Of a DNA stretch of 64,000 bases, positions 1 to 64,000 are shown piece by piece. The stretch is taken from positions 1,426,001-1,490,000 of the forward strand of contig NZ_JBBNAC010000001.1 of assembly GCF_037996825.1 (NCBI RefSeq), in the 5' to 3' direction. The translations under genes were made by a program, and so were the position numbers. Origin of the DNA: Bdellovibrio sp. BCCA (GTDB taxonomy: Bacteria; Bdellovibrionota; Bdellovibrionia; Bdellovibrionales; Bdellovibrionaceae). The notes beneath the pieces were generated by a model. The model had not been told where the DNA came from and searched no databases. It saw nothing but the letters and a program-made list of their open reading frames with translations. Every line of letters starts with the position of its first letter. Positions within the stretch are counted from its first letter, which is position 1.

Positions 1-355
1 GCAAAGTAAAGTGCGTGAAGCGGCGTCGAAAAGAATGGAAGCGGATTTAAACTTAAGCCGCATCCGTCGCCAGGCTACTCAGGAAATTTCTTCTTATTAC
101 GAAACTTTCCAAACAAGACAAAAACAAGTGGAAGCTTTGGAAAAATCCGCAAGCCTTGCGGAGAAGAACTATCAAGTGATGCAAAGAGATTACCGTCGCG
201 GTCTTTCGCGCAATATCGACGTGCAACAGGCTTTGACGGATTTCCGTACGGCCACACGCAGCTTGGATCAAGCCCGCTTTGCCGTTCAACTTGATTTGAT
301 TCACTTGCAAATTGCTTCAGCAGAAATCACAGCACCGGCTGTGAAGGAAGAATAG
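1..355 (+). CDS. TolC-family outer membrane efflux protein, C-terminal part
   Basis: This is the 3' end of a gene that begins before the window; the frame is open from base 2. About 117 residues are visible: a long amphipathic helical stretch with heptad-like Leu/Ala/Gln spacing, then a motif resembling the repeated TolC helix pair (NYQVMQRDYRRGLSRNIDV, then a helix ending in LDLIHLQIAS). In this family three subunits form a periplasmic alpha-barrel and outer membrane channel. The stop lies 2 nt before the RND pump gene, so the two are almost certainly cotranscribed as a tripartite efflux system. The membrane-fusion adaptor is presumably just upstream, outside the window. Confidence 0.85.
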   Translation, partial: QSKVREAASKRMEADLNLSRIRRQATQEISSYYETFQTRQKQVEALEKSASLAEKNYQVMQRDYRRGLSRNIDVQQALTDFRTATRSLDQARFAVQLDLIHLQIASAEITAPAVKEE

Positions 356-357
356 AA

Positions 358-3300
358 ATGACTTTATCCGATTTATCCATCCGTAGACCCGTCTTTGCAT
401 GGATGCTCATGTTTGGTTTGATCGTCTTTGGTGCGATCAGCTTTATGCGTATGGGGGTGAGCGAACTTCCCGACGTGGATTTCCCAGTGATCGCTTTGTC
501 AGTTCGTTACGAAGGGGCCGCTCCGGAGGTGATGGAAGCTGACGTGATCGATCCGATTGAGGATGCTCTTATCAGTATTCAAGGCGTTAAAAATATCACT
601 TCAATTGCGCGTAACAGTTCGGCTGACGTGACGATTGAATTTGATTTGGAACGCAATATCGATGTGGCCTTCCAAGACGTACAAGCCAAGATGTCGCAAA
701 TTCAAGCGGCCTTGCCTCGCAATATGGACCCTCCGACGGTGATGAAAATCAACCCGGAAGATTTCCCGATCATGTGGTTGTCTCTTTCCAGTTCAACAAT
801 GCCGATGGAAGAGATGATGATCTTTGTGAAAGATCATATCCGTGACCGTCTTACAACGGTACCTGGTGTTGGTAACTTATGGATGCCAGGTTACTTAGAA
901 CCTAACTTGCGCGTGTGGGTTCGTAATAAAGACTTAAATAAGTATGCTTTATCCGTGACGGACGTGATCAACACTTTACGTTCTGAGCATGCGGAACCTC
1001 CGGCGGGTCGTTCGGAATACAATAAAACAGAATACTCTTTGCGCACCTTGGGTGAAGCTAAGAAGCTTGAGCAGTTTGATAATATTCTTGTGAACACACG
1101 CGGCGGGGGACCAAACTACAATCCGATTTCTTTAGGAAAAGTGGCGGACTTTAAAGAGGGCATGGTTGATGTCGTGCAGTTTGCCCGTGCAAATGGAAAA
1201 TCAGCGGTCGGTCTGGGTGTTGTTAAACAGCGTGGTTCAAACGCCGTTTCTGTTGCCCATGCAGTAAAAGAGCGTATCGCGGAAATTCAAAAGACATTGC
1301 CTGAAGGAACCCAGATTGTTGTGAACTATGATGGAACGAAGTTCGTGGAAGAATCTGTTCACGAACTTGTTTTGACATTGGTGTTGGCAGCTCTTTTGAC
1401 ATCACTAGTGTGCTGGTTGTTCTTAGGATCTTGGTCGTCGACCTTCAACGTTTTGCTTGCGATCCCGACTTCGGTTTTAGGAAGCTTCATCATTCTTTAT
1501 TTTGCCGGCTTTACGCTGAATATCTTTACGTTGATGGGATTGAGTCTCGCCATCGGTATCGTCGTCGATGATGCCATCATGGTTTTAGAGAATATCATCC
1601 GTCACTTGGAGATGGGGAAAAAGCGTCGTGAAGCGGCTTTAGTCGGTGCTCGTGAGATCACGTTTGCTGCGATGGCAGCTTCGGTTTCACTGGTTGCGAT
1701 CTTCTTGCCGATTGCTTTCATGGAAGGATTGATTGGTCGCTTCTTGTTCCAATTCGGCGTGACGATGAGTGCGGCGGTGATGATCTCATTGCTGGAAGCT
1801 TTGACGTTAACACCGATGCGTGCATCGCAATTCGTAGAATCGGGTCATCGTAAAACTCGCTTGGGCCGAGGATTTGAAGCGGGCTTCGATAAGTTGCGTG
1901 ACGTTTACACAAAATCTTTGAATGTCGCTTTAAGAAATCGCTGGAAGGTCATTATTGCTTCTCTGGTGTTCTTTATCTTGAGCTTCTCGTCTGTCGCTTT
2001 CCTCAAAGGGGAGTTTCAACCGGCGCAAGATCAAAGCTCATTGATGATCCAAATCAGCAATCCCCCGAAGTCAGCTATTTCTTTTACTGATGAAAAAGTA
2101 AAAATCATCGAAGACTTCTTGCATAAGCGTTCAGAAGTGAATGCTTCGTTCGTGGCGGCCGGTGGTTTTACAGGTGGTGAAGCGAATAATGCGATTATCT
2201 TTGTCGACTTAAAACCTAAAGGAAAGCGCGGCAAAGATGCCGTGAAAAAGAAGGAATTAAGTCAGCAGGAATTTATCGAAGTCGTTCGCGAGTATTTAAA
2301 TAAGACAATTCCTGATTCCAAACCTCAAGTGCAAGATCCATCCACACAAGGTTTCGGTGGCGGCGGAGGTAAGGGCTTCCCGGTGGAGTTCAGTATTCAG
2401 GGTCCGAATTGGAATGAGCTGGGAAAATATTCTGAACAGATCGTCGAAGAAGTTAAAAAACAAAACATCATGACGGATGTGAACTCCGACTACCAAGGCG
2501 GAGCACCGGAAGTGCAAATCGTTCCGAACCGTCAAAAAGCTTCCGACCGTGGCGTGAGTGTGATCGCTGTCGGTGAAGTTGTGAATGCCATGATGGGAAG
2601 CGTGGTCGTTGGCAGCTATGAAAAGGGCGGACACCGTTACGACATTCGTGTGAAGATGCAGGAAAACGGAAGATCTCCGCAAGATCGCATTAAAGAACTT
2701 AAAGTTCGTAACAACCGTGGCGAACTTGTTCCGATTAACGATGTTGTCGATATCAAGGAATCTGCGGTGGCGTCGAGTATTTCTCGTAAAAACCGTCAGC
2801 GCAATATCGTGATTTTCGGAAATATCGGAAAAGGTCTCAGCCAACAACAAGCCGTTGATAAAGCCCAAGAAGTGGCCAAAAAGATTTTGCCAGAAGGTTA
2901 TCAAGTTCAGTTAAGTGGATCGGCAGAAGAATTCCAAAAGAGCTTCATAAGCTTGATCTTTGCTCTGGTATTGGGATTTGTCGTCGCGTACATGGTCTTG
3001 GCATCGCAGTTTAATAGCTTTATTGATCCGATCACAGTCTTTATGGCGCTGCCCTTTAGTTTCTCGGGAGCATTCTTGGCTCTCTTGATTGGTGGGCAGT
3101 CGTTAAATATCTTCAGTATGATCGGGTTGATTTTGTTGATGGGTATCGTGAAAAAGAACTCGATCTTGCTTGTGGATTTCACAAACCAAAGACGCGATCA
3201 AGAACACGTTCACGTGAACCAAGCATTGATTGAAGCTTGTCCGACACGTCTAAGACCGATCTTGATGACGTCTTTCGCGACGATCGCGGGTGCCGTACCT

Positions 3301-3477
3301 GCAGCAATGAGTTTCGGCCCTGGAGCCGAAGCTCGTCAGCCAATGGCCATTGCCGTGATCGGTGGGGTGTTGGTATCGACATTCCTTACGTTGTACGTCG
3401 TGCCTTGCGTGTACAGTCTTTTTGCTTTCTTCGATCGTAGAGAAAGAAAGTTTGAAGAAGCCGCTGTTGAGCAATAA
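358..3477 (+). CDS. RND-family efflux pump inner membrane permease (AcrB/MexB-like)
   Basis: 1039 residues, the normal length for an HAE1/AcrB-type proton-driven multidrug exporter. The first helix follows the motif LSIRRPVFAWMLM. The proton-relay residues are visible: the Asp pair D404-D405 in GIVVDDAIMVLENI (TM4) and K932/K933 in MGIVKKNSILLVDF (TM10). Two large periplasmic loops (about 35-330 and 560-860) carry the porter and docking domains. A Gly-rich stretch (GFGGGGGKG) occurs in the second loop. The gene follows the TolC-like gene by 2 nt, and a strong hairpin terminator lies just after the stop. Substrate cannot be predicted from sequence. Confidence 0.96.
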   Translation: MTLSDLSIRRPVFAWMLMFGLIVFGAISFMRMGVSELPDVDFPVIALSVRYEGAAPEVMEADVIDPIEDALISIQGVKNITSIARNSSADVTIEFDLERNIDVAFQDVQAKMSQIQAALPRNMDPPTVMKINPEDFPIMWLSLSSSTMPMEEMMIFVKDHIRDRLTTVPGVGNLWMPGYLEPNLRVWVRNKDLNKYALSVTDVINTLRSEHAEPPAGRSEYNKTEYSLRTLGEAKKLEQFDNILVNTRGGGPNYNPISLGKVADFKEGMVDVVQFARANGKSAVGLGVVKQRGSNAVSVAHAVKERIAEIQKTLPEGTQIVVNYDGTKFVEESVHELVLTLVLAALLTSLVCWLFLGSWSSTFNVLLAIPTSVLGSFIILYFAGFTLNIFTLMGLSLAIGIVVDDAIMVLENIIRHLEMGKKRREAALVGAREITFAAMAASVSLVAIFLPIAFMEGLIGRFLFQFGVTMSAAVMISLLEALTLTPMRASQFVESGHRKTRLGRGFEAGFDKLRDVYTKSLNVALRNRWKVIIASLVFFILSFSSVAFLKGEFQPAQDQSSLMIQISNPPKSAISFTDEKVKIIEDFLHKRSEVNASFVAAGGFTGGEANNAIIFVDLKPKGKRGKDAVKKKELSQQEFIEVVREYLNKTIPDSKPQVQDPSTQGFGGGGGKGFPVEFSIQGPNWNELGKYSEQIVEEVKKQNIMTDVNSDYQGGAPEVQIVPNRQKASDRGVSVIAVGEVVNAMMGSVVVGSYEKGGHRYDIRVKMQENGRSPQDRIKELKVRNNRGELVPINDVVDIKESAVASSISRKNRQRNIVIFGNIGKGLSQQQAVDKAQEVAKKILPEGYQVQLSGSAEEFQKSFISLIFALVLGFVVAYMVLASQFNSFIDPITVFMALPFSFSGAFLALLIGGQSLNIFSMIGLILLMGIVKKNSILLVDFTNQRRDQEHVHVNQALIEACPTRLRPILMTSFATIAGAVPAAMSFGPGAEARQPMAIAVIGGVLVSTFLTLYVVPCVYSLFAFFDRRERKFEEAAVEQ

Positions 3478-3480
3478 TAA

Positions 3481-3510
3481 AAAAGGCGCTGGTTTCAGCG
3501 CCTTTTTTAT
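3481..3510. terminator. Bidirectional intrinsic terminator
   Basis: The stem GGCGCTG (3485-3491) pairs with CAGCGCC (3496-3502) around loop GTTT. It is flanked by an A-run on the left and a T-run on the right, so it can end both the efflux operon (plus) and the convergent methyltransferase gene (minus), whose last codons overlap its edge. Confidence 0.9.
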
Positions 3511-4292
3511 TTATCGAGTCGTCCCCAAATAAATATTCTTTTAAAGGGATAAAAGAACGGTCGCTCGTCAGGAAGAATTTTAAAAAGCCTTTCGCGGAAT
3601 TCACTTAAAAACTTATCGTAGTTCTCTTCAGAGAGTCGGCTTTGAAAATGAGTGAGCATAGAGCCCTTCACCCATTCCACGACTTGTTCGCGCGATTCAA
3701 GAGTGTGTCCGTATACTTTCACAAAAACATTTTGTTCTTTAAATCCAAGCTTAAAGAGCAAGCGCGCATAGTCTTCCGGTGCCAGCATGACGTTAAACTT
3801 GTTGTAAGTTTGTCCTTTTAGAAGGCCAGACCATTCAGGTTCTTCGCTCAGGCTCTTGGCTAAAACGTGTGTGGGGTAGTCGTGGTTCATCGGCATTTGC
3901 ACGGCGATCTGGCCACCGGTCTTTAATGCACTTTTTATTTTACTAAAAATCTCAACGTGATCGCTGCACCATTGAATGGCGGCATTAGAGAGCGCGAGAT
4001 CATAAGTGTCGTTAGGTTTCCAGTTTTCAATATTTCCCTGCACGAAAGAAAGGCCGGGCTTAGAAAACCTTTTTGCTTTTTCTAACATCGCATCAGACAA
4101 CTCAAAGCCCACTGTCGCACGCGGCTTAAAGGTGTCATGCATAAGGCTTGTGAGCTCACCGGTTCCGGAGCCGAGATCAATCACCTTCCCCTCAGAAAAA
4201 GGCTGCACTAGATCAAGAAGATCTAAGAAGGGTTGGGATCTTTCATTTTTGAACTTTTCGTATTGAGAGGGGTTCCAACTGTCTTTTTTCAC
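3507..4292 (-). CDS. SAM-dependent methyltransferase, trans-aconitate 2-methyltransferase-like
   Basis: 261 residues, class I Rossmann methyltransferase. Motif I is KVIDLGSGTGELTSL near residue 40, followed by the acidic VGFELSDAM (end of beta 2), GNIENW, and the post-motif region YDLALSNAAIQWCSDH, which is the arrangement seen in Tam-type trans-aconitate methyltransferases. The likely start is a GTG at 4292 with an AGGAGG ribosome site just upstream. It stands alone between a CHAD-protein gene and the efflux terminator. The general class is certain; the small-molecule substrate is an inference from overall resemblance. Confidence 0.8.
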   Translation of the reverse strand: MKKDSWNPSQYEKFKNERSQPFLDLLDLVQPFSEGKVIDLGSGTGELTSLMHDTFKPRATVGFELSDAMLEKAKRFSKPGLSFVQGNIENWKPNDTYDLALSNAAIQWCSDHVEIFSKIKSALKTGGQIAVQMPMNHDYPTHVLAKSLSEEPEWSGLLKGQTYNKFNVMLAPEDYARLLFKLGFKEQNVFVKVYGHTLESREQVVEWVKGSMLTHFQSRLSEENYDKFLSEFRERLFKILPDERPFFYPFKRIFIWGRLDK

Positions 4293-4375
4293 AGAAGCCT
4301 CCTGATTTTCACAGTAGGCCTACGGCAAAAGCTTGTACAGTTCGATTCCGTTTTTAACGCAGATGTTGTCGGATT

Positions 4376-5071
4376 TTAACTTGCGATAATTCTTTTATAG
4401 GTAGGCTCGGCCTTTTTGCGGAGCGCCTTCAAATCCAGGTCCAATTCTTTATGAGAGCCTGCACTTTTTTTAAGACTTTCAAGATCATGCGTTCGCCCTA
4501 AACTTTTTTGCAGGGCTTTGAGGGTGGGCATTTGGATGCCAAGAAATTCCAATCGATAAATCATCTTTTTTGTTTCAATGCGGATGTTATGCAAATCCTT
4601 TTTTCCCTCAGGCATTTGCTGGGGCCATTTTATAATTCCTTTTTTTATTTGTACGACCAAATCTTTTTTGGGAAGAACAATTCCGTGAATTTTTGAAAGA
4701 AAGCTTTCCAGTTTTTTTTGGAGTTTGCGGGAAAAGGACTTGTCTAAAAATCTTTGCAGGTCTTGCAATTCTTTTTTTAAAGATTTTTCTGAGTTCTTGT
4801 CCTTTAGATTATAGGTTTTAGTATCTTTGAGTAAAACATCCAATTCTCGACATGTGCCTAGCTTTTTTCCTAAAGTCCGCAACTCTTTTTTAAGACCTTT
4901 AGGAATAGCGTTTTTTGATACTCGTTCCACAATCCAAAGAGCGGCGCGGAACTTTCGGGAAAGAATACGCAGTTCATGAATGTCTTTGGACTTAGGATTT
5001 TTGGCCACTTTTTTGACTAAAACAGAAAACTCTTGGATATTCGCTCGTAGCTGACGTTCGGATTCAGTCAT
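4376..5071 (-). CDS. CHAD domain protein
   Basis: 231 residues, Lys/Arg-rich, all helical. The N-terminal pattern IHELRILSRKFRAALWIVE and the second half LHNIRIETKKMIYRLEFLG are the paired conserved HxxR/K signatures of CHAD domains, helical bundles known to bind inorganic polyphosphate. There is no attached CYTH/triphosphatase domain, so it is a stand-alone CHAD protein, probably cytoplasmic (no signal peptide). The start is an ATG at 5071. It is separated by about 80 bp from the methyltransferase gene and could share its transcript. It may act at polyphosphate granules. Confidence 0.8.
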   Translation of the reverse strand: MTESERQLRANIQEFSVLVKKVAKNPKSKDIHELRILSRKFRAALWIVERVSKNAIPKGLKKELRTLGKKLGTCRELDVLLKDTKTYNLKDKNSEKSLKKELQDLQRFLDKSFSRKLQKKLESFLSKIHGIVLPKKDLVVQIKKGIIKWPQQMPEGKKDLHNIRIETKKMIYRLEFLGIQMPTLKALQKSLGRTHDLESLKKSAGSHKELDLDLKALRKKAEPTYKRIIAS

Positions 5072-5160
5072 AGTGATCCCTGCTGATTTCTTTAAATTTA
5101 AAAAATCCCAGAACCCTCGTCCAGATATGCTGCGAATTACACAAAGCTGCTAGTTGGCAT

Positions 5161-6015
5161 TTATTCGAGATAATAGGGTGCTTGATCGTGGAGCTCTGTA
5201 AGAACCTTTGTCATAAGACGGGAATAGTAAGGTTGCTCAAAATAATGAAGTGTCACCGGACGCTTGTATTTATTGTAGCCCGAAAGAATGCGTATATGTT
5301 TGTTATCACCAATAAGGTGACGGCTCATCACGGCACGGCCCAGTCCTAATTGGACTCCATCAATAATCCCATAAACATCGCCCATAAAAGATCTGCGAAT
5401 ATTTTTCGGTGCGCGAGGTTGTTGTCTAAAGAATTCCTCGGTGGCGTTGTCTAGAGGCCCATGATCTAAATACAAGTCATGAGGTGTTTCATGCTTGGCG
5501 CTTTCGATAACGACAAACTCTTCAAAGCCAAGACAGGCTTCCGCAACACCTTTTTTATTCCACTGATAGTCCATGATAATCAAATCCGCACGAGCGGTAT
5601 TAAGAATCTCTGGAAGTTGAAACATTTCGTAAGATTGAAAATCGATGTGCACTTTGGAATTCTTTCTTAAAAAACCGGCAAGCGCGGGAATAATCACGGA
5701 TCGCAAAACGGAAGAATACCCGGCAAGACGAAAGCTTCCCGCCAGCTCTTCCTTGCTTCCTTTGAACTCTGTGAGAAGCTCTTCTTCCATTTTTTGATTA
5801 AGACTTGCAAAGCGCAATAGGCGCTCTCCGGCTTCTGTCAGTTTAAGACCTCGGGGTTCCCGAATAAAAAGTGTGACCTCGAGTTCATTTTCTAAAAGAG
5901 CAATTCTTTGCGATAACGCCGACTGAGTGAGCCCCAACTCCTTGGCGGCCTGGGTGATGTTCAGATTTGACGCTGTCTGGGTAAAGGCTTGAAGTCCTAA
6001 ATTTGATATTTTCAT
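5161..6015 (-). CDS. LysR-family transcriptional regulator
   Basis: About 284 residues. The N-terminal winged helix-turn-helix is clear (AFTQTASNLNITQAAKELG, then LTQSALSQRIALLENELEV) and is followed by the usual LTEAGERLL linker helix. The C-terminal half is a periplasmic-binding-protein-like effector domain; an unusual segment LYLDHGPLDNATEEFFRQ resembles the ArgP/type-2 effector region. I chose the ATG at 6015; a TTG two codons earlier is possible and neither has a good ribosome site. It is divergent from the secreted-protein gene at 6130, a common arrangement for a LysR target. Confidence 0.88.
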   Translation of the reverse strand: MKISNLGLQAFTQTASNLNITQAAKELGLTQSALSQRIALLENELEVTLFIREPRGLKLTEAGERLLRFASLNQKMEEELLTEFKGSKEELAGSFRLAGYSSVLRSVIIPALAGFLRKNSKVHIDFQSYEMFQLPEILNTARADLIIMDYQWNKKGVAEACLGFEEFVVIESAKHETPHDLYLDHGPLDNATEEFFRQQPRAPKNIRRSFMGDVYGIIDGVQLGLGRAVMSRHLIGDNKHIRILSGYNKYKRPVTLHYFEQPYYSRLMTKVLTELHDQAPYYLE

Positions 6016-6129
6016 GGGCAATTAAATATTCTAATGGATACATAAAAACAATGAATTTTAATTATTTCTCTGGAGGGTGTACTTAAGCCCTATAACGTCG
6101 CTAATGACGTCGCAAAAAGGGAGAAAGAA

Positions 6130-6510
6130 ATGAAAAAATGGATGTTGGCCTTGGCTTTTTTATGTGGAACTTCACAGGCCTTGGCTTTTAATACGTGGGA
6201 ATTAAACTGTGTTAATGACCAGAACCAATCTTTAAAAATCATTCATGTCGATCGTTTTCAAAAGCTTGATATGGATCAAAACGTGACCGCGCAACTAATA
6301 ACCGATGAATTTGCCTCTGAGTTTAAAGGCGTAAAGAATGATCATGGTTATTTCTTGTCTTCGGAAGCGGGTGATCCGGTGTCTTTGCAAGTCGTAAAAG
6401 CAACGAATCACGGCGGACGATGTGGACGTTGCGGTGATGATTGGGGTGAGAAGTATTACGCTAAACTTAAAGTGGACACTCAAGAGTATAATTTCACATG
6501 TCACGAATAA
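6130..6510 (+). CDS. Small secreted protein of unknown function
   Basis: 126 residues. A signal peptide of about 19 residues is visible (basic MKKW, hydrophobic core, cleavage near SQALAF). The mature part is about 107 residues with five cysteines, including a CGRC pair near the C-terminus and a final CHE. The Cys pattern suggests disulfides or metal binding in the periplasm. The start has a GGGAGAAAG ribosome site. The 3' end overlaps the diheme protein gene by 13 nt, so the two are translationally coupled. I do not recognise the family. Confidence 0.75.
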   Translation: MKKWMLALAFLCGTSQALAFNTWELNCVNDQNQSLKIIHVDRFQKLDMDQNVTAQLITDEFASEFKGVKNDHGYFLSSEAGDPVSLQVVKATNHGGRCGRCGDDWGEKYYAKLKVDTQEYNFTCHE

Positions 6511-7253
6511 AATGTTTCTCTGCTCAATTGCTGTTTACAGGCCTTCTCATCGCGGGAGGCCTGTTTTTTACCATCAGTGACGCGAAACCTGTCGTTATTG
6601 AGTCAGAAGAGTCAAAGACGAAAGATCTCACGTCGGTCTTTAATGAAATCCGTTGGATTCCTGGTAAAGATCAAGACGTGTGGATGATGAATCAAAGTCA
6701 TTTCGGCCGCCATCCTGGTGTCGACAAATGGGAGCGTCTTGCAATCGTGATCGATAAAACTCAAAAACCGATGGTGGCAAGGTATTATCAACTTGAGCCG
6801 GGGGCTTTGGTTTGGGAAAAAGATCTTATTCAAAAAAGAGTGGAGTATCGCGCAAGCTGTTTTATCTGTCACAACAACGGGCCCAGGGCTTTACGACCTT
6901 TAAGTGAAAGCACCGAAGCGTCGTTAACGTGGTCGGACAGATTAAAAATTCAATTGTGGAATTTGCGTATAAAAACTTACGGGCGGATTCGCTATGCTAC
7001 TGAACATGATCAAGAGGATAAAACTTTAGTTACACCGTTTAGTTATCACTCGAAAGAGGATCGCGCTGAGCTAAAAGTGAAAACTTGCACGTATTGTCAT
7101 AACGAAAGTGGATTTTTAGCGCGGGGGATTTTGCAGCGTCAGCAGACAGGGACGATCACTTCGCTAGTCCAAAGAGGCGAGATGCCGCCTCCGGGGTTTT
7201 CTTTGTCAGAAAAAGAAAAATATGAACTGGAAGATTTCTTACGCGGATTTTAG
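6498..7253 (+). CDS. Diheme c-type cytochrome-like periplasmic protein
   Basis: 251 residues. An N-terminal hydrophobic segment (residues 8-28) acts as signal peptide or anchor. Two CxxCH heme c attachment motifs are present: CFICH (C121, C124, H125) and CTYCH (C197, C200, H201). Between and around them the sequence is not that of a classical cytochrome c fold. A PPPGF turn near residue 230 (GEMPPPGFSL) resembles the distal Met loop seen in many c-type domains. It is coupled to the preceding small secreted Cys-rich protein and converges with the peptidase gene at 7250, the stops overlapping by 4 nt. An electron-transfer or heme-sensor role is inferred. Confidence 0.8.
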   Translation: MSRIKCFSAQLLFTGLLIAGGLFFTISDAKPVVIESEESKTKDLTSVFNEIRWIPGKDQDVWMMNQSHFGRHPGVDKWERLAIVIDKTQKPMVARYYQLEPGALVWEKDLIQKRVEYRASCFICHNNGPRALRPLSESTEASLTWSDRLKIQLWNLRIKTYGRIRYATEHDQEDKTLVTPFSYHSKEDRAELKVKTCTYCHNESGFLARGILQRQQTGTITSLVQRGEMPPPGFSLSEKEKYELEDFLRGF

Positions 7254-8119
7254 TTCTTGCAGTTGTAAGTCGTTCCTAAATGCAAGTGTTTGCGGTGGTC
7301 TTTGTTCGTCCAATTGATGGTGGTTGCCGCCACCGTATTACCGCAGTGTCTTTTCACAGCGGCTTCCCAGCCCGCCATGAGTTTAAGGAAAAATGCACGC
7401 TCTGAAGATTTCTCAGAAGCCACGGCTTTGGAGTATTGATAGCTTTTACCGTCAACAATCACTTCGGCCACGTCGATGGCGCGACCTGTATTGTGCAAAC
7501 TCTTTTTAGCCTGGTGACGGGCGTCTCCCATAATACCTTTATGAACCAGAATGACCTTGCTTCCACCGACAATGTTTAAAAGATCTTTTTGCATCACGTT
7601 CATAAGGCTGGGGTGAATCGGACGGGCAGAGCATTTTCCGCCAAGAATATAGCGACCGATAATACTTCCTTTACACTCATTCCACACTGTCAAAGTGGAA
7701 AGAGAAATACCTCCTCCACCGTTTTTGGCGGCGATTCGCAGGTAATCAGAGGGGAAGTAATAGTTGGGAATAAGGACGTAGGCCGCCGTTTCTAGGTTCT
7801 CCGCCAAAGCTCCATCTGCTGTCATAAAATCGATATCTGGATTTTCCTGATCGACAGTGATGATCTCATCAGTTTCAGGGTTCCTAAGAGTGATTTTTCT
7901 AAGAGGCAGCGTTCCCGGAACAATGCGCGCTTGAATGTATTCTGCTTGAGGAGCAATGTCTTCTGGAAGATTGTCATCCTCAGTAGATGCGTTTACGCAG
8001 CCTTCACCGATACACAGAGTTTGGTAGCCCAAAGACTCGTCATCGTGGCTATGACCCAAGCTTGCAACAGCATTTTTTGTTAAAACCAAGGCTAAGAAGA
8101 AAACGATCACCCGTTTCAT
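7250..8119 (-). CDS. Secreted LAS-type (M15-like) zinc peptidase, probable peptidoglycan enzyme
   Basis: 289 residues with a signal peptide (MKRVIVFFLALVLTKNAVA). The C-terminal third carries the two zinc motifs of the LAS superfamily: SLHNTGRAIDV (H209, D216) and HRKHLHLG (H278/H280). This spacing matches peptidase M15/VanY/extensin-like carboxypeptidases that cleave cell-wall peptides. The N-terminal 130 residues are not recognised. GGAGG precedes the ATG at 8119. In a predator, cell-wall peptidases can remodel own or prey wall, but that use is inference. Cys residues in the N-terminal part (C36, C41) may form a disulfide. Confidence 0.75.
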   Translation of the reverse strand: MKRVIVFFLALVLTKNAVASLGHSHDDESLGYQTLCIGEGCVNASTEDDNLPEDIAPQAEYIQARIVPGTLPLRKITLRNPETDEIITVDQENPDIDFMTADGALAENLETAAYVLIPNYYFPSDYLRIAAKNGGGGISLSTLTVWNECKGSIIGRYILGGKCSARPIHPSLMNVMQKDLLNIVGGSKVILVHKGIMGDARHQAKKSLHNTGRAIDVAEVIVDGKSYQYSKAVASEKSSERAFFLKLMAGWEAAVKRHCGNTVAATTINWTNKDHRKHLHLGTTYNCKN

Positions 8120-8364
8120 GAGGCAGACCTCCTACGTTCCCGAAATTCACGAAAGGGACCTGTTGCGAGATTTATTCCAGCCCAAGCCCCTCTAAAGACG
8201 TTCTGAGAGGAAAATATCGTCTAGGTTTTTTGCTTCGGTGGCAGAATTCGCGCTTAGGCTCCCTCGGAGAACCCCATAATCCATGAAAGTCCTGGAAACA
8301 GGTTTGGAGCTTGAGCATACAAAGTTGGTTGTTTGTAGGAAAGGCTTCCTCTACCATTAAAGGT

Positions 8365-9174
8365 ATGTACGAAACAAAGAGCTTCTACGAATACGATGAT
8401 TACAGAGCTTTGCTAAAAGAAAAGTTTGAGTATTTAAAATCAACGACGAAAAAACTTTCTTTAGAGTATCTGGCAAAAAAAATTGGAATCTCGAAGTCAT
8501 TTTTAAAAATGGTTTTGGACGGGGATCGCCATATCTCACTCGATAAGCTAGCTGCCGTTGCTGAGACTTTTGAGATGAAGCGTGATGAAAAGAATTATTT
8601 TATTTTTCTCGCGTGTCGAAACTCCGTGGACGACAAAGAAATGGGAACCTTTTTTGACGGGATCCTAAAAACTCTCGCCACCCGCAAAGGCTCTTATTTT
8701 CCAAATGTCGAGGAACTTCGCGTGAACAACGCGGTTTTTAATAGTTCTCTCAGCATGACGATGCAAAACATGCGTCGGTTAGAGGGGTACCAAGAAGATC
8801 CGGCTTGGATCAAAAAGTATCTTAAAGACCCAAAGGTGACCCTTAAGGATATTGAACACGTTTTAGAAACTTTTAAAAAAAACGATATTGCGCCCGGATC
8901 TGTGGACGCCGTTCTTTCTCCGACGGATGACTTTACGGTCGCGCGGACGGGATTAAGACTTGCGGCTGACGTCGTTGCGGATCCACACAAATTTAAGCCC
9001 ATGAAATATTATATGTGCGCTTACAGATTCGATGAAGAAAAACAAAAGAAAGCTTTTCAACTTTTCACGGAATTTCATGAGAAACTTCGTCAGATGAATG
9101 ACGAATGTAAAAAAGCGACAATGGTCGTTTTTGTCTCTGACAATATCTTCACCGTCGCAGATACGGAGCCTTAA
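8365..9174 (+). CDS. TIGR02147-family helix-turn-helix protein
   Basis: 269 residues from the ATG at 8365, preceded by AAAGG; the open frame extends 18 codons further up without a better start. The N-terminus has the family pattern FYEYDDYRALLKEKFEYLK, then a lambda-repressor-like HTH (LSLEYLAKKIGISKSFLKMVLDGDRHIS) and a helical C-terminal region. The family is abundant in Bdellovibrio and Fibrobacter and presumed to be regulatory. The SDR gene begins 2 nt after its stop, so they form one operon. Confidence 0.85.
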   Translation: MYETKSFYEYDDYRALLKEKFEYLKSTTKKLSLEYLAKKIGISKSFLKMVLDGDRHISLDKLAAVAETFEMKRDEKNYFIFLACRNSVDDKEMGTFFDGILKTLATRKGSYFPNVEELRVNNAVFNSSLSMTMQNMRRLEGYQEDPAWIKKYLKDPKVTLKDIEHVLETFKKNDIAPGSVDAVLSPTDDFTVARTGLRLAADVVADPHKFKPMKYYMCAYRFDEEKQKKAFQLFTEFHEKLRQMNDECKKATMVVFVSDNIFTVADTEP

Positions 9175-9176
9175 TT

Positions 9177-10088
9177 ATGGAAAAACCTTTATCCGGAAAA
9201 ATCGCGTTGGTTGCGGGAGCGACACGGGGTGCAGGAAGAGGAATCGCCATTGAGTTGGGCGCTGCGGGGGCCACTGTTTATTGTACAGGTCGCTCGACAC
9301 GCGCCTCTCGTTCAGAAATGAACCGTCCTGAAACGATCGAAGAAACAGCGGAGCTTGTGACCAAAGCCGGCGGTCACGGGATTGCGGTGAAAGTAGACCA
9401 CCTTATTCCAGAAGAAGTGAAAGCACTTGTTCAGCGTATCGAAAAAGAGCAAGGGGATTTACATATTCTCGTGAACGATATTTGGGGCGCCACAAAAATG
9501 GAGTGGGGAAAAACGGTTTGGGAGTCTGATCTTGATTATGGACTTCGCACTTTGCGTTTAGCTATTGATACACACGCAATCACCAGTCATTTTGCGTTGC
9601 CACTGATGATTAAAAATCCGGGAGCTCTGGTTGTTGAAATCACTGACGGTACCAAAGAGTACAACGACAAGAATTACCGTGTTTCATTTTTCTATGATCT
9701 CGCTAAAGCCGCCAATTTGCGTATGGGATTTTCTTTAGGTCATGAATTGAAAAAATATGCGGGAACAGCGGTTGTACTTTCGCCAGGGTGGTTGAGATCT
9801 GAAGAAATGTTAGAAATTTATCAGGTGCAGGAATCAAACTGGAGAGACGCCACAAAAAAACAACCTCACTTCGCGATTTCGGAATCCCCTCACTATGTCG
9901 GTCGCGCGGTTGTGGCGTTAGCCAAAGACCCGCAAGTTGCCCGCTGGAATGGCCAAAGTCTTTCTTGCGGACAACTAGCCAAAGTCTATGGTTTTACCGA
10001 TCTTGATGGCAGCCAACCGGATGCCTGGAAATATATTGTCGAAGTCCAAGAGGCGGGGAAACCCGCAGATACAACGGGCTATCGTTAA
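9177..10088 (+). CDS. Short-chain dehydrogenase/reductase (DHRS1-like)
   Basis: 303 residues. The NAD(P)-binding glycine motif is GATRGAGRG (residues about 15-23), followed by the Arg-containing CTGRSTR, which suggests NADPH. The NDIWG segment and the catalytic YDLAK (YxxxK) are present. The usual catalytic Ser position falls in a VVEITDG segment, so a Thr probably takes that role. The long C-terminal part ending in GQLAKVYGFTDLDG is typical of DHRS1-like enzymes. It is in an operon with the TIGR02147 regulator and converges with pbpC, the stops overlapping by 4 nt. Substrate unknown. Confidence 0.88.
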   Translation: MEKPLSGKIALVAGATRGAGRGIAIELGAAGATVYCTGRSTRASRSEMNRPETIEETAELVTKAGGHGIAVKVDHLIPEEVKALVQRIEKEQGDLHILVNDIWGATKMEWGKTVWESDLDYGLRTLRLAIDTHAITSHFALPLMIKNPGALVVEITDGTKEYNDKNYRVSFFYDLAKAANLRMGFSLGHELKKYAGTAVVLSPGWLRSEEMLEIYQVQESNWRDATKKQPHFAISESPHYVGRAVVALAKDPQVARWNGQSLSCGQLAKVYGFTDLDGSQPDAWKYIVEVQEAGKPADTTGYR

Positions 10089-12229
10089 TCTTCAGCTCCA
10101 CGAATCGTGAAAAGGACTTTGCTTAGGATTTTACCGTTGTTGGCAATCACAAGTTCATGGCGGCCGGTTTCGGGCTGAGGAACTTTAAAAGGACTGATGG
10201 CCTCTCCTAAGTTTTTTCCATCCCAAAGCAGTTGGCTTTTTGACGGAACATCCCCTTTAAAGCGAATGAAGAGAGCTACATGTTCCTGAGCAATGTGAGG
10301 ATCTTTGACTAAGATAGATCCTTCGGCGGGGAAAATAAATTGCACGCGCTTTTGCAAAGCCGTCTCAATCACGTCCTGCTGAGGTTCTGTGCCTTGAATA
10401 AAATATTCCTTATGAGGATGAAGCGCCCACTCGTGTCGCACTTCTTTTTCAACAACGTGAGCCGGAGGGGCCGGAGCGGAACTCCGTTTGTCTCTGTGCA
10501 GTTCACTCATGATTTCATACCAGGACGGTCCCACTCCGGAAACGCCGCTGACTTTGTTCATCGCTTCCGCATTAAAATTTCCGGCCCAAACACCTACGGT
10601 ATAATGCTCGCTATAACCAAGGCACCAGTTGTCGCGGTAGTCTTTGCTTGTTCCCGTTTTCACCGCGGTCCAAAAGGGAGTTTCCAAGGGATTGTCCCAA
10701 CCAAAACCAATGGAGCGAGCATCGGGATCGGATAAAATGGAGCCAATGATGTAAGCGGCTTCCGGTGAAAGAATCCGTTGTGCCGTAGAAGCATTTTTCG
10801 AATCGGCTTCGGTAAGTTTTAAAGGAGACCAAACTCCGCCATTTGCAAGCATACGATAAGCATTGGCCAGTTCATCAAGACGAACTTCCACGGCACCTAA
10901 GGCCATCGAAACACCGTAATAGTCAGGCTCTTTTAAATTCGAAAATTGCAGGGACTGCAAAGTGCTGTAAGTTTCGTGAAGTCCTAAGATTGTCACGGCT
11001 TTCACTGCCGGAACGTTCAAAGAAGACGCCAAGGCTTCACGCACGGCCACCGGGCCATAAAAATGTTTATCATAATTAGACGGACGATAAACATCACCAC
11101 CCCAGGAAATCGCCGTGGGATCGTCCAACAAAATAGAAGCCGCCGTCAGCGTTTTTGTTTCAATCGCTTTCCCATAGATAAAAGGTTTTAAGCTGGATCC
11201 CGCTTGACGATACGATGTCACACCATCGACATACGGGTTTTCAGAAGAAGACACTGTTCCGACATAGGCCAAAACCTTCCCCGTATGATTATCGATAACA
11301 ATCGCCGCCGTGTCACGCACGTTGGAATTTTTCAATCGATAAATATTTTTCTCTAAGATCGCTGTGACTTTTCTTTGCAGGTCTCCATCAAGAGTGGACG
11401 TCAAAAATGTGTCATCTGAATTTTTAAACAGACGACGAGCCAGGTGAGGAGCCAAGGAGGGACTTGCTGGCATAGACGGAGGATTTTTAAAAAACTGATC
11501 CACGGACGCAAGAATGTTTAAACATGAAGTGCCTTTATGAAGAGCACTTCTTTGATAAAGAGTACAGACTTTGTTTCTTAAATGTTTTGCCCGTTGATTC
11601 GGGGAAGAAATCAAGGAAGCAATCACAAACGACTCCGCGGGATCGAGTGCCAGGGGATCTTTATCCAAATAAGCAGTGCTAAATGCGGGAACGCCCTGAA
11701 ATTCTCCGCGCAGATGAATAAGGTTTAAGTAGGCTTCAAGAATTTCATCTTTACTCCATTTAAGTTCAATAAAAAAAGCGCGAGCTATTTGCAGGAGCTT
11801 GTGAGAAACCGAGCCTTTTTTAATCGAATGATTATGAAGCAAAACATCTTCTTGAATTAAATCACTGAGCTGCATGGTGATGGTGCTTGCACCTTGTAAA
11901 CGGGAGCCTCTGAGATTAGCTATCAGTGCTCGCGCGAATCCCAGTGGATCAAAGCCCAAGTGATATGGAAATCTTTGGTCCTCTGCCAAAATCACAGCCT
12001 GTTGCAGGCTTTGCGGAAATCTTTTAAGGGGCTGCCACGCCAGTCGACGTTTTTTAAAATCCGTGCGAAGTGTTTGCAAGGATTCGCCGGCCGAAGAAAG
12101 CAAAACACGATCTGACCCCAAGGACATTTTCATCACGTCGTTTTTGCTGGGCGTATGAAACCAAGTGAACGTGACGAAAATGCAAGATCCAAGAATGATT
12201 GATAGAAGTCTTTTTGTGTTCTTCTGCAT
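10085..12229 (-). CDS. pbpC: Penicillin-binding protein 1C (bifunctional peptidoglycan synthase)
   Basis: 714 residues. One N-terminal transmembrane helix (residues about 8-24) is followed by a GT51 glycosyltransferase domain (AEDQRFPYHLGFDP, then SRLQGASTITMQL) and a transpeptidase domain with SxxK (GSSLKPFIYG), SxN (SLN in ASSLNVPAV) and KTGTS motifs. The C-terminal roughly 90 residues form the beta-rich BiPBP_C domain characteristic of PBP1C. It is divergent from the alpha-2-macroglobulin gene; pbpC and an A2M gene are paired in many Gram-negative genomes, where they are thought to repair the wall and guard against proteases after envelope damage. Confidence 0.93.
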   Translation of the reverse strand: MQKNTKRLLSIILGSCIFVTFTWFHTPSKNDVMKMSLGSDRVLLSSAGESLQTLRTDFKKRRLAWQPLKRFPQSLQQAVILAEDQRFPYHLGFDPLGFARALIANLRGSRLQGASTITMQLSDLIQEDVLLHNHSIKKGSVSHKLLQIARAFFIELKWSKDEILEAYLNLIHLRGEFQGVPAFSTAYLDKDPLALDPAESFVIASLISSPNQRAKHLRNKVCTLYQRSALHKGTSCLNILASVDQFFKNPPSMPASPSLAPHLARRLFKNSDDTFLTSTLDGDLQRKVTAILEKNIYRLKNSNVRDTAAIVIDNHTGKVLAYVGTVSSSENPYVDGVTSYRQAGSSLKPFIYGKAIETKTLTAASILLDDPTAISWGGDVYRPSNYDKHFYGPVAVREALASSLNVPAVKAVTILGLHETYSTLQSLQFSNLKEPDYYGVSMALGAVEVRLDELANAYRMLANGGVWSPLKLTEADSKNASTAQRILSPEAAYIIGSILSDPDARSIGFGWDNPLETPFWTAVKTGTSKDYRDNWCLGYSEHYTVGVWAGNFNAEAMNKVSGVSGVGPSWYEIMSELHRDKRSSAPAPPAHVVEKEVRHEWALHPHKEYFIQGTEPQQDVIETALQKRVQFIFPAEGSILVKDPHIAQEHVALFIRFKGDVPSKSQLLWDGKNLGEAISPFKVPQPETGRHELVIANNGKILSKVLFTIRGAED

Positions 12230-12404
12230 AGGGTGCGGAACTTAACCCAAATCAAAAAAATTGCTAGAGATTTCAAATCTTATGCTGATGCGTGAAAAAT
12301 TTTTGCCGCACTTTGCGGGAATATAATCATTCGATCTATTGATGATGATCCACTCGCTTGTTACAACGCCGAGGAATCGAAATAAAAAATACAGCGAGGA
12401 AACT

Positions 12405-15400
12405 ATGAAGCACGTGATCTTAAGTTTAAGTGTCCTTTTGTTTTTTCCATTTATTGCAAATTCGAAAGAACAAATCAAAGATTTCAACGGAGTAATTCCG
12501 GAACCGATCAACAAAGTCGATGAACCTCTTTCGCAGTTGAGAATCAAATTTCCATCGACAATTGATAAAAGCAAAAACGGTGAGAAAGAAATTTTCAAGG
12601 TGATGTGCTCGCCAGCGCTGCAAGGTTATCCAAGCTGGGCTGATAACGACACCATCTGGACTTATAATTTTAAAACCTCTGAAGATAAAGACGCCGCAGG
12701 TGAAACGGTCGGCGGTACAAAATGTGATGTCGTTCAGCTAGAGGACATTGCCGCCAGCAGCGGAACTGTCTGGAAGGCCGGAACGATTCATTACTCTGTG
12801 ACTGTCAGCGGCCCCAACGTCAAAGAAGTCTATGCCGCACGCGGTTTTCAGGGAACGCTTCGTGAAAAAGAGGCGGTCCTACTTTTGGTTTTTGATGGTC
12901 CGGTAGATCGCACGAAGTTCTTTGCGGAACAAAACGGATACTTAAACTATCTCAGTTCCAATGCACCGAGTGAGAAAATTCCGTTGGTCCCAGTGCCTCC
13001 GGATCAAGTTGAAAAGATATTTTCCTATTTTAGCAGCTATCGCTACATGGGCGTGGAATTTAAATCCAAAAACTGGATCTTGGCGACCATTCATCAGAAC
13101 CTGATCCCTGGGGCGCAGGTAGGTCTGACAGTTGAAAATCAAGCGAGCAGTGAAAACAGTGATGTTCGTTCCGAGAGAAAGTTCACAAGAGAATTTTCTG
13201 TTCGAAGCGAATTCCAAGCAAAAATCCAGTGCGCTAATCCCAGCGCAAAGAATGCCACTTGTTTACCAAAATCTCCCATAACAGTTGCGATGAATGGTCA
13301 TGCAAAATGGCTCGACGTTAAAGAAGCTTACATCGATTATGTGCCGTATAAATCCAAAGATGGAAAGCTGGTGCGAAGTTACCCTGAACTCAATCAAGAA
13401 GTGGGTCTGTGGGACAGCATCTGGGATATTTTAGCCGAATACTTTCCGTTTCTCGCTAAATACAGCGACACCATTGTTGATTCCGTGGTTTTCAACGTGA
13501 ATATCGAACCCGAAACTCAGGCGAAGGTGGTATTGCCTCAGGGCCTGAAAGATATCGACAATCGTCGTCTTTCAAATGCCATTGTCGAGTTTCACATCCG
13601 CATTGGAACCATGAGTGAAGTGATTCATGTTCCACAAGCGGTTTCCTTTTTTGAAAAGAATGTTCCGAATGTCTATCTCCCAGTCGGCATTGTTAATTTA
13701 AATCAAAAAATCTCCATTCGTAAAACCGGCAAAGACAGCAAGGTGTGGGCGCCGATTCGAAATGTCGCAGAGATGATTCATATCATCCGCGCCTATGAAA
13801 CGCGCGGTTCTTATAGATCTTCGCCCAATTACGTGAGCCCTTTGGATACTTTAGGCGTAGTGAACACGGTCGTAAACCAACAGCTCACCGGAGAAAAAAA
13901 TCGCCCGTTGTATCTGCAGTTTCCTTTCGCGGAAGCAGGGACGTCCCCTCAAAGTGGTTTTTATCCGATTGAAATTTCAAGTCCCACATTTGAAGCGGGA
14001 CATTCGGATTCAGAAGAAGAGCGATACTACAATCCGAAGTACGTTCTTGCGCAGGTCACGGATCTTGCCGTTCATCTAAAAAAAGGGGCAACGAGCAATC
14101 TTGTTTGGGTCACAAGACTTTCCAACGCGGAACCAGTCAGCGGAGCCGATGTTGAAATTTACAACTGCCTTGGTGAGAAGGTAAAAACTTTAAAAACGGA
14201 TGGTTCCGGTCTTGTGAGTTTTGCCAGGGAAGAATGGGCCACGAATTGCAACTCTCCTGAATCCCTTTATTCGCCGTATTTAGAGAAAGACGGCTTTTAC
14301 GTCGTTGCTAAATTTGCTGATGACATCACTCTTTCGCACTCTTCCTGGACAAGTCCCAACACTTACGCGTTGGCGGCCCCCGGGATTGATTGGTACTACA
14401 GTGATATCACCGAAAACCAACCGCATTTTCACAGCGTGATAGGTGTGAACCTGGTAAAACCGGGTCAAGAAGTTCCTATCGAGCTCATCGCAAAAATTCC
14501 TCAGGCCAAAGGCTTCAGTGAAGTGGCAGAAAACCAGCTTCCGACACTCGCACGAATTTCAAGTGCTGAAGAGCGGGACGTTTACTATGAACTTCCACTG
14601 ACATGGAAAAACGGTGTTGCAAATATCGTTTGGAATGTCCCTAATGATTCTTCCGTCAAACTAGGTCGTTACTACGTCAAACTTCTTGGTCATAATACTG
14701 AAGATGTGGGGGTGGCATCGGGAGATATTGAAGTCGCTGAATTCAAGATTCCGTTGATGTCAGGAATTATGTCGTTCCCAACGCAAGCTCTGGTAAAACC
14801 GGATTCTATCCCTGTCAACTCCGTGATCCGTTATGCGAACGGAGTCGGCGCAAAAAATCTGGCGTCTGATATATCTTACTACTTTGAATCAACCTCTATT
14901 ACGAATAAAAATCTCCGCGAATTCACCTTCGGAAACGGTCCTGTCAAATTGAGCGAAGATGAGAGCAGTGGAGACTCAGATCCGTTACCTACCTACAGTC
15001 GTCCCGCTACGATTCCTAATCTAAAGACAGCGGACGATGGTTCGTTGACAAGGGATATCGCCAAAGAAATTCTCAGCGACGGACGTTCTGTCGCTGAAGT
15101 TTTAAAAACAGTGGATCGACCTAAAAAACTTGTGGCTCGCGTGCGCTACAAAGATCAAATGGGAGAATATCAAACTCTTTCCCAGGCAAAGGATATTTTT
15201 AACTCTCAAGAATATGCCGGTACGCACTTGGTTTCCGGAAATCGCAATGAAGCGCGTCTTCGCGCCGCGGTGATGGATGTGAATCAAAAAAATATCACGA
15301 ACCTTAAAGATCTTGAGCTTAAGATTCTTCGTGTTGAAACCAAAGTCATTGGTGAAGAACTCTACGGTGGCTTAATTAAAAATACTCTTGAAAGGGAACT

Positions 15401-18323
15401 AAAGTCTGTTCGTTGGACAAATTCTTGTACAATGCAAAAACAAATCGCCACTTGCCGAATTGGCTCTTTAAGGGCGGGAAATTATGCTTTTGAAGTAAAA
15501 ACAAAAACTTCAAACCAAGTCGCGCACGTCTTTTTTAAAATCGGAAGCGACGGAAAAGTTTACGGCGCCGGTGATTACTATAACTTCGGCGACGGAGAAG
15601 CCAATAAGCAACTTCCTTTGGTATTGAATAAAAAACAATACAAAGATGGAGACCGCGCAGTCGTGAGTTTCTCAAGCCCGTTTAAAACATGCCGAGCTCT
15701 GGTCACAACAGAACGCAGTGACGTGATGGAAGCGGCGATTGTTGCAAATGCTTGTGAAAAAGGATTTGTCGAAGTTCCAGTTAGGGCCACGCAAGCTCCG
15801 AATACTTTCTTGTCGATTTATGCTGTCACCGGACGAGCGCCGACAACGACGTTAAAACCGGGAGAAATGGATTTAGGCCGTCCCACATACCGTCTTGGTT
15901 ATGCCAATATGAAAGTCAATTGGAGCCATTTCCAATCCAAAGTGGCGGTGAAGTTGAATAAAGAAAAATACGAGCCAGGTGAAGCGGTGGAAGGCCAAGT
16001 CCTGGTCAAAGCTCAAGAAGGATCTCTGGGAAGTGGCACGGTGACACTCGTAGCGATTGAAGAAAAGATTCTTGAACTTAAAGCCAATGACACTTACAAA
16101 ATTTTAGAGGCCTTAATGCAGCTTCGTGGTCACAGTGTGGAAACGGTGACGCCGCTTGAAAAAATCGAAACGGTCACATCGAATGAAAACGCCGATATCC
16201 CAAGTGAAAACTCCCGTAAAGGTGGAGATGAAGGCGGTGACGGAAGTGCGAAGGCAGACTTTAAACGAAGACTGTTCAACGCGTTGGTTTCTTTTCAGCC
16301 GGGCATTCCGGTCGTTAATGGTGTCGCAAAATTTTCTTTTGCGACCAATGACAGCCTGACACGCTTTAAAGTCTTCGCCATTGCCACAGATTCCTCGCAA
16401 AAATTTGGAACAGGTGAAGCGACTTACTTCACTGAGAAAGACACGCAAGCCTACTCCAATATTCCATCGGTAGCGCATCACGGTGACTCTTATCCCGTTA
16501 AAATCACCATTCAAAACAATGGTGCGAAATCGGCGAAATACAAAACCGAAGTGGAAGTGATTGTTAAAGATAGCAATGGCAAAGAAATAGCTCGTAAGAC
16601 TTTAACAAAACAGACAGAGATTAAGCCATCATCGTCTGAGACTGTGGATGTCGGTGATCTCGCGATTTCTGATGAAGCGGGTCGTATCGAATACGTTGTG
16701 AATGTTTACGATGAAAACGGAAACCTCGTGGATAGCATGGAGCCCGAAGCCCAAGTGATTCTGCCGTCTGTTCCTCTTGCGATACATAATTCTTTTATCG
16801 TGCAAATGGAAAATGACAGCTTCATGCGGGAACTTCATAAAGAGGCCACAGCTCTTCCTCAAAAAGGCGAGATCCGTGTTTCTTTGTCGAACAGTCTTGT
16901 CAATGGAGCTCTTAAACAAATTCAAGAGCGTGTTTCTCAAGATACCTTCGCTGACTTTTTTATCGAGTCTCAGTTCTATAAGGCCTTGCTCAATAGTTCA
17001 GAGGCAAAACCCGAAGAGATCAAAAAAGTTCTCAACATGCTCCTTGGATACACGGACCTTAATGGCTTCGTAAAATATTATCCGCAAGCACGTCGCGGAA
17101 GTGTGTGGTTGACGGCAAATATCCTGAATGCTCTTCAAGAAGAACCGTGGGCACTCAAATATGTTCCAACAGCTTTAAATGAAAAATTGAAAGGGGCCGT
17201 TTCACAAGTTCTTACTAAATCTGTAGATCCTGTGTACGTCGGTAAGGAACCTCTGGATTGGGTGCGCACCCAAGCTGTAATGGGGCGAAGTGCTTTCGCT
17301 TTCAAAGATCAAAACCTGCAAGCCTCTGCCAAAGCCGTGAGTGTGACGATTGCAACGGAGCTGCAAAAAAATCCCGCAGTGTACGGGCCCACGGTTGATA
17401 AGTGGACGAACAGTGATCTCGTGAATGTCTGGCTCTTGCAGGTTTTTGCAACGCCAGAGATGGCAATGAGTTCACCGTTCTATATGCAACTGACGGAACC
17501 TTCTCGTCTGATTTACACGGGAAACACAGCGCAACTCAAGGGCGCTCCCAGTTACGGCTGGTTCTATTCAGATGAAACAATAGAAACGGCCTTTCTTTTG
17601 TTAGGACATGCTCGTTTGCACGGAGACAGAAATAGAGCAAGAAGCCTTTCTGTGGGGCTTGTAAATCTCAACACGAGTGCTTGGTATAACACGGTAACTA
17701 TGATGTCCGTAGCGCAAAGCCTTAAAGTCTTTGCGAAAGCGTATGAGGCTGAAGCCGTGATAGGCTCTTCGGTGATTTCGATCCCTGAACAACAAGCCCA
17801 TGGTTCCGTGGACTGGAGTCGCACAAGTGGCGTTGAACTAAAAACTCCTTGGATTCAGACACAAGCCACAGTGCAAGTCACTCACGCAGGTGAAGGAAAT
17901 CCGTGGGTGGGTGTTCAAGGTTTGACGGCAGTGCCATTGACAGAGCCACGCGGTCAGGGGCTTTCCATTGAAAAAGAGATTCGTAACGTCACCCGAGATT
18001 CAGGATTTCAATCCGGCGACGTGATCGAAGTGACTTTAAGAATTCATTCAAGCGGTGATGTGAACAATGTAGCGATGCAAGATCCTATTCCTGCCGGAAG
18101 TAATATTTTAAGTGAAGCTTATGGTTACTATAGCTCCGGCCAAAAAGGTTATTCGGGATACAAGTTTTATTTCGAACGGCTTTTTTCAGGTAGCACGACG
18201 GTGAAATACCAATATCAGCTTAACAATCCAGGAATCTTCAAACTTCCGCCTACACGCGCAGAGGGTTTGTATGCGCCAAGTATTTTTGGTGAAACACCGA
18301 ATGCGACTATGACGGTGAAATAG
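12405..18323 (+). CDS. Large secreted bacterial alpha-2-macroglobulin family protein lacking the thioester
   Basis: 1972 residues from the ATG at 12405, preceded by GCGAGGA and followed by a signal peptide (MKHVILSLSVLLFFPFIANS) without a lipobox cysteine. MG (macroglobulin) beta domains occupy roughly residues 40-1250; the A2M core region is around 1300-1480 (FSFATNDSLTRFKVFAIA, then IPSVAHHGDSYPV); an alpha/alpha toroid follows (about 1520-1800) and then a C-terminal receptor-like beta domain. The thioester motif CxEQ is absent: I see no cysteine in the last roughly 800 residues. Paired divergently with pbpC, it probably protects the periplasm or envelope by trapping or scaffolding. An acidic, Gly-rich linker (GGDEGGDGSA) lies near residue 1290. 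Confidence 0.9.
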   Translation: MKHVILSLSVLLFFPFIANSKEQIKDFNGVIPEPINKVDEPLSQLRIKFPSTIDKSKNGEKEIFKVMCSPALQGYPSWADNDTIWTYNFKTSEDKDAAGETVGGTKCDVVQLEDIAASSGTVWKAGTIHYSVTVSGPNVKEVYAARGFQGTLREKEAVLLLVFDGPVDRTKFFAEQNGYLNYLSSNAPSEKIPLVPVPPDQVEKIFSYFSSYRYMGVEFKSKNWILATIHQNLIPGAQVGLTVENQASSENSDVRSERKFTREFSVRSEFQAKIQCANPSAKNATCLPKSPITVAMNGHAKWLDVKEAYIDYVPYKSKDGKLVRSYPELNQEVGLWDSIWDILAEYFPFLAKYSDTIVDSVVFNVNIEPETQAKVVLPQGLKDIDNRRLSNAIVEFHIRIGTMSEVIHVPQAVSFFEKNVPNVYLPVGIVNLNQKISIRKTGKDSKVWAPIRNVAEMIHIIRAYETRGSYRSSPNYVSPLDTLGVVNTVVNQQLTGEKNRPLYLQFPFAEAGTSPQSGFYPIEISSPTFEAGHSDSEEERYYNPKYVLAQVTDLAVHLKKGATSNLVWVTRLSNAEPVSGADVEIYNCLGEKVKTLKTDGSGLVSFAREEWATNCNSPESLYSPYLEKDGFYVVAKFADDITLSHSSWTSPNTYALAAPGIDWYYSDITENQPHFHSVIGVNLVKPGQEVPIELIAKIPQAKGFSEVAENQLPTLARISSAEERDVYYELPLTWKNGVANIVWNVPNDSSVKLGRYYVKLLGHNTEDVGVASGDIEVAEFKIPLMSGIMSFPTQALVKPDSIPVNSVIRYANGVGAKNLASDISYYFESTSITNKNLREFTFGNGPVKLSEDESSGDSDPLPTYSRPATIPNLKTADDGSLTRDIAKEILSDGRSVAEVLKTVDRPKKLVARVRYKDQMGEYQTLSQAKDIFNSQEYAGTHLVSGNRNEARLRAAVMDVNQKNITNLKDLELKILRVETKVIGEELYGGLIKNTLERELKSVRWTNSCTMQKQIATCRIGSLRAGNYAFEVKTKTSNQVAHVFFKIGSDGKVYGAGDYYNFGDGEANKQLPLVLNKKQYKDGDRAVVSFSSPFKTCRALVTTERSDVMEAAIVANACEKGFVEVPVRATQAPNTFLSIYAVTGRAPTTTLKPGEMDLGRPTYRLGYANMKVNWSHFQSKVAVKLNKEKYEPGEAVEGQVLVKAQEGSLGSGTVTLVAIEEKILELKANDTYKILEALMQLRGHSVETVTPLEKIETVTSNENADIPSENSRKGGDEGGDGSAKADFKRRLFNALVSFQPGIPVVNGVAKFSFATNDSLTRFKVFAIATDSSQKFGTGEATYFTEKDTQAYSNIPSVAHHGDSYPVKITIQNNGAKSAKYKTEVEVIVKDSNGKEIARKTLTKQTEIKPSSSETVDVGDLAISDEAGRIEYVVNVYDENGNLVDSMEPEAQVILPSVPLAIHNSFIVQMENDSFMRELHKEATALPQKGEIRVSLSNSLVNGALKQIQERVSQDTFADFFIESQFYKALLNSSEAKPEEIKKVLNMLLGYTDLNGFVKYYPQARRGSVWLTANILNALQEEPWALKYVPTALNEKLKGAVSQVLTKSVDPVYVGKEPLDWVRTQAVMGRSAFAFKDQNLQASAKAVSVTIATELQKNPAVYGPTVDKWTNSDLVNVWLLQVFATPEMAMSSPFYMQLTEPSRLIYTGNTAQLKGAPSYGWFYSDETIETAFLLLGHARLHGDRNRARSLSVGLVNLNTSAWYNTVTMMSVAQSLKVFAKAYEAEAVIGSSVISIPEQQAHGSVDWSRTSGVELKTPWIQTQATVQVTHAGEGNPWVGVQGLTAVPLTEPRGQGLSIEKEIRNVTRDSGFQSGDVIEVTLRIHSSGDVNNVAMQDPIPAGSNILSEAYGYYSSGQKGYSGYKFYFERLFSGSTTVKYQYQLNNPGIFKLPPTRAEGLYAPSIFGETPNATMTVK

Positions 18324-18331
18324 GTGAAAGA

Positions 18332-19078
18332 ATGTTGATCGAGCATATGAAACGCACCTTTGCTGAACGCTGTCGGAAGAACTCTTCCTATTCCTTGCGA
18401 GCTTTTTCACGTTCGCTGGGAATGGATTCTTCCACGGTGTCAGCGATTCTGAAAGGCAAGCGTCCGCTCACAATCAAAACGGCGCAAAAAATCGTCGAGG
18501 GTTTAAATATCACGAATCCCGTTGAGGCGCAGGCCCTGATCATGAGCACCTTCGTGAAAGAAGAAAATGAAGCTGTTCCTAATTACAGTGAACTTGCGAT
18601 GGAAAGTGCCGAAGCGATTTCATCTTGGCAGCACTTTGCGATTTTAGCTTTGCTTGAAATTAAAGATTTCAAAGGACAAGAGAGAAATATTTCAGAACGC
18701 CTCAATATTCCTTTTGGAATTGTTTCTGAATGTTTGGTGCGTTTAGAAAAGTTGAGTCTTATTGAAAATAAAAACGGTCTTTGGCAGCTCACAGGAAAAA
18801 ATATGGCAACACCTTCGCAAATTCCTTCAGCGGCATTGAGAGAGGGACATAGACAATACATTTCCAAAGCCTTGCATTCTTTAGAGGCTGATCCCGTCGA
18901 AGCCCGAGATATCAGCGGCATCACAATGGCGATTTCAAAATCGCGTTTGCCGGAAGCCAAAGTGATGATCCAGGATTTTCGCCGTCGTTTGTCTACCTAC
19001 TTAGAAGACGGGGAAAGAGACGCCGTCTATCGACTCAATATCCAACTTTTTCCTCTTTCACAGGAGAAAAAATCATGA
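18332..19078 (+). CDS. TIGR02147-family helix-turn-helix protein
   Basis: 248 residues. The N-terminal HTH reads SYSLRAFSRSLGMDSSTVSAILKGKRPLTIKTAQKIVEGL, followed by a helical middle and a second winged-helix-like part (NISERLNIPFGIVSECLVRLEKLSLIE) and then ALREGHRQYISKAL. This is the usual TIGR02147 layout. It starts 8 nt after the alpha-2-macroglobulin stop and shares an ATGA overlap with the next gene, so it belongs to that operon and may control it in response to envelope state (inference). It is only distantly similar to the copy at 8365. Confidence 0.85.
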   Translation: MLIEHMKRTFAERCRKNSSYSLRAFSRSLGMDSSTVSAILKGKRPLTIKTAQKIVEGLNITNPVEAQALIMSTFVKEENEAVPNYSELAMESAEAISSWQHFAILALLEIKDFKGQERNISERLNIPFGIVSECLVRLEKLSLIENKNGLWQLTGKNMATPSQIPSAALREGHRQYISKALHSLEADPVEARDISGITMAISKSRLPEAKVMIQDFRRRLSTYLEDGERDAVYRLNIQLFPLSQEKKS

Positions 19079-19920
19079 GGTCTTGCTTCATTATTGTCAT
19101 GATCCTCTTAGGTTTCACCGTTCAAGCCGCCGCAGCGGGGTGGGATCACGGAAACGCCGGGGACACTGTCGCATCAGAATTTATTTTAAGCGGTCGAGAC
19201 GTTCTGCAAAGACTCGAGCTGTTGTTTGAAAATAACAAACCCGTTTTCGATGCAACGAACTTAAGGGCCGCCATCATGACAACGGAAGTGGTTTCCGAAG
19301 ACCACGTGATGCTCGATGGATTTGAACGGGATGCCGTGAATTATTATCCGACGAAGCGCCTTATTAAAGTCAATCGTTCGCGCTGGACGGATCTCCGTCG
19401 TTCGACGGAAACTAAAGCACGCTTGCGTCTTGTTCTGCATGAATACCTTTGGATCAGTGGAGTGGATGACACGAACTTTATTCACTCAGAACATTTAATT
19501 GAATTGCTTAACATCAATAACTACAGCCCCAGTATTTGGTGGAATCCGGTAAACCCTGCAAACTACGTCAAAGCGCAACTCACGTTTGCTCCCGAGGGTT
19601 GCACGATTCAGCCAGGAAAACTCGACGTCAAACTCTCCGAGGAAACGTTGATAATGGAAACCGCCGGAAACTGCCAAGACTCTTATCGGCAAGTGCAGAT
19701 TGTAAAGCAGGCGGGAGTAACACCACCGTCAAGCAACGCTCGTGGTCTGTTTCATAAATACGAAATCACCGTTTTAGACAGAACGAAAACATTGAAAGGC
19801 GAAATGATTTTCGAACCCGAATGGGGAGCCTGCCTGCTTCCTGAAAAAGGCGTCTGCCAAGTCTCTGGAAAGATGACGATCGGCGGAGTTGAATTAGTTT
19901 TTTGGTTTCTAAGAAATTAA
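19075..19920 (+). CDS. Secreted protein of unknown function with an LHEYL motif
   Basis: 281 residues with a signal peptide (MRSCFIIVMILLGFTVQAAAA). The middle contains RLVLHEYLWISGVDD, a pattern I associate with uncharacterised secreted proteins of Bdellovibrio relatives; HEYL is a partial HExxH-like motif but the second His is absent, so it is not a standard zinc peptidase. The C-terminal half carries four cysteines, likely in disulfides. It is translationally coupled (ATGA) to the upstream TIGR02147 gene and followed 10 nt later by another secreted protein gene. Confidence 0.7.
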   Translation: MRSCFIIVMILLGFTVQAAAAGWDHGNAGDTVASEFILSGRDVLQRLELLFENNKPVFDATNLRAAIMTTEVVSEDHVMLDGFERDAVNYYPTKRLIKVNRSRWTDLRRSTETKARLRLVLHEYLWISGVDDTNFIHSEHLIELLNINNYSPSIWWNPVNPANYVKAQLTFAPEGCTIQPGKLDVKLSEETLIMETAGNCQDSYRQVQIVKQAGVTPPSSNARGLFHKYEITVLDRTKTLKGEMIFEPEWGACLLPEKGVCQVSGKMTIGGVELVFWFLRN

Positions 19921-19930
19921 GGAGTTTGTT

Positions 19931-20395
19931 GTGAAATATTTTATTCTATTAGCAAGTTTGATCTGTTCAGCAAAAGCCTTCGCAGTCTCAGAATGCACAG
20001 GTCGAGCAAGTGACAACACCTGGGTCACAGTCCACATCAACACAACAGGAGCCACAGGAACCCCCGAAAGCGGCGAAGTGATTTTCGAAACCGAAGAAAA
20101 CAAATTCGGCTACCGCTTTACAAAAGAAGAGATCACACAATTTTTCGAATACGACGAACCCGCCAATAATTCAGCCATCGTAGGACTAGCCGCTTATGCT
20201 GAAAAAGAATTTCCTGTATCGATCAAGTACAACGGCCCGAACTTCGTGGATATGGATCAAAAATCAGTGATCGAAGAAGGAAAAACTCAACCAATAAAAA
20301 ATAATTTCATCAGAGTTTGGAAAGGCCCCGGTCATTCAGCAACAGATCAAATCCAAATAAGCAACATCGCCTGCGCCGTATGGACCAATATTTAA
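19931..20395 (+). CDS. Small secreted protein of unknown function
   Basis: 154 residues, GTG start at 19931 with GGAG 6 nt before, and a signal peptide ending near AKAFAVS. The mature part has two cysteines, one at each end, and reads as a beta-rich small domain (WVTVHINTTGATGTPESGEV). No family recognised. Base use is odd: codons end mostly in A or C (line 20041-20100 has only 20 of 60 bases G or T), unlike the preceding gene. It is the last gene of the A2M operon before the tRNA. Confidence 0.68.
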   Translation: MKYFILLASLICSAKAFAVSECTGRASDNTWVTVHINTTGATGTPESGEVIFETEENKFGYRFTKEEITQFFEYDEPANNSAIVGLAAYAEKEFPVSIKYNGPNFVDMDQKSVIEEGKTQPIKNNFIRVWKGPGHSATDQIQISNIACAVWTNI

Positions 20396-20474
20396 GATTT
20401 TGCTTACAAAGCATGCAGGAGCCATTGAAACACTGCGTTTTTAGCCCCCGTATGCACTTTTTAGAAAAAAGAGC

Positions 20475-20503
20475 TTGAGTATTAGGGCACTTTTATTTAC
20501 AAA
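20475..20503 (+). promoter_or_regulatory. Possible promoter of tRNA-Leu
   Basis: TTGAGT at 20475-20480, a 17-nt spacer, then TACAAA at 20498-20503. This would place the start of transcription about 7 nt before the mature tRNA, next to a GC-rich stretch. The match to consensus is moderate. Confidence 0.35.
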
Positions 20504-20516
20504 ATATCCCTCACGC

Positions 20517-20602
20517 GCGGGTGTGGTGTAATGGTAGCCACGAGAGACTCAAAATCTCTTGGATTCACGTCCGTGGGGGTTCAAGTCCCTCCACCCGCAC
20601 CA
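20517..20602 (+). tRNA. tRNA-Leu (anticodon CAA)
   Basis: The acceptor GCGGGTG (20517-20523) pairs with CACCCGC (20592-20598), then discriminator A and encoded CCA (20600-20602). The D arm is GTG...CAC, the anticodon stem AGAGA/TCTCT closes loop CTCAAAA (anticodon CAA, reads UUG), a long variable arm of about 15 nt is typical of class II tRNA-Leu, and the T arm GGGGG/CCCTC closes TTCAAGT. 86 nt in all. Confidence 0.95.
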
Positions 20603-20611
20603 ATTAATTCT

Positions 20612-20643
20612 GGTTCTACGGTTCTACGGTTCTACGGTTCTAC
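20612..20643 (+). repeat. Four perfect tandem copies of GGTTCTAC
   Basis: The octamer GGTTCTAC occurs four times head-to-tail with no mismatch, 9 nt after the tRNA-Leu CCA end. The rest of 20396-20740 besides the tRNA holds no gene that I can support. Confidence 0.9.
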
Positions 20644-20740
20644 TCACTTCATGGTGGAACTTTACTCAAAATTCTTAAAAATCATAAACTTAGCAAGCGA
20701 AGCCTGTAGTTTTTAAAGCTTCTAAATCCGCTCTTGAGCA

Positions 20741-21634
20741 CTAAAGAGAATTCATTTTCCCACGAATCCAATCAAGATGAGGTCTGAGATCTGTGAAAAG
20801 GGCCATGCCGTGACAAGTGCGCACATTCTTTTCATCTGTCGCGCGGTTATCGACGCCCATTGATGTCACGCCAATCAAAGTTAATCCTTTTTCAGAACTC
20901 ACATAAAGAGGTCCGCCAGAGTCTCCTGTGCAAACACCGTTGTCATACTGTTGAAGCATCCAGGTATTCTGAATAGAAACAGTGGAGCCAATCAAAGCCA
21001 AATAGAAATCCTTCACCAGGCGAGACACCGTTGCCGTTGTAAAGCGAAGAACACCGGAGTCTTGATTTTTTTCTTCCGTATTACCGTAGCCAGACATCAC
21101 AATCGTATCACTCGCAACAGGTTGGAAATCTTTTGCAGGAAGCTCGCGCACCTTGTATCCAGCAGGAATGCCTCCGGTGAATTTTAAAATTGCCAAATCA
21201 TAAGAGGCATTTTCCAAGGACTTCGTCCAATAAGAATAATCTTTATGATAGGTGTCTTTCACAACAGGACGAAGAGTTCTGTTTTTCGCTTTCGCCGCGC
21301 AATCGATATTATTGGTGAACGCAATAACGGATTTACCGCCGAAAGCGGAAATACAATGAGCTGCCGTCAAAACTTTGTCTTTATCTATAAGAGTGCCTGT
21401 GCAGATGCTGACGTCATCTTTATAATTGACGTGCACAACCATCACAGTGCTGGCACTCAATTCATTTCCAGTTCCAAGAACTTCGCCGCCAACAATACCA
21501 AAAGATTTTCCGTTGATTTCACAGTTTGCAGGTTCAACTTTAAGATCTTCACTGCCACCGCCGCCAGAAGAGCATGCCGCTAGAGCAGAAAGAGAAAGAA
21601 CAAGTGCGCTGGCTCTGAGGAGTTTCGACATCAT
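20741..21634 (-). CDS. Lipoprotein trypsin-like serine protease (S1 family)
   Basis: About 297 residues from the ATG at 21634 (GGAGATA upstream); 13 further codons are open but unlikely. The lipoprotein signal ends LSALAAC with lipidated C21 followed by Ser-Ser, which predicts outer membrane sorting. After a Gly linker comes a chymotrypsin-fold domain beginning IVGGEV, the usual activation cleavage site. The triad is complete: H93 (TAAHC), D146 (YDLAIL) and S239 (GDSGGPLY). Bdellovibrio relatives carry many such proteases, presumed to act during prey digestion; that role is inferred. It is divergent from the Gln-rich outer membrane protein gene. Confidence 0.93.
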   Translation of the reverse strand: MMSKLLRASALVLSLSALAACSSGGGGSEDLKVEPANCEINGKSFGIVGGEVLGTGNELSASTVMVVHVNYKDDVSICTGTLIDKDKVLTAAHCISAFGGKSVIAFTNNIDCAAKAKNRTLRPVVKDTYHKDYSYWTKSLENASYDLAILKFTGGIPAGYKVRELPAKDFQPVASDTIVMSGYGNTEEKNQDSGVLRFTTATVSRLVKDFYLALIGSTVSIQNTWMLQQYDNGVCTGDSGGPLYVSSEKGLTLIGVTSMGVDNRATDEKNVRTCHGMALFTDLRPHLDWIRGKMNSL

Positions 21635-21911
21635 GAGAGATATCTCCTTATATATAGAGCGTAGTTTTACCAAATCCTTCCATGGTCAGGGGCGAAATGA
21701 CTCCTCTTTGCAAGAATTTCAGAAAGCGTCTTGTAAGTTGTCACATTTGTGGTCAGTGACCGGGACTCGCGTTCAAGGGTCAGACAGCGACTTACTTTTG
21801 ATATCAACAACTTAGACGGCGGGGACGAATTTCGGCCTTGTTGGCATCAGGCTTGCTTTACGCCCAAGTGACTTAAAAAGGTTTTTGAAACCAGAACCAC
21901 GAGGAGACTCT

Positions 21912-23126
21912 ATGAAAAAGTATTTCTATATACTTGCGGCTTTGAGTATTGCGCCTACTTATGCGCTTGCTCAGAGTATCGAAAGTGATGTCGATGCCGA
22001 GCTTGATCAAATGTATTCAAGCCAGCAAGGGGCACCTGCGGCAGCGGCCGCTCCAGTACAAGCTCAGCCTCAGGCTCAAGCTGGTATTGCCAACACAGCA
22101 CCGGTCAGCGGTCAGCCTATTTATATTTTGAATCAGGCAACACCGACGTCCAATGCTCAGTTGCAACAAACACAAGTTCAAAAACAGCCAACGACTGTGA
22201 TTGAAGCTTCTCCACTGACAGAATCTCGCGCGGAACAAATCCGCAGATCACGTCAAGATGCTGAGTTGCAAACTGAACAAAGAATCGTTGAAAAGCTCGA
22301 GCAATCTCGTATGGAAGACGAGAAGAAAAGAGCTTCGGTTTTATTTGGTGATAAGTTCAACCAATTAGACCAACAACAACAGCAACCTCAACAAGTTCAA
22401 CAACCTGTTTATGCTCAGCCTGTACAACCAGTACAACCTGTGCAAGTTCAACAAGTTGAAGAACCTAAAGAGAACACACGCGACATCATCCGCGAAGAAT
22501 TAGCTGCGGCTATGAAAACGGAAGAAGAAGCGGCTGTTGCTCCTCTTGAAACTAAATACGTGGCAGGTATCTTGGGAGTCGGTGACTATCCAGACACTCG
22601 CCAAGTAAAAGGAAACTATGCTCTCGGTGTGGCGTTCGGTACGAAGTACGACAATATCGTTATCGAAGGTTCATTCTTGTACTCTAACTATACAGTTGAA
22701 GGACAAGGTTACTACACAAATGGTTACGCGTATGGCGGTGGCGGAGTTTACGTTCCAGACTCTATCGACGTACAACAATACTCAGGTTCATTGGCTGCGA
22801 AAGTTCAATTGTTCTCTGGTATCGTAAAACCCGTATTCGGTGGTGTGGTATCTTACTCTTACAGAGGTTTCTCTTGGGATAACAAATCCTACGGATACTA
22901 CAACGACACGAAGGCTAATTCTCACGCGATCGATATCGGTACGATCATTGGTGCGGATTTGGAATTCTCTCCGAAGTACTCTTTGGGTTTGGATTTCAGA
23001 TATATGTGGAACTTGTCTAGCCGTGTGAACGCTGGAAACACTTGGATGGCTGGACCTCAGTATGGAACTCCGATCGAAAAGCTTCAGTACTATGTGATGT
23101 CGCTTGTCGGACGAGTTAATTTCTAA
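21912..23126 (+). CDS. Outer membrane beta-barrel protein with Gln/Pro-rich N-terminal region
   Basis: 404 residues from the ATG at 21912 (GAGGAGA upstream); signal peptide ends PTYALAQS. Residues about 25-200 are low complexity, rich in Gln, Ala, Pro and Val (repeated QPVQPVQ-type runs near 22370-22450) with a charged helical part (RAEQIRRSRQDAELQTEQRI). Residues about 220-404 form an outer membrane beta-barrel with alternating Tyr/Gly strands and the final strand LVGRVNF ending in Phe. This resembles OmpA-like eight-stranded barrels. The N-terminal region may span the periplasm or bind peptidoglycan. A strong terminator follows. Confidence 0.82.
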   Translation: MKKYFYILAALSIAPTYALAQSIESDVDAELDQMYSSQQGAPAAAAAPVQAQPQAQAGIANTAPVSGQPIYILNQATPTSNAQLQQTQVQKQPTTVIEASPLTESRAEQIRRSRQDAELQTEQRIVEKLEQSRMEDEKKRASVLFGDKFNQLDQQQQQPQQVQQPVYAQPVQPVQPVQVQQVEEPKENTRDIIREELAAAMKTEEEAAVAPLETKYVAGILGVGDYPDTRQVKGNYALGVAFGTKYDNIVIEGSFLYSNYTVEGQGYYTNGYAYGGGGVYVPDSIDVQQYSGSLAAKVQLFSGIVKPVFGGVVSYSYRGFSWDNKSYGYYNDTKANSHAIDIGTIIGADLEFSPKYSLGLDFRYMWNLSSRVNAGNTWMAGPQYGTPIEKLQYYVMSLVGRVNF

Positions 23127-23168
23127 TCTAATATGAATAAGTAGTTTTATTAATTCCTCAGTGGTTTC

Positions 23169-23203
23169 AAACCCCGTCTGCAAAGGCGGGGTTTGTTTTT
23201 TTT
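23169..23203 (+). terminator. Intrinsic terminator after the outer membrane protein gene
   Basis: Stem 23169-23179 pairs with 23184-23194 (one G-T pair) around loop GCAA, and is followed by eight Ts at 23196-23203. Confidence 0.9.
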
Positions 23204-23220
23204 GTTTCAGGCGAAGAGCG

Positions 23221-23373
23221 GTGGAGTTAGAGGGGGCTTGGGTTGAAGCAGTTGCTTCGGTCGGTACGCCCTCCTGGCTCAGTCAGCGCCGCGCTTTGCG
23301 CGGTTCGGGCCATCCAGGCCCCGCTGAAGGCCGTCCTTCGAACTGCTTCAACCCAAGCCTCCTCTAACTCCAC
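23221..23373. repeat. Structured repeat, copy 1: long inverted arms around a conserved branched core
   Basis: Left arm 23221-23253 and right arm 23341-23373 are 33 nt each and complementary at 32 positions (the exception is a G opposite T). Between them lies a core, 23266-23330, that matches copy 2 at 56358-56424 in sequence and in fold. Core helices: GCC/GGC (23268-23270, 23276-23278), TCAGCG/CGCTGA (23283-23288, 23322-23327), CCGCGC/GCGCGG (23289-23294, 23298-23303) and GGGCC/GGCCC (23307-23311, 23317-23321). It is not coding: small open frames across it have no signals and are broken by the palindrome. It lies between a terminator and the SurA-like gene. Family not recognised. Confidence 0.85.
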
Positions 23374-23566
23374 CTCATCGTTGAAAAATAAAATCCCCTT
23401 TTTTGCGTGTGCTGAAAGTGGAATGTTAACTTCTTTTGTTAGATGTCGGCATTGCGTTTGGGGGGGGGTCTGGCGCTGCGCGCTTTTTTTGTGTTTTGCT
23501 GGCCTGCTGAGCCGTGGGTTTGGCGAAGGCTGGACTTTGTTGGGTTTCTCTATCATAGTTTTCTTT
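23374..23566. other. Gene-free stretch with a nine-G run and a short terminator-like hairpin
   Basis: The plus strand is rich in G and T. It contains a run of nine Gs (23460-23468) and GCGC-TGC-GCGC followed by seven Ts (23473-23490), which could end any plus-strand transcript entering from the left. No promoter stands out before the gene at 23567. Confidence 0.5.
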
Positions 23567-24193
23567 ATGAGATTTCTTCTTCCTTTTCTTTTTTCTTTGA
23601 ATGCTTTTGCTGCTTCTGTGGTTACTGAAACTGTGGGGCAGGTTTCTGAGCATGTTGTTACTAGTCGGGAAGTTCAGATTTCTATGGTTATTGAGAATAT
23701 TCTTTTTCCTCCTAAGACTCCTTTGAAGGGGCTTTATGAAATTCGGCCGGTGCAGCCGGAGTTTCGTAATGCGGTAACGGCTGTTTTGCTTGAGGCTGTT
23801 GTGGCTATGGAGGCTGAAAACTTTAATGTGGCGGCTATTTCTGATGATGATCTGAAAGCGGCTGTCAGTAAGGTTGAGAAAGCTGTTTCTGGGAGAGCTT
23901 ATTGGGGGGATCTTGAGGTTTCTTCTGATGAAGTTAAGAAGTTTACGGCTCGTAAGTTAACGGCTAAGAGTTTTTGGAAATTTAAATCGAATTCGATGTC
24001 GAGCATTATTACCGATCAAGAGGCACAGGCCTATTACGATAAGAATCGTGTGAAGTTTGGTTCGACTCCTTTTGAATCTTTTAAAGACAATATCAAAACC
24101 TTTCTGGCGCAGCAGCAGTTGGAAGAGCGCATCCGCGCTTGGTTTGAAGTGATTAAGCGTAAGTACAAAGTTCGTAACTTTATTGCGGATTAA
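23567..24193 (+). CDS. SurA-N-like periplasmic protein without a PPIase domain
   Basis: 208 residues from the ATG at 23567, where a signal peptide begins (MRFLLPFLFSLNAFAA); the frame upstream of this is non-coding. The opening of the mature part (VGQVSEHVVTSREVQISMVIENILF) and the end (YYDKNRVKFGSTPFESFKDNI, then LEERIRAWFEVIKRKYKVR) resemble the N-terminal chaperone part of SurA/parvulin proteins, but no rotamase domain is present. The ribosome site is poor. The first 400 bases use mostly T- or G-ending codons (GTT, GCT, TCT), unlike neighbours. GNAT gene follows after 3 nt. Confidence 0.62.
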   Translation: MRFLLPFLFSLNAFAASVVTETVGQVSEHVVTSREVQISMVIENILFPPKTPLKGLYEIRPVQPEFRNAVTAVLLEAVVAMEAENFNVAAISDDDLKAAVSKVEKAVSGRAYWGDLEVSSDEVKKFTARKLTAKSFWKFKSNSMSSIITDQEAQAYYDKNRVKFGSTPFESFKDNIKTFLAQQQLEERIRAWFEVIKRKYKVRNFIAD

Positions 24194-24196
24194 TTT

Positions 24197-24634
24197 ATGC
24201 ACATTGAAACTCTGACTAGCATTCATAAACCTGCCATGCGTGCCTTGATTGAGGCCATTCATGCTGAGCAGGGGTTGCTTCCACAGTTTTACTGGCCTCA
24301 AGATCTTTTGGGGGCGGAGATGGCGACAGCGGAAGCGGTCGGGGCTTTTGAGAATAATGTTTTAATTGGCTTTGTTCTTTATCGTGAGCTTCCCGAGGCA
24401 TTTGAGATTTCTTTGGTTGCAAGTCATCCCCAGTACCGACGTCGAGGAGCTATGGAGAAGGTGATTGAACATCTTGTCAACGCAAAGGGTCAAGAGCGCG
24501 AGCTTTGGTTGGAGGTGCATGAGGAGAACGTTCCGGCGCAAAAACTCTATGAAAAACTAGGGTTTAAGGAAGTTCGTCGGCGGCCCCGTTACTACAAGGA
24601 CGGAGCGACGGCCATTTTGTACTCACACTCATAA
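24197..24634 (+). CDS. GNAT-family N-acetyltransferase
   Basis: 145 residues. The acetyl-CoA-binding motif A is FEISLVASHPQYRRRGAMEKVIEHLV (Q/RxxGxG/A form: YRRRGAM), then LWLEVHEENVPAQKLYEKLGF (motif B) and GFKEVRRRPRYYKDG, a tail close to that of RimI-type protein N-acetyltransferases. It is 3 nt after the SurA-like gene and so likely cotranscribed. The acceptor cannot be told from sequence, although the RYYKDG ending favours a RimI-like protein substrate. Confidence 0.85.
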   Translation: MHIETLTSIHKPAMRALIEAIHAEQGLLPQFYWPQDLLGAEMATAEAVGAFENNVLIGFVLYRELPEAFEISLVASHPQYRRRGAMEKVIEHLVNAKGQERELWLEVHEENVPAQKLYEKLGFKEVRRRPRYYKDGATAILYSHS

Positions 24635-24713
24635 AGGGAGTGTCGCCCCTTCGGGGAGTGAAGATAAACCCTTGCCCTCGCTCATTTTTTTTGCTAGTTT
24701 CAAGTCGTTCCAA

Positions 24714-24739
24714 TGGGCCCAGTAGGCCCATTTTTTTTT
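24714..24739 (+). terminator. Intrinsic terminator (or attenuator) upstream of rimP
   Basis: TGGGCC (24714-24719) pairs with GGCCCA (24725-24730), loop CAGTA shifted by one, then nine Ts at 24731-24739. It ends the GNAT transcript or attenuates a promoter near 24670 (TTGCCC). Confidence 0.85.
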
Positions 24740-24740
24740 G

Positions 24741-24848
24741 CGCCCGGACGGGTGGATCGATTCTTCGATCAAATTTCTAGCCCCTGCAAATCTCGCAGGA
24801 ACTGGACTCCGTCCAGTCGCCGTATATGTTATAAAGGATTACCTTAAA
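24741..24848 (+). promoter_or_regulatory. Structured leader of the rimP-nusA-infB operon
   Basis: Four perfect hairpins follow one another: CCCG/CGGG (24743-24752), GATCGA/TCGATC (24755-24770), CCTGC/GCAGG (24783-24799) and ACTGGAC/GTCCAGT (24801-24817). AAAGGA (24833-24838) is the rimP ribosome site. Together with the preceding terminator this looks like a regulatory untranslated leader. Confidence 0.55.
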
Positions 24849-25370
24849 ATGTCAGAGACCCCATCTTGGATGGAAAAAGTAGAAGCTATAGCCAATGAGG
24901 TTGCCGCTCAAGAAGGCGTCCTTATTTACGACATTGAGTTCGTAGGCTTGGGCAAAGGAAGAACACTTCGTATCTACATCGACAAAGAAGACGGCAACGT
25001 CAGCATTGATGATTGCTCGAATGTCTCTAAAGGTCTTAATGAATTTCTTGATGCCAATGAAGACCTGATCCCTGGCGGCGCTTACAATCTTGAAGTTTCA
25101 ACTCCGGGTTTAGATCGTGTCTTGCGCAAGCCTTGGCACTTCCAAAAAGCCGTGGGGAAAAAGATTTATATCAAAACCTCCAAAGCTTTGGAGAGTGCTG
25201 GTGTGACGGATAAAAAATGGAAGGCAGCTAAAACAGTCGAAGAAGTTTTGGAATCGGCTGATGAAGGCGGCATCCGATTTGTCGTGAAAGATGTGGAGAT
25301 CAAAATCCCTTACAACATGATCGACAAAGCTAAAGTAGTTTTTGAAATGACCAAAGGTCAAAAAAAGTAA
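24849..25370 (+). CDS. rimP: Ribosome maturation factor RimP
   Basis: 173 residues from the ATG at 24849. RimP assists assembly of the 30S subunit. Family marks are LIYDIEFVGLGKGRTLRIYIDKEDG (N-terminal alpha/beta domain), VSIDDCSNVSKGL and YNLEVSTPGLDRVLRKPWHF. The C-terminal SH3-like domain starts about residue 95 and is longer than usual, with an insertion (ALESAGVTDKKWKAAKTVEEVLE). It is the first gene of the conserved operon rimP-nusA-infB-rbfA-truB. Confidence 0.95.
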   Translation: MSETPSWMEKVEAIANEVAAQEGVLIYDIEFVGLGKGRTLRIYIDKEDGNVSIDDCSNVSKGLNEFLDANEDLIPGGAYNLEVSTPGLDRVLRKPWHFQKAVGKKIYIKTSKALESAGVTDKKWKAAKTVEEVLESADEGGIRFVVKDVEIKIPYNMIDKAKVVFEMTKGQKK

Positions 25371-25385
25371 CGAGAGAGGAAAGTC

Positions 25386-26783
25386 ATGGCTGAAAATATG
25401 TTTTCAGATCTTTCTAAAGTGATTGATCAAGTCGGAAAAGACAAAGGTATCGACAAGCAAGTTGTTATCGATGCAATCACTCAAGGTATGTTGGTAGCTG
25501 CTCGCAAGAAGTACGGCACATACCGTGAAATTGAAGCCGCTTATAACGAAGAAACCGGCGAAGTTGAACTTTTTGAGTTCAAAGAAGTCGTCCCTCGTGA
25601 AAAGTTCATCGACGAAGAAGTTGAAATCCCTTACGACGAAGCTCAAAAGTTGGATCCAAATGTTCAACTTGATGACTCTATCGGTATTAAAATGGAAGCT
25701 TCTGATTTGGGTCGTATTGCGGCTCAGACAGCAAAACAAATCATCATGCAAAAAGTGCGTGATGCTGAACGCAACATCATCTTCAATGAATTCGAAGAAC
25801 GTAAAGGTGAAATCGCATCGGGTATCGCTCGTCGCGTGGAAAAAGGCGCGATTGTTGTCGACTTGGGCCGTACGGAAGCGTACATCCCACCTCGTGAACA
25901 AATCCCAGGCGAACAATACAAGCCAGGGGACCGTATTCAAGGTTACTTGTCTGAAGTTCGTCAAACAACTCGCGGACCACAAATCATCATGTCTCGCGCG
26001 GATGAGCGCTATTTGATGAAGCTTTTCGAAATGGAAGTTCCAGAGATCTATGACGGTGTTGTTGAGATCATGGCGGCGGCTCGTGAGCCGGGCCAACGCG
26101 CGAAAATCGCGGTTCGTTCTAAAGACAACTCTGTAGATCCAGTGGGTGCTTGCGTTGGTATGAAGGGTTCTCGTGTACAAAACATCGTACAAGAACTTCG
26201 TGGCGAGAAGATCGATATCGTTCCTTGGGATGAAGACATCACTCGTTTTGCGTGCAACGCTTTGGCTCCGGCTGAAATCTCTCGCGTGTTCCTTGATGAT
26301 GCGAACCGTGAAATGGAAATCGTTGTTCCAGATTCTCAATTGTCATTGGCTATCGGTAAGCGTGGTCAAAACGTGCGTTTGGCAGCGAAATTGACAACTT
26401 GGAAATTGGATATCATTTCTGAATCTTCAGCGGCTTCTCGTACGGCGGAATCAATCTTCAACTTGATGTTGATCCCGGGCATGAACGAGACAATGGCGCA
26501 AAACATTTTCCAATCTGGTTTCGGTTCTTTCCAAGCAGTGGCGACAGCAACTGTGGAAGAATTGATGACGATCCCAGGTTATGACGATCCAGATAAAGCT
26601 GAAAAATTGGCGAAAGAAGCGAAAGCTCTTGTCGCGAAATATGAAGCTGAAGGCGTACCAGTGCCAACAGCTCCAACAGCAGCAAAAGATAATAAATCTA
26701 ATGTTTCCGCGAAAGCACAAGCGGACCTTCTTTTGAAGCAAGAGTTGCAAAAACTTGATGCTCAAGAGGCGGATGAGGAGTAG
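25386..26783 (+). CDS. nusA: Transcription termination/antitermination factor NusA
   Basis: 465 residues. The N-terminal RNA polymerase-binding domain (about 1-130) is followed by an S1 domain (GIARRVEKGAIVVDLGRTEAYIP), two KH domains (GACVGMKGSRVQNIV and LAIGKRGQNVRLA) and a single C-terminal helical AR-type repeat (LMLIPGMNETMAQNIFQSGF). It binds RNA polymerase and modulates pausing, termination and antitermination. Start ATG at 25386 with GAGAGGAAAG upstream, 15 nt after rimP. Confidence 0.97.
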   Translation: MAENMFSDLSKVIDQVGKDKGIDKQVVIDAITQGMLVAARKKYGTYREIEAAYNEETGEVELFEFKEVVPREKFIDEEVEIPYDEAQKLDPNVQLDDSIGIKMEASDLGRIAAQTAKQIIMQKVRDAERNIIFNEFEERKGEIASGIARRVEKGAIVVDLGRTEAYIPPREQIPGEQYKPGDRIQGYLSEVRQTTRGPQIIMSRADERYLMKLFEMEVPEIYDGVVEIMAAAREPGQRAKIAVRSKDNSVDPVGACVGMKGSRVQNIVQELRGEKIDIVPWDEDITRFACNALAPAEISRVFLDDANREMEIVVPDSQLSLAIGKRGQNVRLAAKLTTWKLDIISESSAASRTAESIFNLMLIPGMNETMAQNIFQSGFGSFQAVATATVEELMTIPGYDDPDKAEKLAKEAKALVAKYEAEGVPVPTAPTAAKDNKSNVSAKAQADLLLKQELQKLDAQEADEE

Positions 26784-26816
26784 TCGGCGGAAGCCGGCAG
26801 AAAAACAGGAGACTGA

Positions 26817-29717
26817 GTGAGTAATCCAAAGGTTTTTGAATTTGCAAAAGAGATCGGGATGACCCCGCTGGCCCTCATGGATAAAATCCGTGAGTGGAAT
26901 TTGCCTGTGAAAAGTCACATGGCGGAGCTGGATCCGACAGTTCTAGAGCAAATTAAAATTAAACTCTCTGGCGGCGATAAGCCTGCTGAAGAGGCTAAAC
27001 CGAAAAAAGCAGCAACCCGTAAGGCAGCTCCGAAGAAAGCCGTAGCAGCGGCAGAGACTGAAACTGCAGCTCCTGCAGCCGCGAAGTCTTCTGTGATTCG
27101 TCGTAAAAAAGACGAAGCTCCTGTTGAAGCTCCGAAGGCGAAAGTCATAGCTAAACCTGAAGCTGAAGAAGCGGAAGAGGCAGCTCCGACAAAAACAACT
27201 CGTGTGGTTGTGAAGAAAACTTCAGCCGCGAAAGAAACCGAAGAAGCTCACGCAGCTCCGGCGGCTTCCGCTGTTGAAGAAAAAATTGTCGCAAAAGAAG
27301 AAGCGGCTCCGGTAGAAACAAAATCTGAACCGGTGGTTGCAAAAGCAGCTCCGACTCCGGCGGCTGAACCAGCGCCTGTGGCGGCTCCTGCAGCACAAGC
27401 TCGTAAGAAGGAAGTGGTTGTGGGAACAAGCGGTATTGCAAGTTCATCTACTCCGGCGACAACAACGGCAAAAAGAAATATCATCGGTCGTATGGATCTT
27501 TCCCGTGTCCAGCCGCAAACTCCGCAACGCGGTGAACGCCCTCAAGGCGGTTATCAGCCAAGATCTGGTGGGCCTGGTGGCGATCGCGGTGAACGTGGCG
27601 GGCCTGGCGGTGGTTTCCAACCTCGTCCTGGTGGATTCAATAGACCAGCAGGTGGTGCACCGACTCGCAACATCCGTACAGGATTCGTAGCGGCGGCTCA
27701 GCCTCCTGAACCAATGCCAGACAGTGATTTTAGAAGAGATTTTGATAAGCGCAAAAAAATCGGTGCGGGCCCAGCGGCAGCTGCGGGTGCGACTCGTGAG
27801 CGCGAAAAAGAAAAAGAAGAAGAAGTAGCAAGCTTCAATGCGGTTGAATTCCGTAAGCGCGAAATGGTCTTCCAGCCTAAAAAGAAAAAAGGCATGTTGG
27901 ATCGTGAAGCAATGAAGACGCAAATCACAACGGCAGCAGCTCATAAACGCGTTGTTAAAGTAAACAACACGATGAAGCTTTCTGACTTGGCGATGGAAAT
28001 GGGCTTGAAAGCTCCACAACTCGTAAAAGTTTTGATGACCAACGGTGTGATGGCCAACATGAACACGGATCTTGATTTCGATACGATCGCTTTGATCGTG
28101 CCGGAGTTCGGTTGGGAAGCACAAAACGTCTTCAAAACAGCGGAAGATGTGGCGCAAGAAACAGCATTCGGTGAATTGGATGCTGAAAAAGTCACTCGTC
28201 CACCTGTTGTGACAATCATGGGTCACGTCGACCACGGTAAAACATCTTTGCTAGATGCGATCCGTAATGCTGACGTTGCTGCGGGCGAAGCCGGCGGCAT
28301 CACTCAGCACATTGGTGCGTACTCTGTAAAAATTGAAGACGGTTCTTTGATCACATTCTTGGATACTCCGGGCCACGAAGCCTTCACGGCTATGCGTACG
28401 CGCGGTGCGAATGCGACAGATATCGCTGTCATCGTCGTTGCGGCGGATGACGGTATGATGCCGCAAACTCAAGAATCTATCAGCCACGCGAAAGCGGCGG
28501 GAGTTCCAATTATCGTTGCTGTGAACAAAATGGATAAGCCGGGTGCAAACCCAGAGCGTATCAAGCAACAATTAACAGAGCTTGAAATCGTTCCTGAAGA
28601 ATGGGGCGGTAACACGATCTTTGTTGAAGTTTCCGCTTTGAAGAAAACAGGTTTGAAAGAGCTTCTTGAGCAAATCAAACTGTTGGCTGAAGTCGGTGAA
28701 TTGAAAGCCAATCCAAAACGCTCCGGCACAGGTCTTGTGATCGAAGCGAAAATGGAAAAAGGCAAAGGCCCTGTGGCAACTCTTCTAGTTAAAGACGGAA
28801 CAGTTGAAGTGGGTCAGTACATCGTTGCCGGCACTATGAAGGGCCGTGTTCGTTCGTTGATGAACGACAAAGGCGAAAGAATTCAATCTGTCGGTCCGGG
28901 TCTTCCGGCCGAAGTTTTGGGTCTTGATGGTGTTCCAGCGGCGGGTGACCAGTTCGACATCGTTAAAGATGAAAGAACTGCTGAAGAAATGTCGACTCTT
29001 CGTAAGAACAAAGCTTTGGCTGCAGCATCAGCTCCGGCACAAAAACTTTCTTTGGATGAGATCTTCGCGAAAGTTAAAACGGGCGATGTGAAGGAGCTTG
29101 CAATCATCTTGAAGGCCGACGTTCACGGTTCTCTTGAAGCGATCAACGGCATGCTTTCGAAGCTTTCAACTCCAGAAGTGAAAGCGCGTGTGATCCACGC
29201 CGCTGTCGGAGGTATCACGGAGAATGACGTGACCTTGGCAAACACTTCTAAAGGTATCGTTTTGGGCTTCAACGTACGTCCAGACCTGGGCGCACAAGCT
29301 AAAGCGAAACAATTGGGCGTCGACATCAGAACATACTCTATCGTTTACGAATTGATCGATCAGATGAAAGCTGCGATGGCGGGTCTTCTTTCTCCAGATG
29401 TGGTGGAAGAAGTCATGGGTCGCGCAGAAGTGCGTAACACATTCAACGTACCTAAGGTCGGCGTTATCGCTGGTTGCTTCGTAATTGATGGTAAAGTTCA
29501 ACGTAACAACATGATCCGTTTGCTTCGTGAAAATAAAATCGTTTACGAAGGAAAGATCTCTTCACTTAAACGCTTCAAAGATGACGCGAAAGAAGTGGCG
29601 CAAGGTTACGAATGCGGTATCGGTATCGAAAACTATAACGACGTTAAAGTGGGCGATATGATGGAAGCATACGTGAAAAAAGAAGTTGCACGTGAACTAA
29701 GCTCGGGGACTCACTAA
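26817..29717 (+). CDS. infB: Translation initiation factor IF-2
   Basis: 966 residues, GTG start at 26817 after CAGGAG. The IF2-N domain is at the very N-terminus ([20 protein letters not shown]), followed by a roughly 300-residue Ala/Pro/Glu/Lys-rich linker with a Gly/Arg-rich section ([18 protein letters not shown]). A second IF2-N-like domain (about 380-430) precedes the G domain: G1 GHVDHGKT, G3 DTPGHEAF, G4 NKMD, G5 SALKKTG. Domains II-IV complete the protein. It delivers initiator tRNA to the 30S subunit. Its stop overlaps the rbfA start by 1 nt. Confidence 0.98.
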
Positions 29718-30112
29718 TGAAGAACATGGGTGATGGGCGCAGAGTCGCTCGCGTAGAAAGAGAAATTCAAGCTACCATCGCTCAGTTTTTGATCCGTGGT
29801 TTTAAAACTCCTTTGCCAGGTCTTGTGACCGTGTCTCAGGTGAAAATGCCGGCGGATCTTCGTGCCGCGAAAGTTTATATCAGTGTTTTAGGTTCTGACG
29901 CCCAACAAGAAGAGGCGTTGGAGCTTTTGCAAGAACGAGCTTTTGAGATTCAAAACTTCATCGGTAAAGAACTCAAAATGCGCTATTGTCCGAAGCTCAC
30001 TTTCTATCCTGATCACACAACAGAACAGGTTTTGAAAGTGGAACGCATTCTTCATGAACTTGAAGAAGAAAGAAAAGCGACGGGCAAAACAGAAGAGTCT
30101 GATGACGAATAA
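29717..30112 (+). CDS. rbfA: Ribosome-binding factor A
   Basis: 131 residues, single KH-type fold. Family pattern: RVARVEREIQATIAQFLIRGF at the start, VTVSQVKMPADLRAAKVYISVLG in the middle and LKMRYCPKLTFYPD (RxxPxLxF) near the end. It acts in late 30S maturation near the 16S rRNA 5' end. The start overlaps the infB stop by 1 nt and the end overlaps truB by 11 nt. Confidence 0.95.
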   Translation: MKNMGDGRRVARVEREIQATIAQFLIRGFKTPLPGLVTVSQVKMPADLRAAKVYISVLGSDAQQEEALELLQERAFEIQNFIGKELKMRYCPKLTFYPDHTTEQVLKVERILHELEEERKATGKTEESDDE

Positions 30113-31025
30113 TACAAAACAATTTAATGGTCTTTTGTTGGTTGATAAACCACCAGGGATTTCCAGTCATGATGTCGTGGCGAGGCTTCGCCGTATTCTT
30201 GGAACAAAGGCTGTCGGCCATTCGGGAACTCTCGACCCTATGGCGTCGGGGCTTATGGCGTGTCTTATTAACGAAGGCACGAAACTCAGTCAGTATATTT
30301 TAGAAGGTGATAAGGGGTATCGCGTGCGTGCGCAGTTTGGTGTTCGCACGGATACTTTGGATACCACCGGGACTGTTTTAGAAACACAGCCTGTAGATTT
30401 GACCCGGGAACGCATCTTGGCAGAGGCTGCAAAGCTTCAAGGCGAGATGGAACTTGAAGTGCCTATTTATTCAGCGATCAAGGTTCAAGGGAAAAAGCTC
30501 TACGAATACGCCCGTGAAGAAGAGCAGGTCGTGATTCCGAAAAAGATCATGAAGTTCTGGGACGTGACTCCTGTCGATATCGGTTCTGATTGGGCTGAGT
30601 TTGATATCAAATGCACCAAGGGCAGCTACATCCGCACATGGGTCGATCTTTTAGGGAAGGCTTTGGGGTGTGGGGCTGCGATGAGTGCTTTGCGCCGAAC
30701 GTGGTCCGCTCCCTATTTGCTTCCCCAGGCGCAGACGTTGGAAGCTATTGAGGCCTCGGTGAAACAGGGTTTGTGGGGAGCCGCTTTTGTCCCCATGGAA
30801 TTGGCGTTACCTCAGGTTAAAAGAATCCGTATTAAAGGGCAGGACAGGGTGCTTTTAGGGAATGGGCAGATCAGCCATGACCTGAGAACTCAACTGATTA
30901 CCGCTTTTAAGCCTTCTGAGGACCAATACGTCCAAATTATCGGTCAAGATGACGGGCAAATGCTCGCTTTAATTGGCTTAGAGCCTGGAAAAGGCTTTGT
31001 CCTCCGCCGAGTCTTTAAATATTGA
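30102..31025 (+). CDS. truB: tRNA pseudouridine(55) synthase TruB
   Basis: 307 residues from the ATG at 30102, inside the rbfA end; 16 upstream codons lie wholly within rbfA. Motifs: NGLLLVDKPPGISSHDVV, then GHSGTLDPMASGLM with the catalytic Asp, YRVRAQFGVRTDTLDTTG, and KGSYIRTWVDLLG. It converts U55 to pseudouridine in the tRNA T loop. The C-terminal part is PUA-like. Last gene of the rimP operon. Confidence 0.96.
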   Translation: MTNNTKQFNGLLLVDKPPGISSHDVVARLRRILGTKAVGHSGTLDPMASGLMACLINEGTKLSQYILEGDKGYRVRAQFGVRTDTLDTTGTVLETQPVDLTRERILAEAAKLQGEMELEVPIYSAIKVQGKKLYEYAREEEQVVIPKKIMKFWDVTPVDIGSDWAEFDIKCTKGSYIRTWVDLLGKALGCGAAMSALRRTWSAPYLLPQAQTLEAIEASVKQGLWGAAFVPMELALPQVKRIRIKGQDRVLLGNGQISHDLRTQLITAFKPSEDQYVQIIGQDDGQMLALIGLEPGKGFVLRRVFKY

Positions 31026-31144
31026 CGGGGTGGGGCTTAAGGGTTAGAAAGTTAAATCTTACGGACTCTAACGATCGACAGCCATGACGACGGCGGGGTT
31101 TGTAGGCTTACTAAAATCGAAAAAAATAAGAACAGGAGACTTTA
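31026..31144 (+). promoter_or_regulatory. Structured rpsO leader, possible S15 autoregulatory site
   Basis: GTTAGA (31043-31048) pairs with TCTAAC (31067-31072), with an inner AAG/CTT helix (31049-31051, 31058-31060) and a 6-nt asymmetric loop ACGGAC between. Ribosomal protein S15 represses its own mRNA through leader structures in several phyla. The ribosome site is CAGGAGA just before the ATG. Confidence 0.4.
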
Positions 31145-31414
31145 ATGGCAGTCACTAAAGAGAACAAATCACAAATCGTAAAAAAATTCAAAACAGCAGA
31201 CCTTGATACTGGATCTCCAGAAGTTCAAGTGGCGCTTTTGACTGCGAAAATCAACGATTTGACAGCTCACTTCTCTACTCACAAGAAAGATCATCACGGT
31301 CGCCGTGGTCTTGTGACTATGGTTAATAAAAGAAGAAAACTTTTGGATTACCTACACCGCAAAGACGGTACTCGTTACCAAGCGCTTATCAAAGCTCTTG
31401 ATATCCGTAAGTAA
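31145..31414 (+). CDS. rpsO: Ribosomal protein S15
   Basis: 89 residues, the standard length. Conserved S15 segments are [35 protein letters not shown] and [11 protein letters not shown]. It binds the central domain of 16S rRNA as a primary assembly protein. It sits between truB and pnp, as in many bacteria. Confidence 0.98.
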
Positions 31415-31423
31415 TCGAAATGG

Positions 31424-31442
31424 AAGGGGCTTCGTGCCCCTT
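31424..31442 (+). terminator. Hairpin after rpsO, weak terminator or processing stem
   Basis: AAGGGGC (31424-31430) pairs with GCCCCTT (31436-31442) around TTCGT. Only a mixed T-containing sequence follows, so readthrough into pnp is likely. Confidence 0.6.
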
Positions 31443-31472
31443 CTGAATTTCCAGCAATAGACGTAACTTCCA

Positions 31473-31492
31473 GCAAAGCATAAAGGCTTTGC
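31473..31492 (+). promoter_or_regulatory. Hairpin in the pnp leader
   Basis: GCAAAGC (31473-31479) pairs perfectly with GCTTTGC (31486-31492), ending 20 nt before the pnp start. In E. coli a leader stem cut by RNase III controls pnp; a similar role is possible. A direct repeat TTCCAGCAA lies at 31449-31457 and 31468-31476. Confidence 0.45.
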
Positions 31493-31512
31493 GATATTTT
31501 CAAGGAGATTTA

Positions 31513-33606
31513 ATGAAAACGACTGTCACTACTTCGGTGGGCGGAAAACAGATCACCATCGAAACAGGCCGTTTGGCAAAGCAAGCGGATGGTTCCGCTC
31601 TTGTCACTTGTGGTAACAACATGGTTCTTGTTACTGCGGTTTCTTCCAAAAAAGCCTCTGAGCTTGATTTCTTCCCTCTCACAGTTGAGTACATCGAAAA
31701 ATTCTATGCGACTGGTAAAATTCCAGGCGGGTACTTCAAACGTGAAGGTAAGCCGACAACGGACGCTGTTTTGACAGCGCGTTTGATCGACAGACCTATT
31801 CGTCCTTCTTTCCCAGAAGGCTACCGTCATGAAACACAAGTTGTAGCGACGGTTCTCTCTGCAGACGGTGCATTCCCTCTTGAGATTCTTTCAAGCTTGG
31901 GTGCTTCTGCAGCTCTTCACGTTTCTGATATTCCATTCAATGGCCCAACAGCAGCTATTCAAGTAGCTCGCGTTGACGGTCAATTCGTTGCCAACCCAAC
32001 TCCACAACAGTTGGAAAAATCTGACATGGACATGATCGTTGCGGGAACTCGCAATGGTTTGTTGATGGTGGAAGGCGAAACGAAATTCATCTCTGAAGCA
32101 GATTGTTTGGCGGCTTTGAAATTTGGTCACCAATCCATGATGCCTCTTTTGAATGCGCAAGACGAACTTCGCGAAAAAATGGGTTCGAAAGCAAAACGTG
32201 CGTTCACAGCTCCAGTGATTGATGCTGACTTCAAAGGCCAAGCAGAGTCTTTGTTGAAATCTAAAATCGCCGCAGCTCTTTCTATCAAAGTAAAACAAGA
32301 TCGTTATGCAGCCGTAGCCGCAGCTCACGCCGAAGCGGAAGCGACTTTGTTGGCGTCTATCACTGACAAAGATTTGGCAAAACAACGTAAAAAAGAATTG
32401 GCGACTATCGTGGAAGAAATTAAATACCACGAAGCTCGTTCTATGATCTTGGATAAAAAAGTTCGTATCGATGGCCGTGATGTGAAAACAGTACGTCCTA
32501 TCGCTAACGAAGTGGGCTTGTTGCCTCGTGCGCACGGTTCTGGTTTGTTCACTCGTGGTGAAACTCAATGTTTGGGCACAGTGACTTTGGGAACTGGTGA
32601 CGATGAGCAAATGGTGGATGCGCTTTTGGGAACTCAAAAACGCAAATTTATGCTTCATTACAACTTCCCTCCATACTCAGTTGGTGAAGTGGGGCGTTTC
32701 GGCGGTCAAGGTCGTCGTGAAATCGGTCACGGTAACTTGGCAGAGCGTGCTTTGAAAGCGGTTCTTCCTGATCACGAGAAATTCCCTTACACAATCCGTA
32801 TCGTGTCTGAAGTTCTTGAGTCGAATGGTTCTTCTTCAATGGGATCTGTTTGTGCGGGAACGATGGCGATGCTTGATGCCGGTGTACCTATCAAAGGAAA
32901 CGTTGCCGGTGTGGCAATGGGTCTTATTAAAGAGGGCGACCGCGTAGCTGTATTGACTGACATCTTGGGTGACGAAGATCACTTGGGTGACATGGACTTT
33001 AAAGTTGCGGGTACTCCACAAGGTATCACAGCTCTTCAAATGGATATCAAAATCGACTCTGTTTCTTTCGATGTGATGGATCAAGCTTTGGCGCAAGCTA
33101 AAGAAGGTCGCGCGCACATCTTGAATGAGATGGAAAAAGTGATCAAAGTAGCTCGTGGTCAAATCTCTGAATTTGCTCCTCGTATCGAAACGATCAAAAT
33201 TAAACCAGATAAGATCCGCGAAGTGATCGGTTCTGGTGGTAAAGTGATCCGTGGTATCACTGAAGCGACTGGCGTTAAGATCGAGATCGAAGACGACGGT
33301 ACAATCCACATCGCGTCGGCTGATCCTGAAGCAACTAAAAAAGCTATCGGCATGATCAACGACATCGTTGCAGAAGCGGAAGTGGGTAAGACATATAAAG
33401 GCCGTATCGTGAAAATCGCGGAATTCGGTGCTTTCGTTGAAATCTTGCCAAACACACAAGGTCTTTTGCACATCTCTGAAATCGCTAACGAAAGAGTGCG
33501 CGCAGTAACTGACGTACTTAAAGAAGGCGAAATCATCGACGTGAAAGTTCTTGAAGTAGACCGCGCAGGTCGTATCAAGCTTTCTCGTAAGGCGCTTCTG
33601 CAATAA
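31513..33606 (+). CDS. pnp: Polyribonucleotide nucleotidyltransferase (PNPase)
   Basis: 697 residues from the ATG at 31513 (AAGGAG upstream). Two RNase PH domains are separated by a helical domain; the second carries RGETQCLGTVTLGT and the catalytic-region Asp pair in GDEDHLGDMDFKVAGT. The KH domain GXXG loop is GSGGKVIRG and a C-terminal S1 domain (KTYKGRIVKIAEFGAFVEILP) follows. It is a phosphorolytic 3'-5' exoribonuclease and degradosome component. The M16 peptidase gene starts 2 nt after the stop. Confidence 0.98.
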   Translation: MKTTVTTSVGGKQITIETGRLAKQADGSALVTCGNNMVLVTAVSSKKASELDFFPLTVEYIEKFYATGKIPGGYFKREGKPTTDAVLTARLIDRPIRPSFPEGYRHETQVVATVLSADGAFPLEILSSLGASAALHVSDIPFNGPTAAIQVARVDGQFVANPTPQQLEKSDMDMIVAGTRNGLLMVEGETKFISEADCLAALKFGHQSMMPLLNAQDELREKMGSKAKRAFTAPVIDADFKGQAESLLKSKIAAALSIKVKQDRYAAVAAAHAEAEATLLASITDKDLAKQRKKELATIVEEIKYHEARSMILDKKVRIDGRDVKTVRPIANEVGLLPRAHGSGLFTRGETQCLGTVTLGTGDDEQMVDALLGTQKRKFMLHYNFPPYSVGEVGRFGGQGRREIGHGNLAERALKAVLPDHEKFPYTIRIVSEVLESNGSSSMGSVCAGTMAMLDAGVPIKGNVAGVAMGLIKEGDRVAVLTDILGDEDHLGDMDFKVAGTPQGITALQMDIKIDSVSFDVMDQALAQAKEGRAHILNEMEKVIKVARGQISEFAPRIETIKIKPDKIREVIGSGGKVIRGITEATGVKIEIEDDGTIHIASADPEATKKAIGMINDIVAEAEVGKTYKGRIVKIAEFGAFVEILPNTQGLLHISEIANERVRAVTDVLKEGEIIDVKVLEVDRAGRIKLSRKALLQ

Positions 33607-33608
33607 GA

Positions 33609-34877
33609 ATGAATACTAAGTTCAAAAAATCTGAACTTTCTAACGGGATCCGCGTGGTGAGTGAACTTCATCCAGGGTCCCGTGCCGTTTCTATCAGTGT
33701 CTGGGTTTTAACCGGAACTCGTGATGAAACTCCTGAGGTGGCGGGGATCTCGCACCTTCTTGAGCACCTTGTTTTCAAAGGCACAAAAACTCGTTCGGCG
33801 TATCAAATTGCCAAGTCTTTGGAAGCTTTGGGCGGGGATCTTAACGCCTACACCACTCGTGAATACACTTGTTATCACGCCATGGTTTTGAAGGATCATT
33901 GGGAGAAAGCTCTCGATGTTCTTTCAGATCTCATTTCAAACATGCATCTCACAAAAAAAGAATTCGGTCTTGAAAAAGGCGTGATTCTGCAAGAAATCGC
34001 GATGTCTGAAGACAGCCATGAAGAGCTTATCTATGACATCTTCTATGATGTTGTTTATGGAAAGCATCCGCTCGGCCGTCCTATTTTAGGAACTCCAAAG
34101 TCCATCGCCTTGATGAAGCAAAAACAAGTGATGGATTATTATAAAAAAACTTACACCGGAAAAAACATCATCGTCAGTGCGGCAGGTTGCCTGGATCATG
34201 ACGAATTGATGGCGGGAATTACGAAGCGTTTGGGACCTAAAAAGACCACGACGCTGAAGAGTAAGCGCTCCGTGCCTCGTTGGTTGAAGCGTCGTCATGT
34301 TGTGGAGAAACAAGCAGAGCAAGTGCACATGCTTATGGGATTCCCGACGGCCAGCTTTAAAGACAAACATCGTTTTGAAGCTGTGATCACGAACACTTTG
34401 TTGGGCGGGGGAATGACTTCCAAACTTTACCAAAGTGTGCGCGAAAAAAGAGGCCTCGTTTACACGATTCATTCTAGTCTGAATACGCACATGGATTCCG
34501 GAATGCTCACGATCTATGCGGGAACGGAAGTTAAAAACGCTCGCAAAGTCGGCGATTTGATTTCTAAAGAAATGCAGAAGATCCGTAAGCAGGGCGTATC
34601 GAAACACGATGTGGAAATGTTTAAGACGCAAGTCATTGGAAGCATCTTGCTAGGCTCGGATGATATTGAAAATCGCATGACATCTTTGGCAGTCAATGAG
34701 ATCGTCTTTGGCCAATATCGTTCGGTGGATTCTGTGATCGAAGAAATTAAAAAAGTTTCTGTCGATTCCGTGAACCACTACATCCGTCAAGAATTGGATC
34801 TGTCGCAAGCTTCGGGCGTCTTGTTAGGCCCGGGCGTGACGGAACTTAAAACTTGGTGGGAAGATTTAGAGCTATAA
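33609..34877 (+). CDS. M16-family zinc peptidase
   Basis: 422 residues. The inverted zinc motif HxxEH is present as HLLEH (in GISHLLEHLVFKGT), with the downstream Glu in FGLEKGVILQEIAMSED. The second domain is marked by GGGMTSKLYQSVREKRGLVY. It has no signal peptide, so it is probably a cytoplasmic processing peptidase of the YmxG/mitochondrial-processing-peptidase-like type; linkage of this type to pnp is common in Gram-positives and deltaproteobacteria-like lineages. Two-domain length is normal. Confidence 0.94.
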   Translation: MNTKFKKSELSNGIRVVSELHPGSRAVSISVWVLTGTRDETPEVAGISHLLEHLVFKGTKTRSAYQIAKSLEALGGDLNAYTTREYTCYHAMVLKDHWEKALDVLSDLISNMHLTKKEFGLEKGVILQEIAMSEDSHEELIYDIFYDVVYGKHPLGRPILGTPKSIALMKQKQVMDYYKKTYTGKNIIVSAAGCLDHDELMAGITKRLGPKKTTTLKSKRSVPRWLKRRHVVEKQAEQVHMLMGFPTASFKDKHRFEAVITNTLLGGGMTSKLYQSVREKRGLVYTIHSSLNTHMDSGMLTIYAGTEVKNARKVGDLISKEMQKIRKQGVSKHDVEMFKTQVIGSILLGSDDIENRMTSLAVNEIVFGQYRSVDSVIEEIKKVSVDSVNHYIRQELDLSQASGVLLGPGVTELKTWWEDLEL

Positions 34878-34907
34878 ACGGCGAAGGCCGGCAGGTAAGG
34901 AGATCGT

Positions 34908-35357
34908 ATGCAAAAGATCGCAGTGAAAGTTAAGAAACTTGAAAATTTCCACGGTGAACTTCCTCAATATCAATCTTTGGGTGCGAGTGGCTTTGACGTT
35001 CGCGCGCAACTTGCAGGGCCTGTTGTTTTAAATCCTGGTGAAAGAGCGTTGATTCCAACGGGTTTGTCTTTTGAGATTCCACTGGGATACGAAATTCAAG
35101 CGCGTCCGCGCAGTGGTTTTGCAGCGAAAAATGGTGTGACGGTTTTGAATACTCCGGGCACGATCGACGCTGATTATCGCGGTGAAGTTAAAATCATCAT
35201 CATCAATTTGGGTAACGAAACTGTGACAATCGAAGATCAGGAGCGTTGTGCTCAGCTGGTGATTGCTCCGGTTCTCCAAGCGCACTTTCAACTGGTTGAC
35301 GAGCTGGGTTCCACAGAGCGCGGTGCTGGTGGTTTTGGTTCCACAGGTCGTGCTTAG
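34908..35357 (+). CDS. dut: dUTP diphosphatase (dUTPase)
   Basis: 149 residues, trimeric dUTPase. All five motifs are seen: GASGFDVRA (1), ARPRSGFA (2), [14 protein letters not shown] with catalytic Asp (3), [10 protein letters not shown] (4) and [10 protein letters not shown] (5). It cleaves dUTP to dUMP, keeping uracil out of DNA and supplying thymidylate synthesis. It begins 30 nt after the M16 gene, with AAGGAGA as ribosome site. Confidence 0.97.
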
Positions 35358-35380
35358 GGAATTTTAAGTATTTAATTGCA

Positions 35381-35400
35381 GAAGCCCTCCATAGGGCTTC
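35381..35400. terminator. Hairpin after dut
   Basis: GAAGCCCT (35381-35388) pairs with AGGGCTTC (35393-35400), loop CCAT. It lacks a good T-run, so terminator strength is uncertain. Confidence 0.5.
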
Positions 35401-35402
35401 TT

Positions 35403-35791
35403 GTGCCTGTCTATTTAAATTACGATCCTACAGTTGCTCAAGATGACAACTGGCAAAAGGATGCCAAAGGAAATTCGATCATTGTCCTTACACTTTAGGT
35501 GCCGCTCAATTTAGAAAACCTTATTCCGGTCGCTTCTTGCTTACAGGTCTTTATGATGCAAACAGTATTGAAGAAGCAGGGTCAGGATATTCTTATAAGT
35601 TCGATGGTCAAGCTTATCGCAGCTTTCATGGTTCTGATGAAAATGGACGCTGGGATGCTATGGTTTATATTCCTGACGCCGCGACGGGCAAGACGGCTAA
35701 ATCTTTTTCTGGTCTCTTAACAATTCAAATGGATTTGATGGATCAAGGCTATTACCACATTGATCTGACTTGCTCTTCTGTTCTGAAATGA
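35403..35791 (+). pseudogene. Frameshifted remnant of a small beta-rich protein gene
   Basis: Two overlapping frames read as one protein. The first (from GTG 35403) reads VPVYLNYDPTVAQDDNWQ and onward to a stop at 35496-35498; the second is open across 35447-35791 and gives TLGAAQFRKPYSGRFLLTG, then YSYKFDGQAYRSFHG and a final GYYHIDLTC. Both halves look coding, but neither has a signal peptide or ribosome site, and the reading frame must shift near 35470-35485. It is best read as a decayed gene that has also lost its 5' end. Family not recognised. Confidence 0.5.
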
Positions 35792-35799
35792 TGTCTAAA

Positions 35800-36375
35800 T
35801 TATCCGAGTCTTTCCAGGCGAGAGATATCGATACGATTCCACAACCACAAGATAAATACGATCGCAAAAAGGATCGTGACGAGACGAATGGATCTGCGTT
35901 TTTCCATTTGGAAATTTTCAGTTAAACCCACCGCCATCAAAAGGGCGGTGAATGCGAAGCCCACCAAAGTGATTGGCGGAATCATTTCTGAACCTACTTG
36001 AAATACAAAAAACGGAATGTTGGCGAAAAGAACCAAAGTAAAGATCTTGCGAAGAGAGCATGTTCTTTTTTCGTACACTTGAAAATAGTAATATATGAAC
36101 AAAGAGCCGATGAATGTTGTCACCACTCCAACAATAGGCGAGATGATAAAGCCGCCCATGATTCTGAAAAAGTTCGGAGGAACAAGCCCTGTTAAAATAC
36201 CTGAAGCCATCGAAAGAACAACCAGCGTGATAATCAGCACCGGCCAATTCCAGTCAGGCAATGTCTTGATTTTTTCAACCGGATGGCGAAGGTAGTTGAT
36301 AATGTAACGAACGACCTCTTTGGCCGTTTCAAAGTGGGGCTGATTCTGGGGTGTCACGTCTCTGTAGTCGCTCAT
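35800..36375 (-). CDS. YIP1-family integral membrane protein
   Basis: 191 residues. After a soluble N-terminus of about 45 residues there are five hydrophobic segments: WPVLIITLVVLSMASGIL, FFRIMGGFIISPIVGVVTTF, IFTLVLFANIPFFVFQV, ITLVGFAFTALLMAVGL and LVTILFAIVFILWLW. This layout, with the conserved Pro in the middle of TM3, fits the Yip1 domain. Function is unknown; bacterial members often sit near secretion or envelope genes. Start ATG at 36375. Confidence 0.75.
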   Translation of the reverse strand: MSDYRDVTPQNQPHFETAKEVVRYIINYLRHPVEKIKTLPDWNWPVLIITLVVLSMASGILTGLVPPNFFRIMGGFIISPIVGVVTTFIGSLFIYYYFQVYEKRTCSLRKIFTLVLFANIPFFVFQVGSEMIPPITLVGFAFTALLMAVGLTENFQMEKRRSIRLVTILFAIVFILWLWNRIDISRLERLG

Positions 36376-36415
36376 GATTTTATTGCACCACCGTGCCTGT
36401 ACTTAAGCAAGGGAT

Positions 36416-37090
36416 TTAAAGGGGACGGTCTTCCCGAAGATCCATTTCCGCTAAAGTTTGGGCGCGCTCAAGCAGAAGCAAGCTATTGGAAATCGCCGTG
36501 TCTTTATTTGCTCCCAGAGTGCTGAGTGAAGGGAGGTCTTTCTTTTTCGTAAGCCATTGGTGAAGACCGTAAGCGAACTTAAGAAATAAACTATTCTTTT
36601 GTGAGGGAAGACACACGACTTCTGCTGTCGGAATGGGGAGGGCAGACAGATGATGCGACTTAAGAGAAAGTCCCGGGTCCACGATTTCGGTTAAGCTCAT
36701 GATCGCCGATGATTTATGCTGGCGAATCACGCCTTCAAATTCTTGAAAAGTCACAGCATCAAGAACCAAGTGAAAATGTCGGTTGTGGGTTTCTTGTTGC
36801 TTTAGAAAATATAAAAAACGTTCCTGACGTTGCTGCGGATTGTTCCAGGGAAGGTGCAAGGTGAAAACTTCATAGCCATGTTCCGCCAAAAACAATGTAT
36901 AGATATTCCAGTAAGATTTAAAATAGAAAATCGAGCGAGGACCTGTGACGAAAAGCAAAGGAAAACGGGTGAGCAGGCAGTTGGGTTTTAGTTCAAAGGG
37001 AATGTCTTGGTTGGATCTTGCTTGATTGGAGAAAAGCGCAAGACCCAAAGTGAAAACAAGAAGGCAGAGTATAAGTATTAAAACATCCAC
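36416..37090 (-). CDS. Membrane-anchored protein with lipase-fold-like N-terminal region
   Basis: 224 residues. A single N-terminal membrane helix (MDVLILILCLLVFTLGLALF) is followed by FPLLFVTGPRSIFYFKSYW and HGYEVFTLHLPWNN, which look like the opening strand and helix of alpha/beta-hydrolase lipases. No GxSxG nucleophile elbow is present; the matching position has LVLDAVTF, so a lipase activity is unlikely. It could be a degenerate hydrolase. It lies 7 nt after the beta-barrel gene at 37098 on the same strand. Confidence 0.6.
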   Translation of the reverse strand: MDVLILILCLLVFTLGLALFSNQARSNQDIPFELKPNCLLTRFPLLFVTGPRSIFYFKSYWNIYTLFLAEHGYEVFTLHLPWNNPQQRQERFLYFLKQQETHNRHFHLVLDAVTFQEFEGVIRQHKSSAIMSLTEIVDPGLSLKSHHLSALPIPTAEVVCLPSQKNSLFLKFAYGLHQWLTKKKDLPSLSTLGANKDTAISNSLLLLERAQTLAEMDLREDRPL

Positions 37091-37097
37091 CCCTCAA

Positions 37098-37757
37098 TTA
37101 TAGAGAGGTGTTCAGACGAAATGCAAAGTCAAAGGAGTTTTTATCAGAAGTGTCGTTCACAAGAGCTGTTCTTGCGCTGACCTCAGCACCCAAAGAAAGA
37201 TTTTTGTGAACTTGCGCGAGGAATCCTGTCGAGATAACCAAAGACGGTGTCGTTGAATCTACGCTGATGTCTCTGGAAGGGTCCGAGAATTTCAAGAAGC
37301 GATTGGAGAGACCGGAACTGACGGTGTAGTTCCAAACGCTCTCAAGCTTATTTGTGTAGCCAATCTTAAGATCAAACTCGCGCAAGGTGAATTCCTCACT
37401 GCCGGAAGAAGTGAGACCGTAATTTCTAAACACACCTTCGGAGTACCAGTTTGGCGAAAACAAATCCATTCCTAGCGAAAGTTGAATGCCGCTCGCGTGA
37501 CGGTTGAAGTTTTGTTTGTTCGCTGAAATATTCGAGAAGGAATTCGCGTAACCAATTCCCGCATGCAAGCGCACGTCATCGAAAGAGCTGCTTTGTTTTT
37601 TAGCCAAATGATTCTTTTTCGCGCTCAGTTCATTAAGCAAGTCGTCGTAGCTGACTTCTTCATACTCTGAAGAGGAGCCTGCGGCCTGGACTAAGGTGGG
37701 AGCGGAAAAGAGGGCTAATGCGATCAAAACGAATTGGATTGTTTTAGATATTTGCAT
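37098..37757 (-). CDS. Small outer membrane beta-barrel protein
   Basis: 219 residues with a signal peptide (MQISKTIQFVLIALALFSAPTLVQA). A short charged linker (YDDLLNELSAKKNHLAKKQ) is followed by about 150 residues of alternating amphipathic strands (VRLHAGIGYANSF, IQLSLGMDLF, FDLKIGYTNKL, TPSLVISTGFLAQV, LSLGAEVSART) and an end FDFAFRLNTSL. It resembles OmpW/OmpA-size barrels. Family not recognised. It is divergent from the gene at 37899. Confidence 0.72.
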   Translation of the reverse strand: MQISKTIQFVLIALALFSAPTLVQAAGSSSEYEEVSYDDLLNELSAKKNHLAKKQSSSFDDVRLHAGIGYANSFSNISANKQNFNRHASGIQLSLGMDLFSPNWYSEGVFRNYGLTSSGSEEFTLREFDLKIGYTNKLESVWNYTVSSGLSNRFLKFSDPSRDISVDSTTPSLVISTGFLAQVHKNLSLGAEVSARTALVNDTSDKNSFDFAFRLNTSL

Positions 37758-37842
37758 TCCTTGATTCTAGCAAGGCTTTGTCATTTTTCAAAAATTCATC
37801 TTTCGTTCTAGACCTCATTTTTGGCAAACTAGATGTATATGC

Positions 37843-37881
37843 GCGGCTTGCGCCGCAGGATGTGGAGCGAGCTTGGCTCGC
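37843..37881 (+). promoter_or_regulatory. Two hairpins in the leader of the gene at 37899
   Basis: GCGGC/GCCGC (37843-37847, 37852-37856) and GCGAGC/GCTCGC (37867-37872, 37876-37881) occur back to back, followed by GGAACTGGAC and a weak ribosome region. Confidence 0.4.
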
Positions 37882-37898
37882 GGAACTGGACTTAAAAA

Positions 37899-38339
37899 AT
37901 GTTCTCAATATTCCATAAACGTCACAATTGTTTTTGCGCTTTCTGTAAAAGCCCCCGCCGTATTTATCGTAAGAAGAATATTTCTTTGATGAATATTGTT
38001 GGTAGTGCTTTAGCTTCCATTGTTGTGATGTTCGCGATCTGGCAACAGTATGATCCGCGTGTGATGATTGCGTTTGTGGTGTGCTTGGCTTTGTCAGAAG
38101 TGTTCGTGAAGATTCGTTGGCGCCTTTCTGTGGTGTGCCGCTCTTGTGGATTTGATCCGGTTTTATATTTAAAGCATCCGGAGCAAGCTGCGCAAAAAGT
38201 GAAGGAACAGTTGGATCTTCGTAAACAGGATCCAAAGTATCTGCTTGCAAAGCCGCTTAATTTGCCCGCAATTCCCGCGGAAAAGGCCAAAGCTCTTCAA
38301 GCTAAAGAAAAAGGCCGCTTGGTCTCTCGCTCTGTTTGA
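37899..38339 (+). CDS. Small membrane protein with two CxxC pairs
   Basis: 146 residues. CFCAFCKSPRR near the N-terminus and CRSCGFDPVLYLK near residue 84 form a likely zinc site. Between them is a hydrophobic hairpin of about 40 residues (LMNIVGSALASIVVMFAIW, then MIAFVVCLALSEVFV). The C-terminal tail is charged (KVKEQLDLRKQDPKY). Both CxxC pairs would lie on the same side of the membrane. Function unknown. The opposite-strand open frame here is judged a shadow because this one has the domain-like composition. Confidence 0.7.
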   Translation: MFSIFHKRHNCFCAFCKSPRRIYRKKNISLMNIVGSALASIVVMFAIWQQYDPRVMIAFVVCLALSEVFVKIRWRLSVVCRSCGFDPVLYLKHPEQAAQKVKEQLDLRKQDPKYLLAKPLNLPAIPAEKAKALQAKEKGRLVSRSV

Positions 38340-38384
38340 TCTAAGAGTTGCCTAAAGGCCCTCTTTATGACAGTTTAAAGAGGC

Positions 38385-39080
38385 ATGAAAACACTCATCG
38401 TGATTCCGACGTACAATGAAAAAGAAAATATTCAGGCGATCGTGCCTGCCGTTTTAGCTCAAAACTTGGGCGTTGATATTCTGGTTGTTGACGACAACTC
38501 TCCAGATGGAACGGGTGCCATTGTTCGTGAAATGCAAAAAAACATTCCTCAGCTTCATCTTCTTTCTCGTCCCGGCAAACAAGGTTTGGGAAAAGCTTAT
38601 ATCGCGGGCTTTCGTTGGGGCATGGATCATGGTTACGAAGCCATTACTGAGATGGATGCGGATTTTTCTCATCGTCCTGAGGACCTGGGGCCATTGCTTA
38701 AAAAGTTAGAAACCCACGACTTTGCAGTAGGTTCTCGTTATGTCGAGGGCGGGCGCACGGTCAACTGGGGCATTATGCGTAAGATTATCTCCCGCGGTGG
38801 CGGTATTTATGCGCGTTTGATTTTAGGTTTTCCTTTGAACGATTGGACGGGGGGATTTAATGCGTGGAAGAAAGAAGTTCTTCAAGGCATTGATCTTTCC
38901 ACTGTCGAGTCCAACGGTTACAGCTTTCAAATTGAACTGAAATACAAAGCCATGAAAAAGGGTTTCAAGGGTGCGGAGTCACCGATTGTTTTTGAAGATC
39001 GTCGCGTCGGTCAAAGCAAGATGTCATTGAAGATTGTCATTGAGGCCTTCTATCGTGTTTGGCTCATGCGTTTCCGTTAA
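38385..39080 (+). CDS. Polyprenol-phosphate mannosyltransferase-like GT2 enzyme (DPM1 type)
   Basis: 231 residues. The GT2 opening VIPTYNEKENIQAIVPAVL, the nucleotide-binding VVDDNSPDGTG, the catalytic-metal motif EMDADFSHRPED (DxD) and NDWTGGFNAWKKEVL with VGQSKMSLKIV at the end match dolichol/polyprenol-phosphate mannose synthases. No C-terminal membrane domain is fused. It likely transfers a sugar from a nucleotide donor to a lipid phosphate for envelope glycosylation. Ends inside the next gene (26-nt overlap). Confidence 0.92.
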   Translation: MKTLIVIPTYNEKENIQAIVPAVLAQNLGVDILVVDDNSPDGTGAIVREMQKNIPQLHLLSRPGKQGLGKAYIAGFRWGMDHGYEAITEMDADFSHRPEDLGPLLKKLETHDFAVGSRYVEGGRTVNWGIMRKIISRGGGIYARLILGFPLNDWTGGFNAWKKEVLQGIDLSTVESNGYSFQIELKYKAMKKGFKGAESPIVFEDRRVGQSKMSLKIVIEAFYRVWLMRFR

Positions 39081-39903
39081 GGGTTTGGCCCTTCTTTTTA
39101 TTACTTTCCTTTTTCCAGTGTTGTCGTGGGCGGCAGCTCAACAGGCGACTGTTATTACTGATGGCGCTTTGATTTATCAAGACGCGGACTTTGATGCTCC
39201 CGTGATTCAGACTTTGAAACGTGGAAGTGTTTACAGCATTTCTACCGGGAAAAAGGGACCTTTCTATAAAATTCGTCTGAAGCCCGGGACGGTGGGCTGG
39301 ATTGCCGACACCGATTTGAAAATGGGTGTCGTGAAGCTCGCGCCTCCTCCTGAAGAGAAAAAACTTTTTGATAAGAAAGAAGAGCGTAAAAAACCGTTCT
39401 TTGCCACTCGCTATCGCGGGCCAGCTTTGGATTTTATCAATTTTACGGAAGACACCTTAGGGCAGGAGCGTTCGACGTTTCTGCCTTTTTACGGCGTGAA
39501 ATTCAATGGTTTTAATACGATCATCAGTGGGGAGATCTATACCGAGGGCAACATCATGTTCCACGTCGGCGCTCCTAGTTACTACACGGACGTCACGAAA
39601 AAAAGTGCCGACGGTTTTATTTTTATCTCGAATTTTCTTTTGCAAACGGTCAGTCCTCTAAGCAAATCAAATTTGTTTTATTACGGATTCGGTCCCATGT
39701 TTAAGTATTCGCACTTCACTTTGGAAGTTCCTAACGGCACAAAGACATTAAGTTACTCTGCGGATGATATGAATCTGGGCGCGGTTTTTAATGTCGGTAT
39801 GGCTTTCCGCTTAGGCAGTCTTTCTTTGCGCACAGACGCGAAATACTATTGGGAGCGAGTAAAGTACTACGGTTTCGGCCTGAATCTGGGTTGGGAATTC
39901 TAA
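39055..39903 (+). CDS. Secreted SH3-domain protein with C-terminal beta-barrel-like region
   Basis: 282 residues from the GTG at 39055 with GAGG 9 nt before; it overlaps the end of the glycosyltransferase gene. The signal peptide follows (LALLFITFLFPVLSWAAA). Residues about 35-90 form a bacterial SH3 domain (ALIYQDADFDAPVIQTLKRG, then GWIADTDLKM), which typically binds peptidoglycan. A charged linker (EEKKLFDKKEERKK) leads to an approximately 170-residue region of amphipathic strands ending in YYGFGLNLGWEF with terminal Phe, typical of an outer membrane barrel. It may tether wall to outer membrane. Confidence 0.75.
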   Translation: MFGSCVSVKGLALLFITFLFPVLSWAAAQQATVITDGALIYQDADFDAPVIQTLKRGSVYSISTGKKGPFYKIRLKPGTVGWIADTDLKMGVVKLAPPPEEKKLFDKKEERKKPFFATRYRGPALDFINFTEDTLGQERSTFLPFYGVKFNGFNTIISGEIYTEGNIMFHVGAPSYYTDVTKKSADGFIFISNFLLQTVSPLSKSNLFYYGFGPMFKYSHFTLEVPNGTKTLSYSADDMNLGAVFNVGMAFRLGSLSLRTDAKYYWERVKYYGFGLNLGWEF

Positions 39904-40096
39904 GTTTAAAATTTTGGTAAAAGTCCGAATCGCGAATTGGGAGCACTGCTGCTCCCAAGCTATCTCTTTTTAATTTTAGCAATAGGTTTGCATGGTGTCC
40001 TTTAAAAACGATTTTAAGGGGACCCAATGCTTTTAATTTCAATAGACTGCTTTTTAGTCCTTCCTAATGCTAAAAATCTCTATTTATTAATGCATC

Positions 40097-40113
40097 ACAA
40101 TGTGGTACATTGT
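40097..40113. promoter_or_regulatory. Palindromic operator before the toxin-antitoxin pair
   Basis: ACAATG (40097-40102) and CATTGT (40108-40113) form a perfect inverted repeat with a 5-nt centre, ending 2 nt before the toxin start codon. This is where an RHH antitoxin would be expected to autorepress. Confidence 0.6.
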
Positions 40114-40115
40114 AT

Positions 40116-40361
40116 ATGAGATTCATTTGGGACGAAAACAAGAATATTGAGAATCAAATCAAGCACGGAATTAGTTTTGAAGAGGCTATCAGTGTTTTTG
40201 ATAGCGACTTTTCGATGTCATACGATGCAGCTCATTCTACTCTTGATGAAGATCGCTATATAACGAAGGGAATGATTGACCATCACGGTATTATTCTGGT
40301 TGTTCACACTGAGCCGGAAGAAAACGTTTACAGAATTATTTCGGCTCGTAAACATGGGTGA
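40116..40361 (+). CDS. BrnT-family toxin
   Basis: 81 residues from the ATG at 40116. The BrnT pattern is clear: FIWDENKNIENQIKHGISFEEAISVFD at the start, DEDRYITKGMIDHHGIILVVH in the middle and RIISARKHG at the end, with the conserved His/Arg/Lys of this RelE-like ribonuclease fold. BrnT stops growth by RNA cleavage. The C-terminus stops shortly after ISARK, a little earlier than in many BrnT proteins. The antitoxin-like gene follows after 4 nt. Confidence 0.88.
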   Translation: MRFIWDENKNIENQIKHGISFEEAISVFDSDFSMSYDAAHSTLDEDRYITKGMIDHHGIILVVHTEPEENVYRIISARKHG

Positions 40362-40365
40362 AGAT

Positions 40366-40644
40366 ATGAAACACAAGACTTTAAAAGAAGCGATGAAGGC
40401 TGCCAAAGAAACGGGCAAACCACAAAAAGTGGAAGCACAGCTGGGCCCTCACGAAGTAAAGGTGAATGTCTCGATTCGTTTGGACTTGGAAGTTTTAAAT
40501 TGGCTCAAAGAAGAAGCAGAGAAGCGTGGTTTGCCTTACACGACTCTTGCGAACTCTATTTTGAAACAGGCCTCTATGAGTCAGTCTTTTGAAGAGCGTT
40601 TGGCGCGTTTGGAAAAAGTCGTTCTTAAAGGTAAAGTCGGCTAA
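40366..40644 (+). CDS. BrnA/CopG-type antitoxin
   Basis: 92 residues from the ATG at 40366 (an ATG at 40354 is an alternative). The N-terminal part is charged and flexible (KEAMKAAKETGKPQK); the ribbon-helix-helix follows: VSIRLDLEVLNWLKEEAEKRG and YTTLANSILKQA. The tail FEERLARLEKVVLKG is coiled-coil-like. The order toxin-antitoxin with the RHH repressor second is the BrnT-BrnA arrangement. Confidence 0.85.
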   Translation: MKHKTLKEAMKAAKETGKPQKVEAQLGPHEVKVNVSIRLDLEVLNWLKEEAEKRGLPYTTLANSILKQASMSQSFEERLARLEKVVLKGKVG

Positions 40645-40684
40645 GGATTTTTTTCTTTATAATGCGACTTCTTTGATATAAACG

Positions 40685-40710
40685 AAGGCCTCAGCTTGAG
40701 GGGGCTTTTT
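40685..40710 (+). terminator. Terminator-like hairpin after the toxin-antitoxin pair
   Basis: AAG-CCTC pairs with GAGG-CTT around AGCTT, with a bulge, followed by five Ts at 40706-40710. It ends just before the start of the next gene at 40712. Confidence 0.5.
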
Positions 40711-40711
40711 G

Positions 40712-41293
40712 ATGCGTATTTTTTCTTTGTCGTTCCTGCTTGTTCTTTTTTCTCTTACAACTTTTGCCGCAGATATTGAGCCGTACTTTGAAGCTTTAAA
40801 GCAATCGGGTGCGAACTTTGAACCGGACGGAGCCATCTGTGAGCAAGTGGCTCGCCTGACTTTGGCGACACAGTATCCTGACAAAGATTTCTCTCTTGCA
40901 AGTGGCATTGAATACGATGCCGGGGGAATGACATTGGGAGAACTCGATGTCCTTGTCATCAACCGTGCGACTCAGAAAGTAGTTCTAGTCACGGAAGTAA
41001 AGTGCTGGAAGAATTTAAAGCAAGCTTTGGATAAAGTGGTATCGCAAAGACAGCGTTTCATTTGGAATTTGACGAAGTTTCCTCAAAAGATGCATTTCGT
41101 TTCTTACTCAGAATTGGATTTAAAAGCCGAACAGTTTGACGCTGCGACGGAATATCGTTCGATCTCTCAGTTGGGTGGCGTTAAATACGGTTTTGATATG
41201 GAGCTGGAATTAACACTCTCTGAGTTTAGAGCGCTGCGTATGAAGCTGCTTAAATGTCAGGCATGGGGAGAGTGCGCACGCGCTGCGCAATAG
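40712..41293 (+). CDS. Secreted protein with PD-(D/E)XK nuclease-like active site
   Basis: 193 residues from the ATG at 40712. A signal peptide ends near TTFAAD. The mature part carries an Asp-beta-hairpin-ExK pattern: E44 in a helix (CEQVARL), D79 in GELDVLV, E95 and K97 in LVTEVKCW, and Q112 in KVVSQRQRF. That is the order and spacing of PD-(D/E)XK nucleases of the YraN/Holliday-resolvase-like type. C43 and C98 sit beside the active site; C187 and the CARAAQ end follow. An exported nuclease of this fold would act in the periplasm or outside. The exact family is not recognised. Confidence 0.6.
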   Translation: MRIFSLSFLLVLFSLTTFAADIEPYFEALKQSGANFEPDGAICEQVARLTLATQYPDKDFSLASGIEYDAGGMTLGELDVLVINRATQKVVLVTEVKCWKNLKQALDKVVSQRQRFIWNLTKFPQKMHFVSYSELDLKAEQFDAATEYRSISQLGGVKYGFDMELELTLSEFRALRMKLLKCQAWGECARAAQ

Positions 41294-41313
41294 GTGACTT
41301 GGGAGGGAATCTC

Positions 41314-43194
41314 ATGCAGATTCCTTCCATGTCTATTCAAGTTTTACCTCCTGAAGTCGTCGATCAAATTGCCGCTGGCGAAGTGGTGGAGCGTCCCGCC
41401 CACCTTGTTAAAGAACTTGTAGAAAACAGCATTGATGCCGGAGCCACCAGAGTTCACGTTGAATTCTTTGACGGTGGTCGTATCGTGAAAGTGATCGACA
41501 ACGGAAAAGGCATGTCGCCGGAAGATCTTCCCAAAGCTTTGGAAAGATTTGCGACCAGTAAAATTTCAAAAACAGATGACCTTTGGAAGCTTCGTACTTT
41601 CGGATTTCGTGGGGAAGCACTGGCAAGTATCGCCGCTGTCAGTAAGTTGACTCTGACGTCTCGTCGCGAGGGTGATGAGCAAGCTCACCAATTGATCAGC
41701 GAATACGGTCGTAAAAAACACATCGACAAAGTCGGCGGCTCGCAGGGGACGACGATTTTAATCGAAAATCTTTTCGACAACACGCCTGCGCGATTGAAGT
41801 TTTTAAAATCAGACGCCGCTGAAAACACGGCGATTAAAACGACTCTCAAAGCCATGGCCCTTTCTCACTACAATGTTGAATTCCGTATTCAGGAAAACGG
41901 CAAGTTGGTAAGTTTTTGGCCGGCTTGCAAAAATCGCAAAGACCGCGTTGAGCAAATTTTAGAAATTAAGCCTCTCTTTGAAGGCGAAGCCACTCGTGAA
42001 AACGTGCGCGCTTATGCGGTGTTTGCAGATCCTCACAATGTTGCGAAGACAGCAAAAAATATTTGGCTCTTTGCGCAGAATCGTTGGATTCAAGATCGCA
42101 GCCTGCAAGCGGCGGTGAATGAAGCTTATCGCAGTCTTCTTATGCACGGCGAATATCCGATTGCCGTCGTGTGGGTTGAAGTCGATCCTGATTGTGTTGA
42201 CGTGAATATTCACCCAACAAAGTCACAGGTGAAGTTCCAAGAACCTTCGCTCGCGTTCCGTGCTGTGGCCGGGGCTTTAAGATCGACATTGGAGCAAGCA
42301 CCTTGGCTTGCAGAATCGCAAAGACCTCGTCCGCCACAACCTCTTTCAGATGTGTCGGCAGAGGATTATCCTTCAACACAGGGTCTTCCGAATTTTGCAA
42401 ACGCACCGATGCCAAAAGAAAATCTGGCATTCCAAGATGCTTCTTTAAGTGCGACACAATTTCAGAAAAAAGAATTTAATTTTCCTAAGGCGACAATCAA
42501 TGAACCAAAAATTGATTACCAAACTTTGGCGGAAGCGGCAGCTTCTCGCGAAGAGCTCGCCACTCAATCTATGAGTCCTAAATCTGCGGAACCGGAAGCT
42601 CCGCGAGGGTATTGGTCTTCGCTTGAGGTTTTGGGGCAGGCAAATCTCACTTACATCGTGACACAAGCTCGCGATAAAATTGTTTTCGTCGATCAGCATG
42701 CCGCTCACGAGCGTGTGGTATTTGAAAAACTTATGAGTGCGTGGAAGGGGGGCAAGGTCGACGTGCAGGATTTCTTGTTCCCGCTCGCTATAGATATGTC
42801 GCCAGAAAAAGTCGAAGCTCTTTTGGGAATTGCGAAAGACATCGAACGCCTGGGCGTTCATATTGAATCTTTAGGCCCAGGCACGATCGGTGTGAAGGCT
42901 GCACCACTGATGATTAAAGAATCTATTCTAAGCACTGTGCTTGATAAAATGGCGAATGAAATCGTCGAACAAGGTGGAAGCTATTCACTTGAACGCGTGG
43001 TCGGTGATATTTGCGCGACGATGGCCTGCCACTCAGTTGTGCGTGCGGGACAAGCTTTGGGAATTGATCAGATGAAAAGTCTTTTAAGAGACATGGATAT
43101 GTTCCCCTTAAGCAGCTTCTGCCCGCATGGCCGTCCTGTGAGCGTGGAATATCCTTTCTACAAACTTGAAAAAGATTTCGGTCGAATCGTTTAA
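41314..43194 (+). CDS. mutL: DNA mismatch repair protein MutL (endonuclease type)
   Basis: 626 residues from the ATG at 41314 (GGGAGG upstream); an internal ATG at 41329 is possible. The GHKL ATPase motifs are intact: ELVENSIDAGA, DNGKGM, GFRGEALASI and the FDNTPARLKFLK segment. A flexible Pro-rich linker (about 330-440) precedes the C-terminal domain, which contains DQHAAHERVVFE, the DQHAx2Ex4E endonuclease motif, plus ACHSVVR and CPHGRP. It therefore nicks DNA itself, as expected for a species without MutH. The next gene overlaps by 1 nt. Confidence 0.96.
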   Translation: MQIPSMSIQVLPPEVVDQIAAGEVVERPAHLVKELVENSIDAGATRVHVEFFDGGRIVKVIDNGKGMSPEDLPKALERFATSKISKTDDLWKLRTFGFRGEALASIAAVSKLTLTSRREGDEQAHQLISEYGRKKHIDKVGGSQGTTILIENLFDNTPARLKFLKSDAAENTAIKTTLKAMALSHYNVEFRIQENGKLVSFWPACKNRKDRVEQILEIKPLFEGEATRENVRAYAVFADPHNVAKTAKNIWLFAQNRWIQDRSLQAAVNEAYRSLLMHGEYPIAVVWVEVDPDCVDVNIHPTKSQVKFQEPSLAFRAVAGALRSTLEQAPWLAESQRPRPPQPLSDVSAEDYPSTQGLPNFANAPMPKENLAFQDASLSATQFQKKEFNFPKATINEPKIDYQTLAEAAASREELATQSMSPKSAEPEAPRGYWSSLEVLGQANLTYIVTQARDKIVFVDQHAAHERVVFEKLMSAWKGGKVDVQDFLFPLAIDMSPEKVEALLGIAKDIERLGVHIESLGPGTIGVKAAPLMIKESILSTVLDKMANEIVEQGGSYSLERVVGDICATMACHSVVRAGQALGIDQMKSLLRDMDMFPLSSFCPHGRPVSVEYPFYKLEKDFGRIV

Positions 43195-44126
43195 TGAAGA
43201 ACCTGCGAAAGCCCGTGATTTTTGTCGTTGGAGCTACGGCCACCGGAAAATCCGAGTGGGCCCTAAAGCTCGCGCAGGAATTTGGCGGAGTCATTGTTAA
43301 CTGTGACTCCATTCAAGTTTATAAAAAGCTTGATATTGGTGCTGCAAAACCCACAAAAGAGGAGCAAGCGTTAGTTCCCCATTACTTGCTCGACTACGTA
43401 AATCCTCCGCAAGAAATGACAGCCGGGCAGTACTGCCGTGATTTTTACGAATGCGTGGAGCAGATTCCTGAAAACACTCCTGTGTTCGTCGTTGGCGGAA
43501 CGGGTTTCTATTTTATGGCGATTGAAAAGGGAATGTATCCGGTTCTTCCGGTGCCTCCTGAAATTCAAAAAGCTGTTGAGGGAGAACTTAAAACTGCCGA
43601 GGGTGCTGAAAAACTTCACAAAGAACTTTTAGAAAAAGATCCCGAGTACGGCGCAAAAATTCATCTTTCCGATCACTATCGTATCGGTCGCGCCATTGAA
43701 CTGATTCGCAGTCAGGGAAAAAGTGTGACACAGATTCAAAATGAATTTGCCGAAACACGCAGTGAATTTCCATTTCCACTTTTAAAAATCGGTCCAAGTT
43801 GGGATCGTGAAGTTTTGAAAGAACGTATCGCTCTTCGTACGAAAAAAATGTTAGAGCAGGGTTTGGTTCAAGAAGTGCAAAACCTCCTCGACGAAGGTTT
43901 GGAAAAGTGGGCGCCGATGAGCAGTGTCGGTTACAAAGAAACCATCGCGTTTTTGAAAAACGACCTGAACTCTGAGCAACTGTTTGAAGAAATTTCGAAG
44001 AACACACGACAGCTCGCCAAAAGACAAAGAACTTGGTTTCAAAGAGACAAAGACATTCATTGGTTTTCGGGAAGTGATGGATTTTCCGAAGCTCGCGCCA
44101 TGGTCGAGAAATTTCTGAAACCTTGA
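43194..44126 (+). CDS. miaA: tRNA dimethylallyltransferase MiaA
   Basis: 310 residues. P-loop VGATATGKSEWALKLA, then NCDSIQVYKKLDIGAAKPT, the PHYLLDYVNPPQEMTAGQY segment and VVGGTGFYFMA; the family end RQLAKRQRTWFQRDK is intact. It adds the isopentenyl group to A37 of tRNAs reading UNN codons, which includes the tRNA-Leu(CAA) at 20517. The ATG overlaps the mutL stop by 1 nt. Confidence 0.96.
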   Translation: MKNLRKPVIFVVGATATGKSEWALKLAQEFGGVIVNCDSIQVYKKLDIGAAKPTKEEQALVPHYLLDYVNPPQEMTAGQYCRDFYECVEQIPENTPVFVVGGTGFYFMAIEKGMYPVLPVPPEIQKAVEGELKTAEGAEKLHKELLEKDPEYGAKIHLSDHYRIGRAIELIRSQGKSVTQIQNEFAETRSEFPFPLLKIGPSWDREVLKERIALRTKKMLEQGLVQEVQNLLDEGLEKWAPMSSVGYKETIAFLKNDLNSEQLFEEISKNTRQLAKRQRTWFQRDKDIHWFSGSDGFSEARAMVEKFLKP

Positions 44127-44161
44127 CCCCATAAGAGGGGCCGTTTCAAAATGGAGTTATT

Positions 44162-45040
44162 ATGAAAAGTATGACAGGGTACGGCACCGCTAGAGTTCAA
44201 TCTAAAGACGTCACAGTTGAAGTCAGTATTCGCGCCGTGAACGGCCGTTTCTTAGAACCTCGTTTTCATCTTCCTCGTGAATTTGTAGCCCATGAAGGGG
44301 AACTTAAAAAAATTCTCAGCCAGTCTTTGCATCGCGGAACAGTGGATGTGTTTGTTTCTCGTCGTGTGAAGAACACCGCGAACAAAGCGCAAATGACGGT
44401 GAACGACGCTTTGGCGAAAAAGTATATGATGGCTTACAAGCATCTTTCCAAAGAGTTGGGTGTTCCTTTTCAAGTTCATCTTGAAGTGGTGGCGCGTCTT
44501 CCAGAGATCATCAAAGTGGAAGAAACTTACGAACTTTTCCCAGGCGAAGACAAGGTTCTTAAAAAAGCATTCGCGGATGCTTGCAAGAATTGTGATAAAG
44601 AGCGCAGCCGCGAAGGACAAGCTTTGCGTCGTGATTTGCAAAAGCTGCTGATCGCTTTAGAGAAACAAGTGAAGGTTATCAGTGAGTTGCGTGGCGAAGC
44701 CAATGCACAACTTCAAGACAAGTTCGAACAAAAGATCCGCGCGCGTCTTAAAGGAAATGACATTGATCCAAACCGTCTGTCGCAAGAAATCGTGATTCAG
44801 CTTGAGAAAGCCGACATTAATGAAGAGCTCTCTCGTTTGAGTGAGCATATTAAGAACTACCGTCAGTTGGTGGCATCTCAGCAGGCAGAAGGGAAGAAGT
44901 TGGACTTCTATACCCAAGAGCTGCTCCGCGAAGTGAATACGATTGGTTCAAAGTCTCAAGTAGCCAAGATCACTCAAGCCGTGGTAGAAGCAAAAACCCT
45001 TATTGAAAGATTGAGAGAACAGGTACAAAACGTCCAATGA
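44162..45040 (+). CDS. YicC-family endoribonuclease
   Basis: 292 residues. The start MKSMTGYGTARVQSKDVTVEVSIRAVNGRFLEP and the end IGSKSQVAKITQAVVEAKTLIERLREQVQNVQ are diagnostic of the YicC/YloC family, shown in recent work to be an endoribonuclease group. Both YicC_N and DUF1732 parts are complete. It overlaps gmk by 4 nt, as in many genomes (yicC-gmk-rpoZ). Confidence 0.93.
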   Translation: MKSMTGYGTARVQSKDVTVEVSIRAVNGRFLEPRFHLPREFVAHEGELKKILSQSLHRGTVDVFVSRRVKNTANKAQMTVNDALAKKYMMAYKHLSKELGVPFQVHLEVVARLPEIIKVEETYELFPGEDKVLKKAFADACKNCDKERSREGQALRRDLQKLLIALEKQVKVISELRGEANAQLQDKFEQKIRARLKGNDIDPNRLSQEIVIQLEKADINEELSRLSEHIKNYRQLVASQQAEGKKLDFYTQELLREVNTIGSKSQVAKITQAVVEAKTLIERLREQVQNVQ

Positions 45041-45594
45041 AGACACGTCTTATTATCGTCGCCGCTCCAAGTGGTGCAGGAAAAAGTAGTTTTGTCGAAA
45101 AGCTCAGCCAGGAAAATCCTCGCTTGGTCGATATCATTACTTACACCACTCGCGCGATGAGAAAAGGCGAAAGCGAGGGACAGCCTTATCACTTCATCAG
45201 TTCCGAAGATTTTCAGAAAAAAATCAAAGAAGGGTTTTTCGTAGAATGGGCGAAGGTCCATACAAACTTCTACGGAACATCTTTTGAGTCTATCGAAAAT
45301 GCCTGGAAACAAGACAAATGCGCGATCATGGATATTGATATCCAAGGGGTTGCCACGTTTAAATCGAAGTTTCCGGATGCTAAGACCGTTTTTATCCTGC
45401 CTCCTTCTATTGACGAGCTGCGCCGCAGAATCGAGAAAAGGGACGGGGGAGTTCCAGCGGATATTGAGGTCCGTATGGCTAACGCCGAAAAAGAGATCCG
45501 TGAGGCCTCTAAATTCGATTATCAGATCGTGAACGACGTGTTTGAGCAATCTTACTCGCAATTTAAAAAAATCGTTGAAGAATTACTAGCTTAG
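45037..45594 (+). CDS. gmk: Guanylate kinase
   Basis: 185 residues. P-loop AAPSGAGKSSFVEKL, the GMP-binding region YTTRAMRKGESEGQPYHFIS, GTSFESIENAW, and DIDIQGVATFKSKFPDAKTVFILPPS. It phosphorylates GMP to GDP, feeding GTP pools that the adjacent rel gene product consumes to make ppGpp. It overlaps yicC by 4 nt and precedes rpoZ. Confidence 0.97.
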   Translation: MKTRLIIVAAPSGAGKSSFVEKLSQENPRLVDIITYTTRAMRKGESEGQPYHFISSEDFQKKIKEGFFVEWAKVHTNFYGTSFESIENAWKQDKCAIMDIDIQGVATFKSKFPDAKTVFILPPSIDELRRRIEKRDGGVPADIEVRMANAEKEIREASKFDYQIVNDVFEQSYSQFKKIVEELLA

Positions 45595-45643
45595 CTGTAA
45601 CTTGTCCGGATCTACTTTGTCTAAAAAAGTGCCTGGAGGCTAA

Positions 45644-45883
45644 ATGGCTCGCGTAACTGTTGAAGATTGCTTGGAAAAAGTTCCTAACAGATTTGCTCTT
45701 GTATTGATGGTTGCAAAAAGAGCGAAGCAACTTCTTAAAGGAGCTGAAGCGACAGTTTCTACTCGCAGCAATAAGTACATCGTCAGTGCTCTTCGTGAAG
45801 TGGCGATTGGTAACGTAGGTTACACAGAAGCTATGGAAAACGCTGAGGCAACTCGCCAAATCGAAAAAGACCTAAATAAATAG
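45644..45883 (+). CDS. rpoZ: RNA polymerase omega subunit
   Basis: 79 residues: [34 protein letters not shown], then [16 protein letters not shown]. It has the standard length and pattern. Omega stabilises RNA polymerase and forms part of a ppGpp-binding site in many proteobacteria; its gene lies just before rel. A strong terminator follows. Confidence 0.97.
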
Positions 45884-45906
45884 TCTTTAAATCGAATATA
45901 TTGCTT

Positions 45907-45936
45907 AAAAGGAGGCCAACAAGCCTCCTTTTTTGT
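45907..45936 (+). terminator. Intrinsic terminator after rpoZ
   Basis: AAAAGGAGGC (45907-45916) pairs with GCCTCCTTTT (45923-45932) around CAACAA, with the T-run continuing past the stem. The rest of the gap to 46071 presumably holds the rel promoter. Confidence 0.92.
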
Positions 45937-46071
45937 TTTAAAGCTTCTCTCACAGCTCCTTTTGTAAAAGCCCTCGGCTTTTTCCATAAACGCTTAAAAT
46001 AACTAATAAATCCAAGACCTTATTGAAAACTTAGTTGGACTCATTGGTCTCCTCAGGTAAACTTATTTAAT

Positions 46072-48288
46072 ATGTTAGAAGTCCTGAAAGAGAGCGGAGT
46101 CAGTCAGAAGCCAGTAAAGACACTTGATGATCTTCTGTCACGCATTCGCAATTTCTATCCGAATGCTGATTTAAAAATCATCGAGAAGGCCTACTACTTT
46201 TCTGAGAAAGCTCACGAAGGACAAATTCGTCGCAGTGGTGAGCCTTACATTTCTCATCCACTTTCTGTCGCCGCGATTCTAGCGGATCTTCATCTGGATT
46301 TAGATACGATTGCCACAGGCCTTTTGCATGACACCGTCGAAGACACGGCCGCAACTCTTGAGGATATTCGTCGAGAGTTTGGTGACGTGATCGCGCATCT
46401 CGTAGATGGTGTTACAAAAATCGGTCAGATGAAATTTAAAAACAGTCACGAAAAACAAGGCGAGAATATTCGCAAGATGATCGTGGCGATGGGTAAAGAC
46501 GTGCGTGTCGTTCTTGTGAAATTGGCGGACCGTCTTCACAACATGCGCACTTTGAATTTCATGCCGTTTGAAAAACAAGAGCGCATTGCTCTTGAGACTT
46601 TGGAAATCTACTGTCCTCTTGCGGGACGTATGGGTATCAGTTCTTTGAAAATTGAACTTGAAGATCTGTGCTTCCGTTACTATCGCCCGGACATGTACTA
46701 CGAACTTGTTCAGCACATCAAAAAAACAGAGTCTGAACAAAATCGCTATATCGAAGACGTCAAACACATGCTCTCTAAAGAGCTGAACAAAGCGGGCTTT
46801 AAGTACGAAGTTTACGGCCGTTCAAAACACTTGTGGTCGATCTATAGAAAAATGCAATCACGTAACATCGAGTACGATCAGGTTTATGACGTGCTGGCGT
46901 TCCGTGTGCTCGTTGATAACGTGGCAGAGTGTTACGCTGTTCTTGGACTTGTGCACTCGTTGTGGAAGCCAATTCCGGGTCGCTTCAAAGATTTCATCGC
47001 GATGCCGAAAGCCAATAACTATCAATCACTGCATACGACGGTGATGGGGCCTGGCGGGGAGCGTATTGAAATTCAAATCCGCACTCAAGAAATGCATCTG
47101 GTGGCAGAGCGCGGTATCGCGGCTCACTGGAAGTATAAAGAGCGCGGTAAGATGGTCGATGATTCTGATTTCCAACAAGCAAACTGGCTTCGTGACCTTG
47201 TGACATGGCACCAGCAAGTACGCAGTCCCGATGAGTTTTTGGATACAGTAAAGACCGATCTTTTTGAAACCGAGATTTACGTTTTCACTCCGACAGGGGA
47301 TGTTCGTGAGTTTCCTGAGGGCGCAACGCCTGTAGATTTTGCCTATGCCGTTCATACGGAATTAGGAAATCAAATTGTCGGTGCTCGTGTGAACGGCAAG
47401 ATGGTGCCGTTAAAATATCAACTGCAAAATGGTGATACTGTCGAAGTTATTACTTCGAAAACCCAAGTGCCATCAAAAGATTGGCTCAAATTCGTTGTAA
47501 CGAACAAAGCTAAAGCAAAAATTCGCGCTTTCGTAAAAGAAGAGCAACGCCGTCGTGCGATTCTTCTGGGTAAAGAGCTTGTCGAAAAAGAATTCCGTAA
47601 ATTCGGCATGGCTGCGGTGAAGTATCTTAAAGGCCCTGCATTTGATCAGTATTTGAAAGATCACGGTCTTGCAGATTTAGATGAGTTGTACGTGACGGTT
47701 GGTTACGGAAAACTTGAAACGCGCATTCTTGTTGAAAGACTTACTCCGGAAAATATCGCCAAAGAAGCGGCGAAAAATGACGACACGACTTTCATGGAAA
47801 GAGTCATGCGTGCAGCCACGCAAAAGACTCGCAAGACGAATTCTTTGATCAGTGTCGACGGCATGGATGACGTTTTGGTTCACTATGCAAAATGCTGTCA
47901 TCCTATTCCGGGGGATCCGATTGTGGGCTTTATCAGCCGCGGACGCGGTATCACCATCCACCGCAGTGACTGCCGTAAAGCTTTTGAATTCGATCAGCTT
48001 CGCAAGGTCGACGTGAATTGGAATGTGAAGCAGGCCGGTGAAGGCCAAGAGCGTGTCGTGCGCTTGAAAATTATTTCTCAAGACGTTCCGGGATTATTAA
48101 AATTAATGTCGGAGGCTTTTGCGCAGCAGGGAATTAATATTCAGTCGGCACAGATTCGTACGACAAAAGACAAAAAAGCCATCTGTCACTTTGAAGTCAG
48201 CGTGAAAGATGCAAGCCAGTTAAACCAAGCGATCTATGAAATTCAAAAGATCAAAGGTATCATTGGTGTGACTCGTGTCATCCATTAA
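46072..48288 (+). CDS. Bifunctional (p)ppGpp synthetase/hydrolase
   Basis: 738 residues, Rel/SpoT type. The HD hydrolase domain is intact (HPLSVAAILADL, then ATGLLHDTVEDT). The synthetase domain has YEVYGRSKHLWSIYRKMQ, RFKDFIAMPKANNYQSLHTTV (RxKD, typical of bifunctional enzymes) and GERIEIQIRTQEMH. TGS (IYVFTPTGDVREFPEGATPVDFAY), a Cys-containing helical/zinc region (HYAKCCHPIPGDPIVGFISRGRGITIHRSDC) and the C-terminal ACT domain are all present. It controls the stringent response. The end overlaps the sensor kinase gene by 14 nt. Confidence 0.96.
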   Translation: MLEVLKESGVSQKPVKTLDDLLSRIRNFYPNADLKIIEKAYYFSEKAHEGQIRRSGEPYISHPLSVAAILADLHLDLDTIATGLLHDTVEDTAATLEDIRREFGDVIAHLVDGVTKIGQMKFKNSHEKQGENIRKMIVAMGKDVRVVLVKLADRLHNMRTLNFMPFEKQERIALETLEIYCPLAGRMGISSLKIELEDLCFRYYRPDMYYELVQHIKKTESEQNRYIEDVKHMLSKELNKAGFKYEVYGRSKHLWSIYRKMQSRNIEYDQVYDVLAFRVLVDNVAECYAVLGLVHSLWKPIPGRFKDFIAMPKANNYQSLHTTVMGPGGERIEIQIRTQEMHLVAERGIAAHWKYKERGKMVDDSDFQQANWLRDLVTWHQQVRSPDEFLDTVKTDLFETEIYVFTPTGDVREFPEGATPVDFAYAVHTELGNQIVGARVNGKMVPLKYQLQNGDTVEVITSKTQVPSKDWLKFVVTNKAKAKIRAFVKEEQRRRAILLGKELVEKEFRKFGMAAVKYLKGPAFDQYLKDHGLADLDELYVTVGYGKLETRILVERLTPENIAKEAAKNDDTTFMERVMRAATQKTRKTNSLISVDGMDDVLVHYAKCCHPIPGDPIVGFISRGRGITIHRSDCRKAFEFDQLRKVDVNWNVKQAGEGQERVVRLKIISQDVPGLLKLMSEAFAQQGINIQSAQIRTTKDKKAICHFEVSVKDASQLNQAIYEIQKIKGIIGVTRVIH

Positions 48289-50887
48289 GATTTCCAAAAA
48301 CGCTCATTTCATTTTAGCCTTTGCTGTTCTTGGTGTTGCAATGACGGTGATGATCGGTTGGATTTTAAGAAGTCCGGAGATCATCCAGCTCAGTCCTTCC
48401 ATGGCGCCGATGGTATTTAATACGGCCTTTTCGTTTGCCGCATTGTCGGTGGGATTTTTATTTTCTGAGTTCAAATCTCCGTTTGTATCTAAAATGATGT
48501 CCGCCATCGTGATTTTTATTTCTGTCCTGACGCTGGCTCAATATTTTTTCGGATGGAATCTCGGCATCGACAAACTTTTTATTGAACCGTTTTACGGTGT
48601 CGGTGTTGTGGTGCCCGGGCGCATGTCGATCAGCGCTTCTGCTTGTTTCTTTGTATTGTCTCTTTTGTTTTTCTTCCGCCGTCCCGGATATACTTATCAA
48701 ATGGCCTGCGTTTCAATTTCCACGCTGGTCATCGGTTTTTCGTTTTTTGGGATTGCCGGCTACGCTTTAGGATTTAGCGCGGAATACGGGTGGGGAAGTT
48801 TTTCTCGCATGGCTCTGCATACGAGTGTTTGCTTTATTTTGCTTTCGCTTGCGGCGTTGTGGCAGCTGCGTTTGCGTATTCGCGAGTACTCGGTTCGTCG
48901 CAGCGCTTTGGTTCCTTTTTATGTTGTGATGGTGGGAATTCTCACTTCGATGTTGATCTGGCAGCTTTTGGTTTTGCGCGATCAGGAACGCAATAAGCGC
49001 GTGATCCAGATTCGCGGTGAAAGTTTGAAGGCGAGCTTAGACAACGTTTTTTTGCCTTTGGAAAAATCCTTAGAGCACATGTCTCGGCGTTTTGCTTCCG
49101 GAGCTTATGCCAATCAAAAAATGTGGTTGGTGGATGCTTCAAGTTATTTTGAAGAATTTGAGGGATTAAAGCGTCTGGTGTGGGCGGACTCCGACGATAT
49201 CATTCGTTGGGTTTACCCGATGAGTAACGGCGGTGACCGAGTCATCAATACCGCTGTTGATAACCGTGAATTGCGCGAACATCTTAAACAAGCGACCTCG
49301 GAGCATCAGGCCTTTCTTTCCCGTATCTTTGAACTTAAAACAGGCGGGCGCGGATTTATTTTAATCGTTCCAGTTTTTCAAAACGATAAGTATCACGGGT
49401 CGGTTTCCGCAGCGTTAATGGCGGAGCCGTTTTTCTCTCGTGTTGTTCAAATGGACGGTTATGATCTTTCCATTCTTGAAGACGGAAAAGAAATTTATAG
49501 CAAGGGATCTCCCGATCCGGTCTTTGCCCGGGATTGGAAAACAGAGACTCGGTATTCTACCTTAGGCGCAAGTTGGGACATTGTGCTTGTGCCCACGGCC
49601 ACGACAGTGCGTGAAAACACGTCGGCCCTTCCTGGAATAGTTTTATTGTTTGGGGTCAGCGTTTCCATTCTTTTAGGCTTGGCTCTTAACTTTTACAATC
49701 GCTCGCGGGATTCTGAGAAAATTGCCAAGGAGTCCTTCGAGTTAAAACAAGCCAGCATGAACGCGGTTCCACTGATGATGATCTCCATGGATACAAACAC
49801 GATGATCCGTGAGATGAATGCGACGGCAGAAAGAATTTTAGAATATTCATCAGCGGAAGTGGCCGGTAAAACTTCGCCTTTTATTTTTCATGACGCCAAT
49901 GAAGTCCGCGATGTTCAAGACAAAATTGAAAAAGAGTTGGGCCGTACGGTGACTTTGGGAGCTGATTATCTTCATGCATTCTTTGCGCTGGGATACAACA
50001 AGGCTTCCGAGTGGACGATGATTTCTAAAACGGGGAAGCGTTACTCCGTTGTGATTTCTACCAGTGAAATTCGGGATGAAAACGGCGAAGTGACGGGATA
50101 TCTCGAAGTCGTAGAAGACGTCACCCAACAAAAAGAAAAAGAACGCGTTCTTAAAGAACAAGAGCAGAAAATCTTGGCTTCTTCACGCTTGGCTTCGCTC
50201 GGTGAAATGGCAGCAGGCATCGCGCATGAAATCAATAATCCTTTGGCTATTATTGGTGGACACGTGGGGGTTCTCAGAAAACTCTTGGCGCAAAAGGGTC
50301 TTGCTGAAGAAACGGATTTAAACAAGAAAGTCGACGCTATCGAACACGTAGTACATCGTATCGCAAAAATCATTCGTGGCTTACGCAGTTACGCGCGTGA
50401 ATCGGATTTAAGCAGTGATGAAAGCGTGAAGGTTGAAACTTTGATCGAAGATACGATGGCGTTTTGTCACGAAAGATTCCGCGCAGAAGGGGTTGAAGTG
50501 GCGCTTTCGATCGAGCCTAATTTGGTTGTCTATGGACGTCCTTATCAGATCTCACAGGTTTTATTGAATTTGCTCAACAATGCTTTGGATGCGGTTTCGA
50601 CGAGCAAGCTAAAAAAAGTCACACTGGCTGCACAGCGAAGCGGCGAGGGGGTGGAACTCAGTGTGGCCGACACCGGTCCCGGAGTTCCTTATCATTTGCG
50701 CAGTAAAATCATGGAGCCGTTTTTCACAACCAAAGAAGTTGGAAAAGGTGTTGGTTTGGGCTTAAGTATCTCTCAAGGAATTATTCAGTCACACAATGGG
50801 AAATTTTATTTGGATGAAAACTCTGCGAAAACCAAATTCGTGATTTGGTTGCCTGAGCCTAAAGATTCCAAGCCCATCCACCCTTAA
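48275..50887 (+). CDS. Membrane sensor histidine kinase with CHASE-like and PAS domains
   Basis: 870 residues, GTG start at 48275 inside the rel 3' end. About seven hydrophobic segments span residues 10-235 (a MASE-like membrane sensor), followed by an extracytoplasmic CHASE-like domain (about 240-440) and a further TM (GIVLLFGVSVSILLGLAL). A PAS domain (about 485-610) precedes the HisKA box LASLGEMAAGIAHEINNPLAI with the phospho-His, and an HATPase domain with NLLNNALDAV, VADTGPGVP and GKGVGLGLSISQGI. No receiver domain or response regulator gene is adjacent. The 3' end overlaps the minus-strand outer membrane protein gene by 29 nt. Confidence 0.92.
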   Translation: MSSIKISKNAHFILAFAVLGVAMTVMIGWILRSPEIIQLSPSMAPMVFNTAFSFAALSVGFLFSEFKSPFVSKMMSAIVIFISVLTLAQYFFGWNLGIDKLFIEPFYGVGVVVPGRMSISASACFFVLSLLFFFRRPGYTYQMACVSISTLVIGFSFFGIAGYALGFSAEYGWGSFSRMALHTSVCFILLSLAALWQLRLRIREYSVRRSALVPFYVVMVGILTSMLIWQLLVLRDQERNKRVIQIRGESLKASLDNVFLPLEKSLEHMSRRFASGAYANQKMWLVDASSYFEEFEGLKRLVWADSDDIIRWVYPMSNGGDRVINTAVDNRELREHLKQATSEHQAFLSRIFELKTGGRGFILIVPVFQNDKYHGSVSAALMAEPFFSRVVQMDGYDLSILEDGKEIYSKGSPDPVFARDWKTETRYSTLGASWDIVLVPTATTVRENTSALPGIVLLFGVSVSILLGLALNFYNRSRDSEKIAKESFELKQASMNAVPLMMISMDTNTMIREMNATAERILEYSSAEVAGKTSPFIFHDANEVRDVQDKIEKELGRTVTLGADYLHAFFALGYNKASEWTMISKTGKRYSVVISTSEIRDENGEVTGYLEVVEDVTQQKEKERVLKEQEQKILASSRLASLGEMAAGIAHEINNPLAIIGGHVGVLRKLLAQKGLAEETDLNKKVDAIEHVVHRIAKIIRGLRSYARESDLSSDESVKVETLIEDTMAFCHERFRAEGVEVALSIEPNLVVYGRPYQISQVLLNLLNNALDAVSTSKLKKVTLAAQRSGEGVELSVADTGPGVPYHLRSKIMEPFFTTKEVGKGVGLGLSISQGIIQSHNGKFYLDENSAKTKFVIWLPEPKDSKPIHP

Positions 50888-51776
50888 TCACAATCATATT
50901 GGCCTTCACCGTATCCGAAGCGGGGAAGAGATTGTATTCAATGCTGATCGGAATGTAGTTCTTGCGATTCATTTGAATGTCAGTCCCCACAGCAAATGTG
51001 AAAACTTGATTTGTAGAAATCTGTGATTCATTTAGGGCCGTGCTGGATTTTGAAACCGCCAGCATATATCCCATGCCTCCGCCGATCCATCCGCGGTATT
51101 TTCCCTGAATAGGGTACCACTTAAGAAGGCCATACAAAGAAAGATAATTGATCTTCGCATCACAGCTTGTCGAGCCCGCACAGGCCGCCTCTGAAGCATT
51201 TCCAGAAACATTGAATTGTTCGATAGCTGCAGAACCGCGTCCGATCAGAGATTGTCCTAAAGCATAGTCATAAAAACCACCGACGCCGAAACCGGAACCA
51301 CTCATGCTGGTTGACGTTTTGTGACTGATACCGAAGCCATCCTTGTAGCTTACATCCGCGTTCATCGAGTTCATGATGTAGCTGCCGGTAACACCGTAAG
51401 AATCTTTCACCACACGCAAATAACTCATGTCATTGCGAGAAACGGGTGCTGCTTCTTCCTCTGAAGTTTCACTGGCAGGAACATCGGCGCTCATTTTTGA
51501 AGCGGCTTTAGCTTGCAAAGCATATCCTTGAGCCGCGCGACCTTTGACGATTTCACCAAGAGCTTTGGATCCTTTGACTTGTTTGATACGAATGATCGCG
51601 GTTTTTTTATTATTCGCAGGATTGAGCAAATAAAACTCGTCACCTTCGGAAGTGGCGTCGCCCTCAAGATTGATCAGAACTTTTTGTCCTTTGACGGCTG
51701 AAACAGAAGCTGAATAAGCAGCGGAAGTCCAAAACATTAAAAGGCAGGCAACGAAGATGTGAGTTCTCAAGATCAC
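50859..51776 (-). CDS. Outer membrane beta-barrel protein with periplasmic N-terminal domain
   Basis: 305 residues with a signal peptide (THIFVACLLMFWTSAAYS). Residues about 25-85 form a small beta domain (VKGQKVLINLEGDATSEGDEF, then IIRIKQVKGSKALGEIVKG), similar in style to FlgT/TolB-like linkers. A low-complexity hinge follows, and the last 180 residues are barrel strands (YGVTGSYIMNSM, GFGVGGFYDYAL, WIGGGMGYMLAV, YIPISIEYNLFPA, MIVIKGGWAWNL). Function unknown. Its stop overlaps the sensor kinase gene. Confidence 0.75.
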   Translation of the reverse strand: MILRTHIFVACLLMFWTSAAYSASVSAVKGQKVLINLEGDATSEGDEFYLLNPANNKKTAIIRIKQVKGSKALGEIVKGRAAQGYALQAKAASKMSADVPASETSEEEAAPVSRNDMSYLRVVKDSYGVTGSYIMNSMNADVSYKDGFGISHKTSTSMSGSGFGVGGFYDYALGQSLIGRGSAAIEQFNVSGNASEAACAGSTSCDAKINYLSLYGLLKWYPIQGKYRGWIGGGMGYMLAVSKSSTALNESQISTNQVFTFAVGTDIQMNRKNYIPISIEYNLFPASDTVKANMIVIKGGWAWNL

Positions 51777-51785
51777 TTGTTTTTC

Positions 51786-52181
51786 CTATTCAAGAGTCAT
51801 CATGTTGTTTTCAAGTTCTCGAATGAATTGATCTTTATAAAGGTTCCAGACCACGTCATTGGCAAATTCATAGACGCAAGCTTGTGTTGTCGTCTCTGTC
51901 TTTTGCAAAGCCTTCACCTCAACACGCTGATCGCGGTGAGTGCGCCAGATTTCTAAATCCGGTTCCGAAACAACAAGTTCATAGGTGCGAGAAGGGAACT
52001 CTTCATTGAACCAAGTCTCAAGGCGGCCTTCTTTTTTACAGCTTTTAAGTTGAAATGCGGTGGCAGTGGTGGAAACCTTGCCAGGAGCTTCGGTTTCAAA
52101 TTGCTTACGACCATCCGAGCGGTAGACCGTGCAACCACTTAAAAAAAGGACTGAAACTGTGGAGAGCAATAACCACTTCAT
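51786..52181 (-). CDS. Small lipoprotein of unknown function
   Basis: 131 residues. The lipobox is LSGC (cysteine at residue 17: VLFLSGCTVYRSD), so it is lipidated, and the residue after Cys (Thr) favours the outer membrane. The mature part is about 115 residues with two cysteines (KSCKKE, TQACVYEF) likely in a disulfide. Helical end (FANDVVWNLYKDQFIRELE). It is 9 nt upstream of the outer membrane protein gene on the same strand, so the two are probably an operon. Confidence 0.78.
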   Translation of the reverse strand: MKWLLLSTVSVLFLSGCTVYRSDGRKQFETEAPGKVSTTATAFQLKSCKKEGRLETWFNEEFPSRTYELVVSEPDLEIWRTHRDQRVEVKALQKTETTTQACVYEFANDVVWNLYKDQFIRELENNMMTLE

Positions 52182-52227
52182 AGCCTTTTAATTATAGAAG
52201 AGACTGGACTAAATAAGAATAAATAAA

Positions 52228-52254
52228 AAGCCCCGATGGGTTAAATCGGGGCTT
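52228..52254 (-). terminator. Intrinsic terminator downstream of ssb
   Basis: Stem 52228-52237 (AAGCCCCGAT) pairs with 52245-52254 (ATCGGGGCTT). Read on the minus strand it is followed by a T-rich run, so it ends the ssb transcript about 110 nt after the stop. Confidence 0.85.
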
Positions 52255-52362
52255 AAGCACGGCTTTGTTCCTTATGGATAAAGCTGTATTTTTTGTCGAA
52301 CTTAAAGACGAGCTACTCCAGCTTACGCGACTGTCGTCGCTTCAGCACTGTGCGCGTGCGCG

Positions 52363-52803
52363 CTAGAACGGAATCTCATCGTTAGAGTTGAAGCTAGGTT
52401 CTGGACCGAAATCTTGGAAGTTGAAATCGTCGTTACCTGCAGATGAAGAAGAGCGACCTGCGCCAGATTCTGCACCAGCGGCACCCAAGAATTGAACTGT
52501 GCTTGCTACGATTTCAGTCGTGTAGCGTTTTTGACCTTGTTGGTCTTCCCATTGGCGTGTTTGAAGTTTACCTTCAACGTAAACTTGACGACCTTTTGCA
52601 AGGTGCTTACCGCAGATCTCTGCAAGTTTGCCCCATACAGTTACACGGTGCCATTCTGTTTTTTCTTGGCGTTGACCGTCTTTAACCCAAGTTTCGCTTG
52701 TTGCGATGTTAAGACGAGCTACAGTGCTGCCGCTACCGATAGCTTTTACTTCTGGATCAGCGCCCAAACGACCTACTAGAATGACTTTATTTACACCTGA
52801 CAT
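52363..52803 (-). CDS. ssb: Single-stranded DNA-binding protein
   Basis: 146 residues. The OB fold runs from [19 protein letters not shown] through [30 protein letters not shown] and [11 protein letters not shown] to about residue 108. A Ser/Gly-rich linker of about 28 residues and an acidic tip ending NDEIPF follow; that tip recruits partner proteins. Bacterial SSB is essential for replication and repair. The ribosome site is GGAGGG, directly next to a 14-nt palindrome. Confidence 0.97.
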
Positions 52804-52817
52804 ATTCCCTCCAAATT

Positions 52818-52831
52818 AAACCATTTGGTTT
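52818..52831. promoter_or_regulatory. Perfect palindrome in the ssb leader
   Basis: AAACCATTTGGTTT is self-complementary over all 14 nt, and extends as CCAAA...TTTGG partners nearby. It lies 15 nt upstream of the ssb start codon, next to the ribosome site. It does not look like a LexA box. It may be an operator or an mRNA hairpin. Confidence 0.5.
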
Positions 52832-52965
52832 TTGTTCTCTTTATGATCGAAGTCAATAATGGACTTCAGACCGCATTTTTATTGTGGAATAGGATGAGCA
52901 ATATTTAGGCAGACCCCTTCTCAGTTTAAATTAGAAGGGGTTCCATAGGGGAGACTAAAGCCGGA

Positions 52966-53931
52966 CTAACGCGCGGCTCCAATGCTCGGCGGCATCATAG
53001 GATTTGTCGCTGAAACTTTGAACTTATACTGAGCGCCTTCACTGGTGGGTGTTTTATAGCCATCAATAAAGGATAGAAATAAAGCGGCGCGATCTTGGAA
53101 ACTCTTACGAGCTTTCAAATCGATCTCAAAGTTATAAGCGCCAATCTGCTGACCAAAAGAACCGCCACGGTTGACGATCGTAAGACCAATGTTGCCTTTG
53201 ATCGTTCCGTAAAGCTCATCGCCTGGTTTCCCAATGGTTCCACTTTCAATAACAAAACGACCGGCTGCCAAACGGCCTTTCAGCTCCACTGTGCTCAATT
53301 TCAAATCCGGTAACGTCAAAGGACCCATCGGTGTGTTGACGTTTGACGGAGGCAATTCGAATTTATTGATCGACATATCAACTTCCACTTCAGGTTGTTC
53401 CTGAAAAGAAAGATCGGCCAACGCTGTCGTTTCCAAATTCAACTGACCTTTTAACAAAACAGGCAAGTTCGCAAGTTCACGCAAATCATGCAAAGAAACT
53501 TTCTTTGCTGTGAGTTCAATGCGATGTCTTTCAACGCCATTCTCTGTGCGTGTGCCTTTGCCAACGTGAAGATCCACGTCTCCTTTTAAAAGGCCTTTAG
53601 CAGAAACGTGGCCATAAGGTTTTTGCGCAATGAGGCCCGATACTGACGGAGTAATCACAAGCTCTTGAGCCGAGAGAGCCGGAGTACGAATGGATTCAAT
53701 ATACACTTGATCCATTTGCACACCCGGTTGCGGGAACAAGCTCATCTTCAATCTTTCAAACTGCAAATAAACTGAATTGTTTGAAAGTTTAGACACCTGC
53801 GAAGAAATCAAATCACTTAAATCGTCAAACGGGAAAAGCACGAACAAGAACACCAAGGCGGAAACAACCATTACGAAGATCTTGCCTTTGCCCTTACGAA
53901 TAAGCTGAATCAGCGAGCGCAATTGTTCCAT
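52966..53931 (-). CDS. gspN: Type II secretion system protein GspN
   Basis: 321 residues. A short basic N-terminus and one membrane helix (IFVMVVSALVFLFVLFPF) lead into a beta-rich periplasmic domain (LQFERLKMSLFPQPGVQMDQVYIES, then GLLKGDVDLHVGKG, and VELKGRLAAGRFVIESG). This resembles the GspN family of deltaproteobacterial-type T2SS, related to AsmA-like proteins. It is the last gene of the operon, 2 nt after gspM. Confidence 0.82.
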   Translation of the reverse strand: MEQLRSLIQLIRKGKGKIFVMVVSALVFLFVLFPFDDLSDLISSQVSKLSNNSVYLQFERLKMSLFPQPGVQMDQVYIESIRTPALSAQELVITPSVSGLIAQKPYGHVSAKGLLKGDVDLHVGKGTRTENGVERHRIELTAKKVSLHDLRELANLPVLLKGQLNLETTALADLSFQEQPEVEVDMSINKFELPPSNVNTPMGPLTLPDLKLSTVELKGRLAAGRFVIESGTIGKPGDELYGTIKGNIGLTIVNRGGSFGQQIGAYNFEIDLKARKSFQDRAALFLSFIDGYKTPTSEGAQYKFKVSATNPMMPPSIGAAR

Positions 53932-53933
53932 GC

Positions 53934-54614
53934 TTATTCGCCTCCAGAGTTATTACGATTCTTCTTCCCACGAGGAGCAGGAACTTCCGGAGGAGGCTCC
54001 GGAGCTGCCGGAACAGCGAGAGCCACCAATTTGTAAACGACATCGAAATAACGGGCATCTTCACGATTGGCCGTCATCACCATGTCTTTTAATTTCACAC
54101 TGGGATTGATCGTTTGAAATTGATAACCCAAATCCAAAACCTGACGCAGATTGAGCTTTGCAAGACTCACTTGCAAAAGTCCTTCTGTCAGATTTTTAGG
54201 AATCACCTTGGAATTGTTATCAGCGACTTCCGTACCCTTGATTTGTTCCGGCAAAAGATTCGCGTTTTTAATTTGATTTTCAACGCTGGAACGAATCATG
54301 TCCATGCTAGGGGCTTGCGGGATTTGCGGAATATCTGAAGACTCGCGGCTGACTTTAAGAAGCTCGCGAATTGTCATGCGCTTTCCTTCAAATTCTCCAA
54401 CGTACTCCTGAGACTGTGAATAGTAACGGTAGGGGACGGAAAGAATCATAAACGCAATCAACGCCGCTCCACCCACCAAAGTAACCTTTTGCATGGACGG
54501 CGACATGTTTTCGTAACGGTCGCGCAGTTGATTGTAAGTGCCGCTTTCTTGAATACGTTCCCAAGTGACGCGGGCATCAGAAACTAATTTATCTTTCAAA
54601 TCATCTAAATTCAT
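53934..54614 (-). CDS. gspM: Type II secretion system assembly protein, GspM-like
   Basis: 226 residues. Cytoplasmic helix (about 1-45), one membrane helix (MQKVTLVGGAALIAFMILSVPY) and a periplasmic part. The end is charged and Pro-rich (PAAPEPPPEVPAPRGKKNRNN). Sequence similarity to GspM is weak, and the name rests on size, topology and position between gspL and gspN. It starts inside the gspL stop (4-nt overlap) and likely pairs with GspL on the inner-membrane platform. Confidence 0.7.
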   Translation of the reverse strand: MNLDDLKDKLVSDARVTWERIQESGTYNQLRDRYENMSPSMQKVTLVGGAALIAFMILSVPYRYYSQSQEYVGEFEGKRMTIRELLKVSRESSDIPQIPQAPSMDMIRSSVENQIKNANLLPEQIKGTEVADNNSKVIPKNLTEGLLQVSLAKLNLRQVLDLGYQFQTINPSVKLKDMVMTANREDARYFDVVYKLVALAVPAAPEPPPEVPAPRGKKNRNNSGGE

Positions 54615-56278
54615 CTTGTCACCTTTTGGATACCGCGATCGACGTTAAAGCTGAAAGAGAAAGCTGTTTTTCCAGGAAGAGTTCCCAATGTAGATCTTTG
54701 CGTCTTCACTTGACCATCGGTTGTGATATTCGTGAGTGATTGTTGCAAAAGCGACATTTCTTGCGGAGAGCTGACATAGCCTTGCATGACCACTTGCGTG
54801 TCTTCGATTTGCAGTTGATGCACATCCAACGTCACAGAATTTTTCGGAGGAGTCGCATCGTTGATCTTTTTCACGATATCAAGAGCGGAGTTCATCGTTG
54901 CGACACTCGCCAATGTTTTAAGATCGGCGGCGCGCTTTTTGTTTTCACGAATGTATTTACGAATGCCACTTTCCGAAGCGTTTTTACCTTTAAGACCCGC
55001 AACGGCTTTGGCTTGGTCTTTCAAAACTTCCTGTGTGCGATCAGCAAGACTTAAGGAAAAACTTTCGCGTAAAGAAGTGTAAACGAAAAGAACCAGCAAG
55101 GCCGCTGTTGCGATCTTGAAAGTGTGGCCCCATTTTTCCCAGAACATTTTCATCTGGTGATTTTCTTTTGCAAACTCACCACGAAGGAAATTGATCGGAG
55201 GATTGCGCGGTTTTTTAAAACCTTCAATTGCAAGACCCAAAGCCACACCGGCTTTAGCTCCGTTTTGCACGGAACGTTCAAAAAGAACATTCGGAACCAA
55301 ATCCAATGAAGAAGTGCGGTTCACCGGGACTTCTAAAATCTGAGTCAAGAAAGGGCCCAGGTTTTGAATTTGTGAAACGCCGCCATTGAGATTGATCATG
55401 TCAATGTGTGCATTGAATTCACTTTTCAGTTCCAAGATTGAAAGCTGAAGATCACGCGCCATCTCGCGAACACTTTTGGCAATCGTGTCTGAGAAAGTCA
55501 CTTGGTCAAACGTAGCGCCTTGTTTGTTTGTCAAAATAAAGGCTTTCGTTTGCAGCTCTTTCATCGCTTCTAAAAACGGAATTTCATATTTTTTAGAAAT
55601 CGCTTCGGCGATATTTTTTCCGCCCCACAAAACAGAGCGAACGGCGATTAAAGAATTTCCTTCAAAAGCGCTCACAAGCGTGCGCGTGTGCCCCATGTTT
55701 AAAACCAATTGCACGTGACGAACGGGTTTGGCCTCTTCATCAATCGGAATGGCTGGAGGAAGTAGTGCAGGGGGAGCTTCGTTCCACTTTTCAAAAACGT
55801 TGGCAAAAGCAGTGCCTTCAGCGGAAATTAAAAACGGATCAATACCCGCATCTTGCGCTCTTTGAATGCAGTTTTGCACGTGAACTTTCGGAGCCGCACA
55901 AGCTAAGACTTCAGCGCCGCCACCGACAGTGCGAATGATTTTCGCATCAAAGATCGCGTTGTCCGAAGAAAAGGGAATGTCTTCTTCCAATTCAAAAGCC
56001 AAGCTCTTAGAAATTTTAATGCGATCGTTGAAAGGGAAGAACTTATTGCGAATGGCCACGCGGTCTTGGCGAAGCCCCAGGATAAAGCGTGTTTGATTCG
56101 GATCGTAATGACTTACGAAACTGCGGAGGAATTCAATGATTTCAAGTTCTTGGTCAGCTCCAAGTGCGATGTTGAGCGGGTGCTCAACGAATTGAGACAC
56201 TTGAAAACCTTTCGAAGTGTTTTGCACTTCGACAATTTTGATGCTGCTAGAACCTATGTCTATGCCGAGTGATTTCAC
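54611..56278 (-). CDS. gspL: Type II secretion platform protein GspL (PilM-like)
   Basis: 555 residues. The N-terminal 330 residues form an actin-like PilM/GspL domain (LGIDIGSSSIKIVEVQ, then LVLNMGHTRTLVSAFEG and LNGGVSQIQNLGPFLTQIL). A membrane helix (HTFKIATAALLVLFVYTSL) at about residue 375 is followed by a periplasmic coiled coil and a ferredoxin-like domain. This is a PilM-PilN style fusion. It would bind the ATPase GspE and GspM. It follows gspK at a 345-nt gap that holds the structured repeat. Confidence 0.85.
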   Translation of the reverse strand: MKSLGIDIGSSSIKIVEVQNTSKGFQVSQFVEHPLNIALGADQELEIIEFLRSFVSHYDPNQTRFILGLRQDRVAIRNKFFPFNDRIKISKSLAFELEEDIPFSSDNAIFDAKIIRTVGGGAEVLACAAPKVHVQNCIQRAQDAGIDPFLISAEGTAFANVFEKWNEAPPALLPPAIPIDEEAKPVRHVQLVLNMGHTRTLVSAFEGNSLIAVRSVLWGGKNIAEAISKKYEIPFLEAMKELQTKAFILTNKQGATFDQVTFSDTIAKSVREMARDLQLSILELKSEFNAHIDMINLNGGVSQIQNLGPFLTQILEVPVNRTSSLDLVPNVLFERSVQNGAKAGVALGLAIEGFKKPRNPPINFLRGEFAKENHQMKMFWEKWGHTFKIATAALLVLFVYTSLRESFSLSLADRTQEVLKDQAKAVAGLKGKNASESGIRKYIRENKKRAADLKTLASVATMNSALDIVKKINDATPPKNSVTLDVHQLQIEDTQVVMQGYVSSPQEMSLLQQSLTNITTDGQVKTQRSTLGTLPGKTAFSFSFNVDRGIQKVTR

Positions 56279-56326
56279 CGCTATGCTCCTCCATGAACAC
56301 GCTTTTAGTCTAAAGTTTACGCGACG

Positions 56327-56454
56327 TTGGCTGGTAAGTATAGTTTAAATTACCGCCACGCCTTCCAGGCTCAGTCGGTGCCGAGGCTGCACCTCGGTTC
56401 GCGCCATCGTGGCGCCACCGAAGGGCGGTAATTTAAACTATACTTACCAGCCAA
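56327..56454. repeat. Structured repeat, copy 2: perfect 31-bp inverted arms around a conserved branched core
   Basis: Left arm 56327-56357 and right arm 56424-56454 are perfectly complementary over 31 nt. The core (56358-56424) matches copy 1 at 23266-23330. Helices: GCC/GGC (56360-56362, 56368-56370), TCGGTG/CACCGA (56375-56380, 56416-56421), CCGAGG/CCTCGG (56381-56386, 56392-56397) and GCGCCA/TGGCGC (56401-56406, 56410-56415). It lies between gspK and gspL inside the type II secretion operon. The arms share nothing with those of copy 1. Confidence 0.88.
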
Positions 56455-56623
56455 TCGGTAAAAGACCTCAGCGTGGCGCCTTCTGCGAAAGCTTTTGAAG
56501 AAGAATGAAGAATACTTTTCTTTCCCGGCCACGATGGCCGGGAAACGGCTGACTCATGGATGGTGGAAGATCGGAAAACTGTTTCTGCTGATTGAAAAAT
56601 GAGTGAGTGAGCTAAACTAAAGT
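56455..56623. other. Gene-free remainder of the gspK-gspL gap, with a perfect hairpin
   Basis: 56521-56531 pairs with 56535-56545 (TTTCCCGGCCA/TGGCCGGGAAA), loop CGA. Read on the minus strand, the tip is CCATCGTGG, the same nine bases as the tip of one helix in copy 2 of the repeat. No T-run of terminator type follows. No gene seen. Confidence 0.6.
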
Positions 56624-57877
56624 CTAGCGTTCGTTCCAATAGACAATTCTTGGCGGACCCTTTGGGATTTTGTCTTTTTGCGCTTGTTGATTTTTTTGGT
56701 TTGGATCCGTTTTGTTTTTATCGTTCGGATCTGGTTGTTTTTCTTTATCTGTGAATGACTTTATTTTTGTCGCAGATTTATTCAAATCCATCACAATCGC
56801 CGTGATTTCTCTCGTGGCGCCGGCGAATTCTCCGGTGCTTTTGATTTTGAAATTCATGACGGTGTCGCATGTTAATGGAATGTCTTTAGGGTCGCCCATG
56901 AGGCGCACTCTTGTGTTTTGTTGAACGAAGTTCCAGAAGTCGGCGCTGCCGCCGTCTTTGTCGCATTTAAACGGACCGCCTTCGGATTCGGTTTCTCTTC
57001 TTTTGATGATGGCTGTGACGGCTTCTTCGGTCATTCCTGGGTCTAGGGATTTTAAGACGTCTTTGGTTGCTAGGTTGGGATTGATTCCCTTCATTCCGTA
57101 GATGGTGACTCTGGGTTCTAGCAAGTTGTAGAAGTCGTCTGTCATTCCGGGAATCATATGCAGTTCCGCTAGCGTTCTGAAGCCGCGATTGGGTGGATAG
57201 TAATCTGATTGCGACAGTTGATTCAGTTCGCCGTATTTGGCTCTTTTGTCGCCGCCGTTGAGGGACGTTGCTTTTGGAGTCATCCAGTCGGCGATGTTGT
57301 TAACCAATTCATCGAAGCGGGTGTTGCTGTAGTCTCGGGCGAATTGTTCGTCTTCTTGTTTTTTCTGTTCAAAAATATTGAGCAGTTGTTTTTTTGTCGA
57401 CTCTTGCAAAGATTTTGATGGGGAGTTTAAGTCATTCAAATCGATCTTTGAGCCTTCATCTTCGATTGTTGCAATGTAGCTTGCATCCATAGAAGATTCT
57501 TTAAAGATTTTTTTGAAATTATCTTTATCAACGGCGCTCAGTTCGTCTGGAATTGGCAATGGCCATGCAAATGGAAATTTCCAAATTTGATCGAGCAGAG
57601 CACTGTTACCCAACTGTGCGCCGAATTTATCTTGGGCTTGTTGATAGATTTTAATACGCAAAAGGCTTAGCTGCATTCCTGATTTTGCTGCGTAATATGC
57701 TTTCACACGGTTGAGGCCTTGTGAGTTTACTAAATACTCAACATTGGAGTCGTAAGAAACTTCCATTGCGAAATACATGATAAGCATGATCGCTGCGATC
57801 GCGATCATGAGAGCCACCCCGCGATTATTACTCAGTGGGCGGTTGAGCTGGCGGCCAAGAGCTTTGATTTTGCGCAT
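56624..57877 (-). CDS. gspK: Type II secretion minor pseudopilin GspK
   Basis: 417 residues from the ATG at 57877 (GGAGGG upstream). The pseudopilin N-terminus is NNRGVALMIAIAAIMLIMYFAMEV, without the Glu at position 5, as is usual for the tip pseudopilin GspK. A large globular domain follows (residues about 60-360; IDLNDLNSPSK, then RGFRTLAELHMIPGMTDDFY with the helix-hairpin-helix-like part). The tail is Lys/Gln/Pro-rich (KEQPDPNDKNKTDPNQKNQ). Codons end mostly in A or C, unlike other genes of this operon. The start lies 50 nt inside gspJ. Confidence 0.9.
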   Translation of the reverse strand: MRKIKALGRQLNRPLSNNRGVALMIAIAAIMLIMYFAMEVSYDSNVEYLVNSQGLNRVKAYYAAKSGMQLSLLRIKIYQQAQDKFGAQLGNSALLDQIWKFPFAWPLPIPDELSAVDKDNFKKIFKESSMDASYIATIEDEGSKIDLNDLNSPSKSLQESTKKQLLNIFEQKKQEDEQFARDYSNTRFDELVNNIADWMTPKATSLNGGDKRAKYGELNQLSQSDYYPPNRGFRTLAELHMIPGMTDDFYNLLEPRVTIYGMKGINPNLATKDVLKSLDPGMTEEAVTAIIKRRETESEGGPFKCDKDGGSADFWNFVQQNTRVRLMGDPKDIPLTCDTVMNFKIKSTGEFAGATREITAIVMDLNKSATKIKSFTDKEKQPDPNDKNKTDPNQKNQQAQKDKIPKGPPRIVYWNER

Positions 57878-58676
57878 TTGCACCCTCCTCAGAATTGTTA
57901 GGGAAGTGGATCGGGACAATCAGTTGCATCGAATATTTTTTGTTTCTGTCTTTTACTTTCTTTTCTACCGTCAAAGAAACTTCCACGGCTTGCGGGAATT
58001 TTCCTTTTGTGGCGCCATCACCACCAGCGTCTGTGCGCCAGTCGCCGACCCAGTCTTGTTTTCCTTTGCCACGGTAGCGAAGTTTGAATTCAGAGACATT
58101 TTCTAGAAGAACAATTTCGTCGCCACCTTTTGTGACATCTAAATCCACATAAGGGGAACTTCGGCGCCATAGGCATTTCGAAGACGCTTTATCGTCGCGT
58201 AGGTTTTTACAATCTTTCAGTGAATATCCCACTTCGATGAAGTCCGCTTGTTGAACATTGCGCACAGTGCGTGCGTTGTTCATTGTGACGAAACTTAATG
58301 TGTCGCTGGCGCCAACAAAGTGTGTTTCTGGATCTCGGCGCGGAACTTCTCTGCGGTTCGCAGGATCATTTTCATTGGGAATAGATCCAGGTGGTGGAGT
58401 TGCTCCTCCCGGAGGAGGATTTGGATTATTTTTCTTCTTAAGAATCTGCTCCAGCTCTTTTTCAATATCGCGATAGTGATAGGCAAGATTAATATCGCGT
58501 TCAATAAGGCGCATGGCATCTCTCATGCGAGAGACGTCGTCGATTTGATCTTGCAACTTGACTTTGGCTTTGATCGCCTGACTGATGGCTTGCGCCGTCA
58601 GAACCGTCAACGTTCCCAAAATTGAGATCGTGATCATCAGTTCAATCATAGTAAAGCCAAGGCGATTTCGTTTCAC
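57828..58676 (-). CDS. gspJ: Type II secretion minor pseudopilin GspJ
   Basis: 282 residues. Prepilin N-terminus LGFTMIELMITISILGTLTVLT with the conserved Glu at position 5. A Pro/Gly/Asn-rich insertion (NPNPPPGGATPPPGSIP) at about residue 90 is unusual for the family. VSEFKLRYRGKGKQDWVGDWRT resembles the GspJ C-terminal domain. The last 50 nt overlap gspK, and the start overlaps the gspI stop by 1 nt. Confidence 0.88.
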   Translation of the reverse strand: MKRNRLGFTMIELMITISILGTLTVLTAQAISQAIKAKVKLQDQIDDVSRMRDAMRLIERDINLAYHYRDIEKELEQILKKKNNPNPPPGGATPPPGSIPNENDPANRREVPRRDPETHFVGASDTLSFVTMNNARTVRNVQQADFIEVGYSLKDCKNLRDDKASSKCLWRRSSPYVDLDVTKGGDEIVLLENVSEFKLRYRGKGKQDWVGDWRTDAGGDGATKGKFPQAVEVSLTVEKKVKDRNKKYSMQLIVPIHFPNNSEEGANAQNQSSWPPAQPPTE

Positions 58677-59179
58677 TATTGCGCCCCCGGCATGGCAGGA
58701 AGTTGGATTTCTTTATCGTAGTCGACAAAGTATTGAGTGGCAGAGAACTGCAAAGGTTTTTTACCGCCTTTGTAGATCACACTTACTTTCACTTCTTTAA
58801 CGGATTTTCCTAAATGCTCCGCCAAAGTTTTCATCACAGTTAAAGTCAATTCGTCAGCTCCGCCAGATTGTGCGGTGAGAGTCGCTGAAAAGTCGGGGAC
58901 TTCAAATTCTTTGGTTTCCATTTTCCAAGAGTACTGGGGATATTCAGAGCCGAAGTCGTCTTCTTTTTCTTCAGGAATGGAATCAAGTGGTTTGCCTGCG
59001 TACTCCATTTCGATCTCCACCATTTTTCTTTCCAAGAGGGCAGAGACTTCCGTAGAGAGTTGCGTCTTACGAAGACGCATAAAGCTTCCGCTCCAGGAAT
59101 TCGACAAAAGTAGAAGTCCCGAAGCAAGGATGACCACTGCCATGATGGTCTCGATCAATGTGAATCCGTTTTTTTTCAC
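58676..59179 (-). CDS. gspI: Type II secretion minor pseudopilin GspI
   Basis: 167 residues. Prepilin N-terminus NGFTLIETIMAVVILASGLLLL, then a helix (RLRKTQLSTEVSALLERKMVEIE) and a small beta domain. It forms the GspI-J-K tip complex. It overlaps gspH by 4 nt. Confidence 0.87.
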   Translation of the reverse strand: MKKNGFTLIETIMAVVILASGLLLLSNSWSGSFMRLRKTQLSTEVSALLERKMVEIEMEYAGKPLDSIPEEKEDDFGSEYPQYSWKMETKEFEVPDFSATLTAQSGGADELTLTVMKTLAEHLGKSVKEVKVSVIYKGGKKPLQFSATQYFVDYDKEIQLPAMPGAQ

Positions 59180-59766
59180 CTTTGAACATCCTTTAACGAA
59201 GAAGCTTTTTCTATTATATCAGCTTGACCCGTTAAAGGATTAAAAACAAGCGTCCAAGTTAAATTATTTCCATTCGTGATTTGCACGGCAGCGGCTTCAA
59301 CAAAGCCTTCTGGAAAAAAATGGACGTAGGCAATGCCCGAAGTTAAAGGGGCTTTCATATTGGCGGTTTCTACCGAGCCAAAACGAAGTCCTCCAGGTAA
59401 AGTCTGTTCTTTTTTTGTTATAGATTTATCGATTTGAAAAAGAGGCGGTGGTGCATCTTCTTTTTTTTCTGATTCTTTTTCTTTGGCTTTTTCATAAGCT
59501 TCAGGATCGACGGGCTGTGGTCCGTTGGCTCTCTCCACCCAGTATTGTCCGTCTTGAGAATCTAAATCGATCACAAGGCGGTAAGTGGAATTTGTGAGGC
59601 GGGCTTTGTTGCGGATGTCCTTGCTAAGTACGATGAAGTGCCTAGCAACAGATTTGATATTCGTATTTGTTTTAAAAATACGGGGCATTCCCACAAGAAG
59701 AACGGCCCCCAAAATTGCGAGAACGATCATCACCTCAATAAGAGTAAATCCCTTACGAGACATCAC
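59176..59766 (-). CDS. gspH: Type II secretion minor pseudopilin GspH
   Basis: 196 residues. Prepilin N-terminus KGFTLIEVMIVLAILGAVLLVGMP. The globular part includes RHFIVLSKDIRNKARLTNSTYRLVIDLDSQDGQYWVER and ends with an immunoglobulin-like strand set (IAYVHFFPEGFVEAAAVQIT). An insertion of Lys/Glu-rich sequence (EKAKEKESEKKEDAPP) at about residue 95 is unusual. Located between gspG and gspI as in other T2SS operons. Confidence 0.85.
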   Translation of the reverse strand: MMSRKGFTLIEVMIVLAILGAVLLVGMPRIFKTNTNIKSVARHFIVLSKDIRNKARLTNSTYRLVIDLDSQDGQYWVERANGPQPVDPEAYEKAKEKESEKKEDAPPPLFQIDKSITKKEQTLPGGLRFGSVETANMKAPLTSGIAYVHFFPEGFVEAAAVQITNGNNLTWTLVFNPLTGQADIIEKASSLKDVQR

Positions 59767-59770
59767 GCTC

Positions 59771-60190
59771 CTACTTGCTGCTATCTAGATCTTCTAGAGA
59801 GATATCTTTAGAGTAACCATCGCCACCTTCGCGGCCGTCTTTACCCAAAGATTTCAAAGAGAACTCACTGCCTTCAAGTTCGTATACGAAATCGTGACCG
59901 AATTGGTCTTTGAAACCTTTTGTGTAGTAAGGTTCAGGACCCCAGTTTGAGCAGTTTGGATCCGGCTTCGCAAGGCCTTCCAAAGTTTGAGGATATTTGC
60001 CGCAATCTGTGTAGTACATAGAAAGCGCTTGCACGATTTGAGTCATTTTAATGCGAGTTTCTTTGACTTTGGATTTATCCAACTGACCAGTCAAGCTTGG
60101 CAAGAGGAGGGCAACGATACTACCGATGATTGCAAGGACGATCATGATTTCAATCAGTGTCATACCTTTGCGATTCTTAAGAAGAGACAT
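59771..60190 (-). CDS. gspG: Type II secretion major pseudopilin GspG
   Basis: 139 residues. Prepilin N-terminus KGMTLIEIMIVLAIIGSIVALLLP; the Met after the Gly is unusual (Phe is usual). The C-terminal domain shows the GspG signature YYTDCGKYPQTLEGLAKP, GPEPYYTKGFKDQFGHDFVYEL and SLGKDGREGGDGYSKDI, which binds calcium in homologues. It builds the T2SS piston-like pseudopilus. Confidence 0.94.
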   Translation of the reverse strand: MSLLKNRKGMTLIEIMIVLAIIGSIVALLLPSLTGQLDKSKVKETRIKMTQIVQALSMYYTDCGKYPQTLEGLAKPDPNCSNWGPEPYYTKGFKDQFGHDFVYELEGSEFSLKSLGKDGREGGDGYSKDISLEDLDSSK

Positions 60191-60370
60191 ACATACTCCT
60201 TGTTAACAGATGTTGAGAATAGCAGAAGCCAGTACCCAGGTAAAGCATCGGTCGAATGTTTCTATGAAACGCGTGCAACTTGAGAACTCAAATTATTTAC
60301 CCTTCGACCTTGGGCGGGTTAGGAAAGATTGTTGATGAATTACTTGAGGTTCCAAAGTGGCGTCTGCGCG

Positions 60371-61588
60371 CTATCCCGCAATATTCGCCATTTCGAACAT
60401 CGGTACCATCACGGCCATCACGATCATACCGATCGCAAAACCCATCAGCACGATAACGACGGGACCCATAAGGCTTGTGAGACTTTCCAATTTGTTTTTC
60501 ACTTGGAAGTCATAGGCGTCAGAAACTTGTGAAAGCATGTTCTCAAGTTCGCCGGTTTTTTCACCAATGTTCACCATGTGAATCACGATCGGTGGAAATT
60601 GACCGGATTTTTTTAAAGGACCCGCAATAGATTCCCCTTCAGAGATATTGCTGCGCGCTTCATCAATCGCCATCGCTAAAACGTGGTTGTTCACGATGTT
60701 TTTGACGATGTCCATAGCCGCCAGCATCGGAACACCGCCATTCAGCAATGTCGCCAAGGTACGAGTAAAGCGAGAAACCGCGACCATGCGAACAGTGGGG
60801 CCAACAATAGGGAGCTTGAGTGAAATCGCATCCCACTGGTTTCGTCCCGCAGGAGTATTCTTCCAGTTTCTGAAAAGCAAGATGACGATAAAGATACTTC
60901 CAAAAATCAAATACCAGTAATTCACCATAAACTGGCTGGCATCAATCAACATGACCGTGTACCAAGGAAGCTGCAAGTTCGGTGCAGATTCAAAGACCAC
61001 AACCATTTTTGGAATCAAGAAAATGAAAAGGAAACTTAAAAGACCCATCGTTACAACAAGCATGATGATGGGATAAGTCATCGCACTGGACACTTTCGCG
61101 CGAAGATCTGCTTGCGCTTCGGTAAATTCCGCAAGACGCATTAAGATGACGTCCAAGCTTCCTGACATCTCGCCGGCTTCCACCATTGAAATGTAAATAT
61201 TTGTGAAGATATTTGGATATTTCGCCAAAGCCTTGTGAAGGGGAGAACCCTCATTCACCATGTTCTTACAGTCCGCGATGGCTTCAGATAAAACCGGGTT
61301 TTCAACTTGTTCGGAAACTGCCGTCAAAGCATCGACCAACGGAATATTGGCTTTAATCAACGTCGCCAACTGACGAGTCATCAAAGCTAATTCTTTAACG
61401 CCGATTTTTTTTGTAGAACGCGGACCGCTTTTCTTTTTAGGGTCCACTTTTTTCTTATCGCGAATATCAACGACATAGACATTGTCTTTTTTGAGTTTAG
61501 CGCGAGCCGCACGCAAATTCTCAGAGTCGATGACTCCTTTTACGTTTTTTCCGTCTCGTGTGAGGCCCTTGTACTCAAAAATAGGCAT
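60371..61588 (-). CDS. gspF: Type II secretion inner membrane platform protein GspF
   Basis: 405 residues. It begins MPIFEYKGLTRDGKNVKGVIDSEN (GspF N-terminus) and has two T2SSF domains with motifs ALMTRQLATLIKANIPLVDALTAV and FTRTLATLLNGGVPMLAAM, plus membrane segments at about 170, 220 and 375. It anchors the pseudopilus and ATPase. The 180-nt gap to gspG (60191-60370) holds no gene. Confidence 0.95.
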   Translation of the reverse strand: MPIFEYKGLTRDGKNVKGVIDSENLRAARAKLKKDNVYVVDIRDKKKVDPKKKSGPRSTKKIGVKELALMTRQLATLIKANIPLVDALTAVSEQVENPVLSEAIADCKNMVNEGSPLHKALAKYPNIFTNIYISMVEAGEMSGSLDVILMRLAEFTEAQADLRAKVSSAMTYPIIMLVVTMGLLSFLFIFLIPKMVVVFESAPNLQLPWYTVMLIDASQFMVNYWYLIFGSIFIVILLFRNWKNTPAGRNQWDAISLKLPIVGPTVRMVAVSRFTRTLATLLNGGVPMLAAMDIVKNIVNNHVLAMAIDEARSNISEGESIAGPLKKSGQFPPIVIHMVNIGEKTGELENMLSQVSDAYDFQVKNKLESLTSLMGPVVIVLMGFAIGMIVMAVMVPMFEMANIAG

Positions 61589-61656
61589 TGTCCAAATTCC
61601 TTAACTGCTTCAGTTCCGCGACCCGAGGCCGCTGCACTCTGCGCGGCTGCCGCCGC

Positions 61657-63348
61657 CTAAATATCCAACTGTGTATTCGATGTCAGTTCTTCAATCGTCG
61701 TAATGCCCGCAAGCACTTTGGCGATACCGTGATCGCGGAATGTTTTCATTCCGTTTTGCACAGCAAGTCTTTTGATAGAGTTACCATCTTTTCTTTGCAT
61801 GATCAAAGAGCGGATGTCATCTGTCACAACCAAAAGTTCACTGATCGTCGTACGACCCGAATAACCTTTTTGCCCACAGTGATTGCAACCCATAGCGCGG
61901 CAGATGTGCGAGTTCTTCGCTTCTTCTTTGCTAACACCGATCAATTGCAATTCAAAATCAGAAGGCTCATAAGGCGCTTTGCAGTGAGGGCAGAGAACGC
62001 GCACAAGACGCTGAGCCACGACACCTTGAATGGATGTTGCGATCAAGAACGGCTCAACCCCGAAGTCAATCAAACGCGGGAAGGCACCGGCCGAGTCATT
62101 CGTGTGCAGAGTCGAAAGAACCAAGTGACCCGTCAGGGACGCTTGAATCGCAAGTTCGGCTGTTTCCAAGTCACGAACCTCACCGACCATGATAATGTCA
62201 GGGTCTTGACGAAGGAACGATCTTAATCCCGCCGCAAATGTTAAACCAATCTTGGAGTTCACTTGCACCTGGCCAATCCCGTGGATACGTTGCTCCACCG
62301 GATCTTCAACAGTCAGAATATTCACATCGGGTTTATTTAGTTTTGAAAGAGCACCGTAAAGAGTCGTGGACTTACCAGAACCTGTTGGTCCCGTCACCAG
62401 GAAGATCCCGTAACTGCGTGAAAGAAGATCATCCAAGCGTTCTAAGTTTTCAGTCGAGAATCCTAACTGTTGCAACTCAAGAACGATGCTTGATCTATCT
62501 TGAATACGCATCACCAGGCGCTCGCCGTGGGCGGTCGGCACTGTGGAAAGACGGATATCGATATCTTTACCGCCGACTTTCAAAGGAATACGACCATCTT
62601 GAGGCAAACGTTTTTCGGCGATATTTAAGTTCGCCATAACTTTGATACGGGACGTGATCGCGTTTTGTAGCTTCTTAGGTGGTTTAAAGACGTCGAACAA
62701 AATACCGTCTGTACGGAAACGAACGACCATGTCTTTTTCATAAGGCTCAATATGAATATCAGATGCTTTTTCTTTGACGGCACGGAACAGAAGACTGTTC
62801 ACCATCTTGATCACCGGCGCATCATCTTCGCCGGCTTCAAGAAGATCCACGATCGGATCATCCAAGTCGTAATCTTCGTCTTCGATTTCATCAAGGCCCG
62901 AAAGATTCGCCGTGCTTTTTTCGTAAACTTTATTGATCGCATCCTGAACGCGGCTCGTAGTTGTAATCAAAGGGCGCACGCGTTTTCCGAAAAGAACTTT
63001 CAAATCGTCCAACGCTTTTAGATTCACCGGATTGCTCGTCAAAGCAATCAGGGTATCTGAATCTTCCTTATAGGGGAGGACGTTGTGTTGTTTTGCGTAG
63101 TTGATAGGAATGTCTCGGATCAAGTCGACGGCGATATCGCTGACAGGGATGTCGCGAATAAAATCCAGTCCCAATTCTTTGCAGAGATCGGCGACGACTT
63201 CATCCGCCGTGGAAAATTCTTTCGCAGCTAAAGCTTCGCCCACCGTGACGGGTCTCACCACGGAAGGATTGGCTAACACAGAACGCACTTGGTCCTGTGT
63301 TAGGGATGTTGCTTTAGTTAAGATCGTTTGAATATCCACGGAGGCCAT
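61657..63348 (-). CDS. gspE: Type II secretion ATPase GspE
   Basis: 563 residues. N-terminal T2SSE_N domain (about 1-150), then Walker A GPTGSGKSTTLYGAL, Asp box DVNILTVEDPVE, Walker B DPDIIMVGEVRD and His box TGHLVLSTLHTND. The zinc tetra-Cys part is present as CPHCKAP and CNHCGQKGY. It powers pseudopilus assembly. The plus-strand open frames across it are shadows. It sits 5 nt after gspD. Confidence 0.97.
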   Translation of the reverse strand: MASVDIQTILTKATSLTQDQVRSVLANPSVVRPVTVGEALAAKEFSTADEVVADLCKELGLDFIRDIPVSDIAVDLIRDIPINYAKQHNVLPYKEDSDTLIALTSNPVNLKALDDLKVLFGKRVRPLITTTSRVQDAINKVYEKSTANLSGLDEIEDEDYDLDDPIVDLLEAGEDDAPVIKMVNSLLFRAVKEKASDIHIEPYEKDMVVRFRTDGILFDVFKPPKKLQNAITSRIKVMANLNIAEKRLPQDGRIPLKVGGKDIDIRLSTVPTAHGERLVMRIQDRSSIVLELQQLGFSTENLERLDDLLSRSYGIFLVTGPTGSGKSTTLYGALSKLNKPDVNILTVEDPVEQRIHGIGQVQVNSKIGLTFAAGLRSFLRQDPDIIMVGEVRDLETAELAIQASLTGHLVLSTLHTNDSAGAFPRLIDFGVEPFLIATSIQGVVAQRLVRVLCPHCKAPYEPSDFELQLIGVSKEEAKNSHICRAMGCNHCGQKGYSGRTTISELLVVTDDIRSLIMQRKDGNSIKRLAVQNGMKTFRDHGIAKVLAGITTIEELTSNTQLDI

Positions 63349-63353
63349 TCTTA

Positions 63354-64000
63354 TTATTCCTCTTCAATAGCAGGGGCTGGAACATCGCTCGCAGTGCCCT
63401 GAGCGCGACGTTGAATTTCATCCATCTTTTTACCATAAGGATCCACGCCACCTTGAGATTTGATGAAATCAAGACGCTCGTCTAGTTTTTTCGATACGAT
63501 TTGGTTCGAATCAGCAGAACTTCTCACAATTCTCGGAGTCAAGAAGACCACCATGTTTGTTTTATCCTTCACAATCGTGCGGGATTTAAACAACCAACCC
63601 AAAATAGGGATGTCACCAAGAAGAGGAACTTTCGTCACGGATTCGATGTCTTGTTCTCTCATCAAGCCCCCCAGAATCGCCGTGTCGCCATTGTTTACGT
63701 TGATCACAGTTTTGATCGAACGTTTTGCCAAAGGCTGAGTGGAGTCTTGGAACGCTTTTGGAGTACTTGCTGTTGAAAGCTGAGAAACCTGTTGTTTGAT
63801 TTCCATACGAATTGCATTCGTCGTCGGGCTGATGAACGGTTTTAAGTTCAACTTGATCGTCGCATCTTCAAATATGGGAGTTTCGACAGTGGCCCCACTG
63901 GTTCCAGCGGTCGTTGCATTCTTACCGACGACAACTTTATCACCCACTTCGATTTCACCCTCTTGATTGTCCAAAGTCATAATTTGAGGAGTGGAGAGGA
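63354..64000 (-). CDS. gspD: Type II secretion outer membrane secretin GspD, C-terminal part
   Basis: The gene continues beyond the right edge of the window; about 215 C-terminal residues are visible. The secretin core pattern runs from TPQIMTLDNQEGEIEVGDKVVV, through IKLNLKPFISPTTNAIRMEIKQQVSQL and NVNNGDTAILGGLMREQDIESVTKVPLLGDIPILGWLFKS, to MVVFLTPRIV. It forms the T2SS outer membrane pore. The Gln/Glu-rich tail (about 50 residues) is the S-domain. Upstream gspC, if present, is outside. Confidence 0.95.
   Translation of the reverse strand, partial: LSTPQIMTLDNQEGEIEVGDKVVVGKNATTAGTSGATVETPIFEDATIKLNLKPFISPTTNAIRMEIKQQVSQLSTASTPKAFQDSTQPLAKRSIKTVINVNNGDTAILGGLMREQDIESVTKVPLLGDIPILGWLFKSRTIVKDKTNMVVFLTPRIVRSSADSNQIVSKKLDERLDFIKSQGGVDPYGKKMDEIQRRAQGTASDVPAPAIEEE

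Follow-up and report, generated by a model that had tools for sequence, protein, structure and literature searches.

This locus raises the question of whether two intergenic sequences that share a branched core with compensatory base changes represent a structured RNA, a mobile element or a site that acts as folded DNA. Element 1 (positions 23221-23373) and element 2 (56327-56454) are located in the window, by which we mean the whole 64,000-nucleotide stretch of the Bdellovibrio sp. BCCA genome that was analysed. Both were recovered at the positions given in an earlier note on this DNA and folded as claimed there, with z-scores of -10.9 and -11.7, respectively, and none of 200 shuffled sequences was equally stable. 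The five compensated pairs that the note had reported between the cores, and the identical unpaired segments TCAG, TTC and AGG, were all present. A feature missed at that stage was a near-perfect inverted-repeat stem of about 30 bp beneath the branched core of both copies; the stem sequences of the two elements are unrelated to each other.

The core, hereafter the head, is a 78-nt branched structure that consists of a side hairpin (H1) followed by a closing stem holding hairpins H3 and H4. The covariance model and the fold of the earlier note both used the plus strand, and motifs are given here as read on that strand unless stated otherwise. Element 1, for which we infer that the minus strand folds, starts with a left stem arm of copy-specific sequence (23221-23254) and ends with the right arm (23341-23373); the conserved head between them (23259-23334) obtained 89.3 bits with the covariance model R1. 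Within this head, H1 (23268-23278; GCC-N-TCC-N-GGC, with the loop GGA on the minus strand) is followed by the conserved linker TCAG (23279-23282; CTGA on the minus strand), and the 5' side of the closing stem (23283-23288), which pairs with its 3' side (23322-23327), encloses H3 (23289-23303; stem freely variable, triloop AAA on the minus strand), the conserved linker TTC (23304-23306; GAA on the minus strand) and H4 (23307-23321). By sequence reading, a terminator-like hairpin with a T-run, attributable to the preceding gene, is located directly before the element at 23170-23204 on the plus strand. Element 2 (minus strand) lies within the promoter region of a pilM-like gene (54611-56278, minus strand). 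Its head (56351-56428, 94.3 bits) is flanked by the arms (56327-56350 and 56429-56454) and contains H1 (56360-56370), TCAG (56371-56374), the closing stem (56375-56380 paired with 56416-56421), H3 (56381-56397), TTC (56398-56400) and H4 (56401-56415).

A few other structures were noted in the window. Adjoining element 2, a perfect small hairpin at 56520-56546, TTTCCCGGCCACGATGGCCGGGAAA, has GGCCACGATGGCC in common with hairpin H4 and is perhaps a relic. The sole Rfam match of the window is a tRNA gene at 20517-20599 on the plus strand. Pairing that extended for 60-86 nt beyond the arms was left uncounted because it partly consists of one terminator's T-run pairing with the A-run of the following terminator. 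We also considered a hammerhead-like core, with CUGA and GAA read on the minus strand, for which the strand order at the junctions does not fit.

A DNA search gave further copies in the same genome, after which a covariance model was built from five heads. With this model, six strong copies were identified in the source genome (E-values of 1e-14 to 1e-17), and the search of related genomes that the earlier note had called for returned copies in 22 of 24 Bdellovibrio genomes, at 2-30 copies per genome. Outside Bdellovibrio, among the 66 genomes of the family that were searched, copies were present in a single genome of another genus. The heads cluster by lineage. No family in Rfam 15 reached its curated gathering threshold for the element; a permissive search with element 1 yielded only weak miRNA-precursor-like matches far below threshold, and the phage, plasmid and viral collections searched contained no copy that scored. 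Matches in a viral contig (L254) and a MAG contig (L253) were chance pattern matches without a model score. The copies make up a previously unlisted family of elements of about 200-240 bp, situated at the ends of genes throughout Bdellovibrio. When the coordinates in five genomes (G001, G004, G007, G013 and G009) were viewed, the copies looked regionally clustered by eye, with 11 of 12 copies in G001 within 0.98-2.43 Mb and most of those in G013 within 0.2-1.2 Mb.

The base pairing of the head was examined in 94 distinct sequences, in which 98.8% of the cells pair and double changes were observed at 21 of the 24 pairs. In this enlarged dataset the covariation held up statistically, with a score of 0.434 as compared with 0.119 in shuffled alignments, none of 500 shuffles reaching the observed value and scores of at most 0.065 when the pairing partners were slid. 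There were 358 double-changed and only 11 one-sided cells, and 8 of the latter concerned one loop-closing pair. In the RNase P RNA of these genomes there were 115 double and 91 one-sided changes, a contrast rather than a calibrated test since the two sets are unlike in divergence, number of sequences and selection of pairs. Such a scarcity of one-sided changes is odd for an RNA. Template switching during DNA replication creates and repairs hairpins, and its signature is multi-base compensatory events (PMC8794818). Covariation alone is therefore no proof of selection, because hairpin-templated DNA replication can yield the same pattern unselected (PMC8794818); it demonstrates that the hairpin forms and does not by itself prove selection for it. 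The earlier note had taken the compensated pairs as strong evidence for selection on folded RNA or single-stranded DNA. That the fold matters is supported, and the better evidence for it comes from the conserved unpaired bases, the strand-asymmetric mismatches and the triloops described below rather than from the covariation.

The stem behaves differently from the head. Within each of 136 distinct copies the arms are about 91% complementary, whereas most stems could not be aligned between copies, apart from a weak GGCTTRG-like motif in many of them. In comparisons of close genomes, most orthologous copies were nearly unchanged, while some had both arms rewritten within flanks that were still 88-98% identical. 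Between G001 and G004, we counted 19 paired and no one-sided arm changes at the pilM site and a ratio of paired to one-sided changes of 15:1 for L213/L215; between G003 and G006 the ratios were 11:1 (L059/L061) and 9:1 (L080/L054). The change was confined to one arm in L065/L064. These counts are simple positional comparisons and are unreliable at indels, as in L077/L078 and L073/L230. Joint, block-wise rewriting of the two arms is in line with DNA template switching. The site upstream of pilM (L148-L171) contains two allele types that cross species boundaries, as well as truncated relics and losses. At this site the close flanks in G001 and G004 are near-identical, yet the arms and head differ.

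The suggestion that the element is a non-autonomous mobile element gained direct support from an empty site, a recent duplication and lineage-specific amplification. An insertion of about 235 bp splits the T-run of a terminator in G006, whereas the close relative G003 has the uninterrupted terminator and provides a clean empty site. TATTTT flanks the insertion on both sides, as would a target-site duplication, although it lies inside the T-run and the borders are blurred at other sites. Relatives without the element were also found at the groEL, L105, L113 (in G011) and L062 sites, again with blurred borders. A 431-bp unit is present twice in G002, with the same left arm and at different genes; these two units (L110 and L111) run 272 nt past the head on the right, beyond the hairpin itself, and may represent the mobile unit in that species. 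The fusA site contains the element in eight species, in a decayed form in one and as a deletion in another, with no trace in further species (three loci left out). Sites at pilM with only a left arm in some species prompted the idea that insertion creates the arms by copying target DNA in inverted form. This was rejected, as the clean empty site has no arm sequence, the left-arm-only sites also bear the stem-base motif, and relics exist in G008 and G010.

Neither Y1 transposases nor reverse transcriptases could be associated with the element as candidate movers. No copy was located within 1.5 kb of 12 Y1 genes, Y1 genes were not found in G002, G012 and G015, all of which have copies, and the two did not track each other across genomes (Spearman 0.24, p 0.27). 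Reverse transcriptase did not track the element either, RVT_1 being at or above the cut-off in 3 of 24 genomes. The only neighbourhood noticed was in G013 (C1:1181412-1181753 and 1183541-1183614), where a Y1 transposase gene is about 2 kb from a copy, probably by chance.

Three observations, independent of the covariation, indicate which strand folds. In the arms of the 136 distinct copies, read on the minus strand, 238 mismatches were purine-purine (190 G.A, 20 G.G and 28 A.A) as compared with 12 that were pyrimidine-pyrimidine (7 C.T, no C.C and 5 T.T), and G.T mismatches outnumbered A.C by 104 to 37. These counts are not all independent since related copies have some mismatches in common; the bias was found in several lineages. 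Strongly strand-biased mutation could mimic it, although a 27-fold difference (190 versus 7) would be extreme. On the minus strand, C(GAA)G, C(AAA)G and C(GCA)G predominate among the H3 loops and NGGAN in H1, and the linker reads GAA or GCA; DNA mini-hairpins with GNA loops are unusually stable (PMC4686876). The entire element was more stable on the minus strand in 134 of 148 cases under DNA energies and in 103 of these 148 under RNA energies. When the head was taken by itself, the minus strand was the more stable one in 120 cases versus 23 with DNA energies and in 83 versus 59 (p 0.2) with RNA energies, whereas the arms favoured the minus strand under both (113 versus 31 with RNA energies). 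The advantage is small for the two window copies themselves, and energy models are weak proof of DNA over RNA. We infer that the folding molecule is minus-strand DNA; going from energy models to the situation in living cells is the less direct part of this reading. The earlier proposal of a folded single strand thus stands, while the evidence favours the strand complementary to the one folded there, and DNA over RNA; a structured RNA is possible but not favoured.

Taken together, the copies have a three-hairpin head on a stem of about 30 bp, have spread by insertion, are in a fixed orientation behind stop codons, have been lost or have decayed at some sites and are asymmetric between strands. 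Our leading explanation, which we put forward tentatively, is a dispersed non-coding REP-like element, some 200-240 bp long and limited, as far as the searches reached, to Bdellovibrio and one related genus, that works as folded single-stranded minus-strand DNA. When exposed during replication, transfer or repair, the minus strand would snap into a branched hairpin, and a putative protein would recognise the head, including its purine triloops and invariant linkers. The stem would serve as a handle for which length matters and letters do not. In addition, DNA polymerase could use one arm of this hairpin as template for the other; the arms would thereby be re-symmetrised in blocks, and copies may diverge and yet stay complementary. 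The stem would be kept complementary by such hairpin-templated repair, in combination with selection on the head. The shape of the element has stayed exact even though its long arms have been rewritten, the probable reason being that one DNA strand folds when single-stranded. Spread would probably occur by a single-strand or similar transposition route with a putative enzyme acting in trans, and copies would be accepted, or favoured, immediately 3' of genes and terminators. It is conceivable, if rather unlikely, that the copies belong to a single-stranded DNA hairpin recombination or transposition system of Bdellovibrio's own, unrelated to integrons and REPs, in which a three-hairpin purine-loop signal sits on a stem of any sequence, both sides of which hairpin-templated replication rewrites simultaneously.

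RNA roles are possible given that one copy is part of a published transcript, and the main rival is consequently a plus-strand RNA element in the 3' UTR, which would end or protect the preceding mRNA in the manner of REP stem-loops, or act as a two-way insulator between convergent genes. The genomic positions of the copies agree with such a role. Based on simple ORF calls, 52 copies were located between convergent, 54 between co-directional and 10 between divergent genes. The upstream gene was co-oriented at 88 of 116 sites, and at convergent sites the upstream stop codon was the closer one in 44 of 52 cases (p 4e-7). The median distance from the stop codon to the arm was about 32 nt, with a second group at 60-100 nt, the inspected members of which lie behind a terminator. 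Pairs of copies less than 1 kb apart (about 18 including orthologues) were all convergent. With respect to replication no orientation bias was seen (7 versus 5 for the 12 copies in G001, judged by eye with the origin assumed near coordinate 0). One copy in G001, which probably represents strain HD100 given that its c-di-GMP riboswitch is at the location published for merRNA of that strain, falls within the published attack-phase plus-strand transcript APsRNA6, 3' of a 92-aa reading frame (PMC3627812). A two-way insulator must pair exactly on both strands, and this need would account for the missing G.U pairs. However, the mismatches and loops favour the minus strand, and on the plus strand the same arm mismatches become an excess of C.A over G.U (104 to 37). 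Moreover, some copies, such as those at the fusA site and element 1, are already behind an intact terminator, and the six other placed HD100 copies fall outside the eight published sRNAs, which were themselves chosen for attack-phase expression only. We consider a 3'-UTR role rather unlikely. The APsRNA6 transcript (L255:788-1442; HD100 coordinates 1,338,787-1,339,441) starts with the 92-aa, membrane-protein-like reading frame behind an AGGTGG site and could thus be an mRNA that carries the element in the 3' UTR. The end published for this transcript falls within another copy, which is degenerate and oppositely oriented (about L255:1415-1490).

Alternatively, the copies could be mobile or relic palindromes without a host role, the pairing of which is maintained only by template switching in DNA replication. 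The making and mending of hairpins by this process (PMC8794818), the block rewriting of the arms, the lineage amplification and the empty, deleted and truncated sites would all follow. This seems quite unlikely. Across species as far apart as G000 and G014/G016, fusA-site copies have retained the unpaired linkers and the head; unless these copies were re-inserted, template switching alone would not preserve such features. The strand asymmetry of the mismatches also speaks against it. Least probable of all is that each copy yields a minus-strand RNA acting in trans or as antisense, which could arise by read-through from the right-hand gene at convergent sites and would agree with the asymmetry of the arms under RNA energies, since the head lacks a strand preference under those energies, wobble pairs are almost absent, none of the eight published HD100 sRNAs is a minus-strand transcript of a copy and a minus-strand promoter was rejected for want of a conserved promoter-like motif in the right flank, the 5' side on that strand (48 of 95 copies anchored).

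A REP-like element that folds as single-stranded DNA invites comparison with known systems. Under the preferred model it would resemble attC sites and the ends of REPs and IS200 in being a single strand recognised by its structure, while it lacks tested hallmarks of each of them. MITEs, ERIC, Correia and BOX elements are likewise short, non-autonomous, intergenic and dispersed. In MITEs it is the terminal inverted repeats that are conserved and the centre that is dispensable, whereas the element has the reverse design, in that the arms are unrelated between most copies and there are no common terminal inverted repeats. Group IIC introns insert just behind intrinsic terminators in a fixed orientation. 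The element is also located behind terminators in one orientation, but it is far too short, has no Rfam intron match and occurs in genomes of which few encode a reverse transcriptase. IS200/IS605 elements use hairpin signals as single strands. This likeness extends to the RAYT systems (PMC3733652), although no Y1 gene is flanked by the element (12 loci). REPs and BIMEs are built from palindromes of 20-40 bp with a conserved stem and an unpaired GTAG or CGTC tag (PMC3733652). They resemble the element in being dispersed extragenic palindromes near stop codons, mostly between convergent or co-directional genes and avoiding divergent promoters, and some REP families lack a dedicated transposase (PMC3733652); pairs occur in both, and CGTC is found at the minus-strand stem base of some copies of the element. 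The element differs in its size of about 200 bp, its conserved three-hairpin head, its copy-specific stem, its far lower copy number and the lack of a constant tag: the stem-base motif [AG]CGRSG was present in 58 of 136 left flanks, as compared with 9 and 8 in controls. Integron attC sites are also imperfect inverted repeats with little sequence conservation and variable arms, read as a folded single strand and identified by structural asymmetry (PMC2727003). They have conserved R boxes and a variable tip, whereas the tip of the element is conserved and the element is not in cassette arrays; R boxes (RYYYAAC / GTTRRRY) paired at the stem base were found in only 1 or 4 of the 136 copies.

The usual design of bacterial palindromic repeats is thus inverted here, with a fixed head and a free stem. 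Orthologous copies offer natural snapshots of the rewriting of hairpin arms, and because they capture it, the alternatives of two selected steps and one template switch become testable in a bacterium. The family also serves as a warning that covariation in DNA palindromes need not reflect selection on RNA. Should some protein bind the folded strand, the element would be a new single-stranded DNA signal in a predatory bacterium that is used as a model. In two copies from G009 (L128:2136-2279 and L079:1580-1720), the head contains additional inserted hairpins; their loops are again TCC (GGA on the minus strand), as though hairpins were multiplying inside the element.
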